Positions 1-64,000 of a stretch of 64,000 nt of DNA are shown here, piece by piece. The stretch's first letter is position 1; the number at the start of each line of letters is the position of its first letter. The stretch comes from Phytohabitans houttuyneae (lineage in GTDB: Bacteria; Actinomycetota; Actinomycetes; Mycobacteriales; Micromonosporaceae): contig NZ_BLPF01000004.1 of NCBI RefSeq assembly GCF_011764425.1, positions 62,001 to 126,000 on the forward strand. The letters run 5' to 3'. The notes below the pieces were generated by a model, which had not been told where the DNA came from, did no database searches, and saw only the letters and a program-made list of their open reading frames with translations. Made by a program: the position numbers and the translations under genes.

Positions 1-1
1 C

Positions 2-1057
2 ATGCGACCACTGATCGCGATCGTCGGTAGCTTGGAGCCGGGCCGGGACTACGACCCGCCGGGTGGGGTGCCCGAGGACGCCGAAGGCGCGGCGGTGGCG
101 ATCGGGCGGGAGCTGGCGATGAGAGGCTGCCGCATCGTGGTCTTCTCCAGCCGGCCGGAGTACATCGAGCGGGCGGTGGTGCGCGGCTACCTGGCATCCG
201 GCCAGGCGACTCCTGGATCGGTGGAGGTCCGCGCCCGCTACGGCCACGACACCGCCTTCGACGAGATGAGCAGCCGGCCCGAGGCGATCGCCGTCAAGCC
301 CGAGCCGACCGCCGACTGGGAGGTGGCGTTCTACCGTTCGTTACTCGTCGTCGACGGCGTCGTGCTGATCGGCGGTGCCCGGGCGACGTTCGCCGCCGGT
401 CTCATCGCCCTGTCCCGCCGGATCGCGGTGGCGCCGGTCGCCGCGTTCGGCGGTGCCGCCCAGCGGATCTGGCACCGGCTGGGAAACGGCGATAACCACG
501 CATCCGAGGAGGACATCTCCGCGCTGGGACAGCGCTGGGGGACAGCGAGCGCCGGTGCTGTCGTCGGCTCCCTCATGGCGCAGCACGACCGGCGCACCGC
601 CGAGGAGGAGCGCGGTCGCCGCGGCGAGGCCTCGGCACGGCGCCGTACGGCGGCCGGCCTCGTGGCCGCCCTGCTGCTCCTGCTGCTGGCGCTGACCACC
701 ATACCGGTCGCGTACGCCCTCCCGCTCGGCATGTGGCCGGGCCTGACGGTCCTGGTCACAGCCGCGTTGCTGGCGTCGATCTGGGGTGCGGTGATCCGCA
801 ACGCCTACGACGGCGGGGTGGGGTGGCTGCGCGCCGCCGCGCTCGGCTCGGCGGCCGGGTGCATCGCATTCCTCCTGTTCGTCGCGGCGCAGATGTCGAC
901 GAACCCTGACCTCTTCGTCGGTGACGGCGCGCGTCGGCTTGTCTTCTTCGTGCTCGCGATTGGGTTCATCGGTGGCTTCACCTCCGAGGTGGTCTACCGG
1001 AAGCTGCGCGACCAGGACGTGACGCAGACGTCGGTGCTGCCACCACCCGGCACCTGA
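2..1057 (+). CDS. SLOG-domain membrane protein (predicted nucleotide sensor or effector)
   Basis: The N-terminal half (residues 4-160) reads as a Rossmann-like SLOG/LOG fold: a first strand IAIVGS, a helix after a Gly/Pro-rich loop, and a late VLIGGARAT motif at residues 121-129 typical of the phosphate-binding loop. The second half carries four hydrophobic stretches (about 216-238, 243-265, 276-297, 311-330), so the protein should sit in the cytoplasmic membrane with the SLOG domain inside. SLOG domains are known or predicted to bind or process nucleotides, often next to membrane effectors in conflict systems; that role here is inference. The ATG lies one base into the window, so upstream context is lost, but the start matches where SLOG domains usually begin. 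It converges on the vWA gene across a shared hairpin. Confidence 0.7.
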   Translation: MRPLIAIVGSLEPGRDYDPPGGVPEDAEGAAVAIGRELAMRGCRIVVFSSRPEYIERAVVRGYLASGQATPGSVEVRARYGHDTAFDEMSSRPEAIAVKPEPTADWEVAFYRSLLVVDGVVLIGGARATFAAGLIALSRRIAVAPVAAFGGAAQRIWHRLGNGDNHASEEDISALGQRWGTASAGAVVGSLMAQHDRRTAEEERGRRGEASARRRTAAGLVAALLLLLLALTTIPVAYALPLGMWPGLTVLVTAALLASIWGAVIRNAYDGGVGWLRAAALGSAAGCIAFLLFVAAQMSTNPDLFVGDGARRLVFFVLAIGFIGGFTSEVVYRKLRDQDVTQTSVLPPPGT

Positions 1058-1084
1058 GCCGGCTGTCCAACGGGCGTGGACGCG

Positions 1085-1118
1085 GCGCGGCCCGGGCCAG
1101 AGGTCCCCGGGGCCGCGC
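1085..1118. terminator. Bidirectional hairpin between convergent genes
   Basis: Perfect 9-bp arms GCGCGGCCC (1085-1093) and GGGCCGCGC (1110-1118), with further partial pairing inside the loop, sit between the stop of the SLOG gene and the stop of the vWA gene. There is no T tract, which is normal for high-GC actinobacteria. Confidence 0.55.
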
Positions 1119-1156
1119 GTCTCAGCGCCTCCGCCCTGCGCGGAAAGCGCGGATGG

Positions 1157-3018
1157 TCACCCGCAGGGCTGACCCTCCACATTGGCCTTCGACTCGGCCA
1201 GGACCACGTCGGTCAGCAGCGTGTCCAGGAAGACCGCTCGCTGCACGATAGTGTTGCCGGTCTTCTGGGTGCTGTTGATCTGGAGCGAGCCCACCAGCAG
1301 CGGGATCGTCAGCGGCGCGGTGCCCACGGTCACCGGCACGCCGTTGATCTTCAGGCTGGCGATGGAGGAGGCTCCGGCGAGCTGCGCCTTCAGGCCTTCC
1401 GGCTCCTTCACGCAGGTCGCCGAGGCCGACGACTTGATGACGCCCAGCTCGATGACCACCAGACCGGCGGTGATCTTCGTCTTCTCGATCGTGGCCTTGG
1501 CCGAACCGCTGTCGCCCACCGCGGGCGGTGCGCTGTTCAGGTCGTCCGGCGTCTGGTCGGTGCGGGCGTCCAGCAGGCTGGTCTCCACCTTGACGATGCC
1601 GGCGTTCAGGGTCGACTGCGCGACCGTGGCGACGTCATCGGCGCAGGGCACGTCGGCCGGGTTGGCCTGTGCCGCCTTGAGGCCCGCGATCTTCACCGCG
1701 GTCGCCTGGCAGGAGAACGTGCCGTCCCGCTCGTTGTCCACGATCGTGCCCGTACCCGCGCCGTCGACGATGGCGGCGCCGGTGGGCGCGGACAGGTTGA
1801 CCGTGAAGGTCTCGTCCGGCTCGTTCACCGCGTCGTCGACGATCGGCACCGGAACCGGCTTGGTCGTCTCGCCCGCGGCGAAGGTGAGCGTGCCGTTCAC
1901 GGCCGTGTAGTCGCCCGGCGCGGTCGCCGTGCCGTTCGCGGTCGCGTACTTGACGGTCACCGGGTTGGTGGTGGGTCCGGTCCGGGTGACAGTGAAGACC
2001 GCCGGCCCACCATTTTCCGGTACCTCGACGTCGTCGATCTTCAGCCCGGGAACGTTGACGGTGAGCTTCTGGACGAAGCCGCGGCTCTCGCCGTCGATCA
2101 GGAAGTCCACAGTGCACTCGTGAGTGCCGGCCGGCACGCTGCCGGCGAGCGCGACGTGCTCGGTGAAGGTGGCGTCCTCGCCGCTGGTCACTGTCCGGTT
2201 GGCGGGGAGAACGTCACGGAGACGCCGGCCGGGCAGGAGACGACCTTCGGCGTGACGGTCACCTCGATGGCCTTGATGCCCGCGAGGATGGCGTCGGCGA
2301 CCTCGTCGCCGGCGACGCCGCTCAGCAGCACCCCGCCGGTGGCGGCGGTGAGGTTGCTGAACTGGCCCTCGCTGTCCAGCGCGCCCACGTCCACCGCGAC
2401 GAGGCGGATGCCCGCGGCCTGCAGGGCGGCCGAAGTGTCAGCGAGCGTGTGACCGCCGCTGGGGTCGTGCGACGGCGCGTCACCGAAGATCACCGCGATG
2501 CGGGTGCTGTCCGCACGGAACGCGACGGCGCCGGTGGCCACCTCGTAAAGCGCGTTCAGGTTGGCCTCGGGGAAGTCGCCTCCGCCGGAGGCCACCCACT
2601 GGTTGATGCCCGCTTGGACCGACGGGTCGTCGTCGGTCAGGTTCTGGTTGACCCGGAATGGAGAGGAGTCGGTGAAATCCTTGTACTCGGCGACCGCGAA
2701 CTGCGCTGTCGGCTGCGCGGTGCTCACCTCGTTGAGGATGTCAGCCGCATTGGTACGGACGTTTGCGATCGCGCCGCCCATGCTGCCCGTGGTGTCGGCG
2801 ATGAATACGAGGTCGGGCTTGGGCGGGACGGGTGGAGTGTGCACCACCTTGTTGACGTCGGCGGATCCGCCAGGGCCGAGCGTGAGCGTCACGTTGGACG
2901 GCTCCACCCCCGGATCCGCTGCGGCTCCGGCCGGGACGAGCGCCCAGCCGGAGCTGGCTAGGCACCCTGCCAACAGGGTGGCCATGAATCTCCTCTGGCG
3001 GCGGCTTCGCACGCGCAT
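1157..3018 (-). CDS. Secreted vWA / Calx-beta / choice-of-anchor P-like protein, frameshifted
   Basis: Translation from the ATG at 3018 (strong GGGGAGGAG ribosome site) gives an Arg-rich signal peptide ending near PAGAAA, then a vWA domain with a MIDAS-like DTTGSM motif, and stops at 2188. A second frame starting at 2191 continues with a beta-sandwich, a Calx-beta repeat (VPENGGPAVFTVTRTG through VDDAVNEPDETFTV) and a C-terminal domain beginning FSCQATAVKI that resembles choice-of-anchor P proteins. Adding one C to the CCCC run of the coding strand (GGGG at 2204-2207) joins the frames as SPANRTVTSGEDATFTE, which reads as one domain, so I annotate a single gene of about 620 residues. Likely exported and adhesive or scaffold-like. 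If the shift is real, the GTGA overlap would allow two coupled proteins. Confidence 0.75.
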
Positions 3019-3376
3019 TACGGTTCTCCTCCCCTTTTTGGGCACGGTCCACCGCACTCCGAATTGGGTACCGGAACAGAATCGCACTTCTTTTGAAACG
3101 CGCCGGAGGGCAGTGGAATCACTATGCAGAGTGAACCAGTCACCGGTTTGCGCCAGCAAATCTTGACTAGGCATCAACGGTCTTGTACGCGGCGCCTTTT
3201 CTTGTCAAATTGCCGACAGCCCTGAGCGTGTACCTCGCAGAGACCTCGGCCATTCGGACGACCCTCGGGGGTGGATGAGATGAAGCCGTTTATTTCGTTC
3301 ACGCCATTGGAGTGTCCGCCGATCGGAGGACATCCAATATCGCGAGTGGGAAATAGATCCGGATTGCCCGTCTTGC
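3019..3376. other. AT-richer intergenic region between vWA gene and marR
   Basis: This 358-base gap is clearly less GC-rich than its surroundings. It should hold the vWA gene promoter; no confident -35/-10 pair was picked. A short minus-strand reading frame overlaps it but has no codon bias or recognisable product. Apart from the hairpin at 3307-3337 no further structure was seen. Confidence 0.5.
3307..3337 (-). terminator. Long hairpin downstream of marR
   Basis: TTGGA and TCCAA outer arms enclose a 20-base near-palindrome, TGTCC-GCCGATCGGA-GGACA, with one mismatched pair and one bulged G. It lies 40-70 bases past the stop of the MarR gene on the minus strand, a natural place for a transcription terminator. 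It could alternatively be an operator for an unidentified regulator. Confidence 0.45.
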
Positions 3377-3814
3377 TCACTGCCAGGGGTCGGTGATCTC
3401 GCGAAGCTGGGTGAGGATGCCGCGCAGCTGGCTCATCCGCCGATCGCCGAGGTGCTTGGCCCACTCCGCCTCGACCTCGGCGACGACGGCCGCGGCGAGC
3501 GGGACGGCCCGCGCGCCGCGCTCGGCGATGCGGACAAGGCGTGCGCGGGCGTCGGTCGGGTCGGGGACCCGCTCGACGTAGCCCGCCCGCTCGAGCTGGT
3601 CGACGAGGAAGCCGGCCGACTGCTTGGTTATCTGAGCCTGCTCCGCCAGCTCGGTCAGCCGGCTGCCTCCGGGGGCGATCCGCTGGAAGACCCGTGCCTG
3701 GGCGGGCGTGAAGTCGTCGAATCCCGCCGCGGCCATGGCCTCGAAGACGCGGGCCTCCATCGCCCGATAGGGGATGTAGAGCAGCAGGCCGACGTTGAGG
3801 GGCGCCTCTGCCAC
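3377..3814 (-). CDS. MarR-family transcriptional regulator
   Basis: A 145-residue protein with the MarR winged-helix layout: N-terminal dimerisation helix, helix-turn-helix at about 52-90 (LTELAEQAQITKQSAGFLVD), and a wing with the DPTDARARLVRI signature that contacts DNA. GTG start at 3814 with an AAGGAGG site. It is divergent from a mycothiol-dependent enzyme gene; the 82-base gap contains a near-perfect palindrome. MarR proteins commonly repress themselves and the divergent gene and are released by a ligand or thiol oxidation. No cysteine is apparent here, so a small-molecule inducer is more likely than redox sensing. The ligand is unknown. Confidence 0.9.
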   Translation of the reverse strand: MAEAPLNVGLLLYIPYRAMEARVFEAMAAAGFDDFTPAQARVFQRIAPGGSRLTELAEQAQITKQSAGFLVDQLERAGYVERVPDPTDARARLVRIAERGARAVPLAAAVVAEVEAEWAKHLGDRRMSQLRGILTQLREITDPWQ

Positions 3815-3831
3815 ACCCAGCCTCCTTGAAG

Positions 3832-3852
3832 TTAGTCAGAGTCTCTGATTAA
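3832..3852. promoter_or_regulatory. Putative MarR operator
   Basis: TCAGAG-T-CTCTGA (3836-3848) is a perfect 13-bp palindrome extended by TTA..TAA flanks to 21 bp with one mismatched pair. A further half site, TCAGAGA, follows at 3857-3863. The position between the divergent MarR and DinB-like genes fits a shared operator. Confidence 0.65.
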
Positions 3853-3896
3853 AGTAGTCAGAGAAGCTTACCAAATCGCTGCACTGGAGGATCATC

Positions 3897-4529
3897 GTGG
3901 ACAGCGAGGAGAGCTGGCAGGTCATCGCCGGGCAGCGGCTGGCGCTCGCCGAGCTGCTGGAGGGACTGTCCGCGGCGGAGTGGGAGACGCCGTCGCTGTG
4001 CGCGGGCTGGCGGGTGCGTGACGTCGCCGCACACGTCGCGATGGCGCCGCAGGTGCTGAGCCTCCGCACGATGACCGTCGAGTGGCTGCGCGCCGGCGGC
4101 CGCTTCCACCGGCTCAACCACGACCTGGCGGTGCGGCACGCGCAGAGCCGACCCACCGGGCGCCTGGTCGAGGAGCTCCGCGAGCACGCCTCGTCGCGCC
4201 GGCTGCCCATGGTCACCAGCTACCGCAACACCCTCTTCGACATCCTCGTCCACGGCCAGGACATCGCGGTCCCGCTGGGCCGGCCGCACCACATGCCGCC
4301 GGCGGCCGCCCGAGCCGGCGCCACGCGCGTGTGGTCGATGGGCTGGCCCTTCTGGGCCCGTCGCCGCCTGCGGGGCGTGCGCCTGGTCGCCACCGACGTC
4401 GAGTGGTCGGCCGGTGCCGGTGCCGAGGTGGAGGGCCCGATCGAGGCACTGCTGTTACTGCTCACCGGCCGGGTCGCCACCGCGCTGCCCCACCTCCGTG
4501 GCGCGGGCGTGCCCGCGCTGCCCAGGTAG
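3897..4529 (+). CDS. Maleylpyruvate isomerase-family (MDMPI/DinB-like) mycothiol-dependent enzyme
   Basis: The 210-residue product shows the MDMPI N-terminal four-helix fold: an early LAELLEGLSAAEWETPSLCAG stretch followed by WRVRDVAAHVA, where the His supplies a metal ligand, and a later FDILVHGQDIAVPLG segment with the second conserved His. This family uses a divalent metal and, in characterised members, mycothiol, the low-molecular-weight thiol of actinobacteria; typical roles are isomerisation or S-transfer in detoxification. GTG start with GGAGG seven bases upstream. Divergent from the MarR gene, which probably controls it. The exact substrate cannot be read from sequence. Confidence 0.8.
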   Translation: MDSEESWQVIAGQRLALAELLEGLSAAEWETPSLCAGWRVRDVAAHVAMAPQVLSLRTMTVEWLRAGGRFHRLNHDLAVRHAQSRPTGRLVEELREHASSRRLPMVTSYRNTLFDILVHGQDIAVPLGRPHHMPPAAARAGATRVWSMGWPFWARRRLRGVRLVATDVEWSAGAGAEVEGPIEALLLLLTGRVATALPHLRGAGVPALPR

Positions 4530-4541
4530 GGGCCGACGCGT

Positions 4542-4563
4542 CCCGGGCGCAGGCCTGCCCGGG
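4542..4563 (+). terminator. Hairpin after the mycothiol-dependent enzyme gene
   Basis: Perfect arms CCCGGGC (4542-4548) and GCCCGGG (4557-4563) with an 8-base loop begin 13 bases after the stop codon. No T tract. Confidence 0.5.
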
Positions 4564-4596
4564 TAGGGCCGACGCCTCCGGGCGCCGGCGGGGCGC

Positions 4597-4641
4597 GTCA
4601 ACTTGAGGTTGACGCCGCGATTTCGTCAACCTAAGGTTGAC
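4597..4641. promoter_or_regulatory. Tandem palindromic operators before the Clp-N protein gene
   Basis: Two 17-bp sites, GTCAACTTGAGGTTGAC (4597-4613, imperfect centre) and GTCAACCTAAGGTTGAC (4625-4641, perfect palindrome), are spaced 28 bp centre to centre. The second ends two bases before the ATG at 4644 and covers the whole region where a ribosome site would lie, so a bound dimer would block transcription or the message may be leaderless. The cognate regulator is not identified. Confidence 0.7.
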
Positions 4642-4643
4642 GC

Positions 4644-5356
4644 ATGACGACGCCACCCATCAAGCTCGACGACCTCATCGCCGGCATCAAAAAGGTCCAC
4701 ACCGAGCCCCTGGAGCAGCTCGCCGACGCCGTGCTCGCCGGCGAGCACCTCGGAGAGCTCGCCGATCACCTGATCGGCCACTTCGTCGACCAGGCCCGCC
4801 GGTCCGGTGCATCGTGGACGGAGATCGGCAGGAGCATGGGGGTCACCAAGCAGGCCGCGCAGAAGCGGTTCGTGGCCAAGGGCGAGCCGATCACGCTCGA
4901 TCCGCAGGAGGGCTTCCGCCGGTTTACGCCTCGCGCGCGGGCGGTCGTGATGGAGTCCATGGAGGCCGCGCGCGCCGCCGGCAACGTCTTCATCAGCCCG
5001 GTCCACGTCGTGCTCGGCCTGCTGACCGAGCCCGAGGCGCTGGCCGCCAAGGCGATCATCGACCAGGGTGTACCCTGGATCGGGTCCGGGAGGCGGCCAA
5101 GGCGGCGCTGCCCACGGGCGGTGCGCCGGTCGAGGGTCTGATCCCCTACGACGCCGACGCGAAGAAGGTCATGGAGCTGACCTTCCGGGAGGCATTGCGG
5201 CTCGGGCACAACTACATCGGCACCGAGCACATCCTGCTGGCGCTGCTCGAGCAGGAAAACGGCAGTGGCCTCTTCGCCGACCTCGGCATCGGCAAGGAGG
5301 GGACCGAGGAGGAGATCGTTCGCTTCCTGGACGCGGCGCAGCGCGCGAAGGGATAG
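4644..5356 (+). CDS. Clp N-terminal (Clp_N) domain protein, frameshifted
   Basis: The first frame (4644-5141) carries an N-terminal module with an HTH-like stretch, SWTEIGRSMGVTKQAAQKRF (about residues 54-73), and the first half of a Clp_N repeat (TPRARAVVMESMEAAR; ISPVHVVLGLLTE). The second half (DRVREAAK; TFREALRLGHNYIGTEHILLALL) lies in the next frame. Adding one base at the CCC run 5073-5075 joins them as a 237-residue protein. Clp_N repeats recruit substrates or adaptors to ClpC-type unfoldases; this protein has no AAA+ domain, so it may act as an adaptor or as a DNA-binding regulator of its own palindromes. Both roles are inference. Confidence 0.75.
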
Positions 5357-5400
5357 CCAGGGGCGCCCGAGACCGTGGCGCCGCCTGCCAGGATGCCGTT

Positions 5401-5733
5401 ATGGCGTATGACGAGGATCTTGCCGATCGGGTGCGGGAGCTGGTCGGGCGGGAGACCAGGCTCGACGAGAAGCGCATGTTCGGCGGCCTGGCGTTCATGG
5501 TGGGCGGCAACATGGCGGTGGTCGTGCGGGGCAAGGGCGGGCTCATGGTGCGGGTCGACCCGGCCGAGTCGGAGGCCCTTCAGGCGCGGCCGGGCGTCGA
5601 GGCGATGGTCATGCGGGGCCGTGAGATGGCGGGCTGGCTCGTCGTGGAGCCGGCGCGGCTCGCGCGGGACGCCGACCTGAAGCAGTGGGTCGACCGCGGC
5701 TGCGCCTACGCCAGGACGCTGCCCACGAAGTGA
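5401..5733 (+). CDS. TfoX/Sxy N-terminal-domain family protein
   Basis: A 110-residue single-domain protein with the TfoX_N signature: RMFGGLAFMVGGNMAVVVRGKGGLMVRV, a mixed alpha/beta core ending in a helical WVDRGCAYARTLP segment. In proteobacteria the TfoX N domain is linked to competence regulation, but actinobacterial single-domain homologues have no proven role. ATG start at 5401, 44 bases after the Clp_N gene on the same strand; converges on the sulfatase gene. Confidence 0.85.
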   Translation: MAYDEDLADRVRELVGRETRLDEKRMFGGLAFMVGGNMAVVVRGKGGLMVRVDPAESEALQARPGVEAMVMRGREMAGWLVVEPARLARDADLKQWVDRGCAYARTLPTK

Positions 5734-5760
5734 GCCAGCAGCGCCACGCTGACCTCACGG

Positions 5761-7476
5761 TCAGCGCAGCGGGCTGTACGCGGTCAGGAAGCGGTCGCGG
5801 AAGGTGTCCATCCGCCACACGGGGGCGTCCTTGCTCGGCTTGATGCCCTGCTCCCACTGCCAGCCGGAGATCCGGTCCAGCACACCGCGGTCGCGCGTGA
5901 CGATCGAGATCGGCACGTCGTGCGTGGCGCCCTTGCCGGTGAGCAGCGGCGCCGGCTGGTGGTCGCCGAGGAAGATCAGCACGAGGTTGTCGTCGCCGTG
6001 CCGCTCGACGTACGAGGTGAGCGCGGTCAGCGAGTACTGGATCGACTGCCGGTAGTGCGCGCGGGTCTTGTCGCCGTCGCGCCACACCTCCTCCGGCGAC
6101 TCGCCCTCCTTGGCCATCGGGCCGAAGACGGAGCCGTCGCCGACGTTGTTCCAGTCGATCATCCGGGGGAGCGGGGCCCATGGCGCGTGGCTGGAGGTGA
6201 GCGGCATCTCCGCCATCAGCGGCCCTCGGCCCGCCCGGCCCCGCTCCAGCCGCTCGAACGCGGTCAGCGTGTACTGGTCAGGCATCGTGGCCAGCGCGAA
6301 CGCCGGACCCTGGTACCCCATGCTCTTGGCGTCGTAGATCTGGTCGTACCCGTAGAAACGCCCCTCTGGCCAGGCCTGCGTCACGCCGGGCATGATGCCG
6401 ACCGTCCGCCAGCTGGCCCGGCTGAAGGCGCTGCTGAGCGTGAGGCGGTCGCTGGAGACGAGCGTGTTGTACCGCTTCTGGTTGTCGATCCAGAGCCCGG
6501 AGTTGAGCGTCGCGTGCGCCAACCAGCTGCCGCCGCCCGCCGTCGACGAGGTCAGAAACGCGCTGCGGGAGTCGAAGCCGGCCGCGGCGAGCCGGCGGTT
6601 GCCGTCGTCGAGCGCCGAGCCGACCTGCGCCGCGTAGAGCGGGTCCTCGATCGCGTCACGGCCGTAGCTCTCGATGAACGTGAGCAGCACGTCCTTGCCG
6701 CGCAGCGCGGTGAGCAGCCGCTCGCCCGGCGTGTTCCGGAAGACGTCAACCTTCGCCTCGCCCTCGAACATCTCCTGGTCGCGCAGGCTCGTGCGGATCT
6801 GGGCCGCGTGACCCTTGGCGATCGCGGCCGTGTCGGTGGCCGCGAGCGGCGCGTCGGAGACCACCTGGGCGCCGAGCGCGGCGCAGACGAACCAGGCCAG
6901 CACCAGCGCGGCGGTGGCCCGCGTGGCGGTCTGCCGGTGCGTCACGAGCTGGCGGGTCGTGCGCAGCATGGCGAGCGTCATCAGGACGATCAGGGCGACG
7001 ACCAGCAGAACCACACCGATGACCGCGCCGATCGCGCCGGCCTTGCCGACGGCCTGGGTGAGGAACACGTACGCCGGGTCGAAGAGGGTCGTGTCGAACA
7101 CCGGGTCGAAAGGTCGGTCAAGGACCGAGTAGAAGCCCATGTCGACGGCCTTCAGGACCGTGACCAGGGCGAGGCCGGCGCCGGCGAGGATCGCCAGCAC
7201 GCGCCGCGGGCGCGCCGGAAGGGCCAGCAGCACGGCGATGCCCACGACGGCCTCGACCGGGATCCGCAGGAACGTCCAGGGTGTGATCTTGGCGAGCTCG
7301 TTGGGCAGCAGGAGCGCGCCGATTACCAGTAGCCAGGCCATTACGGTGGCGACACGCCCCGCGACGGGGCGGATGCGCGCGAGCCGCTGCGGCCTGGCGG
7401 GCTCCTCCCGCGGGGCCGCCGGCGCGGCCGGCTCTGCGAGGGGCGTCAAGGTCCGCACGACAACTAGAACGACCAT
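5761..7476 (-). CDS. Integral-membrane sulfatase / LTA-synthase-like phosphoglycerol transferase family protein
   Basis: The first 210 residues hold about five hydrophobic segments; the rest is an alkaline-phosphatase-superfamily domain. Visible landmarks are VLLTFIESYGRD with a Ser/Thr-rich TSSTAGGGSWLAHATLNSG segment in the nucleophile region, and a late FLGDHQPAP motif whose Asp-His bind metal. The architecture matches membrane sulfatase-like proteins that transfer phosphoglycerol or phosphoethanolamine onto envelope glycans, acting outside the membrane. The ATG at 7476 has no clear ribosome site, so the true start may be one of the nearby in-frame GTG codons. It is divergent from the small acidic protein gene. 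Confidence 0.7.
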   Translation of the reverse strand: MVVLVVVRTLTPLAEPAAPAAPREEPARPQRLARIRPVAGRVATVMAWLLVIGALLLPNELAKITPWTFLRIPVEAVVGIAVLLALPARPRRVLAILAGAGLALVTVLKAVDMGFYSVLDRPFDPVFDTTLFDPAYVFLTQAVGKAGAIGAVIGVVLLVVALIVLMTLAMLRTTRQLVTHRQTATRATAALVLAWFVCAALGAQVVSDAPLAATDTAAIAKGHAAQIRTSLRDQEMFEGEAKVDVFRNTPGERLLTALRGKDVLLTFIESYGRDAIEDPLYAAQVGSALDDGNRRLAAAGFDSRSAFLTSSTAGGGSWLAHATLNSGLWIDNQKRYNTLVSSDRLTLSSAFSRASWRTVGIMPGVTQAWPEGRFYGYDQIYDAKSMGYQGPAFALATMPDQYTLTAFERLERGRAGRGPLMAEMPLTSSHAPWAPLPRMIDWNNVGDGSVFGPMAKEGESPEEVWRDGDKTRAHYRQSIQYSLTALTSYVERHGDDNLVLIFLGDHQPAPLLTGKGATHDVPISIVTRDRGVLDRISGWQWEQGIKPSKDAPVWRMDTFRDRFLTAYSPLR

Positions 7477-7522
7477 TTCACGAGATCAGTTCAAACCCGT
7501 CCGACCAGGGTATGGCGGAACG

Positions 7523-7681
7523 ATGACTGACGCGGACAAGACGCCCATCGGGGATCCCGACGACGTCGACGGGGACTTCGCTGAGGAGCACGCCTCACTG
7601 ACGCTCGCGGACGAGGACGAAGGCGGCCCGGAGGGCGAGGCCGAGCCGGAGTCGCCAAAAGGGTATGCCGGCACGGACTGA
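7523..7681 (+). CDS. Small acidic hypothetical protein
   Basis: A 52-residue frame from an ATG preceded by a weak GGCGGAAC site. It is dominated by Asp, Glu, Gly and Pro and is probably unstructured. It ends 42 bases before the alpha-glucuronidase start, on the same strand. No family is recognised. Plausible because it fills the gap between two genes and has actinobacterial third-position GC, but it could be spurious. Confidence 0.4.
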   Translation: MTDADKTPIGDPDDVDGDFAEEHASLTLADEDEGGPEGEAEPESPKGYAGTD

Positions 7682-7723
7682 GATTCCGGTAAATTTACGG
7701 AACCTGTGTACCCGGGAGGTTTC

Positions 7724-9661
7724 GTGAGCACCGATGAGCTGGCCGGTGTCCATCCGGCGTGGTTGCCACCGAGGGCGTTCCGGGCGATCGCCGCGCGCCG
7801 GGTGGCCGTCCACGGCACGGGCCCGCTGGCCGACACGGTGCGGGAGGAGGCGGTCCGGGCCGGCGCCACCCTCGCCGAGGACGCGGAGCTCGTCTTCAAG
7901 CTCACCGGCGACCGCGCGCCGCTCGGCGACGAGGGCTTCGCGATCTCCCGCGCCGGCGGCGTGACGCTGGTGCTGGCGGACGCGCCCGCCGGCCTGCTCC
8001 ACGGCTTCTTCCACGTCGTGCGGCTGGGCGAGGCGGCCTTCACCGGCGAGCGGCCGGTGGAGCGGCACGTGCCCGCGATGCGGCGGCGGATGCTGGACCA
8101 CTGGGACAACCTCGATGTGCATCCGGTGATGGGTCAGGTCGAGCGCGGATACTCGGGCGGCTCGATCTTCTGGGAGGCCGGCGCACAGCGCGACCTCGCC
8201 CGCGTCCGGGCGTACGCGCGGCTGCTCGCCGCCACCGGGATCAACGCCGTCGCGATCAACAACGTCAACGTGCACCGTGCCGAGGCGCACCTGCTCACCG
8301 ACCGGGTCGGCGAGGTCGCGGCGGTCGCGGCCGCGTTCCGGCCGTACGGCATCCGCGTGCACCTCTCGGTCAGCTTCGCCTCGCCGGTCGTGCTCGGCGG
8401 GCTGCCGACGGCCGACCCGCTCGACCCGGCCGTGCGCGCCTGGTGGGCGGAGACGACCTGGCGGGTGTACGAGGCGATTCCCGACTTCGGCGGCTACGTC
8501 GTGAAGGCCGACTCCGAGGGGCAGCCGGGACCGTTCGGGTACGGGCGCAGTCACGCGGACGGCGCCAACCTGCTCGCCGAGGCGCTCGAGCCCTTCGGCG
8601 GCGTGGTGCACTGGCGCGCTTTCGTCTACAACCACCGGCAGGACTGGCGGGACCGCTCGACCGACCGGGCACGCGCCGCGTACGACCACTTCGCACCGCT
8701 GGACGGCCAGTTCCGGGACAACGCGATCCTCCAGGTCAAGTACGGACCGATCGATTTCCAGACCCGCGAGCCGATCTCCCCGGTGATCGCCGCGATGCCC
8801 GCCACCAACGTGGCGGTCGAGCTTCAGGTCACGCAGGAGTACACCGGGCAGCAGCGGCACGCCTGCTACCTCGGTCCGATGTGGAGCGAGGTGCTCCGCT
8901 TCCCGCTCGCCGGCCACGTCACGGTGGCCGGGCTCGCCGAGGAGCTCGTCGCGGTCTCCAACGTCGGCGACGACCCCTACTGGACGGGACACCCGCTCGC
9001 CCAGGCCAACCTCTACGCCTTCGGCCGGCTTGCCTGGGAACCGTCGCTCGACCCACTGTCCATCCTGGACGAATGGGTGGACCTGACGCTCGGCCCGGAC
9101 GTGGACCGGGAGGCGCTGCACGGGATCCTGGACGACTCGTGGCGCACCTACGAGTCGTACACGGCGCCGCTGGGTGTGGGCTTCATGGTGCGGCCGGGCC
9201 ACCACTACGGCCCGGACGTCGACGGGTACGAGTACACGCCGTGGGGCACGTACCACTTCGCCGACCGGGACGGCGTCGGCGTCGACCGTACGCGGGCGAC
9301 CGGCACCGGCTTCACCGGCCAGTACCCGAAGCCCTGGTCGGACGTGTACGAGTCGGTGGAGCGGTGCCCCGACGAGCTGCTGCTCTTCTTCCACCACGTG
9401 CCGTACGGCCACGTGCTGCACAACGGCGCGACGGTGATCCAGCACATCTACGACACCCACTTCGCCGGCGCCGAGCGGGTGGAGGAGATGCGGCGGCTCT
9501 GGGACCGGCTCGACGGGCAGGTGGACCCCGCCCTCTTCGAGCGGGTCCGGGAGCGCCTCGACGAGCAGGTGCGCTCCGCGGCGGAGTGGCGCGACCAGAT
9601 CAACACGTACTTCCACCGCAAGTCGGGGGTGCCGGACGCGAAGGGCCGGCGCATCTACTGA
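7724..9661 (+). CDS. GH67 alpha-glucuronidase
   Basis: GH67 enzymes remove (4-O-methyl)glucuronic acid from the non-reducing end of xylo-oligosaccharides inside the cell. The 645-residue protein has no signal peptide and shows the family layout: small N-terminal alpha/beta domain, a (beta/alpha)8 barrel with [33 protein letters not shown] and [13 protein letters not shown] (the Asp is one catalytic carboxylate, known from the family), VELQVTQEY (the Glu is the other), and a helical C-terminal domain. GTG start at 7724 with GGGAGG four bases upstream; the earlier in-frame ATG at 7706 lacks a site. Its stop overlaps the convergent GH42 gene by seven bases. It belongs to the neighbouring xylan operon functionally although it is on the opposite strand. 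Confidence 0.93.
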
Positions 9662-11676
9662 CGCAGCACCATCACGCCGCGCGCGTCCAGCCGGATCACC
9701 TGTCCGATGTGGACCCGCGCCCCGGTGAGCAGGTCGACGCCGCCCGCCCGGGCCACGACCTCGACCGCCTCGGCGTTGTGGTTGAGCAGAAAGAGCAGGT
9801 GCGTGCCGTCGCGGGTGACCCGCACCGCCGTCTCCAGGTCGGGCACGTCCGGGTACGGCCCGCCGAGGTTGTGCCAGTCGAGCACCTGGCGGATCACCCA
9901 GGAGACGCCCGCCTGCTCCAGCCCCGCCCCCACGTACCAGCCGTAGCCCGCGCCGAAGACGTTTCGGGTCACCGCCGCGGTGCCGGCGTAGAAGTCCTCC
10001 CGGTACGTGCCGACGACCTCCGCGCCCTGCGGTATCACCAGCTCGAAGAGCAGCCGCGCGTCGACGACCGGGCCGTTGGCCAGGTGCACCGGGTTGACGA
10101 AGTCCGGGCCGCGCGCGTCCCACTCGTCGACGCGGACGCCCATCAGGGCGCCGAGCGGCCCGGGCACATCCATGAGGAACGCGTTGTCGTCCTCGTCCAC
10201 CCGCCCGGACAGGAAGGTGGCCACCACCGAGCCGCCGCGGCTGGCCACCTGCTCCAGCCGCTCGGCGAGGTCGCCCTTGACCATGTGCAGCGCCGGGGCG
10301 ATCACCACGTCGTACCGGGACAGGTTGGCGGTGACCGGCACCACGTCGACGTCGGCGCCGGCGTCCCACAGCGCCCGGTGGTACGCGAGCACCACCTGCT
10401 GGTACTTGACCAGCCGGGACGGCCCGTCCGAGATCTCCAGCGCCCACCAGCTGTCCCAGTCGAAGAGCAGCGCCACCCGCGCCGGGGTGCGCGCGCCGAG
10501 AGTGACGCCGCCCAGCCGCGAAAGCTCCGCGCCGAGCTCCGCGACCTCCCGGAAGACCCGGGTGTCGGAGCGGCTGCCATGCCCGATGACCGCGCCGTGG
10601 TACTTCTCGCAGGCGCCCCGCGACGCGCGCATCTGGAAGAACAGCACCGCGTCGGCGCCGTGTGCCACGGCCTGCCAGCTCCACAGGCGCATGAGCCCGG
10701 GCCGCTTGAGCGGGTTGACGTCACGCGACGCGGTGAAGCTCGGAGTCTGCTCCATCAGCCAGAACGGCTGGCCGTCCTTGAGCCCGCGCATCAGGTCGTG
10801 TGTGAGCGCCATCCGTGCCTGCGACGTGTCGTCCGGCGGGTAGTTGTCCCACGAGGCGAAGTCGAGGTGCGGCGCCCAGCGGTGGTAGTCGATCGGCCGG
10901 TACATGCCCATGAAGTTGGTGGTCACGGGCGTGTCCGGGTCGTACCCGCGGATCGCGGCCTTCTCGTCGCGGAAGTTGGTGAGCATCGCGTCGGACATGA
11001 AGCGCAGGTAGTCGAGCGTGATGCCCTGGAACGCGGTGTGGTCCGGCCCGCGCCAGTGCTCGGTCAACGCCGACGGCGGCTCGATCTCGTCCCAGTCGGT
11101 GAACGTGTGCGACCAGAACGTGGTGTTCCAGGCGGCGTTCAGACGCTCCAAAGTGGAGTACCGCTCCCGCAGCCAGCCGCGGAACCCCGCCGCGCAGTTG
11201 TCGCAGTAGCAGGCGCCGCCGTACTCGTTGCCGACGTGCCAGGCGATGACCGCGGGATTTCCGGCGTACCGCTCGGCGATGCGCCGCGCCATCTCGGCGG
11301 AGAGGCGGCGGAAGACCGGTGAGCTGGGGCAGGCGTTGTGCCGCTGCCCGTACCGGCGGCGCCGCCCTTCGAAGTCGGTGCGGTTGACCTCCGGGTGCGC
11401 CTTGGCCAGCCACGGCGGCAGCGCGCCGGTGCCGGTGGCGAGGCAGATGTGCCGCCCCTCGGCGGAGATCCGCTCGACGATCCGGTCCAGTGTCGTGAAG
11501 TCGTACACGTCCGGGGCCGGCTGGGTCTGCGCCCAGGTGAAGACGCCCACCGTGAGCGTGTCGATGCGGGCGGCCTCGAAGAGCAGGTGGTCCTGCTTCC
11601 ACACGTCCTCGGGCCACTGCTCCGGGTTGTAGTCCCCGCCGTACGGCATCTTCGACGTGACGGGAACGCCGCTCAT
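9655..11676 (-). CDS. GH42 beta-galactosidase-family glycoside hydrolase
   Basis: A 673-residue cytoplasmic enzyme with all GH42 landmarks: [17 protein letters not shown] near the start, the acid/base Glu in HVGNEYGG, the zinc-binding cysteines in CYCDNC next to it, and the nucleophile Glu in FWLMEQTPS, followed by the trimerisation domain and a small beta C-terminal domain. Family members cleave beta-galactosides; some act on arabino- or galacto-oligosaccharides from plant walls, a likely role beside xylan enzymes. The ATG at 11676 overlaps the DUF624 stop (ATGA). Last gene of the seven-gene minus-strand operon. Confidence 0.9.
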
Positions 11677-12365
11677 GCGGTGAACTCCTCCCGGATCGCC
11701 GTGATCATCCGGCGGGAGGTCAGCAGGTACACGAGCGCGAACACCGAGCCCAGCATGACGAGTACCACCTCGGACGTCGCCGCGGTCAGGAGGGCGGCGA
11801 GCACCACGAGGCACGCGTTGCCCAGTGTCACCGCGGGCGTGCGGGCGAGGAAGAGCACCGCCAGGCGGGCGACGTCGATCGTCCGGAACGTGAAGAGCGA
11901 GGTGATGACCAGCGCGTTGCCCACCCACAGCGCCACCGCGATCGCGATCGCGATGAGCAGCCCGGCCCACCAGCCCGGCACGTCCGCGCTGCCGAAGTTG
12001 GCGAGGTTCAGCCCGATGACGGTGAGCCACGCCAGTCCCGGTACCCAGATCTTCAGGCTGCTGAGGAAGTTCAGCCGGTAGCCGCGAAAGAACGCGTTCG
12101 CCGGATGGAGGTCGGTGATGTCGCCGCTGCGATGGCGCAGCGCGTAGAGGGCCGCGGATACGGCCGGGCCGAGCGGCAGCGCGCACGCCGCGGCGAGCGG
12201 GAGGTTGCTGCTGTCGGCGCTCAGCAGGACCAGCGGGACGAGGCCGGGCAGCGAGGTGAGCAGGACCAGCACCTCGACGACCAGCAGGGTGTAGACAAGA
12301 GCGGCGCCCTGCGAGAGGGGCCCGTTGCCAAAATGGCGCTGCCGCGCGGCCGTGGTACTCATCAT
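11673..12365 (-). CDS. DUF624 (YesL-like) membrane protein
   Basis: About 230 residues with five or six hydrophobic helices and the order seen in YesL-type proteins (GPLSQGAALVYTLLVVEVLVLL near the start; ITDLHPANAFFRGYRLNF in the middle). DUF624 proteins are regularly encoded beside LplABC-type sugar transporters and plant-polysaccharide hydrolases; their function is unknown. Start at 12365 overlaps the GH39 stop by one base (TGATG), and a second ATG follows directly. Translational coupling inside the operon is evident. Confidence 0.8.
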   Translation of the reverse strand: MMSTTAARQRHFGNGPLSQGAALVYTLLVVEVLVLLTSLPGLVPLVLLSADSSNLPLAAACALPLGPAVSAALYALRHRSGDITDLHPANAFFRGYRLNFLSSLKIWVPGLAWLTVIGLNLANFGSADVPGWWAGLLIAIAIAVALWVGNALVITSLFTFRTIDVARLAVLFLARTPAVTLGNACLVVLAALLTAATSEVVLVMLGSVFALVYLLTSRRMITAIREEFTA

Positions 12366-13891
12366 CAGTCCTCCTGCTCGTTGCCGCTGCCCAGTATCCG
12401 GCTCCCGTCCCACCACGGCGGGGTCTCGTCGGCGACGGCGGTGATCTCCACCAGCGTCACCTCGTGGCGGTCGAGGGTGAGGTCGAGGTCGACCCGGCCG
12501 TCCGCGATCGGCAGCGCCTGGTGCCGGCGGGCCGGCTCGGCCAGCTCGCGCAGCGTGTCGAGCTGGCGGCGGTCGGGGGAGCGCGGGCGGCCCATCGCGG
12601 ACCAGGCCGCCCAGGCGTTGCCGGCCTCGTCGCTGACCGACGAGCGCAGCGCGAACGCCGTCCCTTGTGGAGCGCCGACCGGGATCGACAGCGCGAGGGT
12701 GTACCCGGCCGGCGCCGCGTCGTGCTCGGTGAGGTCCACCGGCGCCCAGGCCAGCACCGCCACTCGGCCCGTCGCGTCCCGGGTGACCAGGTGGTCCTGG
12801 CCGCGGGCCAGGAGCAGCTCGCCCATCCGAGCCATGAACGCGTACAGGTGGTAGGTCGGCTTCTTGACCTGCCGGTGGGTGAGCAGGCCGAACCCGCCGT
12901 GAAACAGCGCGGTCGGCACACCCACCTCCTCGAACATGTCGCTGAACGTCCAGTACGAGAAGGAGTCGACAAGGTCGCCGCCGGCGGCCAGCACGGGGGC
13001 GAGGTACGCGGCGTTGAAGGCGGTGTCGTGCACCGGGTTGTCCGGCCGGTACGAGGAGTTGAACTCGGTGATGTGCACCGGCAGCCCGGCCAGGGCGGTG
13101 CCGCGCAGCTGGCGACCCGGCCCGGCGAACTGCTCCAGCAGGCGGCTCGCCGGAGCCAGCCGCTGGTGCGTGCCGAAGGGCACGTGCTGGGCCGGGCCGG
13201 TGGTGTACGCGTGCTGGCTGACGAAGTCGACGGGCACGTCCCGGGAGGCGACGAAGTCGGCGAAGCGCACCAGCCAGTCACCGGCTCCCGGAGCGAGGGC
13301 CGGGCCACCGACCTGGAGCTCCGCGTCGACCTCTTTGACGGTGTGCGCGGTCAGCTCGTACAGGCGGTGGTAGGCGTCCTGGTCCGCGCCGGCCCAGAAC
13401 TGCTTGAGGTTGGGCTCGTTCCACACCTCGATCGGCCAGCCACGCACCTCGTCGAGCCCGTACCTGTCGACGAGGTGGGAGACGGTCGCGCGGACCAGGT
13501 CGGCCCACTCGGGCCAGGAGCGCGGGGACGTGATGTTGCCGGCCCACCAGAAGACCGTCTCGTCGCCCGAGGCCAGCTCGGCGGGCATGAAGCCCAGCTC
13601 CACAAACGGCTTGATGCCGAGGTCGAGGTACGCGTCGACAACCTGGTCGACGTACGTGAACGAGTGGTGCACGTGGCGGGCGCCGCGGTGCTCGTACGGC
13701 CGGTACACGCCGACGCCGTCGCTGAGCAGGCCGTGCCCCCGGATGTAACGGAAGCCGATCTCCCGCTGGATCAGCGCCAGCGAGTCCTGGTAGTCACGCC
13801 GCAGGGCGAGCTCGAACCGGCCGGTGCCGACGCAGTAGCGCCAAGCGTCGGACAACCGGCCGGTCGGCTCTTTCGGTACGGAGACCCGCAC
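12365..13891 (-). CDS. GH39 beta-xylosidase-like glycoside hydrolase
   Basis: The 508-residue protein has the GH39 clan-A barrel: acid/base Glu in PIEVWNEPNLKQFW, nucleophile Glu in VHITEFNSSYRPDNP, and SQHAYTTGP, FSYWTFSDMFEE and GGFGLL segments that shape the xylose site. Known members release xylose from short xylo-oligosaccharides with retention. No signal peptide, so it acts on imported substrate. GTG start at 13891, two bases past the stop of the binding-protein gene. Shares the operon with the ABC importer. Confidence 0.88.
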   Translation of the reverse strand: MRVSVPKEPTGRLSDAWRYCVGTGRFELALRRDYQDSLALIQREIGFRYIRGHGLLSDGVGVYRPYEHRGARHVHHSFTYVDQVVDAYLDLGIKPFVELGFMPAELASGDETVFWWAGNITSPRSWPEWADLVRATVSHLVDRYGLDEVRGWPIEVWNEPNLKQFWAGADQDAYHRLYELTAHTVKEVDAELQVGGPALAPGAGDWLVRFADFVASRDVPVDFVSQHAYTTGPAQHVPFGTHQRLAPASRLLEQFAGPGRQLRGTALAGLPVHITEFNSSYRPDNPVHDTAFNAAYLAPVLAAGGDLVDSFSYWTFSDMFEEVGVPTALFHGGFGLLTHRQVKKPTYHLYAFMARMGELLLARGQDHLVTRDATGRVAVLAWAPVDLTEHDAAPAGYTLALSIPVGAPQGTAFALRSSVSDEAGNAWAAWSAMGRPRSPDRRQLDTLRELAEPARRHQALPIADGRVDLDLTLDRHEVTLVEITAVADETPPWWDGSRILGSGNEQED

Positions 13892-13893
13892 GG

Positions 13894-15537
13894 TCAGCCG
13901 TGTTCCTTCTTGTAGCGCTCGTACGCCTTCTGCTGCAGTTCCATGTACTGGTCCATGTTCTTTGCCTTCAGCTCGTTCACGTACGCGTCCCACTCGCTGA
14001 GTGGCCGCTGGCCGAGAATGAAGCGCAGGGTCTGCTGGTCGACGTAGTCACGCAGTGTGGTCTCCCACAGCGTCGCCTGCTCGCGCTCCTCGTCGCTGAA
14101 GGGTGCCGGCGGGGGCACCACCCACGGCGCCTGCTGGCGGGCGTTCAGCACCTTCTGGTACTCCTGCTCCTCCGGCGAGAAGAACGCCTGCACCAGCTCG
14201 GGCTTGCCGCCGTAGGCGAACACGCCGTTGTAGAAGCCGAAGTCCTTCTGTAGGTGCTTCGGCGCGTTCGGGTGCAGGCCGACCGCGTTGACATCCGGGG
14301 CCAGCTCCGGCTTGCCAGAGGCACCCTTGACGAACGTCGTGCCCTCGACGCCCCACTTTGCGAACTCCTGGCCGGCGTCCGAGTAGAACAGCCAGTCGAT
14401 GAGCTGCAGCATGGCCACGAAGTTCTTGTTTTCCTTGGCCTTCGAGGAGATCATGACGCCGTTTTCGAGGCGGCTGGCGGGGTTGACCTCGCCGGCCGGT
14501 CCGATCGGCAGCGGGATCTTCTTGTACGTCATCTTCGGGGTCTTCGCGGCGTCCGGCCGGTAGTCGTTGACGACAGCCTGCGCGTTACCGGTGATCACGA
14601 ACGACTTACCGGTGGCCATCTTCGACCGCGCCTGGTCGTCGGTCTGGGTGAAGGCCTCGGGGTCCATCAGCTTCTCAGCCACGAGCTTGTTGAGGAATGT
14701 GACCCATTCCTTCCACTTGTCGCTGGCGGCGGTGTAGAAGTACTTGCCGGCGCTGGCGTCCCAGGTGGCGTGGTTGAAGCCCCAGCCGCCGGGAGCGCCG
14801 TAGGACGACCCGAGGATGTTCCACAGGTTGCCGGTCGGCTTGGGCTGGCTGTACCGGTCGGTCATCGGGTACTGGTTCGGGTACTTGGCCTTCATCGCCT
14901 TGAGCATGCTGTAGACCTCGTCCCACGTCTTCGGCTCCTGCAGGCCGAGCTCGGTGAGGATGTCGGTCCGGACGACCAGCGAGTAGTCCTGCCAGGCCTT
15001 CTCGTGCACGCCGGGCAGCAGGTAGTACTTGCCGTCCGACTGCCGGAGCGTGTTGATCTCAGGCCCCAGGTTCCACTTTTCGACCTTGTCCTTGTAGTTG
15101 GGCATGAAGTCGATGTAGTCGCTCACCGGAAGGATCGCGCCCGAGGAGACGAACGCGTTCTCGTCCGGGTGGTACGTCTTCGGGATGATCAGGGGGGCGT
15201 CGCCGGCGCTGATCAGCACGCTGCGCTTCTGGTTGTAGTCGCTACCCGGCACCGCCACCTGCTCGAACGTGACGTTGGTGCGCTTCTCCAGCTCCTTCCA
15301 GAAGAGCCAGTCGGCCTTGACCGGGTAGTTCGCGTTGTTGAGGAGAAGGATCGAGAACTTGACCGGCTCGGTCGCCTTGAACTGGTCGCCGGCCTTGTAG
15401 TTCTCCATGGCGGCGGTCATGTTCTCGGAGAGGTCCTTGCCGGGCTCGTTGTCGTCACCACAGGCGGTGAGCCCCAGCGTGAGAGCGAGTGCGGCGGCCG
15501 CGGCGACCGCCGAACGGCGCCGGGATAGTAGGTACAT
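13894..15537 (-). CDS. Extracellular sugar-binding lipoprotein of a CUT1 ABC importer (LplA-like)
   Basis: The 547-residue product begins with a lipoprotein signal: RRR, a hydrophobic core and the lipobox LTACG, so Cys is lipidated and the protein is anchored outside the membrane. The mature part is a family-1 solute-binding protein of the long LplA/YtcQ type (FSILLLNNANYPVKADWLFWKEL; aromatic-rich lobes; VAMLQLIDWLFYSDAG). It should capture xylo- or glucurono-xylo-oligosaccharides, inferred from the neighbours. ATG at 15537 with AAAGGACGG upstream. The 57-base gap to the permease gene is the largest inside the operon. Confidence 0.9.
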   Translation of the reverse strand: MYLLSRRRSAVAAAAALALTLGLTACGDDNEPGKDLSENMTAAMENYKAGDQFKATEPVKFSILLLNNANYPVKADWLFWKELEKRTNVTFEQVAVPGSDYNQKRSVLISAGDAPLIIPKTYHPDENAFVSSGAILPVSDYIDFMPNYKDKVEKWNLGPEINTLRQSDGKYYLLPGVHEKAWQDYSLVVRTDILTELGLQEPKTWDEVYSMLKAMKAKYPNQYPMTDRYSQPKPTGNLWNILGSSYGAPGGWGFNHATWDASAGKYFYTAASDKWKEWVTFLNKLVAEKLMDPEAFTQTDDQARSKMATGKSFVITGNAQAVVNDYRPDAAKTPKMTYKKIPLPIGPAGEVNPASRLENGVMISSKAKENKNFVAMLQLIDWLFYSDAGQEFAKWGVEGTTFVKGASGKPELAPDVNAVGLHPNAPKHLQKDFGFYNGVFAYGGKPELVQAFFSPEEQEYQKVLNARQQAPWVVPPPAPFSDEEREQATLWETTLRDYVDQQTLRFILGQRPLSEWDAYVNELKAKNMDQYMELQQKAYERYKKEHG

Positions 15538-15593
15538 CACACCGTCCTTTCTGGAGGATGAGCATTTCGGAGGGGTGGTAATGGATTCGCGAG

Positions 15594-16511
15594 CTAACCC
15601 TTCACGGCGCCGAGCATGATGCCGGAGACGAAGTACCGCTGGACGAAGGGATAGACCGTGAGGATGGGCAGTGTGGTGAGCACGATGGTTACGGACTTGA
15701 TGGTCGCGTCGACCTGCGCCTCGTCGGCCTCCGCGATTGCGCCGGCCATTTCGGCACCGGTCGAACCCGCGATGAGATTTCGCAGATAGACGGTCACCGG
15801 GAAGAGCTCCTGCCGGTCCATGTAGAGGAACGCGGAAAACCAGGAGTTCCAGAAGGAGACCGCGTAGAAGAGCACCATCGTCGCGACGATCGCCTTCGAG
15901 AGCGGCAACACGATCCGCAGCAGGATCCCGTACGTGTTGAGACCGTCGACCGCTGCCGCCTCCTCCAGATCCAGTGGCAGGCTTTCGAAGAATGCCTTCA
16001 TGACGAGGAGGTTGAAGACGCTGATGGCGTTCGGCAGGGCGATCGCCCACACCGAGTTTTTCAGGCCCAGGCTGGTGACCAGGACGTAGTTGGGGATCAG
16101 GCCGCCATTGAAGAACATGGTGAAGACCGCGATGGAGACCAGGAACGTCCGGCCCTTGATGTGCTTCTTGGACAGGACGTATGCGTAGGTGGTGGTCAGG
16201 ATCAGCGCGACACCCGTGGCTACGACGGTGTAGAAGACGGTGTTGCGGTAGTTCCTCCAGAACATCGCGTCCGATGTCACGTGTTCGTACGCCTCGAGGT
16301 TGAACCCCTTCGGGAGGAGGTTCACCTGCCCGCTGATGATGTACGTCTGGTCGCTCATCGAGCGGGCCACGATGTTGATGAACGGGTAGAGCGTCACCAC
16401 CACCACGCCGGTGAGGATGATGGCGTTGACGACCTGGAACGCGCGGTAACCCTTGCTGGGCCGGATGCCCGGCTTGCGCCGTCTCGGCCGCTTGAGCGCA
16501 TCGACGGTCAC
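15594..16511 (-). CDS. Carbohydrate ABC transporter permease (LplC/YtcP type)
   Basis: Six hydrophobic helices in 305 residues, with the EAA loop that docks the ATPase readable as EEAAAVDGLNTYGILLRIVLPLSK. The sequence from VVVVTLYPFINIVARSMSD to the C-terminal VQRYFVSGIMLGAVKG is characteristic of YtcP-like permeases. GTG start at 16511 overlaps the stop of the first permease (GTGA). No ATP-binding subunit is encoded here; actinobacterial CUT1 importers usually share a multipurpose MsiK-type ATPase, which is the likely partner (established for streptomycetes, inferred here). Confidence 0.92.
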   Translation of the reverse strand: MTVDALKRPRRRKPGIRPSKGYRAFQVVNAIILTGVVVVTLYPFINIVARSMSDQTYIISGQVNLLPKGFNLEAYEHVTSDAMFWRNYRNTVFYTVVATGVALILTTTYAYVLSKKHIKGRTFLVSIAVFTMFFNGGLIPNYVLVTSLGLKNSVWAIALPNAISVFNLLVMKAFFESLPLDLEEAAAVDGLNTYGILLRIVLPLSKAIVATMVLFYAVSFWNSWFSAFLYMDRQELFPVTVYLRNLIAGSTGAEMAGAIAEADEAQVDATIKSVTIVLTTLPILTVYPFVQRYFVSGIMLGAVKG

Positions 16512-17497
16512 CACAGGCTCGTCCCCACTGTGCGACGGGAGATGAAGTTCGCCGACAGCACGAGCGTCAGCCCGATGATGGATTCGAAAAGCCCGATCGC
16601 GGCGGCGTAGCTGAGGTTGCCGGAGACGATGCCGACCCGGTACACGTACGTGGAGATGACGTCCGCGGTCTCGTACGTCAGCGGGTTGTAGATCAGCAGG
16701 ATCTTCTCGAAGCCGACCGCCATGAACGTGCCGATGTTGAGGATCAGCAGCGTCACCATGGTCGGCCGGATGCCGGGCAGCGTCACGTGCCAGGTCTGGC
16801 GCCACCGGTTCGCGCCGTCGATCCGCGCCGCCTCGTACAGGTCCTGGTCGATGGTGGTGAGCGCGGCGAGGTAGAGGATCGTGCCCCAGCCGACGGTCTG
16901 CCACAGCTCCGAGGAGACGTAGATGGTGCGGAACCACTCGGGCTTCTGGAGGAACGCGGTGGGTTCGCCGCCGAGCGCGCTCACGAGCTGGTTGACCACG
17001 CCGTCGACGGACAGCATCTGCATGAGCATGCCGGCGACGATCACGATGGAGAGGAAGTGCGGCAGGTACGACACCGACTGGACGAACCGCTTGAGGTAGC
17101 GGGTGCGCACCTCGTTGAGCAGGAGCGCCAGCACGATCGGCAGCGGGAAGCAGACGAGCAGCGTCAAGCCGCCCAGGACCAGCGTGTTGGTGAAGACGTT
17201 CCAGAACGTGGGGTCGCCGAGGAACATCTTCACGTAGCGGAGGCCGACCCAGTACTCGCCGAAAATGCCGCCACCAGGCCGGAACCGCCGGAACGCGATG
17301 ACGTTTCCGAGCATCGGCAGGTACCTGAAGATCACGAAGAAGAGCAGCGGGAGGATCGCCAGCGAGTACAGCTGCCAGTCCCGGCGCAACGCCCGCCGCC
17401 AGCTACGGCGCCCCTTGCGGACCTTGCGGGCCACGGGTGGGAGCGGCGGCTCCGCCATTGTCGTCGGTGGTGGATCCAAGATCTTGGGTGTGCTCAT
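16508..17497 (-). CDS. ABC transporter permease (LplB type)
   Basis: A 329-residue permease with six membrane helices and an EAA loop, EAARIDGANRWRQTWHVTLPGI. The basic N-terminal stretch (about 22-40) precedes the first helix LYSLAILPLLFFVIFRYLPM. It pairs with the downstream LplC-type permease to form the channel of the importer. ATG at 17497 overlaps the GH3 stop (ATGA). Confidence 0.92.
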   Translation of the reverse strand: MSTPKILDPPPTTMAEPPLPPVARKVRKGRRSWRRALRRDWQLYSLAILPLLFFVIFRYLPMLGNVIAFRRFRPGGGIFGEYWVGLRYVKMFLGDPTFWNVFTNTLVLGGLTLLVCFPLPIVLALLLNEVRTRYLKRFVQSVSYLPHFLSIVIVAGMLMQMLSVDGVVNQLVSALGGEPTAFLQKPEWFRTIYVSSELWQTVGWGTILYLAALTTIDQDLYEAARIDGANRWRQTWHVTLPGIRPTMVTLLILNIGTFMAVGFEKILLIYNPLTYETADVISTYVYRVGIVSGNLSYAAAIGLFESIIGLTLVLSANFISRRTVGTSLW

Positions 17498-19887
17498 GCG
17501 GTGCCTTCCCTCGCGCCGTACCCCTCCTGACCGGCCTGCCGCGGCACCGGCGCGGCGCGGTCGACCCGCGCCTGGGCCTGGAAGCGGCGCTCGTGGCCGA
17601 TCTCGCGTTCGGCGCCGGTCAGGCGCAGGGACAGCGCGGCCGCCACGTCGCCGGCGGACCGGCCGAAGCGGAGCTCGACGTCACCCGGCTCGACGACGCG
17701 CCGGCCGTGCACGCCGGTGAAGGCGGTGACGTCGGCCGGTACGGTGAAGGTCACGCGCGCGGTCTCTCCCGGCTCCAGCGCCACCCGCGTGTACCCGACG
17801 AGGCGGACCACCGGCCGGGTGACCTGGGACACGAGGTGGTGCAGGTAGAGCTGGACGACCTCGGTGCCGGCCCGCTCGCCGGTGTTGCGGACCGTCATCC
17901 GCACCGTCGCGTCGCCGTCGACCGGCCACTCGGGCTCGCCCGCCGCGTCGTACCACTCGAAGGACGTGTAGCTGAGCCCGTGCCCGAACGGGTACGCCGG
18001 CGTGGTGTCCACTGAGGACACCTGGGTGCGGCGGCCGAGCGGCGGCGCCAGGTACGTCGTGGGCACGCCGCCCGCGTCGCGGAGGATGCTGACCGGCAGG
18101 CGGCCGGACGGGTTCACCGCGCCGGTGAGCACCTCGGCGAGCGCCTCCCCGCCGAGCTGGCCGGGGAAGAACGCCTGCACGACGCCTGCCGCCGCGTCGA
18201 ACTCCGCGCCGAGCGCGTACGGCCGGCCGGAGAGCAGCACAAGGACGACGGGCGTGCCGGTGGCCAGCACGGCGCGTACCAGATCGGCCTGGACGCCCGG
18301 AAGGTGCAGGTCGACGGCGTCGCAGCCCTCACCCGACGTGCCGCGCCCGAAGAGGCCGGCCCGGTCGCCCACCGCCACCACGCAGACGTCGCTCTCCGCG
18401 GCGGCGGCCGCGGCGGCGGCGATGCCCGAGGTGTCGTCGCCGGTGATCTCACAGCCCGGCTGGTACGCCAGGTGCGGGACCAGGCGGCCGAGGGCCTCAC
18501 GCAGCGTGCTGATCTCCACGCCGACCTCGTGGTCCGGGTGCTTGACGCCGACGTGGGTCGGAAACGCGTAGCAGCCGAGCACGGCCAGCGGGTCGTCCGC
18601 GACCGGACCGATCAGCGCCACCCGCGCGCTGGGCGCGATCGGCAGGACGCCGCCGTCGTTGCGCACCAGGACGATCGACTGGCGGGCCAGGCGCAGGGCG
18701 ATGTCCCGGCTCGTCTCGTCGTCGAAGCGCAGCTCGTCGACGCCGTCCGGCAGCGGCTGCCAGTCTTCGTCGAGAAGGCCCAGCTCGGCCTTCTGCGCGA
18801 GCACCCGGCGCACGGCGCGGTCGACCAGCGCCTCGTCGACGGCACCCGCGCGCACCGCTTCGACAAGCGCCGGACCGAAGGCGTCCACGGTGGGCAGCTC
18901 GACGTCGATCCCGGCGCGCAGGGCGAGGGCGGCGGCCTGCACGGCGTCGCCGGCGACCGCGTGCAGGGTCTGCAGGAACCGCACCGCGAAGTAGTCCGAG
19001 ACGACCGTGCCGGTGAAGCCCCACTCGTCGCGGAGCAGGCCGGTCAGCAGCGCCTCGTCGGCGGCCACGGGGAGTCCGTCGATCTCGGCGTACGAGTTCA
19101 TCACCGAGCGGGCGCCGCCGAGCCGCAGCGCCATCTCGAACGGCGGCAGGATCATGTCGGCCAGCTCGCGCCGTCCCATGGCCACCGGACCGTGGTTGCG
19201 GCCGCCGCGAGACGCCGAGTAGCCGGCGAAGTGCTTGAGCGTGGCGACGATGCCGGCACGCTCCAGGCCGCGCACGTACGCCGCGCCGACGGTGCCGACC
19301 AGGTACGGATCCTCGCCGATCGTCTCCTCGGTGCGGCCCCACCGGTAGTCGCGGGTGACGTCGACGACCGGTGCCAGCCCTTGGTGCACGCCGGCGGCGC
19401 GCATCGAGTGGGCGATCTTTCCCGCCATCTCCTCGACAAGCTCCGGGTCGAACGCGGCGCCCCAGCACAGCGGCGTCGGGAAGGCGGTCGCGCGCCAGGT
19501 GGCGAAGCCGGTCAGGCACTCCTCGTGTACCTGCGCGGGGATGCCGAAACGGTTGGTGGCCACGATCTCCGCCTGCGAGACGGCCAGCGAGCGGGCGCCC
19601 AGGACCGGGTCGACCGGCGCGGTGCCGAACGGGCGCGTGAGCTGCCCCAGCCCGTGCTGGATGACCTCGCTCCAGGGTGCGCCGTCCATCATGTCGGCCT
19701 GGTGCGGCGCGACACCGCCGCCGTCGGCGTCGGCACCCACCCAGATGCCCACGAGTTGGGCGAGCTTTTCCTCCAGCGTCATCAGCGGCAGGAGAGCGTC
19801 GGCGCGCTCGGCGGGCGGCAGCTTCGGGTCGCGCCAGCGCGCGTCCGCGGGCGCGAAATCCGTGCCGACCGGTACCTGACCTGCCAT
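17494..19887 (-). CDS. GH3 beta-xylosidase / beta-glucosidase
   Basis: At 797 residues this is a full GH3 enzyme: TIM-barrel domain with KHFAGYSASRGGRNHGPV and the nucleophile Asp in GTVVSDYFAV, an alpha/beta sandwich domain (about 400-620), and a C-terminal FnIII-like domain (YPFGHGLSYTSFEW through VELRFGRSAGDV). No signal peptide, so it acts in the cytoplasm on imported oligosaccharides; in this neighbourhood beta-xylosidase is more likely than beta-glucosidase. First gene of the operon, ATG at 19887, with a candidate LacI operator about 55 bases upstream. Confidence 0.9.
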   Translation of the reverse strand: MAGQVPVGTDFAPADARWRDPKLPPAERADALLPLMTLEEKLAQLVGIWVGADADGGGVAPHQADMMDGAPWSEVIQHGLGQLTRPFGTAPVDPVLGARSLAVSQAEIVATNRFGIPAQVHEECLTGFATWRATAFPTPLCWGAAFDPELVEEMAGKIAHSMRAAGVHQGLAPVVDVTRDYRWGRTEETIGEDPYLVGTVGAAYVRGLERAGIVATLKHFAGYSASRGGRNHGPVAMGRRELADMILPPFEMALRLGGARSVMNSYAEIDGLPVAADEALLTGLLRDEWGFTGTVVSDYFAVRFLQTLHAVAGDAVQAAALALRAGIDVELPTVDAFGPALVEAVRAGAVDEALVDRAVRRVLAQKAELGLLDEDWQPLPDGVDELRFDDETSRDIALRLARQSIVLVRNDGGVLPIAPSARVALIGPVADDPLAVLGCYAFPTHVGVKHPDHEVGVEISTLREALGRLVPHLAYQPGCEITGDDTSGIAAAAAAAAESDVCVVAVGDRAGLFGRGTSGEGCDAVDLHLPGVQADLVRAVLATGTPVVLVLLSGRPYALGAEFDAAAGVVQAFFPGQLGGEALAEVLTGAVNPSGRLPVSILRDAGGVPTTYLAPPLGRRTQVSSVDTTPAYPFGHGLSYTSFEWYDAAGEPEWPVDGDATVRMTVRNTGERAGTEVVQLYLHHLVSQVTRPVVRLVGYTRVALEPGETARVTFTVPADVTAFTGVHGRRVVEPGDVELRFGRSAGDVAAALSLRLTGAEREIGHERRFQAQARVDRAAPVPRQAGQEGYGAREGTA

Positions 19888-19940
19888 GCCACCCCTTCGA
19901 TGGACGGGGGCGTATGTCGCCGCACCGAGCGGAGTCGCCT

Positions 19941-19955
19941 GCCGAAAGTTTCCGC
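19941..19955. promoter_or_regulatory. Candidate LacI operator upstream of GH3
   Basis: The site GCCGAAAGTTTCCGC has a GAAA-G-TTTC core dyad and sits 54 bases before the GH3 start codon. A related site with the same CTGCCGAAA..TTCCG frame lies before the divergent lacI gene. Confidence 0.6.
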
Positions 19956-20120
19956 AACAACTCCGTTACATCTGGCGGCAACTTAGGCGTCGCTGCCGAT
20001 CGATGTCAAGAGTCTCGATTGCAATGGTCAACTTGGTGTATGGTCCTGTGGGTCATGCCTGGGCGCGGCTGCCCCTGGCCCTGGCGAGGCTGGCCAAGGT
20101 CGGGTCGTCTGTGGCAGAGT

Positions 20121-20136
20121 CTGCCGAAACTTCCGA
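20121..20136. promoter_or_regulatory. Candidate LacI auto-operator
   Basis: CTGCCGAAACTTCCGA shares CTGCCGAAA with the site in front of the GH3 gene and has the same spaced TTCCG half. It lies 21 bases upstream of the lacI ATG, where binding would block lacI and the coupled esterase. Confidence 0.5.
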
Positions 20137-20156
20137 GTAGGCTGCGTGAGTTTTCG

Positions 20157-21242
20157 ATGACGGTTCCCCCTCCGGTCGCGAAGCCCGGATCCGCCACCAT
20201 CGCGACCATCGCCGACGAGGTCGGCGTCTCCGTCACGACCGTGTCGAAGGTCCTCAACGGGCGCACGGACGTCGCGCCCGAGACCCGCGCACGCGTCGAG
20301 GAGAGCCTGGAGCGGCACCGCTACCGGCGCCGTGCCAGCCGCCAGGCGGCCACGTCACAGCAGATCGACCTCGTCTTCCACGAGTTCGACACCGCCTGGG
20401 CCATAGAGATCATCAAGGGCGTGGAGGCGGTGACCGCCGGCGCCAAGGTCGACATCGTGTTGTCCCAGCTCGGTGGCGCGCACAGCCCGTCGCAGCAGTG
20501 GCTCGACACCGTGTACGGGCGGCGCCCGCTCGGCGTGCTCCTGGTGCTCTGCCACCTCGCGCCCGCGCAGCAGCGCCAGCTCCAGCGGCAGCGGATCCCG
20601 TTCGTGGTCGTCGACACCGACAGCGCGACGTCGGCGATGGTGCCCACCGTCGGCTCCAACAACTGGAACGGCGGCCTCCTCGCCGCCCGCCACCTTCTGG
20701 AGCTGGGACACCGGCGGATCGCAGTGATCTCCGGCCCGGAGGACGTGCTGTGCAGCCGGGCCCGGGTGGCCGGCTTCCGTTCGGCGCACGACGAAGCGGG
20801 CGTACAGGTCGATCCCGAGCTGGTGCGTTTCGGCAACTTCGCCGCGTACAGCGGCAACGACCACGGCTTGGAGCTGCTCCGGCGCCCCGACCGCCCGACG
20901 GCGATCTTCGCCGGCTCCGACATCCAGGCGATGGGCGTCATGCGGGCGGCCCGGCAGCTCGGCCTCGACGTCCCGCGTGACCTCTCGGTCGTGGGTTACG
21001 ACAACCTGCCCATGGCCACGTGGATCGGACCGGCGCTCACCACCGTCAACCAGCCGCTGCGCGACATGGCCGGCACCGCCACCCGCATGCTGCTCGACCT
21101 TGCCCGCGGCGAGGAGCTGGCCACCAGCCGGATCGACCTGGTGACCGAGCTGATCGTCCGCGAGAGCACCGCCCCGTGGCGGCCGGGATCCGGTCCGGCA
21201 AGCTCCTCTTCCGGCAAGGCCGTGGTGGAACGGACCGACTGA
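20157..21242 (+). CDS. LacI-family transcriptional regulator of the xylan island
   Basis: The 361-residue protein has an N-terminal HTH (ATIATIADEVGVSVTTVSKVLNGRTDVAPETRARV split by the hinge helix) and a periplasmic-binding-protein-like sensor domain (FVVVDTDSATSAMVPTVGSNNWNGG; PTAIFAGSDIQAMGVMRAARQLG; LSVVGYDNLPMATWIGPALTTV). It is divergent from the GH3-ABC-GH39-GH42 operon and coupled to the CE7 esterase, so it most likely represses both until a xylan-derived sugar binds. The ATG at 20157 was chosen because the domain begins there; longer in-frame extension runs into the intergenic operator zone. Confidence 0.92.
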   Translation: MTVPPPVAKPGSATIATIADEVGVSVTTVSKVLNGRTDVAPETRARVEESLERHRYRRRASRQAATSQQIDLVFHEFDTAWAIEIIKGVEAVTAGAKVDIVLSQLGGAHSPSQQWLDTVYGRRPLGVLLVLCHLAPAQQRQLQRQRIPFVVVDTDSATSAMVPTVGSNNWNGGLLAARHLLELGHRRIAVISGPEDVLCSRARVAGFRSAHDEAGVQVDPELVRFGNFAAYSGNDHGLELLRRPDRPTAIFAGSDIQAMGVMRAARQLGLDVPRDLSVVGYDNLPMATWIGPALTTVNQPLRDMAGTATRMLLDLARGEELATSRIDLVTELIVRESTAPWRPGSGPASSSSGKAVVERTD

Positions 21243-22213
21243 TGGCGCTCTTCGACCTTCCGCTGGACCAGCTTGAGCGGTACGCACCGGACGTGGCCGA
21301 GCCGCCCGACTTCGACGTGTTCTGGCGCTCCACAGTGGAGCTGGCAGAGACGAAGCCGATCCTCATCGACCTGAAGCCGTACCGCAACGAGCTGTCGCTT
21401 GTGGAGACGTGGGACCTCACGTTCGCGGGGTACGGCGGGGATCCCATCCGCGCCTGGTACACGCGACCGGCCGGTGTGGACGATCCGATACCGGCGGTCG
21501 TGGAGTACCTGGGGTACGGGCGCGGCCGCGGTCTCCCGCACGAGCGGCTCACCTGGTCGGTGGCGGGCTACGCGTACCTGCTCATGGACTCGCGCGGGCA
21601 GGGTGGGCAGTACGGCACCGGTGGCGACACCCCCGACCCGCACAACGGCGCGCTCGGTGGGCCGGGGCCGGTCACCCGCGGCATCCTCGACCCGCACGAC
21701 TACTACTACCGGCGGCTCATCACCGACGCGGTCCGCGCCGTGGAGGCCGCCCGCGCGCTGCCCGGCGTCGACCCGGCGCGCGTTGCGGTCGCGGGCAACA
21801 GCCAGGGCGGCGGGCTCGCGCTCGCGGTGGCGGGGCTCGTGCCGGACCTGGCGGCCCTGATCACCACCGCCCCGTTCATGTGCCACATCCAGCGCGCGAT
21901 CGACATCACCGACGCCACGCCGTACGGCGAGATCGTCGCGTTTCTGGCCGTGCACCGGGAGGCCGAGGAGGCGGCCCGGCGCACACTGTCCTACATGGAC
22001 GGCGTGGCCTTCGCCCGCCGCGCCAACGCGCCCGCGCACTTCGGCGTGGGACTGCGGGACACGGTGTGCCCACCGAGCACCGTGTACGCGGCGTACAACC
22101 AGTACGGGGCGGAAGACCGCGCGCTCTACGCGTACCCCTTCAACCACCACGAGGGCGGCGAGGCGGTGCACGTACGCCGCCAGCTGCGGTGGCTGCGCTA
22201 TCACCTGGAGTGA
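21242..22213 (+). CDS. CE7 acetyl xylan esterase / cephalosporin-C deacetylase family
   Basis: A 323-residue alpha/beta hydrolase with CE7 features: DVFWRST near the N-terminus, the RGQGG oxyanion motif (DSRGQGGQYGTGGD), nucleophile Ser in VAGNSQGGGLAL, Asp in GLRDTVCPPST and His in FNHHEGGEAV. CE7 enzymes remove acetyl groups from xylo-oligosaccharides in the cytoplasm. Its ATG overlaps the lacI stop (TGATG), so it is translationally coupled with the regulator. It completes a deacetylation step that the hydrolases of the divergent operon need. Confidence 0.92.
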   Translation: MALFDLPLDQLERYAPDVAEPPDFDVFWRSTVELAETKPILIDLKPYRNELSLVETWDLTFAGYGGDPIRAWYTRPAGVDDPIPAVVEYLGYGRGRGLPHERLTWSVAGYAYLLMDSRGQGGQYGTGGDTPDPHNGALGGPGPVTRGILDPHDYYYRRLITDAVRAVEAARALPGVDPARVAVAGNSQGGGLALAVAGLVPDLAALITTAPFMCHIQRAIDITDATPYGEIVAFLAVHREAEEAARRTLSYMDGVAFARRANAPAHFGVGLRDTVCPPSTVYAAYNQYGAEDRALYAYPFNHHEGGEAVHVRRQLRWLRYHLE

Positions 22214-22240
22214 CGATCACGTCGGGAGTATGGTCCCGAT

Positions 22241-23195
22241 ATGGCGGACACGCCGGCTCTCGCGGAGCCACCGGTCGAGCGGCTGAAAGGGCTGCTCTAC
22301 TTCACCGACGGCTCGCTCGCCCTACGCCGGCCACTACCTGCACGAGGGCTCCCACCCGGTGCACACGCACAGCTTCGTGGAGATCGCGGTCGTCACTGGC
22401 GGCGACGGCGTGCACCACTCACTCGCCGGCCGTCGGCGCCTGCGCGTCGGCGACGTGATCCTGCTGCGGCCCGGCGTCTGGCACGGGTACGAGGAGTGCG
22501 CGCGGCTCGACGTGTACAACTGCTGATTCAGCACCGAGCTGCTGCACCGGGAGCTGGCCTGGACCCGCGAGGACCCGCTGCTGAGCTACCTGCTCTGGAC
22601 CGGGCCGCACTCCATGCAGCGCCGCGGCATGCTCACCGCCAGCCTCGACGGCACCGCACTCACCGAATGCCTCGATCACCTCGACGCGCTGGACCGCCTA
22701 CGTTTAGCCCCGGTCGCCATGCACCGCGGCGACATCATCGGCCGCCTTTCCCTCTTCCTGAGCAACCTGGGCCGCGCGGTGGCCGGCTCCCGCGAGGGCG
22801 GCGCCGAGCCGGCCGGCCCGACCCACCCGGCGGTGGTCGAGGCGATGCGCCTGCTGGAGGCGAGGCCCGCCCACCGCTGGACGCTGACCGAGCTCGCCGC
22901 CGACCTGCACCTGGCGCCCGGCTACCTGGTGCGCCTCTTCAAGTCGGCGACCGGCCTGCCGCCGATGGCCTACCTTTCGCAGCACCGCGTGGAGACGGCG
23001 GGCACGCTGCTCCTGCACACCGACCTGCCGATCACCCAGATCGGCCGCATGGTGGGCTGGCCCGACCAGAACTACTTCGCCCGCCGCTTCCGCGCCCACT
23101 ACGGCCTCAACGCCACGACCTACCGCAAGCAGTTCACCCACACGACCGCCCGCCTCCGCACCTGGCTCGCCGACGGCACCGCCACCCCGAACTGA
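22241..23195 (+). pseudogene. AraC-family regulator, broken by a frameshift and an in-frame stop
   Basis: The pieces rebuild a cupin-type AraC regulator of about 317 residues. The start (MADTPALAEPPVERLKGLLY) is in one frame; from YAGHYLHEG onward the sensor cupin is in another, the shift lying at the CCC 22320-22322. That frame then meets TGA at 22524-22526 inside LDVYNC*FSTELL, where relatives typically have a second Cys. The C-terminal part (22614-23195) has two intact helix-turn-helix motifs (LTELAADLHLAPGYLVRLFK; PITQIGRMVGWPDQNYFARRF). Two independent lesions, one not an indel, argue for real decay rather than a sequencing slip. The HTH fragment might still be made from the ATG at 22614. 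Confidence 0.8.
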
Positions 23196-23220
23196 CCAGC
23201 ACACAACCCACCAGATGGGA

Positions 23221-23512
23221 GCTACCGCGATGCTCGCGGTGGTGCGGACCGTTGCTCCCGCGGCCTCACCCTCCGCAGGCGGCAAGCTCAGCCCGAGTGC
23301 GCGAGCCCGCCCGCCGTTCGGCACCATCGTCGCGGTCGGTGACTGTCGATCAGGTGCAGGCGGTGTGAGCTTCGAAATCTTGGTGAGTTAGCGCGCCATT
23401 TCGACGCTAGCTTGCCAAGATCTGCCGAGCGGGTTCCTGGGTTGAGCTGGGCGACCGCGGAGAGTGAGGCCGCGGGAGCAACGGTCCGGACCGCGACGGG
23501 CGTCGCGGTAGC
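23221..23512. repeat. Large inverted-repeat element with internal hairpin (MITE-like)
   Basis: Two 56-base arms, 23221-23276 and 23457-23512, are inverted copies identical at 49 positions; the inner 32 bases differ at only one. Between them, 23377-23393 and 23405-23421 form a second hairpin with 17-base arms (14 matches) around an 11-base loop. The nested palindrome occupies the gap between the ends of the AraC pseudogene and FxsT. It has no coding capacity. It could be a miniature mobile element or a dispersed palindromic repeat that also terminates both genes. No target-site duplication was found by eye. Confidence 0.75.
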
Positions 23513-23560
23513 CCGATTCTGTTGTGGGTTGAAGCTCTGCGGGCGGCGAGCCCAAGCCGT

Positions 23561-26500
23561 CTACGTGGGTGGGGGTTCGAGGTCGCAGCTCAGGCGGGAC
23601 CAGTTGGCGGCGGCCACGGTGTTCGGGTGGTCCTCGCCGAGCAGGCGGCGGTAGATGTTCAGCATCGACTCCATCAGCGCGTTGCCGCCCTGGCGGTCGC
23701 CGTCGGCGCGGCGGCTGATCGCTAGGTTGCTCCCCGCGGCCAGCGTGTCGGGGTGTTCGGCGCCGAGCACCTGCCGGATGCGGGATAGGCCTGCTCGTCG
23801 CTGGCGCGTGCGCCGCTGAAGTCGCCGGACTGGAAGAGGTCGTCGCCGGAGTTGACCACCGCGGCCAGTGTGTACGGGTGCTCCGGGCCCACCGTCGCGG
23901 TGAAGCGGTCGACCACCTTCCGGGTCAGCTCGCGGGCCGCGGTGACGTCGCCGGCCTTGCGCATGAAGATGGCGAGGTTGTTGCCGTACGCCAGCGTGAA
24001 CGCGTGGTCCTCGCCCATCGACGACCGGTACCACTCGTAGACGGGCGTGGCGCGGCGCCGGGCGCTCAGGTCCTGGCCGAGGGCGGACTCGTCGCAGGCG
24101 AGGTTCATCGCGCAGGCGAGCGAGTCGGGGTGCTGCGGCCCGTGCACCCGCAGCGAGCGGGCCAGCGTGTCGGTGCTCAGCGCGTACGCCTGCTCGAACT
24201 CGCCGAGCTTGCGCAGCGTCACCGCGAAGTTTTTCGCCGCCCGCAGCGACTCGGGGTGGTCCTCGCCGAGCACGCGGCGGTGGCCGTTGAGCGCGGTCTC
24301 CAGTACCCGCCGGGACTCGCGCAGGTCACCGTTGTCGCGCAGGTCGCGGCCGTAGTTGCCGGCCGAGTAGAGCGTCCACGGGTGCAGCTCGCCGTGCACG
24401 GCCCGGCGGCGGCGCAGCGTGCGCTCCTGGAGAATCAGCGCCGCCCGCAGGTCGCCGACGAGGCGCAGCGAGATGGCGAGGTTGTGGCCGGCGGTGAGGG
24501 TGCGCGGGTGCTCCTCGCCGAACGCTTCGCGCCACCGCGACTCGATCTGCTCGTCGAGGTCGCGGGCCCTGGTCAGCTGGCCGAGCGCGCGCAGGTCGGC
24601 CGCGAGGCCGCCGCCGGCCATCAGCGTGTACGGGTGGTCGTCGCCGGCGGTACGGCTCAGCCGGCCGTAGACGTCGTCGTCGATCGCGTACGCCGCGTTG
24701 TAGTCCGCCTGCAGGCGCAGGGCGCAGGCCAGGTTGTACCGCATCATCAGCGTGGCCTGGTCGTCCGCGCCGTACTCCCGCTCCCACTGCGCGATCGCCT
24801 GCTCGGCGTACGCCTGTGCGGTGGGGTAGTCGGAGATCTTCCACAGGTACCGGCCGACATCGAGCACGAGCTGGCGCACGTGCGGCGAGTCGGAGTCGAG
24901 CACCCCGGACGGCAGCAGGTGCGGCCACAGGTCGGCGTAGAGCGGCCAGTACTCGGCGTTGTCGGCGTCGCCGGGGTTGGCAGCGGCCAGGATCTCGTGT
25001 ACCTGATGCTGGTTTTCGGTCCGCTCCTCCGGGCTGAGCGTGGCCCGGATGATGGTCTGCATCAGGCGGTGCAGCTGGATGCTCTGGCCGCCGCCGTCCT
25101 CACCGCGGTCGGCGATCCGCCGCCGCACGGAGGAGTTGGCACCGGGCCGGCCGGAGTCGATGCGGGCCAGCGCGTACCGGCTGATCTCGCGCATCGCGCG
25201 CCCCATCAGCATGCGCTCGCGCAGCGACGGGTCGAAGGGGAGCAGCGCCTCGATGAACCGGTCACTGTAGACGAGCGAGACCGGGATCGGCTCGGGTGCG
25301 AAGAACGCGCAGATCTCCAGGAGCTTGGCCGCGGCCGGGCTGCGCTGGCGGAGGCTGTCGAGCGACACCAGCCAGGGCTGCGCGGAGCTGGCCTTGTAGT
25401 CGGGGGCAGCTCCTCTTCGAGCATCCGCAGCGGCTGCGTCTCCAGCAGCTCCAGGTAGTGCGAGACCGACATCGCGGTGGCGGCCAGCCACGCGCCGGCC
25501 TGCTCGATGGCGAGCGGGAGGTCGCCAAGGCGTTCGGCGACGAGGTCCGCGTCGGCGTCGGCAAGGTGCGGGATCCGCCGGTGCAGGAAGGCGACGCTCT
25601 CCTCGCGGGCGAACACGCCGACCTCGACGACGTGCGCCTCCCGGGCCCACGCCTGGTCGCGCGTGGTGATGAGGACGTGGCCGGGGCCCTGCGGGATGTA
25701 CTCGCGGAGCTGGGCCGGGTCGTCGGCGTTGTCGAAGACGAGCAGCCATCGGCGGTGCGGGCGGCCCTGGCGCAGCGCCTCCAGCCCGGCGCGCACCCGC
25801 TCGGTGACGCTGTCGCCGGTGGGGACGCCGAGCTGCTCGGCGAGGGCGGCAAGCGACGAGCGGACGACGCTGGTCTGCTGTGCGGAGACCCACCACACCA
25901 CGTCGTAGTCGGCGCGGAAGCGGTGCGCGTACTCCAAAGCGATCTGGGTCTTGCCCACGCCGCCGAGGCCGTGCAGCGCCTGCGGCACAACGGCGGCACC
26001 GGTGGCGGAGAGGCGGTTGCGCAGCGCTTCGAGTGTGCGGCGCCGCCCGGTGAACGTGCCGTTGCGCTGCGGGACGCTCCACAGTGGTGGCTCGAGCGCG
26101 GGGAAGCGCCGGCGCGGCGTGCCGTTGTCGTCCTGCACGGAGGCCGCCGGGCGCGGGTACACGGGCTGGTCGAGCGCCTCCAACAGCGCCTCGACGGCCC
26201 GCTGCTCGGTGAGGCCGGCGAGGTCGACCGGGATCCTGTCGTGGAAGGGCGGACCGACGCGCACGTTGTCGAGCCGCACCGGCACGAGGAACGGCGCGCC
26301 GCTCACCGGGTCGCGGCTGGCCAGCAGCTTCCACAGCTCGGCCGCGTTGGGCGACTGGACGTAGTCCTGGGACAGCAGCACGATCGCGCGGGTCGCGTCG
26401 GCCAGCAGCGCGGGCACGTCGCCGCCGGTGTCGGAGTCGGCCGGGAAGTCGACCTCGCGCATCGCGACCCGCAGGCCGGCGTCGTCGAGCTCGCCGCTGA

Positions 26501-27553
26501 TCCACTCCGCCCACATCCGGTCGACCGCCGCGTAGCTGATGAACACGTCGGAGGTACCGGCCGTGCGGCGCCGCTCGAACGCCGCGAGCCACCGCCGGCG
26601 CACCCGCTCGTCGAGCGGGACCATCTGCTCGACGTCGCCGTCGGTGACCACCTTCGCCAGCCGCTCGTACGCCGCGAGCAGCGAGTTTTCCTGGCGGGAC
26701 CGGTCGCCGAAGGCTGACAGGATCTCCTCGTACGCGTAGAACGGCTTGTACGGGATCTCGACGTCGCCCCAGTACTGCTCGACCTCCTCGGGGAGCGGCG
26801 GCTGAGGAACGGCGCGAAGCTCTGCCGGGCGTAGTCGCGGCCGGCTTCCAGCTTGACCTGCTCGGCGTCCTCGACCCGCATCGGTACCGGCAGCAGCCGC
26901 ACCGGGCGGTCGGTGCGCTGCCGCGCGATCGACTTCGCCACGGAGAGGGCGCCGTCGATGCTCTGCGCGTTCATCGTGAAGCAGTCGACGACCACGTCGG
27001 GCAGGCGCACCGTGCAGATGCCGCCGCCGTCACTCACGCCGGTGCGGCTGTCGATGAGCGCGTAGTCGTAGTTTTCCCGCATGTTGCGCCGGAGGGCGTC
27101 GAGGAACGTGTTGCCCGCCATCCGCTCGTAGAACGCCGACCAGTCGAACGTGCTGACCACCCGCGTGTACGACGAGTCCTGCTGCCCGGCCGGGAGGAAG
27201 TCGAGAAAACCCTTGTCCGGGAACTGCCAGTCGAGCGAGACCGCGTAGCGCAGGACGTCGGCGTGCGAGGCGAGCCACTCGGTGGTCTCCGAGTCGTGGA
27301 TCGGCTGCATCATCGCGGTCGCGTAGTCGCGGATCATGTCGATCACGCCGGGCGAGGTGCGCAGCTGCTTGTCCAGGAGGAACGGGTGGTAGTACTTGTG
27401 CAGGCCGGGAGACTCCAGGTCCCAGTCGACGGCGAGCACGCGCTTGCCCTGGCTGGCCAGGATCCACGCCAGGTTGGCCAGTGCCATGGTGCGGCCGGTA
27501 CCACCCTTGTACGAGTAGAACGTGACGATGGTGCCGCCGCCGCTCTCCGTCAC
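23561..27553 (-). CDS. fxsT: FxsT-like protein: MinD-type P-loop, TIR, NB-ARC and TPR domains (three frameshifts)
   Basis: Restored length is about 1330 residues. Order: SIMIBI/ParA-like ATPase with the deviant Walker A KGGTGRT and the [11 protein letters not shown] motif (1-250); TIR domain starting [11 protein letters not shown] (about 334-460); NB-ARC with Walker A GLGGVGKT (about 530), Walker [12 protein letters not shown] and a [15 protein letters not shown]-like motif; then about ten 42-residue TPRs of the kinesin-light-chain/TPR_12 type ([21 protein letters not shown]). This matches the FxSxx-COOH system TPR protein family. GTG start at 27553 follows an AGGGGAGG site. Shifts lie near 26803, in the G run 25402-25406 and near 23790; each is fixed by one extra base. 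It would act as a STAND-type switch: sensing by TPR, oligomerising by NB-ARC, signalling by TIR. Confidence 0.85.
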
Positions 27554-27581
27554 GGTCGTGCCTCCCCTGTAGACAAAGCGC

Positions 27582-28807
27582 TCATGGCGCGTCGAGCATG
27601 GGGCGGTCGGAGCTGACCTCCCCGTCCGGCCGCCGGTGGACGTGCCCACTGACGAACATGCGGTTGACCGCCACCTGCAGCACGGCCGGCAGATCCTGCT
27701 CGAACGCCTGGTAGGTGGGGATGTTGGACCGGTAGAGCTCGTCGTCGTCCGCCGTACCGCGGAAGATCCGCCGGCACTCCTCGGAAAGCCGGCGCCAGTG
27801 CTGCACGGTCTCGCGGTCGTCGAGGCTGCGCGGGATCAGCACCGCGGTCGTCGGCTCGCGCTCGCGGATCTCCCGCGCGTTGTACGCCGTCAGCACGCGG
27901 CTCGCCTCTTCGAGCTCGGTCGCCCACACGTCGACGAGCAGCACGACGATCTGGTTGTGGCGGCTGGCGAGCTCGGCCCGCTCGGCCAGCTCCTCCAGGT
28001 CGGCCACGCGGGATGCGAAGCGCTGGCTCTCGGCGATGGCCGACGCGTACTCGGCGAGCGGGCTGGGACGCACCGGGTGGTAGGGCGCCCAGTCCCGCGG
28101 GCGGTCGCCGTACACCGCGCGGTCGGAGCGGACGGAGAGGGCTTTGCTCCGGGTCAGCGCCGCGACGACGAAGTGGACGGTGAGGGCGTCCGAGTCGGCG
28201 TCGCGTTCAGAGCCGTTGAGGGACTCGACGGCCGGCTGCGGCGTGTGGAAGATGCTTGGCGCGCTCTCCAGGTCGGGATAGCTGTGCCCTTCCGGGATCG
28301 GGTGCGTCTCGGCGCTCTCCACGATCTGGCCGGCCAGCTCGAAGACGAACTCGCGATAGGCGTCCTGGTGGCGCTGCAGCCGCATCAGCTGCCGCACGCA
28401 GGTGTCGCCGAGCAGGTCGGAGGAGAACTGGATGCGGGCCGCTACGGGATGCATCTTGCCGGGTGGGAGGGGCACCCAGAGCAGGGGCTTGAGGACTGAG
28501 GGGTCCAGGCCCATCTCTTCCTCGTAGCGGGCGACGCGGTCGGCGAAGATCTGCCACTCCTGGCCGCAGGGTCGGCTCAGGAAGTAGCGGGGGACAGCAA
28601 CGCGATGAACGAACGGCATTGGGAAAGGGCCTCGGCGAGCTCGGCCGACCAGACCGTGCCCGCCTTCATGCGGGCGTCGATGAAGCCCACTTCGGCGTCT
28701 TTGTGCAGGCCGGCCCGGACACGCACTTCGACGCTGAGATCGTTGAAGAACTGCCGGACCAGGTCGTCTTCGTCGCCGCGGGCATAGCTGAGAAAGAAGT
28801 ACAGCAA
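27582..28807 (-). CDS. fxsC: TIR-like protein FxsC, frameshifted
   Basis: Restored to about 408 residues. The N-terminal TIR-like domain begins LYFFLSYARGDEDD and continues through EVGFIDARMKAGTVW, ALSQCRSFIALLSP and, after the frameshift, RYFLSRPCGQEWQIF with the Glu expected of the TIR active site. The C-terminal part (IVVLLVDVWATELEEA; NIPTYQAFEQDLPAVLQVAVN) is the FxsC C-terminal domain. The break is in the G run 28589-28593 and one extra base repairs it. I chose TTG at 28807, five bases after GGAGG; GTG at 28813 would overlap the ribosome site. The stop is 28 bases before FxsT. Known FxsC proteins accompany a radical-SAM-modified peptide ending FxSxx; that peptide is not seen here. Confidence 0.82.
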
Positions 28808-28931
28808 TCGCACCTCCGAGCCGGGCTTGGCCGGTCCAACCCCGGCGCTGCCGGGCGAAGCGCTCCGGCACCGAGAGACACTTAACGGTGAGTATAAATG
28901 GCAGAACCAAGGGCGACAGGCCCCAAAGCGG

Positions 28932-29405
28932 TCAGGCTCGGTGGGCCCCGGCCGGCCACAGCACCACCACGGGCAGCCCTTGCGCACGCGCCGTGCCGAC
29001 CACGTCGGCGGTGTCGCCGAGCTTGCGGGACGGCAGCCCGTCCCAGACCGCAAGGAGCAGCTCACACTGGCGCAGGACCTCCTCGCTGGCCGCCTTGAAC
29101 GCCCGCCGGTCGGAGTGGCGGAACGGCATCCGCGACACGTGTGCGGCCTTGCCCAGCAGGCGGTCGAAGTCGTCCCGGTCGACAAGTCGCTCCCGGTAGT
29201 CGTCGGCCGGGAGCACCACGGCGAGGTCGCCGCCCCGCTCGATCACCGCCTGGGCGAAGATCTGGTCGGCGCCGTCACACAGGCAGGTGATGCCGCACAG
29301 CTTGTCGCCCTCGTGCTTGCGCAGCTCAGCGGCGATGGCGTCGGCCACGAGGGCGGCGGTGTCGCCGGCCAGCCGAGCGTGTCCGGTGATCCCGATCCGC
29401 GCCAT
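28932..29405 (-). CDS. Soluble SLOG-superfamily protein
   Basis: A 157-residue Rossmann-like protein starting MARIGITGHARL, with LCGITCLCDGADQIFAQAVIERGGDLAVVLPADDY in the centre and LLLAVWDGLPSRKLGDTADVVGTARAQGLPVVVLWP near the end. The strand-loop-helix at GITGH and the WDG..GDTADVV segment match the SLOG layout of nucleotide-binding proteins. Its ATG overlaps the stop of the KTN-RyR gene by one base (TGATG), so the two are coupled and probably act together. No catalytic role can be assigned; binding or trimming of a nucleotide signal is the usual prediction for the family. Confidence 0.7.
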   Translation of the reverse strand: MARIGITGHARLAGDTAALVADAIAAELRKHEGDKLCGITCLCDGADQIFAQAVIERGGDLAVVLPADDYRERLVDRDDFDRLLGKAAHVSRMPFRHSDRRAFKAASEEVLRQCELLLAVWDGLPSRKLGDTADVVGTARAQGLPVVVLWPAGAHRA

Positions 29406-31126
29406 CACGAACCTTCCCTCATCCGCACGATGCGAAAGCCGGAGTCGGCCAGCATCGCGGGCAGCTCGCGGATGGCGTCGGCGTTGACCGTCCGGAGGCT
29501 CTCCGGCAGGTCGGCCCAGCGCCGGATCGCCGGATGCAGCATACGTTCGTCGTCGCGCTCTTCCGCGAACCGCCAGCCCTCGCGTAGCCGTGCCCGCAGC
29601 CACCGCTCGTGCTCCATCGTGGCCAGTCGGGTCACCTCGGTCGTGGTCAGCGTGTGCTCGCCGCCGGCCGCCACGCGGGGCGCGAGCACACAGTCGATCG
29701 CGCGGAGCTTGCGGCCGATGTCGGCCGCCTGCGCGCGGTTTTCGCTCTTGAGCCGGTCGGGCAGCCGCTGCCAGGGGACCATGGCCGGCGTCTCGTCGAA
29801 CCCGTCGCCGCGCCGCTGCCGGGCGATCAGGTAACTCTCGTGTATGACGCGGGCCAGGCGCTCGCCGAGGTCGTCACGGATCATGGTCGGGTCGCACGCC
29901 GCGTCGACGACGCCGAACAGGCGGAGGGTGCCGGAGACCTCGTCGAAGAGCCGCTCGTCGCGGGCGCCGTCGAAAGCGCTCTGCAGCGTCGCGAGCTGGT
30001 CCTGGCGGACGATCACCGTGCCCGGGCCGCCCCGCCACAGCCGGTCGGCGATCAGCGCGGTCTTCAGCGCGAGCTGCTCGTCCTCCAAGCAGATGAACAC
30101 CCGGTCGGGTGGCTCCGGCGTCCCCTCCTCGGCGAGCACCGCGAGCAGGTTCTCGTCGTACGGCGTCAGGTCGCAGGACTTGCTGAGGAACGGGTACCGG
30201 AACGTCAGCTCGTCGACCAACTGGGTGGCCGCGTCGTCGACCACGGACACCTCGACGCGCCACATGGCCGCCGGTGCGAGCACCCGCCACTGCCGGGCCA
30301 GCTCCACGATGATCGCGCGGCCGAACGTGGTGGCGCCGACAACGAGGAAGCGGGGCGGCCGGTCGAGCGGCGGGATGATCGGGTCCTTGGCGAGCAGGTG
30401 GCGGGCGGCCAGGTCGTCGGCGTTGAAGAAGTCCAGCCGGATCGCCGGCGGCTCGATGGTGCCGAGGTGCCGTGCCTGCAGGGCCAGGCAGAGTTCGGGG
30501 TCTTCCACCTGGGCGTACACGGCAAGCGGCCGCTCGCCGCGCTGCCGCCGCCCGGCCGCGAGAGCGATCGCGGTGTTGGTGGCGCTGTCCTCGGTGCACG
30601 CGTAGAGGGCGCTGGCGTGCGCGACGCCGGCGGCGCGCAGCACGTCCGGGTTACGGGCGTCGCCGAGCACCCACAGCGGCTGGCGGCGGCCGCGGTCGGG
30701 CGGGTCGCTGCGGCTATCGGCGACGTGAACCACGCGGTTGCCGCTGAGGCGCAGCTGCCGGGACAGGCTCGTCGCCATCGGCCCGTCGCCGCAGATCACC
30801 ACGTGGCCGCGCGCCCGGCGGGCGCGCAGCCGCTCAGCCTCCGCCGCGAAGACAAGCCGCAGGGCCTCGACCAGCGCGTAGAAGGTGACGGCCGGCGCGG
30901 CGAAGCGGGCGATCTCCAAAGTGATCGGGTACGCCCCGGCGCCACCGGCCGGCGGCAGCTCCAGGACGAAGAGCTGGAACGAGTTGTAGAGGACATCGGT
31001 GAACCGGGCGGAATCACCCATATACTGATGAAGGCCTATGTATCCAAACAGGAGGGACAGGACCGCCGCGGCGGTGAAGAGGGCGCGCATGCCGACGACA
31101 GGGGTGTACCGCTTGTCGCCTGCCAT
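29405..31126 (-). CDS. KTN (TrkA-N) NAD-binding membrane protein with C-terminal RyR domain
   Basis: The 573-residue protein opens with two membrane helices (about 13-33 and 72-94) separated by a loop that resembles a channel pore region but lacks a TVGYG-type selectivity filter. A KTN Rossmann domain follows (HVVICGDGPMATSLSRQL, 108-126; VVHVADS; VLGDARNPDVLRAAGVAHA), then a second Rossmann-like region (RFLVVGATTFGRAIIVELA, about 254-272). The last 65 residues match a ryanodine-receptor (RyR) repeat: MEHERWLRARLREGWRFAEERDDERMLHP, then LPESLRTVNADAIRELPAML. KTN domains bind NAD(H) or nucleotides and gate ion flux; RyR domains occur in bacterial conflict-system proteins. First gene of the cassette. 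Confidence 0.8.
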   Translation of the reverse strand: MAGDKRYTPVVGMRALFTAAAVLSLLFGYIGLHQYMGDSARFTDVLYNSFQLFVLELPPAGGAGAYPITLEIARFAAPAVTFYALVEALRLVFAAEAERLRARRARGHVVICGDGPMATSLSRQLRLSGNRVVHVADSRSDPPDRGRRQPLWVLGDARNPDVLRAAGVAHASALYACTEDSATNTAIALAAGRRQRGERPLAVYAQVEDPELCLALQARHLGTIEPPAIRLDFFNADDLAARHLLAKDPIIPPLDRPPRFLVVGATTFGRAIIVELARQWRVLAPAAMWRVEVSVVDDAATQLVDELTFRYPFLSKSCDLTPYDENLLAVLAEEGTPEPPDRVFICLEDEQLALKTALIADRLWRGGPGTVIVRQDQLATLQSAFDGARDERLFDEVSGTLRLFGVVDAACDPTMIRDDLGERLARVIHESYLIARQRRGDGFDETPAMVPWQRLPDRLKSENRAQAADIGRKLRAIDCVLAPRVAAGGEHTLTTTEVTRLATMEHERWLRARLREGWRFAEERDDERMLHPAIRRWADLPESLRTVNADAIRELPAMLADSGFRIVRMREGS

Positions 31127-31245
31127 CCCACCTCACCTTCGATGCGTAGCCATTCTATGACTGAAAGCGATCAATGGCGCTCATGATTTTGTTCAGCAGG
31201 GCTGTACGATGCGGGCGTGAGGGAGCGAGCGAACCCGGAGGCACA

Positions 31246-31887
31246 GTGACCACTGCTCTTCCGCCGGTCGGCGAGCGCATCCGCGAGGCGCGGCTGCGCC
31301 ACGGAATGAGCCTGCGCGCCCTGGCGCGGGCGGTGGGCGTGTCCGCCAGCTTGATCTCCCAGATCGAAACGGGCAAGAGCCGCCCGTCGGTGAGCACCCT
31401 GTACGCGATCACCAAAGCGCTGGAGATCTCCGTCGAGGACGTCTTCGACAACGCGGAGGCGGACGCGTCCGACCTCGGTGCGGCGGAGCCGATGATCGGC
31501 ACGGCGCTCCAGGCGGTGCACGGGTTCGCCCAGCCGGCCGGCCACCGCATCGGTCCGATCGTGCGCCCCGAGGCCCGCGAGGTGCTGCAGCTGGACTCCG
31601 GCGTGACCTGGGAGCGCCTGGGGCACGTGCCGGGCACGCGGATCGACTTCCTGCTGGTGACGTACGCGCCGGGAGGCAGCTCGTCCAGCGGCGACCAGCT
31701 CATGCGCCACTCCGGGTTGGAGTACGGGTTTCTGCTCGAAGGTGAGCTGACCCTGACGCTCGGCTTCGAGGAGCACCTGCTGCGCCCGGGCGACGCGGTC
31801 TCGTTCCCGTCGAGCACCCCCCACCGGTACCGGAACGACGGGGTCACGCCCGCCGTCGGCGTCTGGTACGTGCACGAAGAGCCTTGA
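31246..31887 (+). CDS. XRE-family regulator with C-terminal cupin
   Basis: A 213-residue protein with an N-terminal HTH_3 domain (RIREARLRHGMSLRALARAV; SASLISQIETGKSRPSVSTLYAITKAL) and a C-terminal cupin (SGLEYGFLLEGELTLTLG; LRPGDAVSFPSSTPHRYRNDG). Regulators of this build sense a small molecule in the cupin and usually control a linked catabolic operon. GTG start at 31246 preceded by GGAGG; the upstream ATG at 31174 lacks a site. It is divergent from the KTN-RyR gene and lies directly upstream of the M24-like operon in the same direction. Confidence 0.9.
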   Translation: MTTALPPVGERIREARLRHGMSLRALARAVGVSASLISQIETGKSRPSVSTLYAITKALEISVEDVFDNAEADASDLGAAEPMIGTALQAVHGFAQPAGHRIGPIVRPEAREVLQLDSGVTWERLGHVPGTRIDFLLVTYAPGGSSSSGDQLMRHSGLEYGFLLEGELTLTLGFEEHLLRPGDAVSFPSSTPHRYRNDGVTPAVGVWYVHEEP

Positions 31888-31962
31888 CGGTTCCTGTGAA
31901 CCGTTAAGTGACGCTTGACACGGGCCCTTAACACGTCCTTCACTGAGGGGGTCGCCTCAGTG
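31887..31962. promoter_or_regulatory. Two hairpins / dyads between the XRE gene and the M24-like operon
   Basis: ACGGTTC-CTGT-GAACCGT (31887-31904) and CACTGAGG-GGGTCG-CCTCAGTG (31941-31962) are perfect dyads of 7 and 8 bp. The first overlaps the XRE stop codon; the second ends 11 bases before the GTG of the next gene. Either or both could be operators for the XRE-cupin protein, or the first could be a weak terminator. Confidence 0.5.
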
Positions 31963-31973
31963 AGGAGGGCGCG

Positions 31974-33356
31974 GTGGCTATCCGCACGTTCGGGACGAAC
32001 GCCGTCGACTGGGAAGAGCGTGTCGACCTGGATCGGCTGCGCCGCGAGCGGCTTGACCGGCTCAAGGCCCAGCTGGACGCGTCGGAGTTCGGCGCGCTGC
32101 TCACCTTCGACTTCTCCAACATCCGCTATCTGACGTCCACGCACATCGGCACCTGGGCGATGGACAAGCTGATCCGGTTTGCCGTGCTGCCTCGCGGCGG
32201 CGAGCCGGTGATCTGGGACTTCGGTTCCGCTGCCCGGCACCACCAGCTCTACAACCCGTGGCTCGACGGCACCGAGCGGGCCCGGGCCGGGATCTCCACG
32301 CTGCGCGGGGCCTTCCATCCGGACGCGGGCATCGCCGCAGACGTCGCCAAGAAGGTCGCCACCGTGCTGCGCGAGCACGGCCTGGCGGACGCGCCGGTCG
32401 GCGTCGACCTGATCGAGATGCCGGTCCTGGCCGCGCTGCAGGCCGAGGGACTGACCGTCGTGGACGGGCAGCAGGTCTTCCTGGAGTCGCGGCGCATCAA
32501 GACCCGTGACGAGATCAGCCTGCTCGCACAGGCGTGCGCGATGGTCGACGCGGCGTACGAGGAGCTGTACGAGTTCCTGCGCCCCGGCGTCCGGGAGAAC
32601 GAGTGCGTCGGCCTGGTCAGCAAGGTCCTCTACGACCTCGGCAGCGAGTACGTCGAGGGGGTCAACGCGATCTCCGGCGAGCGGTGCGCGCCCCACCCGC
32701 ACGTGTACAGCGACCGGTTGATCCGCCCCGGCGACCCGGCGTTCTTCGACATCCTGCACAGCCACCTCGGCTACCGCACGTGCTACTACCGCTGCTTCGC
32801 GGTGGGCAGCGCGTCGCGCGGCATGCGGGACGCGTACACCCGGTGCCGGGAGTACATGGACCAGGCGATAGCGCTGGTCAAGCCGGGCACGACCACGGCC
32901 GACATCGTGTCGCTGTGGCCGCGCGCCGAGGAGTTCGGGTTCCCCGACGAGATGGCCGCCTTCGCGCTGCAGTACGGGCACGGTGTCGGGCTCTCCATCT
33001 GGGAGAAGCCGGTGTTCAGCCGGCTCGTCTCGCTGGATCACCCCGAGGTGCTGGAAGAGGGCATGGTCTTCGCGCTGGAGACGTACTGGCCGGCCGGCGA
33101 CGGCTACTCCGCGGCGCGGATCGAGGAGGAGGTCGTGGTCACCGCCGACGGGTGCGAGGTGATCACGAAGTTCCCGGCCGAGAAGCTGCTGATCGCGGGG
33201 CGCCGGTACTGGACAGTGGACGGCCCGCTGCCGACCGCTCGCGAGGCGCAGTCCCACCTGAACACGCTCAAGGGGCGGGCGAATGACGCCGGACGAGCTG
33301 CTCGACGCGTACGCGGAGATGGTTTTGATCCGGCGCACCGAGAAGGCCGCACATGA
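31974..33356 (+). CDS. M24 (creatinase / aminopeptidase P fold) protein lacking most metal ligands
   Basis: The 460-residue frame has a creatinase-like N domain (GALLTFDFSNIRYLTST; PVIWDFGS) and a pita-bread domain (HGVGLSIWEKPVF; VLEEGMVFALETYW; IEEEVVVTADG). The stretch where M24 peptidases carry Asp-x-Asp and a later Asp reads FFDILHSHLGYRTCYYRCF, keeping only the first Asp, as in metal-independent creatinase. A hydrolase acting on a small C-N substrate is therefore more likely than a peptidase. The frame overruns the next gene by 74 bases; one extra G in GGGG 33272-33275 would end it at 33286 in an ATGA overlap, like its neighbours. Confidence 0.8.
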   Translation: MAIRTFGTNAVDWEERVDLDRLRRERLDRLKAQLDASEFGALLTFDFSNIRYLTSTHIGTWAMDKLIRFAVLPRGGEPVIWDFGSAARHHQLYNPWLDGTERARAGISTLRGAFHPDAGIAADVAKKVATVLREHGLADAPVGVDLIEMPVLAALQAEGLTVVDGQQVFLESRRIKTRDEISLLAQACAMVDAAYEELYEFLRPGVRENECVGLVSKVLYDLGSEYVEGVNAISGERCAPHPHVYSDRLIRPGDPAFFDILHSHLGYRTCYYRCFAVGSASRGMRDAYTRCREYMDQAIALVKPGTTTADIVSLWPRAEEFGFPDEMAAFALQYGHGVGLSIWEKPVFSRLVSLDHPEVLEEGMVFALETYWPAGDGYSAARIEEEVVVTADGCEVITKFPAEKLLIAGRRYWTVDGPLPTAREAQSHLNTLKGRANDAGRAARRVRGDGFDPAHREGRT

Positions 33357-34260
33357 CCTCTTCATGTCCGGCCTGGTCAAGGGCACCACCCACCTGGCCG
33401 CCGGGCACGAGGCGGTCGCGGTCGGCGCCAGCGCCGCGCTGCACCCGGACGACTACGTCTTCGCCACGTACCGCGGCCACCACCACGCGCTGGCCCGCGG
33501 CGCGACGCCGGAGGAGTGCCTGGCCGAGCTGATGAGCCGGTCCACCGGGCTGTGCCAGGCCAAGGGCGGCTCGATGCACCTGACCAAGGCGAGCAAAGGC
33601 ATGCTCGGCTCGTACGCGATCGTCGGCGCGCACCTGCCGATGGCCGCCGGCGCGGCGTGGTCGGCGAAGCTGCGCGGCAGCGGCCAGGTGGCCGTGGCGT
33701 TCTTCGGGGACGGCGCCACGAACATCGGCGCGTTCCACGAGGCGCTCAACCTCGCGGCGGTGTGGTCGCTGCCGGTGCTGTTCGTCTGCGAAAACAACCT
33801 CTACATGGAGTACACGCCGATCGAGGCGGTGACCGCGGTGCCCAACCCGGCCGCCGACCGGGCCGCCGGGTACAACATGCCCGCCGAGATCATCGACGGC
33901 AACGACGTGGTGGTCGTGTGGGAGACGGTGGCGCGGGCCGCCGAGCGGGCGCGCAAGGGCGACGGGCCGACCCTCATCGAGGCGCAGACGTACCGCCACT
34001 TCGGACACAGCCGCGCCGACCCGGCCAAGTACCGCCCGGCCGACGAGGTGGAGCGGTGGATGAAGCACGACCCGCTCGACGTGGCCCGGGCCCGGCTGGA
34101 GGCGCTGGGCGTGTCACCGGACACGATCGCGGAGCGCGACCGGCGGGCGGCGGCCACAGTGGACGCCGCCATCGCCGCGGCCAAGAACGCGCCAGAGCCG
34201 GAGCCGGCAATGGCCTTCACCGACGTGTGGGCGGACGGGGGAGCGGCATGGCGGACGTGA
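33283..34260 (+). CDS. TPP-dependent 2-oxoacid/acetoin dehydrogenase E1 alpha subunit
   Basis: The 325-residue protein shows the E1-alpha TPP motif GDGATNIGAFHEALNLAAVWSLPVLFVCENN split over residues 145-175, the RGHHHALARG phosphorylation-loop-like region and TYRHFGHSRADPAKYR near the C-terminus. It forms a heterotetramer with the E1-beta encoded next and decarboxylates a 2-oxoacid or cleaves acetoin. Its stop overlaps the beta gene start by 13 bases. No E2 or E3 gene follows, so lipoyl transferase and dehydrogenase must come from elsewhere. Confidence 0.93.
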   Translation: MTPDELLDAYAEMVLIRRTEKAAHDLFMSGLVKGTTHLAAGHEAVAVGASAALHPDDYVFATYRGHHHALARGATPEECLAELMSRSTGLCQAKGGSMHLTKASKGMLGSYAIVGAHLPMAAGAAWSAKLRGSGQVAVAFFGDGATNIGAFHEALNLAAVWSLPVLFVCENNLYMEYTPIEAVTAVPNPAADRAAGYNMPAEIIDGNDVVVVWETVARAAERARKGDGPTLIEAQTYRHFGHSRADPAKYRPADEVERWMKHDPLDVARARLEALGVSPDTIAERDRRAAATVDAAIAAAKNAPEPEPAMAFTDVWADGGAAWRT

Positions 34261-35231
34261 AGTTCACGTACCGGGACGCGGTGGCCGAGGGCATCGCCCG
34301 CGAGATGCGCCGGGACCCGAGCGTCGTCTGCCTGGGGGAAGACATCGGCGCGGCGGAGGGTGTGTTCAAGACGACTGTCGGGCTCTTCAAGGAGTTCGGG
34401 CCGGGGCGCGTCTGGGACACGCCGATCTCGGAGCAGGCGATCGTCGGTGCCGCCATGGGCGCGGCCATGACCGGCATGCGGCCGGTCGCCGAGATCATGT
34501 TCAGCGACTTCCTCGCGTGCTGCTGGGACTACCTGGCCAACGAGATCCCGAAGGCGCGCTACATGACCGGCGGGCAGGTGACCGTGCCGCTGGTCGTGCG
34601 CACGGCCAACGGCGGCGGGCTGGGCTTCGGCGCCCAGCACTCGCAGGCGGTGGAAAACTGGGCGTTGGCCGTCCCCGGCCTCAAGATCGTGGCGCCGTCC
34701 AACCCTGCCGACGTGGTCGGCCTGATGGCGGCGGCCATCCGCAGCGACGACCCGGTCGTCTTCTTCGAACACAAGGCGCTGCTCGCGGGCTCCGGGCCGC
34801 GCCCGCCGGACGACCATGTGGTCGAGCTCGGCCAGGCGGCGGTGGCCCGTGAGGGCACCGACGTCACGGTCGTGGCGCTCGCCTCCACAGTGCCGCTTTC
34901 GCTGAAGGCGGCCGAGCAGCTGGCCGGCGAGGGCATCTCGGTCGAGGTGATCGACCTGCGCTGCCTCATCCCGCTCGACATGCGCACCGTCCTGCGCTCG
35001 CTCGAGCGGACCTCCCGGCTCGTCGTCGTGGAGGAAAACCCGTACCAGGGCGGCTGGGGCGGCACGGTCGTCTCGGTCGTCGCCGACGAAGGCTTCGAAC
35101 TGCTCGACGCCCCGATCAAGCGGGTCGCCGGTGCCAACGTGCCACTGCCGTTCGCCGACTCGCTCGAAGCCGAGGTGATCCCGACCGTCGACAAGGTCAC
35201 CGAGGCGATCCGAAGGCTAACCGCCTATTAG
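34248..35231 (+). CDS. TPP-dependent dehydrogenase E1 beta subunit
   Basis: A 327-residue E1-beta: TYRDAVAEGIAREMRRD, VVCLGEDIG, the FGPGRVWDTPISEQAIVGAAMGAAMTG pyrimidine-binding segment, and the C-terminal transketolase-like domain (GTDVTVVALASTVPLSLKAAEQL; VEVIDLRCLIPLDM). The ATG at 34248 lies inside the end of the alpha gene, giving tight coupling and equal subunit synthesis. The substrate may be an acetoin-like or branched 2-oxoacid produced by the rest of the operon. Confidence 0.93.
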   Translation: MADVKFTYRDAVAEGIAREMRRDPSVVCLGEDIGAAEGVFKTTVGLFKEFGPGRVWDTPISEQAIVGAAMGAAMTGMRPVAEIMFSDFLACCWDYLANEIPKARYMTGGQVTVPLVVRTANGGGLGFGAQHSQAVENWALAVPGLKIVAPSNPADVVGLMAAAIRSDDPVVFFEHKALLAGSGPRPPDDHVVELGQAAVAREGTDVTVVALASTVPLSLKAAEQLAGEGISVEVIDLRCLIPLDMRTVLRSLERTSRLVVVEENPYQGGWGGTVVSVVADEGFELLDAPIKRVAGANVPLPFADSLEAEVIPTVDKVTEAIRRLTAY

Positions 35232-35242
35232 GGAGTGCCCTC

Positions 35243-36598
35243 ATGCCGAACCGTATTCTGCTCCGCGGCGGCCATATCCTCACGATGGACGCGTCGCTCG
35301 GTGACCTGCCGAGCGGCGACATTCTGATCGAAGACGACGAGATCGTCGGTATCGAGCCGCACATCGAGGCCGACGCCGAGGTGGTCGACGCCGCCGGCCG
35401 CATCGTCATACCCGGCTTCGTCGACACCCACCGGCACACCTGGGAGTCCGCGATCCGCGGCGTGGCGCCGAATGCCACGCTTGACGACTACTTCGTCGAC
35501 ATCCTGGACACGTTCGCGCCGGTGTACACCCCGGACGACGTGTACGCGAGCAACCTGGCCGGCGCGCTGGAGTGCCTCAACGCGGGCATCACGACGCTCG
35601 TCGACTGGTCGCACATCAACAACACGCCGGACCACCCGGACGCCGGCATCCGCGGCCTGCAGGAGGCGGGCATCCGCGCGCAGTACGCGTACGGCAGCGC
35701 GAACACCTCGCTCGCCGACTACTGGTTCGAGAGCAAGATCGTGATCCCGAAGGACGACGTGCGGCGCATCCGGGACACGTACTTCTCCTCCCCCGACGGG
35801 CTGCTCACGATGGGCCTCGCCACCCGCGGTCCCGGCTTCTGCACCGACGACGTGGTGCGCGCCGAGTGGGAGATGGCCCGTGACCTGGGCATCCCGATCA
35901 CCGTGCACGTGGCGATGGGGCGGATGGCCGGCCGCTTCGGCATGATCAAGCAGCTCGACGGGCTGGGCCTGCTCGGCGCCGACACCACGTACATCCACTG
36001 CTGCTACTTCAGCGAGGAGGAGTGGGGGCTCGTCGCCCGCAGCGGCGGCACGGTCTCCATCGCACCGCAGGTCGAGGTCCAGATGGGGCACGGATGGCCG
36101 CCGGTCGCCAAATCCATCGAGTACGGCCTGCGCCCCAGCCTCTCGATCGACGTGGTGACCACGGTGCCGGGCGACATGTTCACCCAGATCCGCAGCGCGT
36201 TCGGCACCGACCGGGCGCGGCGCAACGCGATCTACTGGGAGAAGAACGAGCCGGCCGAGGGGCACCTCACCGCACGCCAGATGCTGGAGATCGCCACGCT
36301 CAACGGCGCACACGTCGCCGGCCTGGAAGACCGCACCGGCTCGCTGACCGTCGGCAAGCAGGCCGACATCGTGCTCATCGACGCGCGGGCGATCAACATC
36401 GCGCCGGTGCACGACGCGGTCACCGCGGTCACGCTTTGCGCCGACGTGTCCAACGTGGAGTCCGTGCTCGTGGCCGGGCAGTTCGTCAAGCGCGACGGCA
36501 AGTTGCTGGCCGACGTCACTCGGGCCCGCCAGCTCGTGGAGAACGCCCGCGACCGTCTGCTCGGCGCGGTGGCCGACAAGAAGGCCGTGGCGGCGTGA
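35243..36598 (+). CDS. Amidohydrolase (cytosine deaminase / ATZ-TRZ-like)
   Basis: The 451-residue protein is a metal-dependent amidohydrolase: PGFVDTHRHTWES supplies HxH, TVHVAMG and YIHCCYF the next two His positions, and SLSIDVVTTVPGD the Asp. The C-terminal GSLTVGKQADIVLIDA segment is the usual composite beta domain. This subgroup deaminates or hydrolyses heterocycles such as cytosine, s-triazines or related C-N compounds. It sits 11 bases after the E1-beta stop, and its own stop overlaps the bicupin start (GTGA). Confidence 0.9.
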   Translation: MPNRILLRGGHILTMDASLGDLPSGDILIEDDEIVGIEPHIEADAEVVDAAGRIVIPGFVDTHRHTWESAIRGVAPNATLDDYFVDILDTFAPVYTPDDVYASNLAGALECLNAGITTLVDWSHINNTPDHPDAGIRGLQEAGIRAQYAYGSANTSLADYWFESKIVIPKDDVRRIRDTYFSSPDGLLTMGLATRGPGFCTDDVVRAEWEMARDLGIPITVHVAMGRMAGRFGMIKQLDGLGLLGADTTYIHCCYFSEEEWGLVARSGGTVSIAPQVEVQMGHGWPPVAKSIEYGLRPSLSIDVVTTVPGDMFTQIRSAFGTDRARRNAIYWEKNEPAEGHLTARQMLEIATLNGAHVAGLEDRTGSLTVGKQADIVLIDARAINIAPVHDAVTAVTLCADVSNVESVLVAGQFVKRDGKLLADVTRARQLVENARDRLLGAVADKKAVAA

Positions 36599-37485
36599 GC
36601 GTTTCCCGCCATGTCGTGCGGAGGGCGTCGGAGGCGGTGTTCACCGCCGTCTCCGGCGGCTACTCGCGCTGGTCCATCGTGGACGAAGGCGTGCCGGGCG
36701 CCGTGCACACCGGGTTCGCCGTCTGCGAGCTGGCGCCCGGCGCCTCCGTCCCCAGCCAGGTCAACTGGTTCGAGGAGTCGGTCTTCCTGCTCAGCGGGTC
36801 CGCCGTGATGGACACGCCCGGCGGGTCGTACCGGTTGGAGCCCGGCGACTACGGCCTCGTCAACACCGGCGTGCCGTACGCGTGGCGCAACCTGGGCGAC
36901 GAGCCGGCCCGGTGGGCGCAGATGCAGGCGCCGCAGCCGCGCGGGCGGATGGGCGGCGACACGCTGCCGGTAGCACTGGCCACCCCCGGGCCGGTGCTAC
37001 CGGTGGATCCCCGAGACCCGCGCAACCAGACGTTCGGCCACATCGCGCCGCAGCACATGGAGCCGGGCAAGCAGAGCCAGGACCTGCTCGCGGTATCGGC
37101 GAGCATGCGCACCGCACTGCTGGTCTACAGCGGCATCACGGTGAAGATGATGGTGGACAGCGACCTCGGCGCCGACCTGTCCACGATGTTCATGGTGCAG
37201 TACCAGCCGGACGGCGTCGCCGGCGCGCACGACCACCCCTTCGAGGAGACGTACCTGATCCTCGAGGGCGCCACCGATGCCACCTTCGACGGCGAGAGGT
37301 ACCGCCTCGAGGTCGGCGACGTGGCGTGGGCGGGTGTCGGCTGCGTGCACGGCTTCGCCAACGCCGGCGCCGGGCCGGTGCGGTGGCTGGAGACACAGGC
37401 CCCGCAGCCGCCGCCCCGCCATTCGTACCGCTTCGCCCGCGACTGGACGTACCTGGTCGAGGTTGTGGACAAGGAGGACACGTGA
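36595..37485 (+). CDS. Bicupin protein (ureidoglycine aminohydrolase-like)
   Basis: Two cupin folds in 296 residues. The second has a full metal-type motif, GVAGAHDHPFEETYLILEG followed by GDVAWAGVGCVHGFAN; the first (QVNWFEESVFLLSG; GDYGLVNTGVPYAWRN) is degenerate. This two-cupin arrangement resembles the (S)-ureidoglycine aminohydrolase family, which releases ammonia in purine breakdown. Assignment to that reaction is tentative. GTG start at 36595 in a GTGA overlap. Confidence 0.8.
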   Translation: MSVSRHVVRRASEAVFTAVSGGYSRWSIVDEGVPGAVHTGFAVCELAPGASVPSQVNWFEESVFLLSGSAVMDTPGGSYRLEPGDYGLVNTGVPYAWRNLGDEPARWAQMQAPQPRGRMGGDTLPVALATPGPVLPVDPRDPRNQTFGHIAPQHMEPGKQSQDLLAVSASMRTALLVYSGITVKMMVDSDLGADLSTMFMVQYQPDGVAGAHDHPFEETYLILEGATDATFDGERYRLEVGDVAWAGVGCVHGFANAGAGPVRWLETQAPQPPPRHSYRFARDWTYLVEVVDKEDT

Positions 37486-38234
37486 GCGGGAGTCGTGAGG
37501 CTACGGGCCTCGACCACGACGGCGGCCGAGCGCCGAGCGACGGAGCGTGGCGGGCACAGAGCGTTGTCGTAGTTGGCGGCTCGGCCGGGATCGGGCTGGA
37601 GGTCGCCCGCTTCTTCGCCGACCTCGGCGACGACGTCGTGCTGACCAGCCGCGACGCGGGTCGGGCCGAGCGGGTGGCCAAGGAGGTGGGCGCGCGGGGC
37701 GTGGCGCTCGACCTCGCCGAGCCCGAGACCATCGCCGACGCGCTCGCCGGGGTGGAGCGCGTCGACCATCTGGTGCTCGCCGCGATCGAGCGTGACCACA
37801 ACACCGCCGCCGAGTACGCGATCGAGCGGGCGATCCGGCTGGTCACGCTCAAGCTGGTCGGCTACACCGAGGTCGTGCACACGCTCGTGCCGAAGATGCA
37901 CCAGGGCAGCTCGATCGTGGTCTTCGGCGGGCAGGCGATGCAGCGCCCGTACCCGGGCTCCACCACGGTCTCCACCGTGAACGGCGGCGTGGTCGGTCTC
38001 GTGCACACGCTCGCCTGCGAGCTGGCCCCGATCCGGGTCAACGGCATCCATCCCGGCATCGTGGGCGACAGCCCGTACTGGGAGGGCAAGCCGCTGGACG
38101 CGGTCGTGGCGCGTACGCCGCTCGGCCGGCTCGCGGTCATGAACGAGGTGCGTGACGCGGTTGTCTTCCTGCTCCGCAACGGGGCGATCAACGGCGTCAA
38201 CCTCCCCGTCGACGGAGGCTGGCTGCTCAAGTGA
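37482..38234 (+). CDS. Short-chain dehydrogenase/reductase
   Basis: A 250-residue SDR. The cofactor loop reads VVVVGGSAGIGLEVARFF, a GGxxGxG variant of the usual TGxxxGxG, followed by LTSRDAGRAERV suggesting NADP(H). The catalytic region is atypical: VVFGGQAMQRPYPGSTTVSTVNGG has no YxxxK, so the classical Tyr-Lys pair is missing. PGIVGDSPYW and GAINGVNLPVDGGW close the fold. GTG at 37482 overlaps the bicupin stop. It may bind substrate or use another residue. Confidence 0.85.
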   Translation: MSGSREATGLDHDGGRAPSDGAWRAQSVVVVGGSAGIGLEVARFFADLGDDVVLTSRDAGRAERVAKEVGARGVALDLAEPETIADALAGVERVDHLVLAAIERDHNTAAEYAIERAIRLVTLKLVGYTEVVHTLVPKMHQGSSIVVFGGQAMQRPYPGSTTVSTVNGGVVGLVHTLACELAPIRVNGIHPGIVGDSPYWEGKPLDAVVARTPLGRLAVMNEVRDAVVFLLRNGAINGVNLPVDGGWLLK

Positions 38235-39100
38235 ACGTTGCGATCATCGGTACGGGGCGGATGGGCGCCGCCATGGCGGTCCGGCTGCGCGAGTCGGGCG
38301 CCGACGTGGTGGTGTGGAACCGCACCCGCGACAAGGCCGAGGCGACGGGGTGTGCGGTGGCGCAGACGGCGCGCGAGGCGGTGGCCGAGGCCGGCACGGT
38401 GCTGGTGTCGCTCGCCGACGACGCGGCGGTGCACGCCGCGTACGACGGCCCGGACGGCGTCGCGGCCGGCCTCCGCGAGGGCACGGTCGTGGTGGAGAGC
38501 AGCACCGTCGACCCGGAGACGGTACGCCGGCTCGAGCCGCTGGTCACCGGGCGCGGCGCGGTGCTGCTGGACGGACCGGTGTCGGGCAGCACCGCCCTGG
38601 TGGAGAAGGGGCAGCTGACCTTCATGGTCGGCGGTCCGGCGGAAGGGGTCGAGCGGGCGCGGCCCGCGCTCGACCTGCTGGCCCGCCAGGTCTTCCACGT
38701 CGGTGACCTCGGCTCGGGCGCGGTCGTGAAGCTCGCCGTCAACACCGTCGTGCTCGCGCTCAACCAGGCCCTCGCCGAGTCGCTCGTGCTCGCCGAGCGG
38801 GCCGGCGTGCCCCGCGAGACCACGTACGAAGTGCTGGCCAACAGCGCGATCGGTTCGGCGTTCGTTTCGTACAAGCGGGCGGCGTTCGAGCGGCCGGACG
38901 AGGCGCCGGTCGCGTTCAGCATCGACCTTGTCGCCAAAGACCTCGACCTGGTCCGCCAGCTCGCCGCCCGGGTCGGCGCCCGCATGCCGCAGGCGGACAC
39001 CAACCTGGGTGTGGCGAGCGCCGCCGTGGCCGCCGCGCTCGGCGACCGGGACATGAGCGCGATCGCCGCTTATCTGCGCACGCGGTCAGGGGAGCTCTAG
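38231..39100 (+). CDS. Beta-hydroxyacid dehydrogenase (3-hydroxyisobutyrate dehydrogenase family)
   Basis: The 289-residue protein has the N-terminal NAD(P)-binding motif VAIIGTGRMGAAMAVRL, the substrate segment LLDGPVSGSTALVEKG, and the catalytic Lys region GSGAVVKLAVNTVVLALNQALAESL of the 6PGDH/HIBADH superfamily. It likely oxidises or reduces a short beta-hydroxy acid or semialdehyde. GTG at 38231 overlaps the SDR stop; last gene of the operon, overlapping the convergent LigD-like gene by 15 bases. Confidence 0.92.
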   Translation: MNVAIIGTGRMGAAMAVRLRESGADVVVWNRTRDKAEATGCAVAQTAREAVAEAGTVLVSLADDAAVHAAYDGPDGVAAGLREGTVVVESSTVDPETVRRLEPLVTGRGAVLLDGPVSGSTALVEKGQLTFMVGGPAEGVERARPALDLLARQVFHVGDLGSGAVVKLAVNTVVLALNQALAESLVLAERAGVPRETTYEVLANSAIGSAFVSYKRAAFERPDEAPVAFSIDLVAKDLDLVRQLAARVGARMPQADTNLGVASAAVAAALGDRDMSAIAAYLRTRSGEL

Positions 39101-40150
39101 CCACTGGCGGGTGCGCTTGCCCGGCAGGTACGGCGAGTCGAGGCGCTTGGCCACCACGCCGCCGGCGCCCTGCTCGCGACTGGCCTGCCGGGCGAACTCC
39201 CCGCCGCCGGTGAAGTGCGGCGGCACCTGCCAGTGCGGCCCGGCCAGCTCGAGCGCGTCAAGCAGCTCACGCCGCTCGGTGTACGGCAGGTCCACCGTGG
39301 CGCGCCCCTCGACCCAGAGCAGGTCGAAGACGAGGTACTGCACGGGCACCCGGGACGCCACCCGGCGGGCGGCCGCGCCGTCGGTGACCCGCACGCGCGG
39401 GCGCAGCGCGGCCTCGCTCACCCGCCCCGAGGCGTCGAACGCCACGATCATGCCGTCGAGTACGCACTCGGTCGGCGCCAGCGCCTCGGCCATCTCGCGC
39501 AGTTCCGGGTACGAGGCGGTGATGTCCTTCTCGTCGGTGCCGAGCGCCCGCGGGCGGCCGCCGGACACGTAGGTCACGGCGCGCACACCGTCCCAGGCCA
39601 GCTCGTACGCCCACGCGTCGTCGTCGGCCGGCAGCTTCGCCGCGCGTGCCGCCAGCATCGGCGCCACCAGGTCGGGCATCGGCGTGAAGCCGGCCGGCGG
39701 CGGGTCCATCCGGTGGATCATCCAGTTCTTGCCGTCGGTGCGAAACAGCACGTACCGGCCGGAGATCCGCTCGCCGCGCAGCGTGACGATCACCTCGCCG
39801 TCGCGCCACTTCTCCGTCTCGTACGTGCCTCGGTCGAAGATGGTCATCCGGCCGCCGCCGTACTCACCGGCCGGGATCTCACCGTGGAAGTCGCGGTACT
39901 CCATCGGATGGTCCTCGGTCTGTACCGCGAGGTTGTTGCGCGCCGGGTCGCGGGGCACTCCGCGCGGCACGGCCCAGGAGACGAGCACGCCGTTGCGCTC
40001 CAGCCGAAGGTCCCAGTGCAGGCTGCGGGCGTGATGCTGCTGGATCACGAACGTGTCGTCGCCGCCCGCGCTCGGGCGCTGCGCGGGCACCGGCTCCGGC
40101 GTCCGCTTGGCATCGCGTTTGCGGCGGTACTCGTCCAGCCGGTCGCCCAT
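39086..40150 (-). CDS. LigD-like protein: 3'-phosphoesterase domain plus inactive ligase domain
   Basis: The N-terminal domain (residues 30-150) has intact LigD phosphoesterase motifs: QQHHARSLHWDLRLE and EDHPMEYRDFHGEIPAGEYGGG. Residues 160-354 align to the adenylation domain of ATP-dependent ligases, but the nucleophile Lys of KWDG is Ala185 (ELAWDGVRA), the motif Glu of LDGEI is Met234 (LDGMIVAF), and the Glu of EGVVAK is Gly330. The protein stops at RTRQWLELP, before any OB-fold. It should trim 3' ends but not ligate; the second half may bind DNA or partners. ATG at 40150; neither a polymerase domain nor Ku is nearby. Confidence 0.88.
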   Translation of the reverse strand: MGDRLDEYRRKRDAKRTPEPVPAQRPSAGGDDTFVIQQHHARSLHWDLRLERNGVLVSWAVPRGVPRDPARNNLAVQTEDHPMEYRDFHGEIPAGEYGGGRMTIFDRGTYETEKWRDGEVIVTLRGERISGRYVLFRTDGKNWMIHRMDPPPAGFTPMPDLVAPMLAARAAKLPADDDAWAYELAWDGVRAVTYVSGGRPRALGTDEKDITASYPELREMAEALAPTECVLDGMIVAFDASGRVSEAALRPRVRVTDGAAARRVASRVPVQYLVFDLLWVEGRATVDLPYTERRELLDALELAGPHWQVPPHFTGGGEFARQASREQGAGGVVAKRLDSPYLPGKRTRQWLELP

Positions 40151-40237
40151 AGTCGCAATTGTGGCCGCGTCGCGTCGGTATCGCATGGGCTCCGCCTGGG
40201 TACCGTGGGAAGCACCTACAAGGCCCGGGGTGAGGGC

Positions 40238-40558
40238 GTGTCCTACTTCACCGTCATCCGTCTCGGCGAGGCCGCTCTGGTCTACGCCGAGGGTCCACTC
40301 GACGCCACCGTTGCCGCCAGCATTCACGACGCGCTCGCCGACATCGTCGACGAGCGGGCGACCCCGATAGTCATCGACCTTGTCCGCGTGCCGACCGTCA
40401 ACGACGGCATCGTCACGGCCCTCGCGGCGGCCGCCTCACGCGCCGCCCAGCAGGGCCGGGGTCTCGAGCTGCGCCTGGCCGCCGGCCAGCGCTTCACCGT
40501 CACCGGCGCGGCCCAGCTGCGCCAGGTGATGGGACGGGCCTACCCGACGGCTGCCTGA
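40238..40558 (+). CDS. STAS-domain protein (anti-sigma antagonist-like)
   Basis: A 106-residue STAS fold: ALVYAEGPLDATVAASIHDALADIV, PIVIDLVRVPTVNDGIVTAL and RGLELRLAAGQRFTVTGA. The usual phosphorylated Ser of the DSSG loop is replaced (VNDG), so classical kinase switching is unlikely. GTG at 40238 was chosen because the domain begins there. Its end overlaps the convergent glycosyltransferase gene by 19 bases. Divergent from the LigD-like gene. Confidence 0.75.
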   Translation: MSYFTVIRLGEAALVYAEGPLDATVAASIHDALADIVDERATPIVIDLVRVPTVNDGIVTALAAAASRAAQQGRGLELRLAAGQRFTVTGAAQLRQVMGRAYPTAA

Positions 40559-41388
40559 CTCGTCTCCAGCCGTCGCAGTGCCGCCTCCAGGTGGGGCGGC
40601 AACCGGCGGCGATGTCGCATGACCCAGGGCAGCTCGGCGAGCGCGTCGTGGAGGCCGGCACGTCCGTCCGAGGTGGACAGCGCCCGCGCCGCGTCGCGTA
40701 CCGCCCGGGTCGCCGGCCGGCGCAGCCAGGTCGTGAGCAGGTCGTTGCGGATCTGTTGCCGCCGCCGCGCCGCCGGGTCGCGGCCGTTCGGCACGGGCAG
40801 GTGACGCACGACGAGGGACGGCAGGTAAGCCAGGCCCCACCCCTGAGTCGCCAGGTCCATGGCGAGCAGCGCCTCCTCGCCGTACACGTGGAGCTTGGGC
40901 TGGAACCCACCGACCGCGAGAAACACCTCCCGCCGGACCACCGCGCTGCAGGCGAGAAAGCCCAGCACCGACGGGCCAGGCTGGGTCGGCATGGTGCCGA
41001 GCGGCGCGGTGGCCATCCCCGCCGAGACCGGGTCGAGCTTCGCGGTGGGCCCCACCAGCACGCGAGCGGCCAGCAGCGCGGTACTGGGATGGCGGTCGAG
41101 CGCGCGGGCGGCCTGTTCGAGCGCGTCACCGTCCCAGTAGGAGTCGTCGTCGGCGAACGCCACGTACGGCGTCTGCGCCAGGGCCACACCGACGTTGCGG
41201 GCGGCCGCGCCGGCGTTCACCGGCAGGCGCAGCACCCGCACCTGGGGAAACCGCGCCCGGACGGCGGCCGCGCTGCCGTCGGTGGAGGCGTTGTCGACGA
41301 GTATCACGGGCGCCCGGTGCCGCGGCAGCGTCTGCAGCAGCTGCTCCCGCCGGTTGTGGCTGGCTACGACGACCGTCACTTTGCGCAC
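40540..41388 (-). CDS. Family 2 glycosyltransferase
   Basis: The 282-residue enzyme has the GT-A pattern: TVVVASHNRREQLLQTL, VILVDNASTDGSAAAV, NAGAAARNVG, AFADDDSYW (the metal-binding DDD) and FLAVGGFQPKLHVYGEEALLAMDL. It transfers a sugar from a nucleotide donor, probably to an envelope glycan. No membrane helix is evident. GTG start at 41388. Confidence 0.9.
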   Translation of the reverse strand: MRKVTVVVASHNRREQLLQTLPRHRAPVILVDNASTDGSAAAVRARFPQVRVLRLPVNAGAAARNVGVALAQTPYVAFADDDSYWDGDALEQAARALDRHPSTALLAARVLVGPTAKLDPVSAGMATAPLGTMPTQPGPSVLGFLACSAVVRREVFLAVGGFQPKLHVYGEEALLAMDLATQGWGLAYLPSLVVRHLPVPNGRDPAARRRQQIRNDLLTTWLRRPATRAVRDAARALSTSDGRAGLHDALAELPWVMRHRRRLPPHLEAALRRLETSQAAVG

Positions 41389-41423
41389 GGCGCGCGGGAT
41401 ACCCCGCCTTGGCGTCCATATGC

Positions 41424-41453
41424 GATCGGGGCGCCCCGGAGGGCGCCCCGATC
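41424..41453 (-). terminator. Strong hairpin terminator downstream of the GH12 gene
   Basis: Perfect 13-bp arms GATCGGGGCGCCC (41424-41436) and GGGCGCCCCGATC (41441-41453) with a CGGA tetraloop, 25 bases past the GH12 stop and just upstream of the glycosyltransferase start on the same strand. Confidence 0.8.
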
Positions 41454-41477
41454 AGTGCGGAGATTGCGGTACGGCGG

Positions 41478-42626
41478 TCAGGAGGAGCAGGCGGTGCCGT
41501 TCAGACTCCAGCCTGTGGGCGCTCCGTTGGTTCCGCCATGTGTGCCCTGGAAGCCGAACGAGGCGCTGGCCCCAGGTGCGAGGGTGCCGTTGTAGCCGAC
41601 GTTGCGCGCGCTCACCGAGGAGCCGCTCTGCGTGACGGTCGCGTTCCAGCTGCTGGTGATCTGCTGGCCGCTCGGGAACGTGAAGTTGAGCGTCCAGCCG
41701 TTGACCGTGCTGGAACTCGTGTTGGTCACCGAGACGTTGCCGGTGAAGCCGTTGTTCCACGAGTTCGCCGTGTACGCGACGCGGCACGCACCACCGCCGC
41801 CCGGCGGGGGAGTGGTCGGCGGCCGGGTGGTGGCCGGCGGGCTCGTCGACGGGTTGGTGGGCGGGGTGCCCTGGTTGACAGTGGTGGAGAACGAGGTCAC
41901 GCCGTTGCCGACGCTGCCGTTCCACGGCTCGAAACCGCCCTGGATGCTGGTCAGGTACCAGGAGTTGGTGATCGCGCCGCGGTTGCGGATGTCGTTGATG
42001 AAGTCCAGCACGTTGAAGCTCCAGCTGGTGATCGGCGACGGCGCCACGTACGAGATGACGTTGTTGGAGCCGTTGCTGCCGCGCCAGACGTCCCAGGTGC
42101 GGCCGCCGACCGTGCCATTGCCGATCGAGGAGCCGATGGGCTGGATCGAGCCCTGCCGGTTGAACCAGATCATGATCTCCATCTGGTTGACGCCGTCCCG
42201 TTTGGGCGTCGGGTCCAGCCAGATGTCGAACGAGGCGTTGTAGGTGCCGCTCGCGTACGTGTAATTGATGCTCTGCGGGATGCTGCTGATCTGGCTGACC
42301 TGCATGGGCAGGTTGGTCCCCGGCGAGCAGTTGGTGTAGTGGCAGCCGAAGTAGACCGCGGGGTACGACAGCGGCGCGCCGTTGGTCGCCGCGCTGCCCT
42401 GCTGGCTCACGATCGAGAAGCCGGTGCTCGTGACGTTGATGCACTGCTCCGCGCTGGAACCCCAGCGGTTGTTCATCACCACGTAGCGGTTCTGGATCGT
42501 GGTCGAACCGTACTGCTCACAGATCCGGACATCGGCCTGCGCCGGTGCGGCGGCGACGGTGATGACCGTGGCGGTGCCCGCGATGAACAGGCCGACCGCG
42601 GCCAATGCGCGTATCGGGCGTTTCAT
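41478..42626 (-). CDS. Secreted GH12 endoglucanase with CBM2
   Basis: Signal peptide ([30 protein letters not shown]), then a GH12 catalytic domain (about 32-255) with nucleophile Glu in [10 protein letters not shown] and acid/base Glu in QGGFEPWNG, a Pro/Thr-rich linker, and a family 2 cellulose-binding module ([31 protein letters not shown]; Cys at both ends). It cuts cellulose or mixed-linkage glucans outside the cell. ATG at 42626 with AGAAGGAG. A CebR-type operator lies 40 bases upstream. Confidence 0.95.
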
Positions 42627-42665
42627 GGGTGCTCCTTCTCGTGGGTGGGGTCCGGGTGGGTCGGA

Positions 42666-42679
42666 CGGGAGCGCTCCCA
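42666..42679. promoter_or_regulatory. CebR-type operator of the GH12 gene
   Basis: CGGGAGCGCTCCCA matches the known streptomycete cellulose-repressor site TGGGAGCGCTCCCA at 13 of 14 bases, with a perfect 12-bp core. It lies between the GH12 start and the IclR stop, so it should mediate cellobiose/cellotriose induction. The cebR gene is not in this window. Confidence 0.85.
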
Positions 42680-42701
42680 TGAGGTTATGACATATTTACG
42701 C

Positions 42702-43477
42702 TTATGAAAACATGCTGCGCGCAGCCCTCAGCTGATCCATCGCTCGGGCCAGCGCAGCCGTGATCCGTTTCTCGCTCTCCGGGCCGATGCGGGCGACCGG
42801 CACCGAGATGCTGATCGCGTCGGCCGGGGATCGGCGAGCGGTACCGCGATAGCGAAGCAGACTATGCCGTCGGTGTTTTCCTCCCGGTCGACCGCGTAAC
42901 CCCGCCGGCGGGTCTCCTCCAGCTCGGCGTGAAGTGCTTCCCGTTCGGTGATGGTGTGGCTGGTCAGCGCGGTCAGCGGCCACCGCAGCTGGCCTTCCGG
43001 GTCGGGGTGGCGGGCCAGCAGCGCCTTGCCCAGCGCCGTGGCGTGGGCGGGCAGCTTGCGCCCGATCGCGCTGTACAGCCGCAGCCGGTGCACGGACTCG
43101 CGCTTGGCCAGGTAGACCACGTCCGGACCGTCGAGCCGGCCGAGGTGCGTGGCCTCGCCGAACTGCCGAGACAGGTCGTCGAGCACTCCCGCGACCAGGC
43201 CCACGGCGTCGTCGGCCTCCAGGTACGCCGCGCCGACCGCCAGCGCGCGCACGCCGAGGCCGAAGCGCGTGCCGGTCTGATCCGTCTCCACCCACCCGCG
43301 GCGGGCCATGGTGCGCAGGATGCCGTGGAGGCTGCTCTTGGGGATGTCGAGCGCGCGGGAGAGCTCGACAAGCGAGCGGCGCGTAGGGGACGCGGCCAGC
43401 ACCTCCAGCACCTCAAGGGTGCGGTCGGCTGACTTCACGGGGGGTTGGACCGAAGTCATGGGTTCCATTATGGTCAT
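42702..43477 (-). CDS. IclR-family regulator, frameshifted near the C-terminus
   Basis: Restored to about 258 residues: winged HTH (LVELSRALDIPKSSLHGILRTMARRGWVE) and an IclR effector domain (HATALGKALLARHP; CFAIAVPLAD). The reading frame breaks in the G run 42826-42829; one more C on the coding strand restores ADPPADAISISVPVARIGPESEKR, the normal IclR end. It is divergent from eda and kdgK, so it probably controls 2-keto-3-deoxygluconate catabolism. The first ATG (43477) overlaps the eda start codon; a later in-frame ATG (43465 or 43456) may be used. Confidence 0.83.
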
Positions 43478-44132
43478 GTACGTGACCAGCGTTCATCATG
43501 TTGAACAGGCAATCGGTGCCGCCCGGCTCTTACCCGTGGTGGTCCTCGAACATGCGAGCGGTGCCGAGCCGCTTGCCGCCGCGCTGACCGCGGGCGGCCT
43601 GCGCAGCGTCGAGGTGACTTTCCGTACCGACGCGGCGGCCGAGGCGATCCGGATCATGGCGGAAAACCCCGAGCTGCTGGTCGGCGCCGGCACGGTGTTG
43701 ACTCCGGCCCAGGTCGACGCGGCGGTCGAGGCGGGCGCGAAGTTTGTGGTCAGCCCCGGGTTCAGCCCGGCGGTCGTGGCCCACTGCCAGGAGGTCGGCC
43801 TGCCGGTCTACCCGGGTGCGGCCACCGCCACGGAGATCCAGATGGCGCTCGACGCGGGGCTGTCGATCGTCAAGTTCTTCCCGGCCGAGCAGATCGGCGG
43901 CGCCAAGATGATCAAAGCGCTGGCCGCGCCGTTCCGTTCGGTGCGGTTCATCCCCACCGGTGGGGTAAACACCGCAAACCTGCCCGACTACCTCGCGCTG
44001 GGCGCGGTCTTCGCGGTCGGTGGCACCTGGATGGTCGCGCCCGACCTGCTCGCCGCGGGCAAGTGGGACGAGGTCACCCGGCTCACGGCGGAGGCGGTCG
44101 CGGTGACGTCGCGTTCGAAGGAGGACCGGTGA
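43476..44132 (+). CDS. eda: KDPG aldolase (2-dehydro-3-deoxyphosphogluconate aldolase)
   Basis: A 218-residue class I aldolase: LLPVVVLEH, VEVTFRTDAAAEAI with the catalytic Glu, LLVGAGTVLTPAQVDAAVEAGAKFVVSPG, and the Schiff-base Lys in GLSIVKFFPAEQIGG, then FIPTGGVNTANL. It cleaves KDPG to pyruvate and glyceraldehyde 3-phosphate. The start is ATG 43476 or GTG 43482; neither has a clear ribosome site, so the message may be leaderless. It overlaps the kdgK start (GTGA). Confidence 0.92.
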   Translation: MYVTSVHHVEQAIGAARLLPVVVLEHASGAEPLAAALTAGGLRSVEVTFRTDAAAEAIRIMAENPELLVGAGTVLTPAQVDAAVEAGAKFVVSPGFSPAVVAHCQEVGLPVYPGAATATEIQMALDAGLSIVKFFPAEQIGGAKMIKALAAPFRSVRFIPTGGVNTANLPDYLALGAVFAVGGTWMVAPDLLAAGKWDEVTRLTAEAVAVTSRSKEDR

Positions 44133-45226
44133 CGCTCCAGATAAGGCCGGCCGAGGAGTGCCGCTACGACCTTGTCTCGCTCGGCGAGATCATGCTGCGC
44201 CTCGATCCGGGTGAGGGGCGGGTGCGCACCGCCCGCAGCTTCCGGGCGTGGGAGGGCGGCGGGGAGTACAACGTGGCCCGCGGCTTGCGCCGTTGCTTCG
44301 GCATGCGCACGGCGGTGGTCACCGCGTTCGCCGACAACGAGGTGGGGCGCCTGCTCGAAGACCTGGTGCTGCAGGGTGGCGTGGACACGTCGTTCGTCAA
44401 GTGGCTGCCGTACGACGGGATCGGCCGGGCGGTGCGCAACGGGCTCAACTTCACCGAGCGCGGCTTCGGCGTGCGGGGCGCGGTGGGCACGTCCGACCGC
44501 GGGCACACCGCGGCCAGCCAGCTGCGCCCGGACGACGTCGACTGGGACCACCTCTTCGGCACGCTCGGCGCGCGCTGGCTGCACACCGGTGGCATCTACG
44601 CCGCGCTCTCGCAGACCACGCCGGACGTCATCGAGGCGGCCATGTCCGCCGCCCACCGGCACGGCACCGTCATCTCGTACGACCTGAACTACCGGCCCAG
44701 CCTGTGGAAGGCGGTCGGTGGCAAGGAGCGGGCGCAGGAGGTCAACCGCAGGCTCGCGCGGTACGTGGACGTGATGATCGGCAACGAGGAGGACTTCACT
44801 GCCTCGCTCGGCTTCGAGGTGCCGGACACCGACGAGTCACTGTCCACCCTGGAGGTTGCCAACTTCCGCCGCATGATCGAGGAGGTCACGAAGGAGTACG
44901 GCAACTTCGCCGTCGTGGCCACCACGCTGCGCACCGTGCGCAGCGCGACGGTAAACGACTGGGGCGCGATCGCCTGGGCGGACGGCGCTTTCGCCGAGGC
45001 CACGCACCGGCCCGAGCTGGAGATTCTGGACCGCGTGGGCGGCGGCGACAGCTTCGCGTCCGGCCTCATCTACGGGCTCATGACCACCGGCGACCTCAGC
45101 ACCGCGGTCGAGTACGGCGCGGCGCACGGTGCGCTTGCCATGACGACCCCGGGCGATACCTCCATGGCGAGCCTCAAAGAGGTCGAGGCGTTGGTGCGCG
45201 GAGGGAGTGCCCGCGTCCAAAGGTGA
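44129..45226 (+). CDS. kdgK: PfkB-family 2-keto-3-deoxygluconate kinase
   Basis: The 365-residue kinase has PfkB signatures: LVSLGEIMLRLDPGEGR at the N-terminus, WEGGGEYNVARGLRR, and the C-terminal ATP/catalytic motif DRVGGGDSFASGLIYG. Next to eda this is best read as KDG kinase, making KDPG. GTG start at 44129 with GGAGGA upstream. Together with the aldolase it ends the uronic-acid route that could receive glucuronate from the GH67 enzyme. It is somewhat longer than standard KdgK (about 310). Confidence 0.85.
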   Translation: MTLQIRPAEECRYDLVSLGEIMLRLDPGEGRVRTARSFRAWEGGGEYNVARGLRRCFGMRTAVVTAFADNEVGRLLEDLVLQGGVDTSFVKWLPYDGIGRAVRNGLNFTERGFGVRGAVGTSDRGHTAASQLRPDDVDWDHLFGTLGARWLHTGGIYAALSQTTPDVIEAAMSAAHRHGTVISYDLNYRPSLWKAVGGKERAQEVNRRLARYVDVMIGNEEDFTASLGFEVPDTDESLSTLEVANFRRMIEEVTKEYGNFAVVATTLRTVRSATVNDWGAIAWADGAFAEATHRPELEILDRVGGGDSFASGLIYGLMTTGDLSTAVEYGAAHGALAMTTPGDTSMASLKEVEALVRGGSARVQR

Positions 45227-45418
45227 CGGTGTGCGGTGCTTTGTCGGGGCGGTTGTGCCGTAAAACGTGAGACTTGCGTAGCGCAATTGCGTGTTCGGGG
45301 GACTACTCTTAGACGCGATCGGGGCCTACCTTTGGCCGGTCGCTCCGAGTAGTCTCTTGGCTTCAACGCGTTGCCCCTCCCCGGCGCCGGGGCTGGAAAC
45401 CTCCGGAGGCGTTCGCAC
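45227..45418. other. Intergenic region with a long-range dyad
   Basis: GACTACTC (45301-45308) pairs with GAGTAGTC (45347-45354) around an inner GGCC..GGCC stem. It may be a structured leader of the following FAD enzyme or an operator pair; nothing else was recognised. Confidence 0.35.
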
Positions 45419-46528
45419 ATGCTTGGATCCAGGCTGCGGATCCTCGTTGTCGGTGCCGGCATCGCCGGCCTGGCAGCCGCCCGCGCACTGCGCCTCGCCG
45501 GCTTCCGGCCCGAGGTGGTCGACAAGCTGCCGGCGTCCACTGTGGCGGGTGCCGGCATCTACCTGCCGGGCAACGCGATGCGTGCCCTGCGGGAGCTCGA
45601 CCTCGACGCTCCGGTGCGGCCGTGCGGTGAGGTGGTGACGCGGCAGCGCTTTCTCGACGCGCGTGGGCGCCAGCTCTGCGAGGTCGACCTGGCCACGCTC
45701 TGGGACGGCGTCGGCGAGTGCCGCGCGCTGCCCCGCGCCGACCTGCATCGCGTGATGCTCAGCGGCGCCGGCGGTGCGGTCCGCCACGAGACCGAGGTGA
45801 CGTGCGTCGACGTCGTGGCCGGCGAGAGCGCCAAGGTGGAGTTCGGCGACGGGTCCACCGCGGAGTTCGACCTGGTGATCGGCGCCGACGGCCGCCGCTC
45901 CGGCGTGCGGATGATGGCCGCGCTGGGCAGCGCCGCGGTGCCGGTCGGCCAGGTGATGTACCGCAGCGTGGTGACCGGCGGTCCCAAGATCACGGAGTGG
46001 ACCGCGGTGCTCGGCAAGCGGGCCGCGTTCGTGGTGATGCCGATGGGCGCGGGCCGCCTGTTCTGCTACGCCGACGAGGCCGGCTCGTCCGCGCCGCCCG
46101 ACCCGCTGGCACGCGTGCGCGAGGTCTTCGAGAGCTTCGGCGGCCCGGTGCCGGCCGTGCTGGAGGCGGTAGAGAAGGTGCAGGTCGCCGTCACCGACGA
46201 GGTCGAGATCGGCAGCTGGTCGCGAGGGCCGGTCGTGCTGGTCGGCGATGCCGCGCACGCCACCGCGCCGACGCTCGCCCAGGGCGCCGCGATGGCCATG
46301 GAAGACGCGGTCGTGCTCGCCCAGTCGCTGCGCCGGTCGGCCACGGTGCCCGAGGCGCTCGAGGCGTTCGAGGAGCGCCGGCGCCCGCGCACCCGCTTGG
46401 TGCTGGAGCGCACCCGCGACCGCGACCGGCTGCGCGACGTGGCACCGGCCCTGCGCGACCCGCTGCTGCGGCGCCGCGGCGGCTCGATCTTCGCGGACCA
46501 CTACAAGGGCCTGGTCGCGCCGCACTGA
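45419..46528 (+). CDS. FAD-dependent monooxygenase (PHBH/aromatic hydroxylase type)
   Basis: A 369-residue flavoprotein: FAD dinucleotide motif [17 protein letters not shown], the middle [13 protein letters not shown] (DG motif), and [31 protein letters not shown] (GD motif). This is the group A monooxygenase layout; substrate unknown. ATG at 45419 after CCGGAGGC. No clear partner genes flank it. Confidence 0.9.
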
Positions 46529-46645
46529 CCGGCCCGCGGGCTGTGCTGGTTGGGCTCGCTTCGCTCGCTGGGTGCCCGCGGCTGCCGGCGCCATCCGACC
46601 TCGTCGCTGCGCTCCTCGGACCGGCTCCCGCCGGCCCGCGGGCTG
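46529..46645. repeat. 15-bp direct repeats flanking a low-complexity intergenic segment
   Basis: CCGGCCCGCGGGCTG occurs at 46529-46543 and again at 46631-46645. The segment between is rich in CTCGCTTCGCTCGCT-like words. It lies between the FAD enzyme and ctaD; the first copy begins at the stop and is itself a GC-rich dyad that could terminate transcription. Confidence 0.6.
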
Positions 46646-46739
46646 GCTACTAACCCCCGTAGTGGGTGGCTGCCGGCGGAGGACTATTCTGCCCGTTGGA
46701 CCGCCAGATCAAGAGTCAGCACACATTCGGAGGCCCTGC

Positions 46740-48496
46740 GTGACCACCGTCGCACCGAAGCCGATCGTGACGCGGCCGTGGCCGGTCCGCGAGCCGGTCA
46801 AGGGTTCCGCGATCGCCCGCATCCTCCGCACCACGGACGCGAAGCAGATCGGGATCATGTACATGATCACGTCCTTCGTGTTCTTCATGATCGGTGGCCT
46901 GATGGCGCTGCTCATGCGCGCCGAGCTGGCCCGGCCGGGCATGCAGTTCCTCTCGCCCGAGCAGTACAACCAGCTGTTCACCATGCACGGCACGATCATG
47001 CTGCTGTTCTTCGCGACGCCGATCGTGTTCGCGTTCGCCAACTTCGTCGTGCCGATCCAGATCGGCGCGCCGGACGTGTCGTTCCCCGGCTGAACTCCTT
47101 CGCCTACTGGCTCTACGCGTTCGGCGGCACGCTCGCCCTGGCCGGTTTCATCACGCCGGGTGGCGCCGCCGACTTCGGCTGGTTCGCGTACGCGCCGCTC
47201 AACGACGCGGTCAACTCGCCCGGCGTGGGCGCCAACATGTGGATCGTCGGCCTGGCCATCTCCGGTCTGGGCACGATCCTCGGCGGCGTCAACATGATCA
47301 CGACGATCCTCACGCTGCGCGCGCCCGGCATGACGATGTTCCGGATGCCGATCTTCACGTGGTCGATCCTGATCACGGCCCTGCTCGCGATCCTCGTCTT
47401 CCCGCTGCTGGCCGCCGCGCTCTTCGCGCTCGCCGCCGACCGCATCCTCGGCGCGCACGTGTTCGACCCGGCCACCGGCGGTCCGATGCTGTGGCAGCAC
47501 CTCTTCTGGTTCTTCGGGCACCCCGAGGTGTACATCGTCGCGCTGCCGTTCTTCGGCATCATCAGCGAGGTCGTGCCGGTCTTCAGCCGCAAGCCGCTCT
47601 TCGGCTACAAGGGCATGGTCGGCGCGATGATCGCCATCGCCGCGCTGTCGATGAGCGTGTGGGCGCACCACATGTTCGCGACCGGCCAGGTGCTGCTGCC
47701 GTTCTTCAGCTTCCTGAGCTTCCTGATCGCGGTGCCCACCGGCATGAAGTTCTTCAACTGGATCGGCACCATGTGGCGTGGCCAGTTGACGTTCGAGTCG
47801 CCGATGCTGTTCGCGATCGGCTTCCTGGTGACGTTCCTCTTCGGCGGCCTGTCCGGCGTGCTGCTGGCCAGCCCGCCGGTCGACTTCCACGTCTCCGACT
47901 CGTACTTCGTGGTGGCCCACTTCCACTACGTGCTCTTCGGCACGATCGTGTTCGCGGTGTACGCCGGCATCTACTTCTGGTTCCCGAAGATGACCGGCCG
48001 GATGCTCGACGAGCGGCTCGGCAAGATCCACTTCTGGCTGACGTTCCTCGGCTTCCACACCACGTTCCTGGTGCAGCACTGGCTCGGCAACGAGGGCTTC
48101 CCCCGCCGGTACGCCGACTACCTCCCGGACGACGGCTTCACGACGCTCAACACGATCTCCACGATCGGCTCGTTCGTGCTCGGCGCGTCCACGCTGCCGT
48201 TCCTCTACAACGTGTGGAAGTCGTACAAGGCCGGCCAGGTGGTCGAGGTCGACGACCCGTGGGGCCACGGCAACTCGCTGGAGTGGGCCACATCGTCGCC
48301 GCCCCCGCTGCGCAACTTCGACCGCATGCCGCGCATCCGCTCGGAGCGCCCGGCGTTCGACGCGAAGTTTCCCGAGCTGGCCGCCGGCTCGCACCACCTG
48401 GCCGCGCCGCCCGAGGGCGGCGCAAAGCCGCTGACCAGCGAGTCCCGCGGTGGCGCCTCGTACCAGGAAGACACCTCGGACGAGATCGACCGCTAA
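46740..48496 (+). CDS. ctaD: Cytochrome c oxidase subunit I, frameshifted
   Basis: Restored to about 585 residues, the usual actinobacterial length. It has 12 or so membrane helices and the haem-copper ligands: [10 protein letters not shown] (haem a His), [14 protein letters not shown] (CuB His and the cross-linked Tyr), WAHHMFATG (two CuB His) and [10 protein letters not shown] (haem a3 and haem a His). The frame breaks at CCCC 47084-47087, between PDVSFP and [10 protein letters not shown]; one C more joins them. GTG at 46740 after CGGAGG. As the terminal oxidase is essential in most actinobacteria, the break is almost certainly a sequence error. Confidence 0.93.
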
Positions 48497-48510
48497 GCGT
48501 CGCCGGCCTG

Positions 48511-48540
48511 GGTGACCAGCGGCGGAGGCCGCCGGTCGCC
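48511..48540. terminator. Bidirectional hairpin between ctaD and pncA
   Basis: Arms GGTGACC-A-GCGGC and GCCGC-C-GGTCGCC around a GGAG loop, one mismatch, lie just past the ctaD stop and before the convergent pncA stop. Confidence 0.5.
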
Positions 48541-48544
48541 CGGT

Positions 48545-49099
48545 TCAGGGTGTCAGCGTGACGCCGGCCGCCTTCATCTCGCGGAGCGCGGCCTCGGTCG
48601 TGGCCGGGGCGACGCCGGCGGTCAGGTCGACAAGCACTGTCGTCTGAAAGCCCTCGCGCGCCGAGTCCAGCGCGGTCGCCCTTACGCAGTGGTCGGTCGC
48701 GATGCCGACCACGTCGACCTGCGTCACGTCGCGGGCGCGGAGCCAGTCGGCCAGGCCGGTGCCTTCGTCGTCGTGGCCTTCGAAGCCCGAGTACGCCGCC
48801 GCGTGCTCGCCCTTGCGGAACACCGCCTCGATGCGGCTTGTCGCCAGGGCGGGGTGGAACTCGACGCCGCCCGTGCCGACCACGCAGTGGCGCGGCCAGC
48901 TGTCGACGTAGTCGGGCGGGCTGCCGAAGTGGGCGCCGGGGTCGACGTGGTAGTCCTTCGTCGCCACGACGTGGTCCCACGGGCCGTTTGTCAGCGCGCC
49001 GGAGATGCCGGCCGCGACGGCGGCGCCGCCGGTGACGGCCAGCGAGCCGCCTTCGCAGAAGTCGTTCTGTACATCCACGATGATGAGCGCGCGGCTCAT
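48545..49099 (-). CDS. pncA: Nicotinamidase
   Basis: A 184-residue isochorismatase-fold enzyme: ALIIVDVQNDFCEGGSL with the catalytic Asp, VATKDYHVDPGAHF metal ligands, VFRKGEH with the catalytic Lys, and GIATDHCVRATALDS with the nucleophile Cys. It converts nicotinamide to nicotinate. ATG at 49099, 13 bases after the pncB stop on the same strand, so nicotinamide is deamidated and then captured by PncB. Confidence 0.93.
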   Translation of the reverse strand: MSRALIIVDVQNDFCEGGSLAVTGGAAVAAGISGALTNGPWDHVVATKDYHVDPGAHFGSPPDYVDSWPRHCVVGTGGVEFHPALATSRIEAVFRKGEHAAAYSGFEGHDDEGTGLADWLRARDVTQVDVVGIATDHCVRATALDSAREGFQTTVLVDLTAGVAPATTEAALREMKAAGVTLTP

Positions 49100-49112
49100 G
49101 CGAAACACCCCT

Positions 49113-50387
49113 TCAGGACGCGGGAATGACGGACACCGGAATCGCGGGGTCACCCGCGGAGAGCTTGAGCCCTTCCCACGGGATCGAGATCAGGCACTGG
49201 CGCAGGTGGGCCCGGGACTCGGCGAGCGTGGGGAGGTCGGCCGGCTCGCCGGCGACGAGGTACGGCCGCTGGAGGAGGCGGTCACCGAGCTGGCGCTCGG
49301 CCGCTCCCTGGGATACCACGATCTCCTCGGTGGCGGTGCCGGTCGGCTTGTGGCGGCGGACGGCGGTCTTGCGGCCACCGACCGTGGCCTTGTTTTCGGA
49401 GCGCTTGACCACCGGACGCCCGTCGACCTCGACGAGCTTGTACACGAGGCCCGCGGTGGGAGCCCCGGAGCCGACGACGACCGCGGTGCCCGCGCCGTAC
49501 ATGTCGACGGGCTCGGCGGCGAGCGCGGCGATCGCGTACTCGTCGAGGTCGCCGGAGACGATGATCTTCGTCTCGGTCGCGCCCAGCGAGTTGAGCAGGT
49601 CGCGGGACTGCTGGGCGAGCACGGAGAGGTCACCGGAGTCGAGGCGGATGGCGCGCAGCTCCGGCCCGGCGACCGCGATCGCGTTGCGGATGCCCTGGCT
49701 GATGTCGTACGTGTCGACGAGCAGCGTCGTGTCCTTGCCCAGCGCCGCCACCTGGGACGCGAAGGCGGCCGGCTCGTCGTCGTGCAGCAGCGTGAACGCG
49801 TGTGCCGCCGTGCCCGCGGTCGGTATGCCGTACCGGAAGCCCGCCTCGAGGTTGGACGTGTACTCGAAGCCGGCCAGGTAGGCGGCGCGCGCGGCGGCCA
49901 CGGCCGCCTCCTCGTGCGTGCGGCGGGAGCCCATCTCGATGACCGTGCGGCCCCGGGCGGCGGTGACCATGCGGGCGGCCGCCGCGGCGATCGCGCTGTC
50001 GTGGTTGAGCACCGAGAGGATCAGCGTCTCCAGCAGCACACACTCGGCGAACGTGCCGGTCACGGTCAGGATCGGAGAGCCGGGGAAGTAGAGCTCGCCC
50101 TCCCCGTACCCCTCGATGTCACCCGTGAAGCGGTAGGTGGACAGCCAGGCGGCGGTCTCGTCGTCGACCACCCCGCGGCTCCGCAGGTGATCCACCTCGG
50201 CCTCGGTGAACCGGAACTCGCGCACCAGGTCGACAAGCCGCCCTGTGCCGGCGACCACGCCGTAACGGCGGCCGGACGGGAGGCGGCGGGCGAAGACCTC
50301 GAAGACGCAGCGGCGGTCGGCCGTGCCGTCTTTGAGTGCGGCGCTGAGCATTGTCAGCTCGTAGTGGTCGGTAAGCAGGGCGGTCAC
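49113..50387 (-). CDS. pncB: Nicotinate phosphoribosyltransferase
   Basis: The 424-residue enzyme shows TDHYELTML, VFEVFARRLPSGRRYGVVAG, EMGSRRTHEEAAVAAAR, RAIRLDSGDLSVLAQQSRDLLN and the VDMYGAGTAVV phosphate-binding loop. It makes nicotinate mononucleotide from nicotinate and PRPP. GTG start at 50387 (a second GTG at 50393 is possible), 10 bases after the LuxR-family gene. Forms an NAD-salvage pair with pncA. Confidence 0.94.
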   Translation of the reverse strand: MTALLTDHYELTMLSAALKDGTADRRCVFEVFARRLPSGRRYGVVAGTGRLVDLVREFRFTEAEVDHLRSRGVVDDETAAWLSTYRFTGDIEGYGEGELYFPGSPILTVTGTFAECVLLETLILSVLNHDSAIAAAAARMVTAARGRTVIEMGSRRTHEEAAVAAARAAYLAGFEYTSNLEAGFRYGIPTAGTAAHAFTLLHDDEPAAFASQVAALGKDTTLLVDTYDISQGIRNAIAVAGPELRAIRLDSGDLSVLAQQSRDLLNSLGATETKIIVSGDLDEYAIAALAAEPVDMYGAGTAVVVGSGAPTAGLVYKLVEVDGRPVVKRSENKATVGGRKTAVRRHKPTGTATEEIVVSQGAAERQLGDRLLQRPYLVAGEPADLPTLAESRAHLRQCLISIPWEGLKLSAGDPAIPVSVIPAS

Positions 50388-50397
50388 GCCCACCACC

Positions 50398-53064
50398 CTA
50401 TGTTTCCGGCAGCGCTCGTAGGGCGTGAGCCAGCTCGCTCCGGTTGGTGACGCCAAGTTTCCCGTACACCCGCTGGAGATGGTTTTCGATCGTGCGGGTG
50501 GAGAGGAAGAGCTGGTCGGCGATCTGCTTGCTGGCGACGCCGGCCGCCGCCAGGCGGGCGATCTGGTGCTCGCGCTCGGTGAGCGCCGGCCGGGCCGCTC
50601 GCAGCGCGGGCGTGCGGAGAGCGTCGCAGCAGGCGAGCAGGTCACCGAGGCGGGCGCTCGCCTCGGAACGCTCGGCGCCGGTGGCGGCCCGGAGCCGGAC
50701 CACCGCCATCGCGGCGGCCTCGGCGGCGAAGAGCAGCAGGCCCAGCTCGGCGAAGGCGTCGGCGACGGTCAGCAGCTCGGCACCGTCGCCGGCGGCCGCC
50801 GCGTGCCGGGCCATCAGCGCGGCGACCGGGCCGTCGACGGCACAGGCCAGCTCGGCGAGGCGGTCGGCGACGGTCTGCGCCTGGCTCGCGCCCGAGGGCC
50901 ACTCGATGGCCAGCGTCGCGCAGCCGAGCCGGACGAGGTCGTGCAGGACCAGCACCTCGTGTGCCGCGAACCCGTCCTGGCGCAGCCGCTCGACCAGCGT
51001 GACAAGCGCCCGGATCGCCTGCTCGACGTCGCCGCCGCAGGCGAACACCCAGGCGCGTGCCTGCTCCCGCCAGGGATACAGCACGGCCATGCCGGGCCGC
51101 TGGGTCTGGTCGGAGTCGGCCATCGCCGCCTTCGCCTCGTCGGCGTCGCCGAGCAGGGCGGCGGCGTACGCCCGCTCGGCATGGGCCAGGCCGGCGAAGA
51201 CCCGGCTGCCGGCCAGCACCGCGCAGGCCTGGAGGCTGCCGCGCAGGGCCTCGGCGCTGCGGCCGCGGAGGCGGGCCGACTGGGCGCGGACCACGGAAAG
51301 GTAGCCCGAGCCGAGCCGGAAGTCGCCCGCGTCGGCCAGGTCGGCAAACTCGTCGGCGACGACCGCGTCGATGCCGGCGAGGTCGCCGGCGATGGCGAGG
51401 CGGGTGCCGCGGGCCAGCTCCAGGGCGAGCTGCAGGTACGGCATCTCGGCCCGCCACAGCGGCGCGTCGGCCTGCACCTGGTCGGTCAGGCGGGCGCTGG
51501 CGGCGAGCTGGCCGCGGACGGCATCGGCGTGCGCGAGGACGCACTGCGCGAGCGCGCGGGCGGAGGCAGGTGCGCCCGGACTGTCCACGATCGACTGTGA
51601 AAGGCGGCACGCCTCGGCGGTCTCCAGGCGGTGCATCCGCATGATCGCCTCGAACGAGTGCACCCGGGCCCGGAAGCCTGGGTCGCTCACCGTCGCCGCG
51701 TCCCGGGCGATGTCGTCCACAGCGGACTCCCGGCCGAGCCCCCAGTACGACACGAGGCCGCGCACCACGAGCCAACGGCTGCGCCGCTGGTCCGAGTCGA
51801 TCTCGTCGCGCACCGAGTCGAGGACCGGGAGCGCCTCCTCGGACCGGTCCATGAACATCAGGACCGCGGCGAGCAGGTCGGCCGCGTCGAAGCCGCCGCC
51901 GATGTCCAGCGCCGCCCGCGCGAGGCGGGCGCCGAGATGCATGTTGTACCGGCTGAACGCCTGTGCGCCGGCCTCCAGCAGCGGGACCGGGTCGGTGGCG
52001 GTGCCCGAGTCGAGCCGCCACTCCGCCACCCGCAGCAGGTCGTCGCGGCGGCGAATGCCGGCTCCCTCGACGAGCGTGGCGAGGCGGGCCTTGAGCCGCA
52101 TGGCCCTGGTCACCGGGCAGCGCTGGCGCACCACCTCCCCGTACAGCGGGTGGGCCAGCCGCACGTGGTGGCGGCGGTCGCTGGCGGCGACCCGGATCAG
52201 GCCGCGCTCCTCGGCGATCTCCACCGGCTCCTCGCCGGATGCCTCGATCAGCAGCGACAGCCCGATCGGCTCGCCGAAGGCGACCAGCTCGATCACCGCG
52301 CGCACGTCGTCGCTGAGGTCGCCGATGCGGGCGTCGATCAGGTCGGTGAGGCGGGGCGCCAGGTCGAACTCGCCGGTCCAGCGCCACACCCCGTACGGCC
52401 GGGTGAGCTCGTCGCTCGTCGAGGCGGCGATCACCAGCTCGCGCAGCAGCAGCGGGTTGCCCGCGGAGAGGCGCCAGAGGCGGTCGGCCGACGTGGTGTC
52501 GACCGGTCCGCCGAGCATCTCGACAAGCAGCGCGCGGGTGTCGCCCGCGGAGAGCGGGGCCAGCTCGTCGTGGTCGACAAGGTCGTCGGTCCACAGTGCA
52601 CGCACCGGCAGCGGCACCTGCTCGCCGGTGCGGAGGGTGCCCAGCACCGTCGCGTGTGCGTCGCGGGCGACAAGGTAGACCAGCGCGGCGGACGACGGGT
52701 CGAGCAGGTGGGCGTCGTCGATCGCGAGCACGATCTGTCGGCCCGCGGCCTGGCGGTGCAGCGCGTCAACGGCCCACCGCAGCAGGCCGGCCGGCGACAT
52801 CCCGGCCGGCTGGTCGCCGGGAAGCACCTGGGCCAGCCCGCCGAAGGGCAGCCCGGCCACCGCGATGCTCGCGGTCGCCGTCCAGACCGCGTATCGCTCC
52901 GGGGGAAGGACGCTGACCGCCTCGCGCAGCAGCCGGGTCTTGCCAATGCCGGCGGTGCCGCTGAGGATTAGGCCGTGGCGTTCGCCACTCGTGGCCGAAG
53001 CGACGATGCGGCGCAGCTCATCGGCCCGGCCGACGAAGTGCCACGGGCCCACTCGCGGAAGCAT
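50398..53064 (-). CDS. Large LuxR-family (LAL) ATP-binding regulator
   Basis: The 888-residue protein has a P-loop AAA/STAND-type domain (FVGRADELRRI; Walker A SGTAGIGKTRLLREA; Walker B IVLAIDDAHLLDPSS), a long helical repeat region, and a C-terminal LuxR HTH (LTEREHQIARLAAAGVASKQIADQLFLSTRTIENHLQRVYGKLGV). Such LAL proteins activate operons on ligand and ATP binding. ATG at 53064; GTG at 53079 is also possible. It may also read through into pncB. Confidence 0.9.
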   Translation of the reverse strand: MLPRVGPWHFVGRADELRRIVASATSGERHGLILSGTAGIGKTRLLREAVSVLPPERYAVWTATASIAVAGLPFGGLAQVLPGDQPAGMSPAGLLRWAVDALHRQAAGRQIVLAIDDAHLLDPSSAALVYLVARDAHATVLGTLRTGEQVPLPVRALWTDDLVDHDELAPLSAGDTRALLVEMLGGPVDTTSADRLWRLSAGNPLLLRELVIAASTSDELTRPYGVWRWTGEFDLAPRLTDLIDARIGDLSDDVRAVIELVAFGEPIGLSLLIEASGEEPVEIAEERGLIRVAASDRRHHVRLAHPLYGEVVRQRCPVTRAMRLKARLATLVEGAGIRRRDDLLRVAEWRLDSGTATDPVPLLEAGAQAFSRYNMHLGARLARAALDIGGGFDAADLLAAVLMFMDRSEEALPVLDSVRDEIDSDQRRSRWLVVRGLVSYWGLGRESAVDDIARDAATVSDPGFRARVHSFEAIMRMHRLETAEACRLSQSIVDSPGAPASARALAQCVLAHADAVRGQLAASARLTDQVQADAPLWRAEMPYLQLALELARGTRLAIAGDLAGIDAVVADEFADLADAGDFRLGSGYLSVVRAQSARLRGRSAEALRGSLQACAVLAGSRVFAGLAHAERAYAAALLGDADEAKAAMADSDQTQRPGMAVLYPWREQARAWVFACGGDVEQAIRALVTLVERLRQDGFAAHEVLVLHDLVRLGCATLAIEWPSGASQAQTVADRLAELACAVDGPVAALMARHAAAAGDGAELLTVADAFAELGLLLFAAEAAAMAVVRLRAATGAERSEASARLGDLLACCDALRTPALRAARPALTEREHQIARLAAAGVASKQIADQLFLSTRTIENHLQRVYGKLGVTNRSELAHALRALPET

Positions 53065-53107
53065 ATAGAGCCGCCTCACGACACGCGGACCGCCGGATGT
53101 GCCAACT

Positions 53108-53139
53108 TGAGTAGCGGACCGGTCAGCGCTGAGTAGCGG
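53108..53139. promoter_or_regulatory. Direct repeats upstream of the LuxR-family gene
   Basis: TGAGTAGCGG occurs at 53108-53117 and 53130-53139, spaced exactly 22 bp, two helical turns, in the gap between the LuxR-family gene and its divergent neighbour. Tandem spacing fits a LuxR-type dimer or an RNA polymerase activator site. Confidence 0.45.
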
Positions 53140-53214
53140 CCGGGCTGCCGCACGCCCTCTCGGACCAATACCGTTCCGATGCGCGGATGACGCGTTCGTC
53201 GTGGGAGGCGTTTG

Positions 53215-54576
53215 ATGACGGCAGCAGTGGGCGCGGTGGACTCGGTGGGGGCCGAGCCGGGCGCCGGGGGTCGGCGCGGGATCCGGCTCCGTGTCGACCC
53301 GGTGGACCCGGTGCCGGACGAGCCGACGGCGGTAGTGGTGGCCGGCAGCGGCCGGCACGCCCTCCTCGACGCGCTGCTGGGCGCGTCCGGACCCGCGCCG
53401 GACGTTCCGGAGAGCGCATATCTGGTGATCCATCCGGGGCTGCGGGTGGCCGCCTGGGCCTATGTGCCCGGTGCTCGCCTTCCCCAGCCGTTCGACCTGG
53501 CGGGCCCGAGGTCGGGCGGCTTCGTCCGGCCACCGCGGCGGGTGGAGCTGGCGCTGGCCGACCCGTTGCTGCGGCACTTCACGCTGATCCGGGCGCCCGA
53601 CATGTCCACACTGGACGTGGCCGGCAGCCGGATTCTGCTGGACGTCGTGCGCCGCGCCGGTGCCCTTGTCCACGCCGGCGACGGCGGGCAGGACCTGGTC
53701 ACGCGCGTCGCCGAGTCCGGTGCGGCGGTGTTCCAGGCGGCACCGCGCGGAGGTGACGGAGGCAGAGTGTTCGACGTCGGTCCCGACATGGCCGATGTCG
53801 CGCAGCTGCGCCGGGCGCTGGTCGAGTGGGCGGGCGCGGAGGCGCTGGCGCGAGCCAGCGTCAACCCGCCGATGCTCCCGGGCGCGTTCGGGACCGTCCG
53901 GGTCGCCGCCGGCGCGCACGAGTCCGGGTGGGCCGAGCGGCTCGACCGTGCCTGCGTGTCGGCCGCGCACACCGTGCGGCAGCGCCTCGCGATCGAGCTG
54001 GCAAACGTGCACCTGCGCGGGGTCCAGGAGATCGTCTTCGGGGTCGGCGCGGCCGGCCTGCCCGACGCGCTCGACCGCGAGATGCACGCGGTGTCGCTGC
54101 GGGCCGTCGCCGAGTGCGACGCCGCCGTCGACCGCATCCTCGACGACGCACTCACCCAGGTCCTCGGCGAGATTCCACCCGAGGGGGTACGCCGGCGTGT
54201 GGCGCTCGCCGTCCGCCGGGAGATCGCCGGCGAGGGCGACGCGTCCGACCCGGCCCGCGTCCTGCTGGTCACGAGCACGGCCGGCGTCGCCACGATCACG
54301 GGCGCGGGAGCCGTCACGGCGCTCGGTGCGTACCGCGACGAGCCCGACCGCGCGGTCCTGCCGCCGCTCGGTGTCGGCCTCTCCGGCGCCTGCTACCAGT
54401 ACTGGGCCGCGCCCGACCGGGCCGACCAGGCGCACACCCGCTCGTGGCTGCAGCAGGCGGTGCGTGGTGTGGAGCTGGAGCTGCTGTCGGAGGTGACGCG
54501 GCGGTTCGAGACGGTGCGGCGGTCGCTGGGCGGCCTGCTCGCCGACGCGGTCGACCACGGAATCCTGCTGGCCTGA
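53215..54576 (+). CDS. Dynamin-like pseudo-GTPase, tentative
   Basis: The 453-residue protein opens with a strand-loop-helix, TAVVVAGSGRHALLDALLGA, positioned like a dynamin-family P-loop but lacking GK(S/T). It continues with FTLIRAPDMSTLDVAG where a DTPG switch would be, and ends in a long helical region (ERLDRACVSAAHTVRQRLAIEL; EVTRRFETVRRSLGGLLAD). No family is certain; the reading as a nucleotide-binding-deficient dynamin relative is inference. ATG codons at 53212 and 53215 follow GGGAGG. Divergent from the LuxR-family gene. Confidence 0.5.
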   Translation: MTAAVGAVDSVGAEPGAGGRRGIRLRVDPVDPVPDEPTAVVVAGSGRHALLDALLGASGPAPDVPESAYLVIHPGLRVAAWAYVPGARLPQPFDLAGPRSGGFVRPPRRVELALADPLLRHFTLIRAPDMSTLDVAGSRILLDVVRRAGALVHAGDGGQDLVTRVAESGAAVFQAAPRGGDGGRVFDVGPDMADVAQLRRALVEWAGAEALARASVNPPMLPGAFGTVRVAAGAHESGWAERLDRACVSAAHTVRQRLAIELANVHLRGVQEIVFGVGAAGLPDALDREMHAVSLRAVAECDAAVDRILDDALTQVLGEIPPEGVRRRVALAVRREIAGEGDASDPARVLLVTSTAGVATITGAGAVTALGAYRDEPDRAVLPPLGVGLSGACYQYWAAPDRADQAHTRSWLQQAVRGVELELLSEVTRRFETVRRSLGGLLADAVDHGILLA

Positions 54577-54669
54577 GGCGGCATCCGTCCGACTTGGGAC
54601 GACTAAACTTGCTCATTCAGCGCAAAGCAGGACGTTGGCGTTCCTCGCTTCCGCGATCGCGGTGGCACG

Positions 54670-54969
54670 ATGGGGGGCATGGCGGCTCCACAGGTTGCGC
54701 CGGTCGAGACTCCGGACATTGACGAGGTGCCGGTCGCGGACCGGGCATGGGTGACGATCGTGTGGGACGATCCGGTCAACCTGATGTCGTATGTCACCTG
54801 GGTCTTCCAGAAGCTGTTCGGCTACAGCAAGGACAAGGCCGAAAAGCTCATGCTCGACGTGCACCACAAGGGCAAGGCGGTCGTGTCGAGCGGCGCGCGG
54901 GAGCGGATGGAGCACGACGCCTCGCAGCTCCATGCGTACGGTTTGTGGGCCACGGTCGACCAAGCCTGA
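54670..54969 (+). CDS. clpS: ATP-dependent Clp protease adaptor ClpS
   Basis: A 99-residue Clp[47 protein letters not shown] split as in the family, with the N-degron pocket residues DDPVN and H in VHHKGKA. It hands N-end-rule substrates to ClpC/ClpA. The start may be ATG 54670 or 54679. Followed closely by DUF2017, as in many actinobacteria. Confidence 0.95.
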
Positions 54970-55024
54970 AGGGCTGTTGCGCGGACCCGCCAAGCGAGGA
55001 CCGGCGCTGAACGAGGGGTAATTC

Positions 55025-55525
55025 GTGAGCATGTTCCGCCGGCACGGAGAGCACTGCGTGGCGACGTTCGCCCCGGACGAGGTGCGCGTGCTGCGCAAGG
55101 TGGCCTCGGAGGTCGTGGGGCTGCTCAGCGAGGGCTTCGACCACGAGGACCCGGTGGTCGAGCGGCTCTTCCCGGACATCTACCCGGAGGATCCGCACAA
55201 CTCGGCCGAGTTCCGGCGGTACACCGAGGGCGACCTGAAGACCAGCAAGATCGACCAGGCCGGCGCGATCCTGGCCGTCCTCCCCTCCGACGGGGGCGGC
55301 GAGGTGCGGCTCGACTGGGACACCGCCGAGGCCTGGCTGCGGGCTCTCAACGACGCCCGGCTCGCGATGGGCGTGCGCCTGGAGATCAAAGCCGAGACAG
55401 ACCTGGGCGAAGAGCTGGACGAGGCCGTCCTGCGCGACCCGACCTCGTCCCGCGTCTTCCAGCTCTCGGTGTACGCATACCTCGGCTACCTGCAGGAATC
55501 CCTGCTCAACGCCCTCACCGACTAG
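55025..55525 (+). CDS. DUF2017 protein
   Basis: A 166-residue acidic helical protein (EVRVLRKVASEVVGLLSEG; FPDIYPEDPHNSAEFRRYTEGDL; AEAWLRALNDARLAMGVRLEI; YAYLGYLQESLLNALTD). DUF2017 is conserved next to clpS in actinobacteria and has no defined role; conservation of the pair suggests a link to Clp proteolysis. GTG start at 55025. Confidence 0.92.
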   Translation: MSMFRRHGEHCVATFAPDEVRVLRKVASEVVGLLSEGFDHEDPVVERLFPDIYPEDPHNSAEFRRYTEGDLKTSKIDQAGAILAVLPSDGGGEVRLDWDTAEAWLRALNDARLAMGVRLEIKAETDLGEELDEAVLRDPTSSRVFQLSVYAYLGYLQESLLNALTD

Positions 55526-55588
55526 TCACACGCGCCGCGCTTCGCTTGAGAGGCAACTCGCGGCCGGACCCGCCTCCCGGCGGCGGCG

Positions 55589-56443
55589 TCAGCCGAGCAG
55601 GGCCAGCTCGCCGGCGGTCAGCCGCAGGTCGACGGCGGCCGCCGAGTCCTGGATGCTCGCCGGGCGGGAGGCCCCCGGGATCGGGACGACGACCGGCGAC
55701 TTCGCCAGCATCCAGGCAAGGCACACCCGCTGCGGGCTGACCCCGTGCGCGGCCGCCACCTCGGCGAACGGGGCGAAGCGGCTGCCCAGCTCGCCGGCCT
55801 GGGTGATGCCACCCAGCGGGGACCAGGGCAGGAACGCGATGCCGAGCTCGTCGCAGAGGTCCAGCTCCGGCTCCGAGCTGCGGAAGGCGGGCGAGAACTG
55901 GTTCTGCACCGAGACGAGCCGGCCGCCGAGGATCTCCTGGGAGAGGCGGATCTGATCGGGGTTCGCGTTCGAGATGCCGGCCATCTGGATCTTGCCGGCG
56001 TCGAGCAGGTCGCGGATCGCGCCGACCGACTCCTCGTAGGGGGTCTCCGGGTCGGGGCGGTGGAACTGGTACAGCCCGATCGCGTCCACACCCAGCCGCT
56101 TGAGCGACGCCTCGCACGCCTCCCGGAGGTACTCCGGCCGCCCGTCGAGCGTCCAGCTGCCGTCGCCGGGGCGCAGGTGGCCGCCCTTCGTGGCGACCAG
56201 CACGTGCGACGTGTCCCCGCCGTAGCTGGCCAGCGCGCGGGCGATCACCGTCTCGTTGTGGCCGACGTCGTGCGCGTACAGGTGGTAGGCGTCCGCGGTG
56301 TCGATCAGGTTCACGCCGGCGTCGAGGGCGGCGTGGATCGTGCGGACGGAACGCTCCTCGTCGGGGCGCCCCTCGATGGACATCGGCATGCCGCCGAGCC
56401 CGATCGCGCTGACCTCGACGTCTCCGATACGGCGAAACTCCAT
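55589..56443 (-). CDS. Aldo/keto reductase
   Basis: A 284-residue AKR barrel: SAIGLGGMPMSI, LIDTADAYHLYAHD (Asp and Tyr of the tetrad), VLVATKGGHLRP (Lys), YQFHRPDPE (His), and the NADP-binding VVPIPGASRPASIQD. Converts aldehydes or ketones with NADPH; substrate unknown. ATG at 56443 is preferred over GTG at 56452. Divergent from a LysR gene across a dyad. Confidence 0.92.
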   Translation of the reverse strand: MEFRRIGDVEVSAIGLGGMPMSIEGRPDEERSVRTIHAALDAGVNLIDTADAYHLYAHDVGHNETVIARALASYGGDTSHVLVATKGGHLRPGDGSWTLDGRPEYLREACEASLKRLGVDAIGLYQFHRPDPETPYEESVGAIRDLLDAGKIQMAGISNANPDQIRLSQEILGGRLVSVQNQFSPAFRSSEPELDLCDELGIAFLPWSPLGGITQAGELGSRFAPFAEVAAAHGVSPQRVCLAWMLAKSPVVVPIPGASRPASIQDSAAAVDLRLTAGELALLG

Positions 56444-56497
56444 GACACCCACCCTGGACCGGCTGCCGCGCGCGATCCAACAGAAGAAACTGCTGAG

Positions 56498-56520
56498 ATT
56501 AAGCGCATAGACTGCTTAAT
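56498..56520. promoter_or_regulatory. LysR-type operator
   Basis: ATTAAGC (56498-56504) and GCTTAAT (56514-56520) are perfect inverted 7-mers around a 9-base spacer. The dyad ends one base before the LysR start codon and 54 bases upstream of the aldo/keto reductase start, fitting autorepression and divergent activation. Confidence 0.75.
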
Positions 56521-56521
56521 C

Positions 56522-57403
56522 GTGGAGCTGCGGCATCTGGAGTACTTCGTCGCGGTCGCGGAGGAGCAGCATTTCACCCGGGCGGCCGAGCGTATGCGCG
56601 TGGCCCAGTCGGGGCTCTCGGCGTCGATCCGGTCGCTGGAGCGGGAGCTGGGCGCGCCGCTGTTCGTCCGGTCGACCCGGCGCGTGGAGCTCACCGAGGC
56701 CGGCCGGGCGCTGCTGGCCGAGGCGCGGCGCACGCTCGCCAGCGCCGACGCGGCCCGGCAGGCGGTGGCCGCGGTCAAGGGACTGCTGCGCGGCACGATC
56801 GCAGTCGGGGCGGAGCAGTGCCTGGGCGTGGTCGACGTGGCACGCCTGCTCGCCGACTTCCGCGACCGGCACCCCAACGTCGAGATCATGCTGCGCCAGG
56901 GCGCCTCGGCCGACCTCTGCGCCGACCTGCGGTCCGGCCGGCTCGACATGGGGTTCGTCGCCACCGACGGCAAGCCGCCGGAGCAGCTGGACCTGATCCC
57001 GCTCGCCGCCGAGCCGATGATGGTGGTTTGCCACCCCGCGCACCGTTTCGCGGACAGCGCGGCGGTCGACTGGGACGAGCTGGAAAAGGAGATCTTCGTC
57101 GACTTCCACCGCGGGTTCGGCGCCCGGGAGGTGACCGAGGAGGAGTGCGCCGCCCGGCGGCTCTCTCGGCGCGTGGCGGTCGAGGTCAACGACGTGCACA
57201 GCCTGCTCGACTTCGTCGGCGCGGGGCTGGGAGTGGCCGTCGTGCCGCGCCCGATCGCCCGCAAGCGGCCGGCCCAGGTGCGTGCCGTGCCGCTGACCGC
57301 CGCTTCCGCGTACACCTGGCGGGTCTGGGTGGCACTGCCCGCCGGCCGCCCGGCCAGCCCGCCCGCGGCGGAGCTGTTGCGCCAAGCACAGCTCGGCGAT
57401 TGA
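56522..57403 (+). CDS. LysR-family transcriptional regulator
   Basis: A 293-residue LTTR: HTH at residues 1-60 (ELRHLEYFVAVAEEQHFTRAAERMRVAQSGLSASIRSLE) and a co-inducer domain with IAVGAEQCLGVVDVARLLADFRDRHPNVEI. GTG start at 56522. It likely controls the divergent aldo/keto reductase through the adjacent palindrome. Confidence 0.92.
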   Translation: MELRHLEYFVAVAEEQHFTRAAERMRVAQSGLSASIRSLERELGAPLFVRSTRRVELTEAGRALLAEARRTLASADAARQAVAAVKGLLRGTIAVGAEQCLGVVDVARLLADFRDRHPNVEIMLRQGASADLCADLRSGRLDMGFVATDGKPPEQLDLIPLAAEPMMVVCHPAHRFADSAAVDWDELEKEIFVDFHRGFGAREVTEEECAARRLSRRVAVEVNDVHSLLDFVGAGLGVAVVPRPIARKRPAQVRAVPLTAASAYTWRVWVALPAGRPASPPAAELLRQAQLGD

Positions 57404-57432
57404 GGGTCCCGACGCAAGGTATTCTGTGGGAC

Positions 57433-57921
57433 GTGCTGACCATCGATCGGGCGATCGTCGACGCGATCTTCGCCCACGCCCGCCGGGACCACCCGGACGA
57501 GGCGTGCGGCGTCGTCGCCGGCCCGGTGGGCAGCGACAAGCCGGTCCGGCACATCCCGATGCAAAACGCGGCCCGTTCGATGACCTTCTACGAGTTCGAC
57601 TCGATGGAGTACCTGAAGGTGTGGCGGGAGATGGACGACCGTGACGAGGAAGCGGTGGTGATCTACCACTCGCACACCGCCACGGAGGCATACCCGTCCC
57701 GCAGCGACGCGTCGATCGCCGGCTGGCCCGAGGCGCACTATTTATTGGTCTCCACGCGCGACCCGGCGGTGGAGGAGATCCGGTCGTTCCGCATCGTGGA
57801 CGGGGCCGTAACCGAGGAGCCGGTCCGCATCGTTGATGCGACCGTGGATCCGCATGCCGTCCAGACGTACATGTTCGGGCAGAGCCCGGCGACGGTCGAC
57901 TACGAGTGTTCCGGCCGCTGA
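57433..57921 (+). CDS. mec: JAMM (Mov34/MPN) metallopeptidase, Mec-like
   Basis: The 162-residue protein has the full JAMM zinc motif: Glu23 in DEACG, then YHSHTATEAYPSRSD giving His79, His81 and Asp92 (HxHx10D). In Mycobacterium tuberculosis the homologue Mec releases cysteine from CysO-Cys. GTG start at 57433. Next to cysO and cysM, so the same pathway is very likely. Confidence 0.93.
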   Translation: MLTIDRAIVDAIFAHARRDHPDEACGVVAGPVGSDKPVRHIPMQNAARSMTFYEFDSMEYLKVWREMDDRDEEAVVIYHSHTATEAYPSRSDASIAGWPEAHYLLVSTRDPAVEEIRSFRIVDGAVTEEPVRIVDATVDPHAVQTYMFGQSPATVDYECSGR

Positions 57922-57970
57922 GCACCCGCGCCGTTCACCGTTGTCGATCTTTCTCCGAGGAGTTTCCGTC

Positions 57971-59267
<1,297 letters not shown>

Positions 59268-59293
59268 GGCCGGCACCCGTTCCGGTGCCGGCC
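59268..59293 (+). terminator. Terminator of the mec-cysO-cysM operon
   Basis: GGCCGGCACC and GGTGCCGGCC form a perfect 10-bp stem with a CGTTCC loop, starting directly after the cysM stop codon. Confidence 0.75.
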
Positions 59294-59322
59294 GGCCCGG
59301 CCGAACCTGGGCATCGTGCCGA

Positions 59323-59745
59323 TCAGATCGCGCGTACCGTAAGCACGATCGAGGCGATCAGAGGGATCGTGGCGAGAGCCAGCATGATCCAGGGGAGGCG
59401 ACGGCGCTGGATGGACATGAACGCGCCCACCGTCAGCCCGATGCCGGCCAGACCCACGGCGATGAACGACGGCTCGTACCAGCTGGCTGGATCGCCCCGC
59501 CACATGGCGAGCACCGCCCGCGTCGCCACCAGCAGGCCGATCAGGCCGAGGCCGCTCGCCCAGGCGCACATCGCGATGAGCTTGCTGGTCGGCGGTGCGG
59601 GGTCGTCGGAGCCGGGGAGGCGGAAGGCCCGAGACGTGGCGGCCGGGGGCGAGACGGGCTCCGGCCGGGCTTCGCGCTGGATGCGCAGGCCGAGGCCCTC
59701 GACGAAGGAACGTTCCGAATTCGACTCGTCGGCCTGGGTCGACAC
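59323..59745 (-). CDS. Hypothetical membrane protein with three helices
   Basis: 140 residues with a polar, probably cytoplasmic N-terminus (1-52) and three hydrophobic segments (about 56-77, 92-110, 117-137). No family is recognised. GTG at 59745 with AGGACGG upstream. It lies between the cysM terminator and an unassigned 266-base gap. Confidence 0.6.
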   Translation of the reverse strand: MSTQADESNSERSFVEGLGLRIQREARPEPVSPPAATSRAFRLPGSDDPAPPTSKLIAMCAWASGLGLIGLLVATRAVLAMWRGDPASWYEPSFIAVGLAGIGLTVGAFMSIQRRRLPWIMLALATIPLIASIVLTVRAI

Positions 59746-60011
59746 GTGGCTACCGTCCTGTCGCGGGGTAGGGATGCGGGCTCACCCAGTGCAACGGGCC
59801 CGTATCACTCCGCGTAACGGTGACGGTCCACAACCACAGGAATCTCATGATCCCCACGCGCAATGTCACCTTGGCGACATGTTGTATCAGTTCTTTCTGT
59901 CGCGCCCTGGTCACGGCGTAGGCTGCCCAGCGTGAACGACTCGACGGTAAGGATCTTCGGGCCAACCGCCGAGGGCCTCTCGATAGCCCAGCGTGAAGTC
60001 GGGACCGCAGG
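59746..60011. other. Divergent intergenic region
   Basis: A gap of 266 bases between the divergent membrane protein and MBL genes; it must hold promoters for both, but no clear motif, RNA or repeat was recognised. Confidence 0.4.
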
Positions 60012-60758
60012 ATGCGACTGACGGTGCTCGGCTGCGCCGGCAGTTTTCCGGGCCCCGAGTCCGCCTGCTCGGCTTACCTCGTCGAGGAGGACGACTTCCG
60101 GTTGCTGATCGACTTTGGTTCGGGCTCGCTCACCGCCCTCCAGCGGTACGCCGGACTGCACGCGGTCGACGCGATCCTCCTGACCCACCTGCACTGCGAC
60201 CACATGCTCGACGCGTGTACCTACGTCGTGGTGCGGCGGTACGACCCGGCCGGCCCGCTGCCGCCCATCCCCGTGTACGCGCCGGCAGGTGCGCCCGACC
60301 GCATCGCCGCCGCGTACAGCCAGGAGGAGGGCCCGGTCGACGACGTGTACACGTTCTACGGCCTGCAGCCGGGCACGTTTCCGATCGGGCCGTTCACGGT
60401 CACGGTCGACCGCGTCAACCACCCCGTCGAGACGTACGGCGTGCGGCTGGAGTCCAAGGGGCGGGTCCTCGCGTACTCGTCGGACACGGCACCGTGCGAG
60501 CCGCTCGTGCGGCTCGCGCTCGGCGCCGACCTGTTCCTCTGCGAAGCGAGCTACCTCGATGGCATGGACAACCCGCCGGATCTGCACCTGACCGGTGGCG
60601 AGGCCGGTGAAGCGGCCACCAAAGCCGGGGTTGGCCAGCTGTTGCTGACGCATCTTGTACCCGCGTGGGGCAGCGAGGCGGACACGTTCGAGGCCGCCTC
60701 GGCCGCCTTCAGCGGCCCGGTAGAGATCGTCAGACCTGGATCTCGGTACGACATCTGA
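60012..60758 (+). CDS. Metallo-beta-lactamase fold hydrolase (RNase Z-like)
   Basis: The 248-residue protein has the HxHxDH motif (LLTHLHCDHMLD, His59, His61, Asp63, His64), VNHPVETYGVRLE, YSSDTAPCEPL, and LLLTHLVPAW. This is the RNase Z/phosphodiesterase-like branch of MBL proteins, frequently cyclic-nucleotide or tRNA hydrolases; the exact substrate is not evident. ATG at 60012. Confidence 0.9.
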   Translation: MRLTVLGCAGSFPGPESACSAYLVEEDDFRLLIDFGSGSLTALQRYAGLHAVDAILLTHLHCDHMLDACTYVVVRRYDPAGPLPPIPVYAPAGAPDRIAAAYSQEEGPVDDVYTFYGLQPGTFPIGPFTVTVDRVNHPVETYGVRLESKGRVLAYSSDTAPCEPLVRLALGADLFLCEASYLDGMDNPPDLHLTGGEAGEAATKAGVGQLLLTHLVPAWGSEADTFEAASAAFSGPVEIVRPGSRYDI

Positions 60759-60832
60759 AGTTTGCACCACTGTTCGCCGATGCGTCAGTTGGGTGTCGCC
60801 TCCCGCACCGGCGCAAACCCCACGGTGAGCGC

Positions 60833-61975
60833 ATGCGTATCGCGATCATCGCGGAGTCGTTCCCCCCGGACGTCAACGGCGTCGCGCACTCCGTCGTCCG
60901 CATCGCTGAGCACCTGGTCAGGCGCGGTCACGCACCCCTGGTCATAGCTCCGGCCCCGTCATCGTCGACCCGAGGCCTCACCGGCATGCACCCGTTTCCG
61001 GTGATCCGGGTACCGAGCATGCCGCTGCCGCGGTACCGCAGCCTGCGGCTCGGCCTGCCCGGCCCCAAGCTCACCGAGGCGCTGGTTTCGCACGCCCCGG
61101 ACATGGTCCACCTCGCCTGCCCGTTCCTGCTCGGCGCGCGTGGCGTCGCCCTCGCCCAGCAGCGGCGGATGCCCTGCCTCGCCGTGTACCAGACCGATGT
61201 GGCCGCCTACGCGCGCACGTACGTCGGCTGGGGCGAGGCCGCGGTGTGGAAGTGGATGCGTACGGTCCACAACGGCGCCGACCGCACGCTCGCCCCCTCC
61301 ACCCGCTCGGCCGCCGACCTTGTCGCACACGGGATCCAGCGGGTGTGGCTGTGGAAGCGGGGCGTCGACACCGTGCGGTTCGACCCGGCCAAGCGCAACG
61401 AGCTGGTACGCAAGGCGCTGGCCCCGAACGGAGAGGTGCTCGTCGGGTACGTCGGGCGCCTCGCCCCCGAGAAGCGGGTGGACCTGCTGGCCAAGACCTG
61501 TGACCTGCCCGGCGTGCGCGTGGTGGTCGTCGGCGACGGCCCGGCCCGCCGCGACCTGGAAAGGGCGCTGCCGAAGGCCCTTTTCCTCGGCGCCCGGCAG
61601 GGTGGCCAGCTCGCCCGGCTCTTCGCGAGCTTCGACATCTTCGCGCACACGGGACCGCACGAGACGTTCGGCCAGACGATCCAGGAGGCGTTCGCCAGCG
61701 GGCTGCCCGTGGTCGCCCCGTCCTCGGGCGGGCCGGTCGACCTGGTGACGCCCGGGGAGAACGGCACGCTCGTGCCGCCCGAGGACGGCGACGCCCTCGC
61801 GGGCGCTGTCGCCGAGCTCGCGACGGATGCCGAGCTGCGCCGCCAGTACGGCATCAACGCCCGCGCGGGCGTCGAGGGCCGCACCTGGAGCGCGGTCGGG
61901 GACGAGCTGATCGCCCACTACGAGTCGATCCTGGCCAGCCCCGGAGTCACCCGCCACGTCCGAGTCGCGGCATGA
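60833..61975 (+). CDS. GT4 glycosyltransferase (MgtA-like mannosyltransferase)
   Basis: A 380-residue GT-B enzyme: IIAESFPPDVNGVAHSVVRIAEHL, the RGVDTVRFDP hinge, VGYVGRLAPEKRVDLL and the donor motif HETFGQTIQEAFASGLPVVAP (E-x7-E). Resembles GDP-mannose-dependent alpha-mannosyltransferases of actinobacterial glycolipids. ATG at 60833; its stop overlaps the next GT4 start (ATGA). Confidence 0.88.
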   Translation: MRIAIIAESFPPDVNGVAHSVVRIAEHLVRRGHAPLVIAPAPSSSTRGLTGMHPFPVIRVPSMPLPRYRSLRLGLPGPKLTEALVSHAPDMVHLACPFLLGARGVALAQQRRMPCLAVYQTDVAAYARTYVGWGEAAVWKWMRTVHNGADRTLAPSTRSAADLVAHGIQRVWLWKRGVDTVRFDPAKRNELVRKALAPNGEVLVGYVGRLAPEKRVDLLAKTCDLPGVRVVVVGDGPARRDLERALPKALFLGARQGGQLARLFASFDIFAHTGPHETFGQTIQEAFASGLPVVAPSSGGPVDLVTPGENGTLVPPEDGDALAGAVAELATDAELRRQYGINARAGVEGRTWSAVGDELIAHYESILASPGVTRHVRVAA

Positions 61976-63144
61976 GGATCGTCAGGCTGGCGAACTTTGT
62001 CATGCCCCGCTCCGGTGGCCTCCGTACCGCCCTCCGCTGCCTCGGTGAGGGCTACCTCGCGGCGGGACACGAGCCGATCATGATCGTGCCGGGGCCCGAG
62101 ATGTCCGACGAGATGACGCCGCACGGCCGGGTGATCACGCTGCCGGGTCCGGAGGTGCCGGGCAGCGGCGGGTACCGCCTGCTGATCACCGGGCGGCGGC
62201 GGCTCTCCAAGCTGCTCGACCGCCTGGAGCCCGACCACATCGAGGTATCCGACCGCTCGACGCTGCGCTGGACCGGGCGGTGGGCCCGCGACCGGGGCGT
62301 GCCGTCGATGATGGTGTCGCACGAGAGCCTCGCCGGCCTGCTGACCGTGTGGGGCGTGCCGGAGTCGATCCGCGTGGGCTTCGCCGACCTGGCGAACAAG
62401 CGCACCGCGCGGGCGTACGACAAGATCGTCTGTACGACCGCGTGGGCCGCCGCCGAGTTTCGCCGGCTGGGCGTGGAAAACCTCGTCGAGGTGCCGCTCG
62501 GCGTCGACCTGGAGACGTTCCACCCGACCCGGCGCGACCACGAGGTGCGCGCCCGGTACGCGGCCGACGGCGAGGTGCTGCTCGTGCACTGCAGCCGCCT
62601 CTCCGGCGAGAAGCACCCGGAGATCGCCGTGGACACGGTGGCCGCGTTGCGCGCCGCGGGCGTACCGGCGGTGCTCGTGGTGGTCGGCGACGGGCCGCGG
62701 CGCGAGGCGCTGGAGCAGCGCGCGGCCGGGCTGCCGGTGCGCTTCCTCGGCTTCGTCGCCGACCGCAACGACGTGGCGAACCTGCTCGCCTGCGCCGATG
62801 TGGTGGTGGCGCCGGGCCCGGTGGAGACGTTCGGCCTCGCGGCGCTGGAGTCGCTCGCCTGCGGCAGCCCGGTCGTCGTCAACGCCGCCAGCGCGCTCCC
62901 CGAGGTGGTCGGTGCCGCCGGGATCGCCGCACCCGGTACCGGCGCCGCGTTCGGCGAGGCGGTCATCCAGCTGCTGGATCGCCCGGAGAGCCAGCGGCGG
63001 GCGGCGGCGCGGGCGCGGGCCGAGCAGTTTTCGTGGCCCGCCGCGGTGGAAGGCTTCCTTCGCGCACACGGCGCCGAGGTCCGCGAGCTGGCAAGGTCCG
63101 AGGCGAGGAGCGGGGCGGCGGGTCCGGGGAGCGCGCTGTGTTGA
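61972..63144 (+). CDS. GT4 glycosyltransferase
   Basis: 390 residues of GT-B fold: LANFVMPRSGGLRTALRCLG, VPLGVDLETFHP, LVHCSRLSGEKHPEIAVD and GPVETFGLAALESLACGSPVVV (E-x7-E). It likely extends the glycan begun by the upstream GT4, with which it is translationally coupled. Overlaps the next gene by seven bases. Confidence 0.9.
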   Translation: MRIVRLANFVMPRSGGLRTALRCLGEGYLAAGHEPIMIVPGPEMSDEMTPHGRVITLPGPEVPGSGGYRLLITGRRRLSKLLDRLEPDHIEVSDRSTLRWTGRWARDRGVPSMMVSHESLAGLLTVWGVPESIRVGFADLANKRTARAYDKIVCTTAWAAAEFRRLGVENLVEVPLGVDLETFHPTRRDHEVRARYAADGEVLLVHCSRLSGEKHPEIAVDTVAALRAAGVPAVLVVVGDGPRREALEQRAAGLPVRFLGFVADRNDVANLLACADVVVAPGPVETFGLAALESLACGSPVVVNAASALPEVVGAAGIAAPGTGAAFGEAVIQLLDRPESQRRAAARARAEQFSWPAAVEGFLRAHGAEVRELARSEARSGAAGPGSALC

Positions 63145-63989
63145 CCTTCGTCGCACTCGGCGACTCGACGACCGCGGGCTTCGGCGACCCGATGCCCGAC
63201 GGCAGCTGGCGCGGCTGGGCGGCGCTGCTGGCCGACGGCCTTGCACCGCCCGGGCAGGTGGCCTTCCACAACCTCGCGGTCAGCGGCGCGCTCGCCGCCG
63301 ACGTGGCCCGTGACCAGCTGCCGGCGGCGCTGGACCACAAGCCGGACGTCGCGGCGGTGCTGGTGGGCGTCAACGACACGCTCCGGCGGGGTTTCGACGT
63401 GTCCGCGATCGGCAACACGATGGACCATACGATCGGCGCGCTCCACCGGGCCGGCGCGCTCGTGCTCAGCGCCTGCTTCCCCGACCCGGGTCAGCTCTTC
63501 GGGCTACCCGCGCCGCTGGCCCGCCCGCTGTCGCGCCGGATAGCCGCGGTCAACGCGGTCACGCACGCGGTCGCGGCCCGAGTGCCCGGCGTGCACCTTG
63601 ACCTCAACCTGCTTCCGCAGGCGTACGACGCTCGCATGTGGAGCGTCGACCGGCTGCATCCGGGCGAGCGCGGGCACCGGCTGCTGGCGGGCTCGTTCTT
63701 CGACCTGCTCGCCCACCGGGGCGGCCCCGCGCACCGGCGCCCCGACCCCGAGCCGGGCAACCCGCTGCCGTCCCGCGCCGCCAGCGTGTGGTGGATGGCG
63801 ACGCAGGGCAGCGCCTGGCTGTACCGCCGCTCGCGCGACCTGGTCCCCTCGCTGGCCCGCATGGCCATCGCCGAGTGGTGGTACGACCTGCGTGGCATCG
63901 CCAGCCACATGGACGAGGCGATCCAGAGCGAGATCAGCACGGCGCTGGCGATGTTTTCCGACGGCGCGACCACCGGCAAGCCTGGCTGA
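63138..63989 (+). CDS. SGNH/GDSL hydrolase
   Basis: A 283-residue esterase-like protein: block I ALGDSTTAG, block III VGVNDT, and catalytic DRLHPGERGH near 168-178. The C-terminal 80 residues are a helical extension. Encoded with two GT4 enzymes, it may deacylate or acylate their glycolipid product. GTG at 63138 gives LTFVALGDS. Confidence 0.88.
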   Translation: MLTFVALGDSTTAGFGDPMPDGSWRGWAALLADGLAPPGQVAFHNLAVSGALAADVARDQLPAALDHKPDVAAVLVGVNDTLRRGFDVSAIGNTMDHTIGALHRAGALVLSACFPDPGQLFGLPAPLARPLSRRIAAVNAVTHAVAARVPGVHLDLNLLPQAYDARMWSVDRLHPGERGHRLLAGSFFDLLAHRGGPAHRRPDPEPGNPLPSRAASVWWMATQGSAWLYRRSRDLVPSLARMAIAEWWYDLRGIASHMDEAIQSEISTALAMFSDGATTGKPG

Positions 63990-64000
63990 CCGCTCCCCCG

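Follow-up and report, generated by a model that had tools for sequence, protein, structure and literature searches.

In the window analysed here, a 64,000 nt stretch of Phytohabitans houttuyneae DNA, KTN-RyR and its SLOG-fold partner are tentatively interpreted as a two-gene module that gives a nucleotide-centred conflict system its readout at the membrane. In this conserved bacterial pair, domains familiar from two animal ion channels, the ryanodine receptor and TRPM, are carried by a small channel-like membrane protein and by the protein encoded next to it, where they probably sense a nucleotide signal. This reading draws on the observed pairing of the two genes, on their domains, neighbourhoods and conserved residues, and on predicted folds.

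Table 1. Features at the KTN-RyR/SLOG locus (positions in the window)
Feature	Position	Strand	Description
KTN-RyR	29405..31126	(-)	Intact single ORF, 573 aa
KTN-RyR layout, N to C			Two predicted long (TM) helices, residues 9-37 and 68-104; two RCK/KTN Rossmann domains; tandem RyR (Repeat12-like)
Canonical RyR domain of KTN-RyR	29420..29644	(-)	Residues 495-569; H506, W509, H531, N548
SLOG-fold protein	28932..29405	(-)	157 aa, intact ORF; fold from model
Variable block	22220..28928		6.7 kb, between SLOG and an esterase gene; holds FxsC, FxsT and an AraC gene
FxsC (TIR-like), broken	27582..28807	(-)	Two frames, change near 28590
FxsT (KGGVGR ATPase/TIR_2/NB-ARC/TPR), broken	23561..27553	(-)	Four frames, changes near 26790, 25406 and 23786
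AraC-family regulator	22241..23195	(+)	HTH part 22614-23195; apparent frame change near 22321

The gene pair and its predicted folds

KTN-RyR matches the Pfam profiles TrkA_N (E 4.6e-14) and RyR (E 7.1e-13). Its structure model is that of a two-helix, two-RCK protein similar to GsuK and TrkA with a strong gating-ring match, although over residues 11-90 the model reaches a pLDDT of 58-79, and the GsuK match across the whole length has an rmsd above 10 Å. RCK domains are present, both by the TrkA_N match over the cut-off and by the gating-ring match. The C-terminus is modelled as a tandem RyR domain resembling Repeat12 of human RyR3, and profile and fold together make the protein a member of the PF02026 RyR family. 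K+ channels carry a selectivity-filter motif, TxGYG. No motif of this type is found in KTN-RyR here, and a loose version occurs in 2 of 79 aligned rows; a canonical K+ channel is rejected because the filter motif is absent.

The ATG of the SLOG gene overlaps the KTN-RyR stop codon as TGATG (29407-29403), so that the coupling given in the preliminary description holds. At E 0.01 the SLOG protein has no match in Pfam, PADLOC or NCBIfam, and a sequence comparison with the PDB returned nothing below E 0.17; the pair as such is also without a match in PADLOC. The model predicts a SLOG Rossmannoid fold with structural likeness to YpsA, ThsA and TRPM.

KTN-RyR is found across ten phyla (taxa as in the sequence records) and is patchy within the order, occurring in 21 of 298 genomes. 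SLOG is present at 42 of 78 KTN-RyR loci. All five Phytohabitans that carry KTN-RyR have the pair, and the genes upstream of the pair are collinear across this genus. Mobile transport of KTN-RyR was considered and rejected, as tblastn against the plasmid collection at E 1e-10 and the phage collection at E 1e-3 gave no match.

Neighbourhoods and RyR ligand residues

In other phyla, the neighbours of KTN-RyR include TIR, NUDIX, DUF4062, STAND and RelA/SpoT-RyR proteins. Among 31 chosen loci from these phyla at least 19 TIR occurrences were observed against 0.49 expected. One Chloroflexi locus (L114) combines SLOG and KTN-RyR with two TIR genes. By local profile, TIR is found at 14/36 SLOG-less loci versus 3/42 SLOG-bearing loci; TIR thus accompanies mainly SLOG-less copies, and this argues against any simple coupling of TIR to SLOG. 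The local profile detected no TIR at the SLOG-bearing Micromonospora loci and none within 10 kb in P. flavus, and tblastn detected the TIR part of FxsT at three SLOG-bearing Micromonospora loci (L074, L081 and L121). Two observations concern N-termini. Those of the TPR-S proteins at L059 and L064 were read as TIR- or deoxyribohydrolase-like, with no TIR family given there by Pfam. Pfam likewise did not bear out a ‘PfkB-like’ assignment for the N-termini of some RyR proteins.

Collinearity of the upstream genes and the strong gating-ring match would also suit ordinary ion homeostasis, in which RCK senses NAD(H), ATP or ADP, RyR and SLOG sense adenine nucleotides, and the pair has no immune role. 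Animal Repeat12 structures do contain AMP-PCP, ADP or ATP, judging from PDB entry titles, and the pair in P. suffuscus has no TIR, DUF4062 or FxsT match within 10 kb. Such a housekeeping function is nevertheless unlikely, given the patchy distribution, the TIR/NUDIX/STAND neighbourhoods in other phyla and the missing K+ filter.

Phage RyR domains bind 2'/3'cADPR according to the available portion of a 2026 preprint (PMC13232231), which gives H75, W78 and H100 as the ligand-binding residues of RyDEP and H75/D117 as its catalytic dyad. H506, W509 and H531 of KTN-RyR match the three ligand-binding residues with identical spacing in a sequence comparison. The dyad is incomplete; H506 is kept, and the D117 position is occupied by N548. 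Asn likewise replaces Asp in 40/41 rows with SLOG within 1 kb (KTN-RyR here counted), whereas both H and D are kept in 30/36 SLOG-less rows. One homologue with Asp is that of Archangium (L124). Since RyR domains adjacent to SLOG almost always carry Asn, nucleotide binding without cleavage is suggested for them. Corrected for kinship, the association of Asn with SLOG comprises five pairs, with 4.0 concordant and 0.1 discordant. It is not significant (p 0.125, sign test) and was discarded as a statistical result in its own right.

Retention of H and D in SLOG-less copies, the group richer in TIR neighbours, would fit a RyR domain that ends the signal: like phage RyDEP it would cleave cADPR isomers, and it would in this way limit TIR signalling at the membrane. 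For the protein studied here, the Asn that it shares with nearly all SLOG-adjacent rows argues otherwise, and the other RyDEP homologues assayed showed no cleavage in the part of the preprint available (PMC13232231). An enzyme of this kind is somewhat less likely even than ion homeostasis.

Proposed readout and related systems

With the pair taken as a readout module, we infer a ligand, a direction of signalling, a pore activity and a defence role. KTN-RyR would be channel-like, its two TM helices joined to a core of two RCK domains resembling a gating ring and to the tandem RyR domain, and SLOG would be its soluble partner. The signal, an ADP-ribose-type nucleotide, would be made from NAD+ by an enzyme encoded next to the pair or at some other place in the cell; in a fair share of the distant relatives this enzyme may be a TIR protein. 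Binding of the nucleotide by RyR, SLOG or both would change KTN-RyR, by pore opening, clustering or altered ion flux, and this change would in turn cause growth stop or death of the infected cell. The partners of the membrane effector would be interchangeable. If true, the pair would represent an additional sensor/effector type in nucleotide-based bacterial immunity. A further-reaching version is rather improbable: a widespread bacterial class of membrane proteins gated by ADP-ribose-type nucleotides, which would join at one locus Repeat12 of RyR and SLOG of TRPM2, each the sensing domain of an animal channel with links to NAD metabolites, with TIR, STAND and RelA/SpoT-RyR partners swapped around one conserved effector, and from which the nucleotide sensors of the animal channels would have been taken.

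Several known systems share parts of this architecture. GsuK, MthK and TrkA resemble KTN-RyR in the two predicted TM helices and the gating-ring fold; KTN-RyR differs in lacking a selectivity filter and in its added tandem RyR and SLOG partner. The RyR tandem resembles Repeat12 of the animal ryanodine receptor in fold, as SLOG does MHR1/2 of TRPM, but in animals these are parts of two separate channels, and here they occur together at a single locus in bacteria, alongside a small RCK protein. SLATT proteins are a different two-TM family. SLOG/SLATT systems are similar in having a two-TM effector driven by a nucleotide signal (SLATT: PMC7159879, as far as available), whereas KTN-RyR carries two RCK domains and RyR. 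In Thoeris, as described in the accessible part of PMC11204291, the TIR protein ThsB makes an ADPR-type signal and ThsA is of a SIR2-SLOG or a TM-macro type; the likeness lies in the proposed TIR-made ADPR-type signal, the SLOG sensor of one ThsA type and the membrane effector of the other. Unlike Thoeris, no SIR2 or macro family is among the matches listed for KTN-RyR and SLOG, the sensors are RyR and a separate SLOG, the membrane part is of RCK type, and no intact TIR gene lies beside the pair, the adjoining FxsC and FxsT being frame-broken. Phage RyDEP shares the PF02026 domain and the equally spaced H, W and H ligand residues (PMC13232231, in part); it is a phage counter-defence protein with a catalytic Asp, in contrast to a bacterial membrane protein with a tandem domain and Asn. 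In the available portions of PMC9503650, PMC7159879 and PMC8195603, RyR and TrkA are not mentioned, nor is KTN in those of the latter two; a prior description of the pair is possible.

KTN-RyR/SLOG offers a small, expressible system for asking if a membrane protein can be gated through RyR and SLOG domains by an NAD-derived signal. It has long been asked whether ryanodine receptors respond directly to nucleotides derived from NAD. The same question is raised in the closing text of the preprint (PMC13232231).

The adjoining FxsC and FxsT genes

Profile matches to pieces of both genes are far beyond chance and assign them to the FxsC family (NCBIfam FxsC_Nterm, E 9.7e-21 and 5.8e-14; FxsC_Cterm, E 1.7e-37) and the FxsT family (AAA_KGGVGR, E 7.8e-42; FxSxx_TPR, E 5.5e-104, 2.7e-179 and 1.7e-16; TIR_2, E 1.2e-19; NB-ARC, E 7e-11). 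ORF lists, split profile matches and a codon-bias frame plot place frame changes in both. FxsT is read in four frames, and the ‘giant switch protein’ of the preliminary description is therefore not one ORF; of the four genes described there, KTN-RyR and SLOG are intact, and the TIR-like FxsC and TIR/NB-ARC/TPR FxsT stand as families in pieces only. Elsewhere in the assembly, six FxsT copies over the cut-off have reading frames that stay open for 964-1407 codons, and a further one over the cut-off (C1:667401-669314) has an internal stop. Relative to Phytohabitans, indels in the window outside the block are mostly compensating clusters, with a few uncompensated; the frame changes may reflect either sequencing error or decay.

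The block is missing at the collinear site of P. suffuscus. Two other Phytohabitans have a different gene in its place: P. flavus, where it is TPR-S according to Pfam, and one further member of the genus (local profile). FxsC and FxsT are thus a broken, species-specific insertion beside KTN-RyR/SLOG, outside the conserved unit. Fxs (FxSxx-COOH) systems contain FxsA, FxsB, FxsC and FxsT (PMC7159879, available part); the FxsC and FxsT families recur here, but as broken orphans on a contig (C4) without FxsB, all eight genome matches of which (five over the cut-off) lie on contig C1.

The proposal that all four genes form one system, with FxsT sensing, the TIR domains of FxsC and FxsT making the signal and SLOG/KTN-RyR reading it, is rejected as very improbable despite the shared strand and close packing, as the genes are not conserved together in relatives (FxsC near KTN-RyR at 0/78 loci and 0/20 order-level loci; no block in P. 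suffuscus), FxsC and FxsT are broken here and FxsB is absent from the contig. What survives is the two-gene part, a SLOG/KTN-RyR pair that may read an NAD-derived nucleotide at the membrane, supported by predicted fold, RyR ligand residues and the TIR/NUDIX/STAND neighbours in other phyla. FxsT-like genes do occur within about 10 kb of KTN-RyR at 16/78 loci, in other arrangements, and one Micromonospora locus (L045) has FxsB, aKG-HExxH and FxsT genes near KTN-RyR/SLOG; both would have favoured the four-gene system, and there may be a loose link of KTN-RyR with Fxs systems.

The KTN-RyR/SLOG pair

KTN-RyR and SLOG are a unit. In the window the two genes overlap by TGATG, and the coordinates and gene order that the preliminary description gave for four co-directional genes, KTN-RyR, SLOG, FxsC and FxsT, are correct; KTN-RyR and SLOG are intact, FxsC and FxsT are frame-broken. 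Within the order, 21 of 298 genomes carry KTN-RyR, counting that of the window, as do five of six genomes of the genus Phytohabitans, where SLOG adjoins in all five. By local profiles, SLOG is present in 42 of the 78 named KTN-RyR loci (L-numbers); in 40 of 76 scored rows, window excluded, it lies within 1 kb.

The position of SLOG varies: it is downstream of KTN-RyR in Micromonosporaceae, converges with it in Amycolatopsis (L092) and lies upstream of it in Ignavibacteriales (L095), Bacteroidales (L101) and Anaerolineales (L114). In L095 and L101, SLOG is preceded by a protein that has two stretches of RyR along with weak AAA or nSTAND matches, and in Chloroflexi (L104) a single open frame holds both RyR (4.6e-19) and a SLOG-profile match. 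By record title the named rows span ten phyla, although individual phyla are uncertain because many rows are MAGs and two near-identical rows carry different phylum names.

Coordinates of the window genes and of neighbour proteins at other KTN-RyR loci
Feature	Locus	Coordinates	State or basis
KTN-RyR	window	31126-29405	intact
SLOG	window	29405-28932	intact
RelA_SpoT-RyR	L117	11764-14316	Pfam
RelA_SpoT-RyR	L100	7812-10403	Pfam
RelA_SpoT-RyR	L112	11691-14198	Pfam
RelA_SpoT-RyR	L129	15867-18539	Pfam
RelA_SpoT-RyR	L130	1792-4641	Pfam
TPR-S-type protein	L059	12276-13586	
TPR-S-type protein	L148	11857-13725	
TIR_2 + PknH_C-like protein	L109	11665-13173	
Genes between FxsT and KTN-RyR	L045	8255-12514	

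The slot downstream of SLOG

Among named relatives, KTN-RyR is closest to those of P. suffuscus (84 %) and P. flavus (83 %), and the DNA of both species is collinear with the window at 81–92 % identity, which makes a Phytohabitans the probable source of the window. The P. suffuscus alignment runs with small gaps from window position 40645 to 28929, 3 nt beyond the stop codon of SLOG, and restarts at 22219; a 6.7 kb block holding FxsC, FxsT and AraC is missing from that site. In P. flavus the gene in the same slot has matches to TPR-S and to other TPR models, and the slot gene of Phytohabitans L148 is recognised by a local profile made from the proteins of P. flavus and Planomonospora. Collinearity is lost on that side of SLOG in the relative L149. 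Among the five Phytohabitans with KTN-RyR, FxsC/FxsT fill the slot in the window's genome only.

FxsC was found near KTN-RyR in none of the 78 named loci and none of 20 fetched order-level loci. Given these counts and the block's absence in P. suffuscus, the proposal that the four genes form one system is rejected. No FxsB was found on the window's contig; the genome (11.3 Mb, five contigs) has eight matches, five over the cut-off, all on contig C1.

FxsC and FxsT are broken. The NCBIfam matches of FxsC are split over two frames, and in FxsT the AAA_KGGVGR match lies in one frame and the FxSxx_TPR parts in three further pieces, with a frame change before each. In a frame plot of codon usage the changes fall near 28590 (FxsC) and near 26790, 25406 and 23786 (FxsT), with another apparent change near 22321 in the AraC gene beyond, whose HTH part is a Pfam match. 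Real decay is a plausible cause of the FxsC/FxsT breaks; local sequencing error may also account for them. Among other FxsT genes over the cut-off in this assembly, six are open across 964–1407 codons (five on C1, one on contig C2) and one more has an internal stop.

A TPR-S-type protein stands directly 3′ of SLOG in two Phytohabitans (L059, L148), at the position of the window's FxsC–FxsT block, and Planomonospora L064 has a protein of similar type after KTN-RyR.

Neighbouring genes and a possible nucleotide signal

In the best-supported account, KTN-RyR would act at the membrane as an effector that an ADP-ribose-type nucleotide gates; around the conserved KTN-RyR/SLOG pair, the partner that makes the signal or senses the trigger would be swapped between genomes. 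In Thoeris, according to PMC11204291, ADPR-type signals from TIR act on ThsA proteins, either SIR2-SLOG or TM-macro. The proposed mode resembles that of the Thoeris effector, yet by the features tested the pair is not a member. A nucleotide-responsive, pore-forming 2TM effector (SLATT) and, for FxSxx-type systems, an AP-ATPase whose N-terminus is TIR are both set out in PMC7159879, so neither idea is new. A literature search at title/abstract level found the pair named in no title or abstract start. KTN-RyR/SLOG looks like a new variety of nucleotide-sensing conflict effector, and like a good test bed for ligand questions on RyR and TRPM.

Whole-genome searches with Pfam TIR_2 for 31 loci among the 78 gave 157 matches over 196 Mb. 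The fetched flanks hold at least 19 matches in 13 loci against 0.49 expected, with matches assigned by coordinates and the 31 loci hand-chosen after the neighbour lists were known. By local profile, TIR is present at 17 of 78 loci, 14 of the 36 SLOG-less and 3 of the 42 SLOG-bearing; the TIR link is thus mainly with SLOG-less relatives, which counts against the above account. So does the P. suffuscus pair, which has no TIR, DUF4062 or FxsT within 10 kb. Among eleven TIR, TIR-like or SLOG-like neighbour candidates, Pfam TIR_2 is present in six (L066, L101, L109, L114, L119, L129) and missing in five (L059, two in L064, L105, L108). The L109 protein (Mycobacterium) combines TIR_2 with a PknH_C-like domain and is convergent with KTN-RyR. 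Separately, the 5 Mb assembly of Frankia sp. CIT1 (L098) has 33 TIR_2 matches; the other 30 searched genomes have 0 to 8.

The five RelA/SpoT-domain neighbours (Table) carry RyR at the protein end, and each of their loci has a NUDIX match by local profile (L117 and L129 also by Pfam). LSDAT_prok, the prokaryotic TRPM-type SLOG, is just over the cut-off in the L117 protein and just under it in that of L100. Recurrent large neighbours in Micromonosporaceae are FxsT-like proteins (16 of 78 loci overall, one Amycolatopsis counted) and DUF4062 proteins (15 of 78 by local profile, several in other families), one of the latter being DUF4062-NACHT-HEAT by Pfam (L041). FxsB, aKG-HExxH and FxsT genes lie near KTN-RyR/SLOG in Micromonospora L045. 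Uncharacterised genes of 333, 368 and 696 aa there separate FxsT from KTN-RyR; related genes occur in other Micromonospora (L039, L044, L047 and L049), the 368-aa gene only in L039, L045 and L049. In L045, Pfam matches just the last of the three (AAA_16).

Ligand residues of the RyR domain

By sequence comparison, H506, W509 and H531 of the window's RyR domain are spaced as are the ligand residues H75, W78 and H100 of RyDEP, the phage RyR-domain proteins of the 2026 preprint PMC13232231, which reports 2'cADPR/3'cADPR as ligands and H75/D117 as the catalytic dyad. H506 is kept in 79 of 79 rows and W509 in 78; at the H531 site, 56 rows have H, 9 have S, 9 have T and 4 have N, and one row is unaligned. 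At the site of RyDEP D117 the window has N548, and SLOG-linked KTN-RyR copies may, on our reading of these residues, bind without cleavage. Of 41 rows whose SLOG lies within 1 kb, 40 have Asn there, as do 3 of the other 36. On the tree, five independent contrasts (on average 4.0 agree, 0.1 disagree and 0.9 show no difference) give a sign test p of 0.125, so the Asn/SLOG link is only suggestive.
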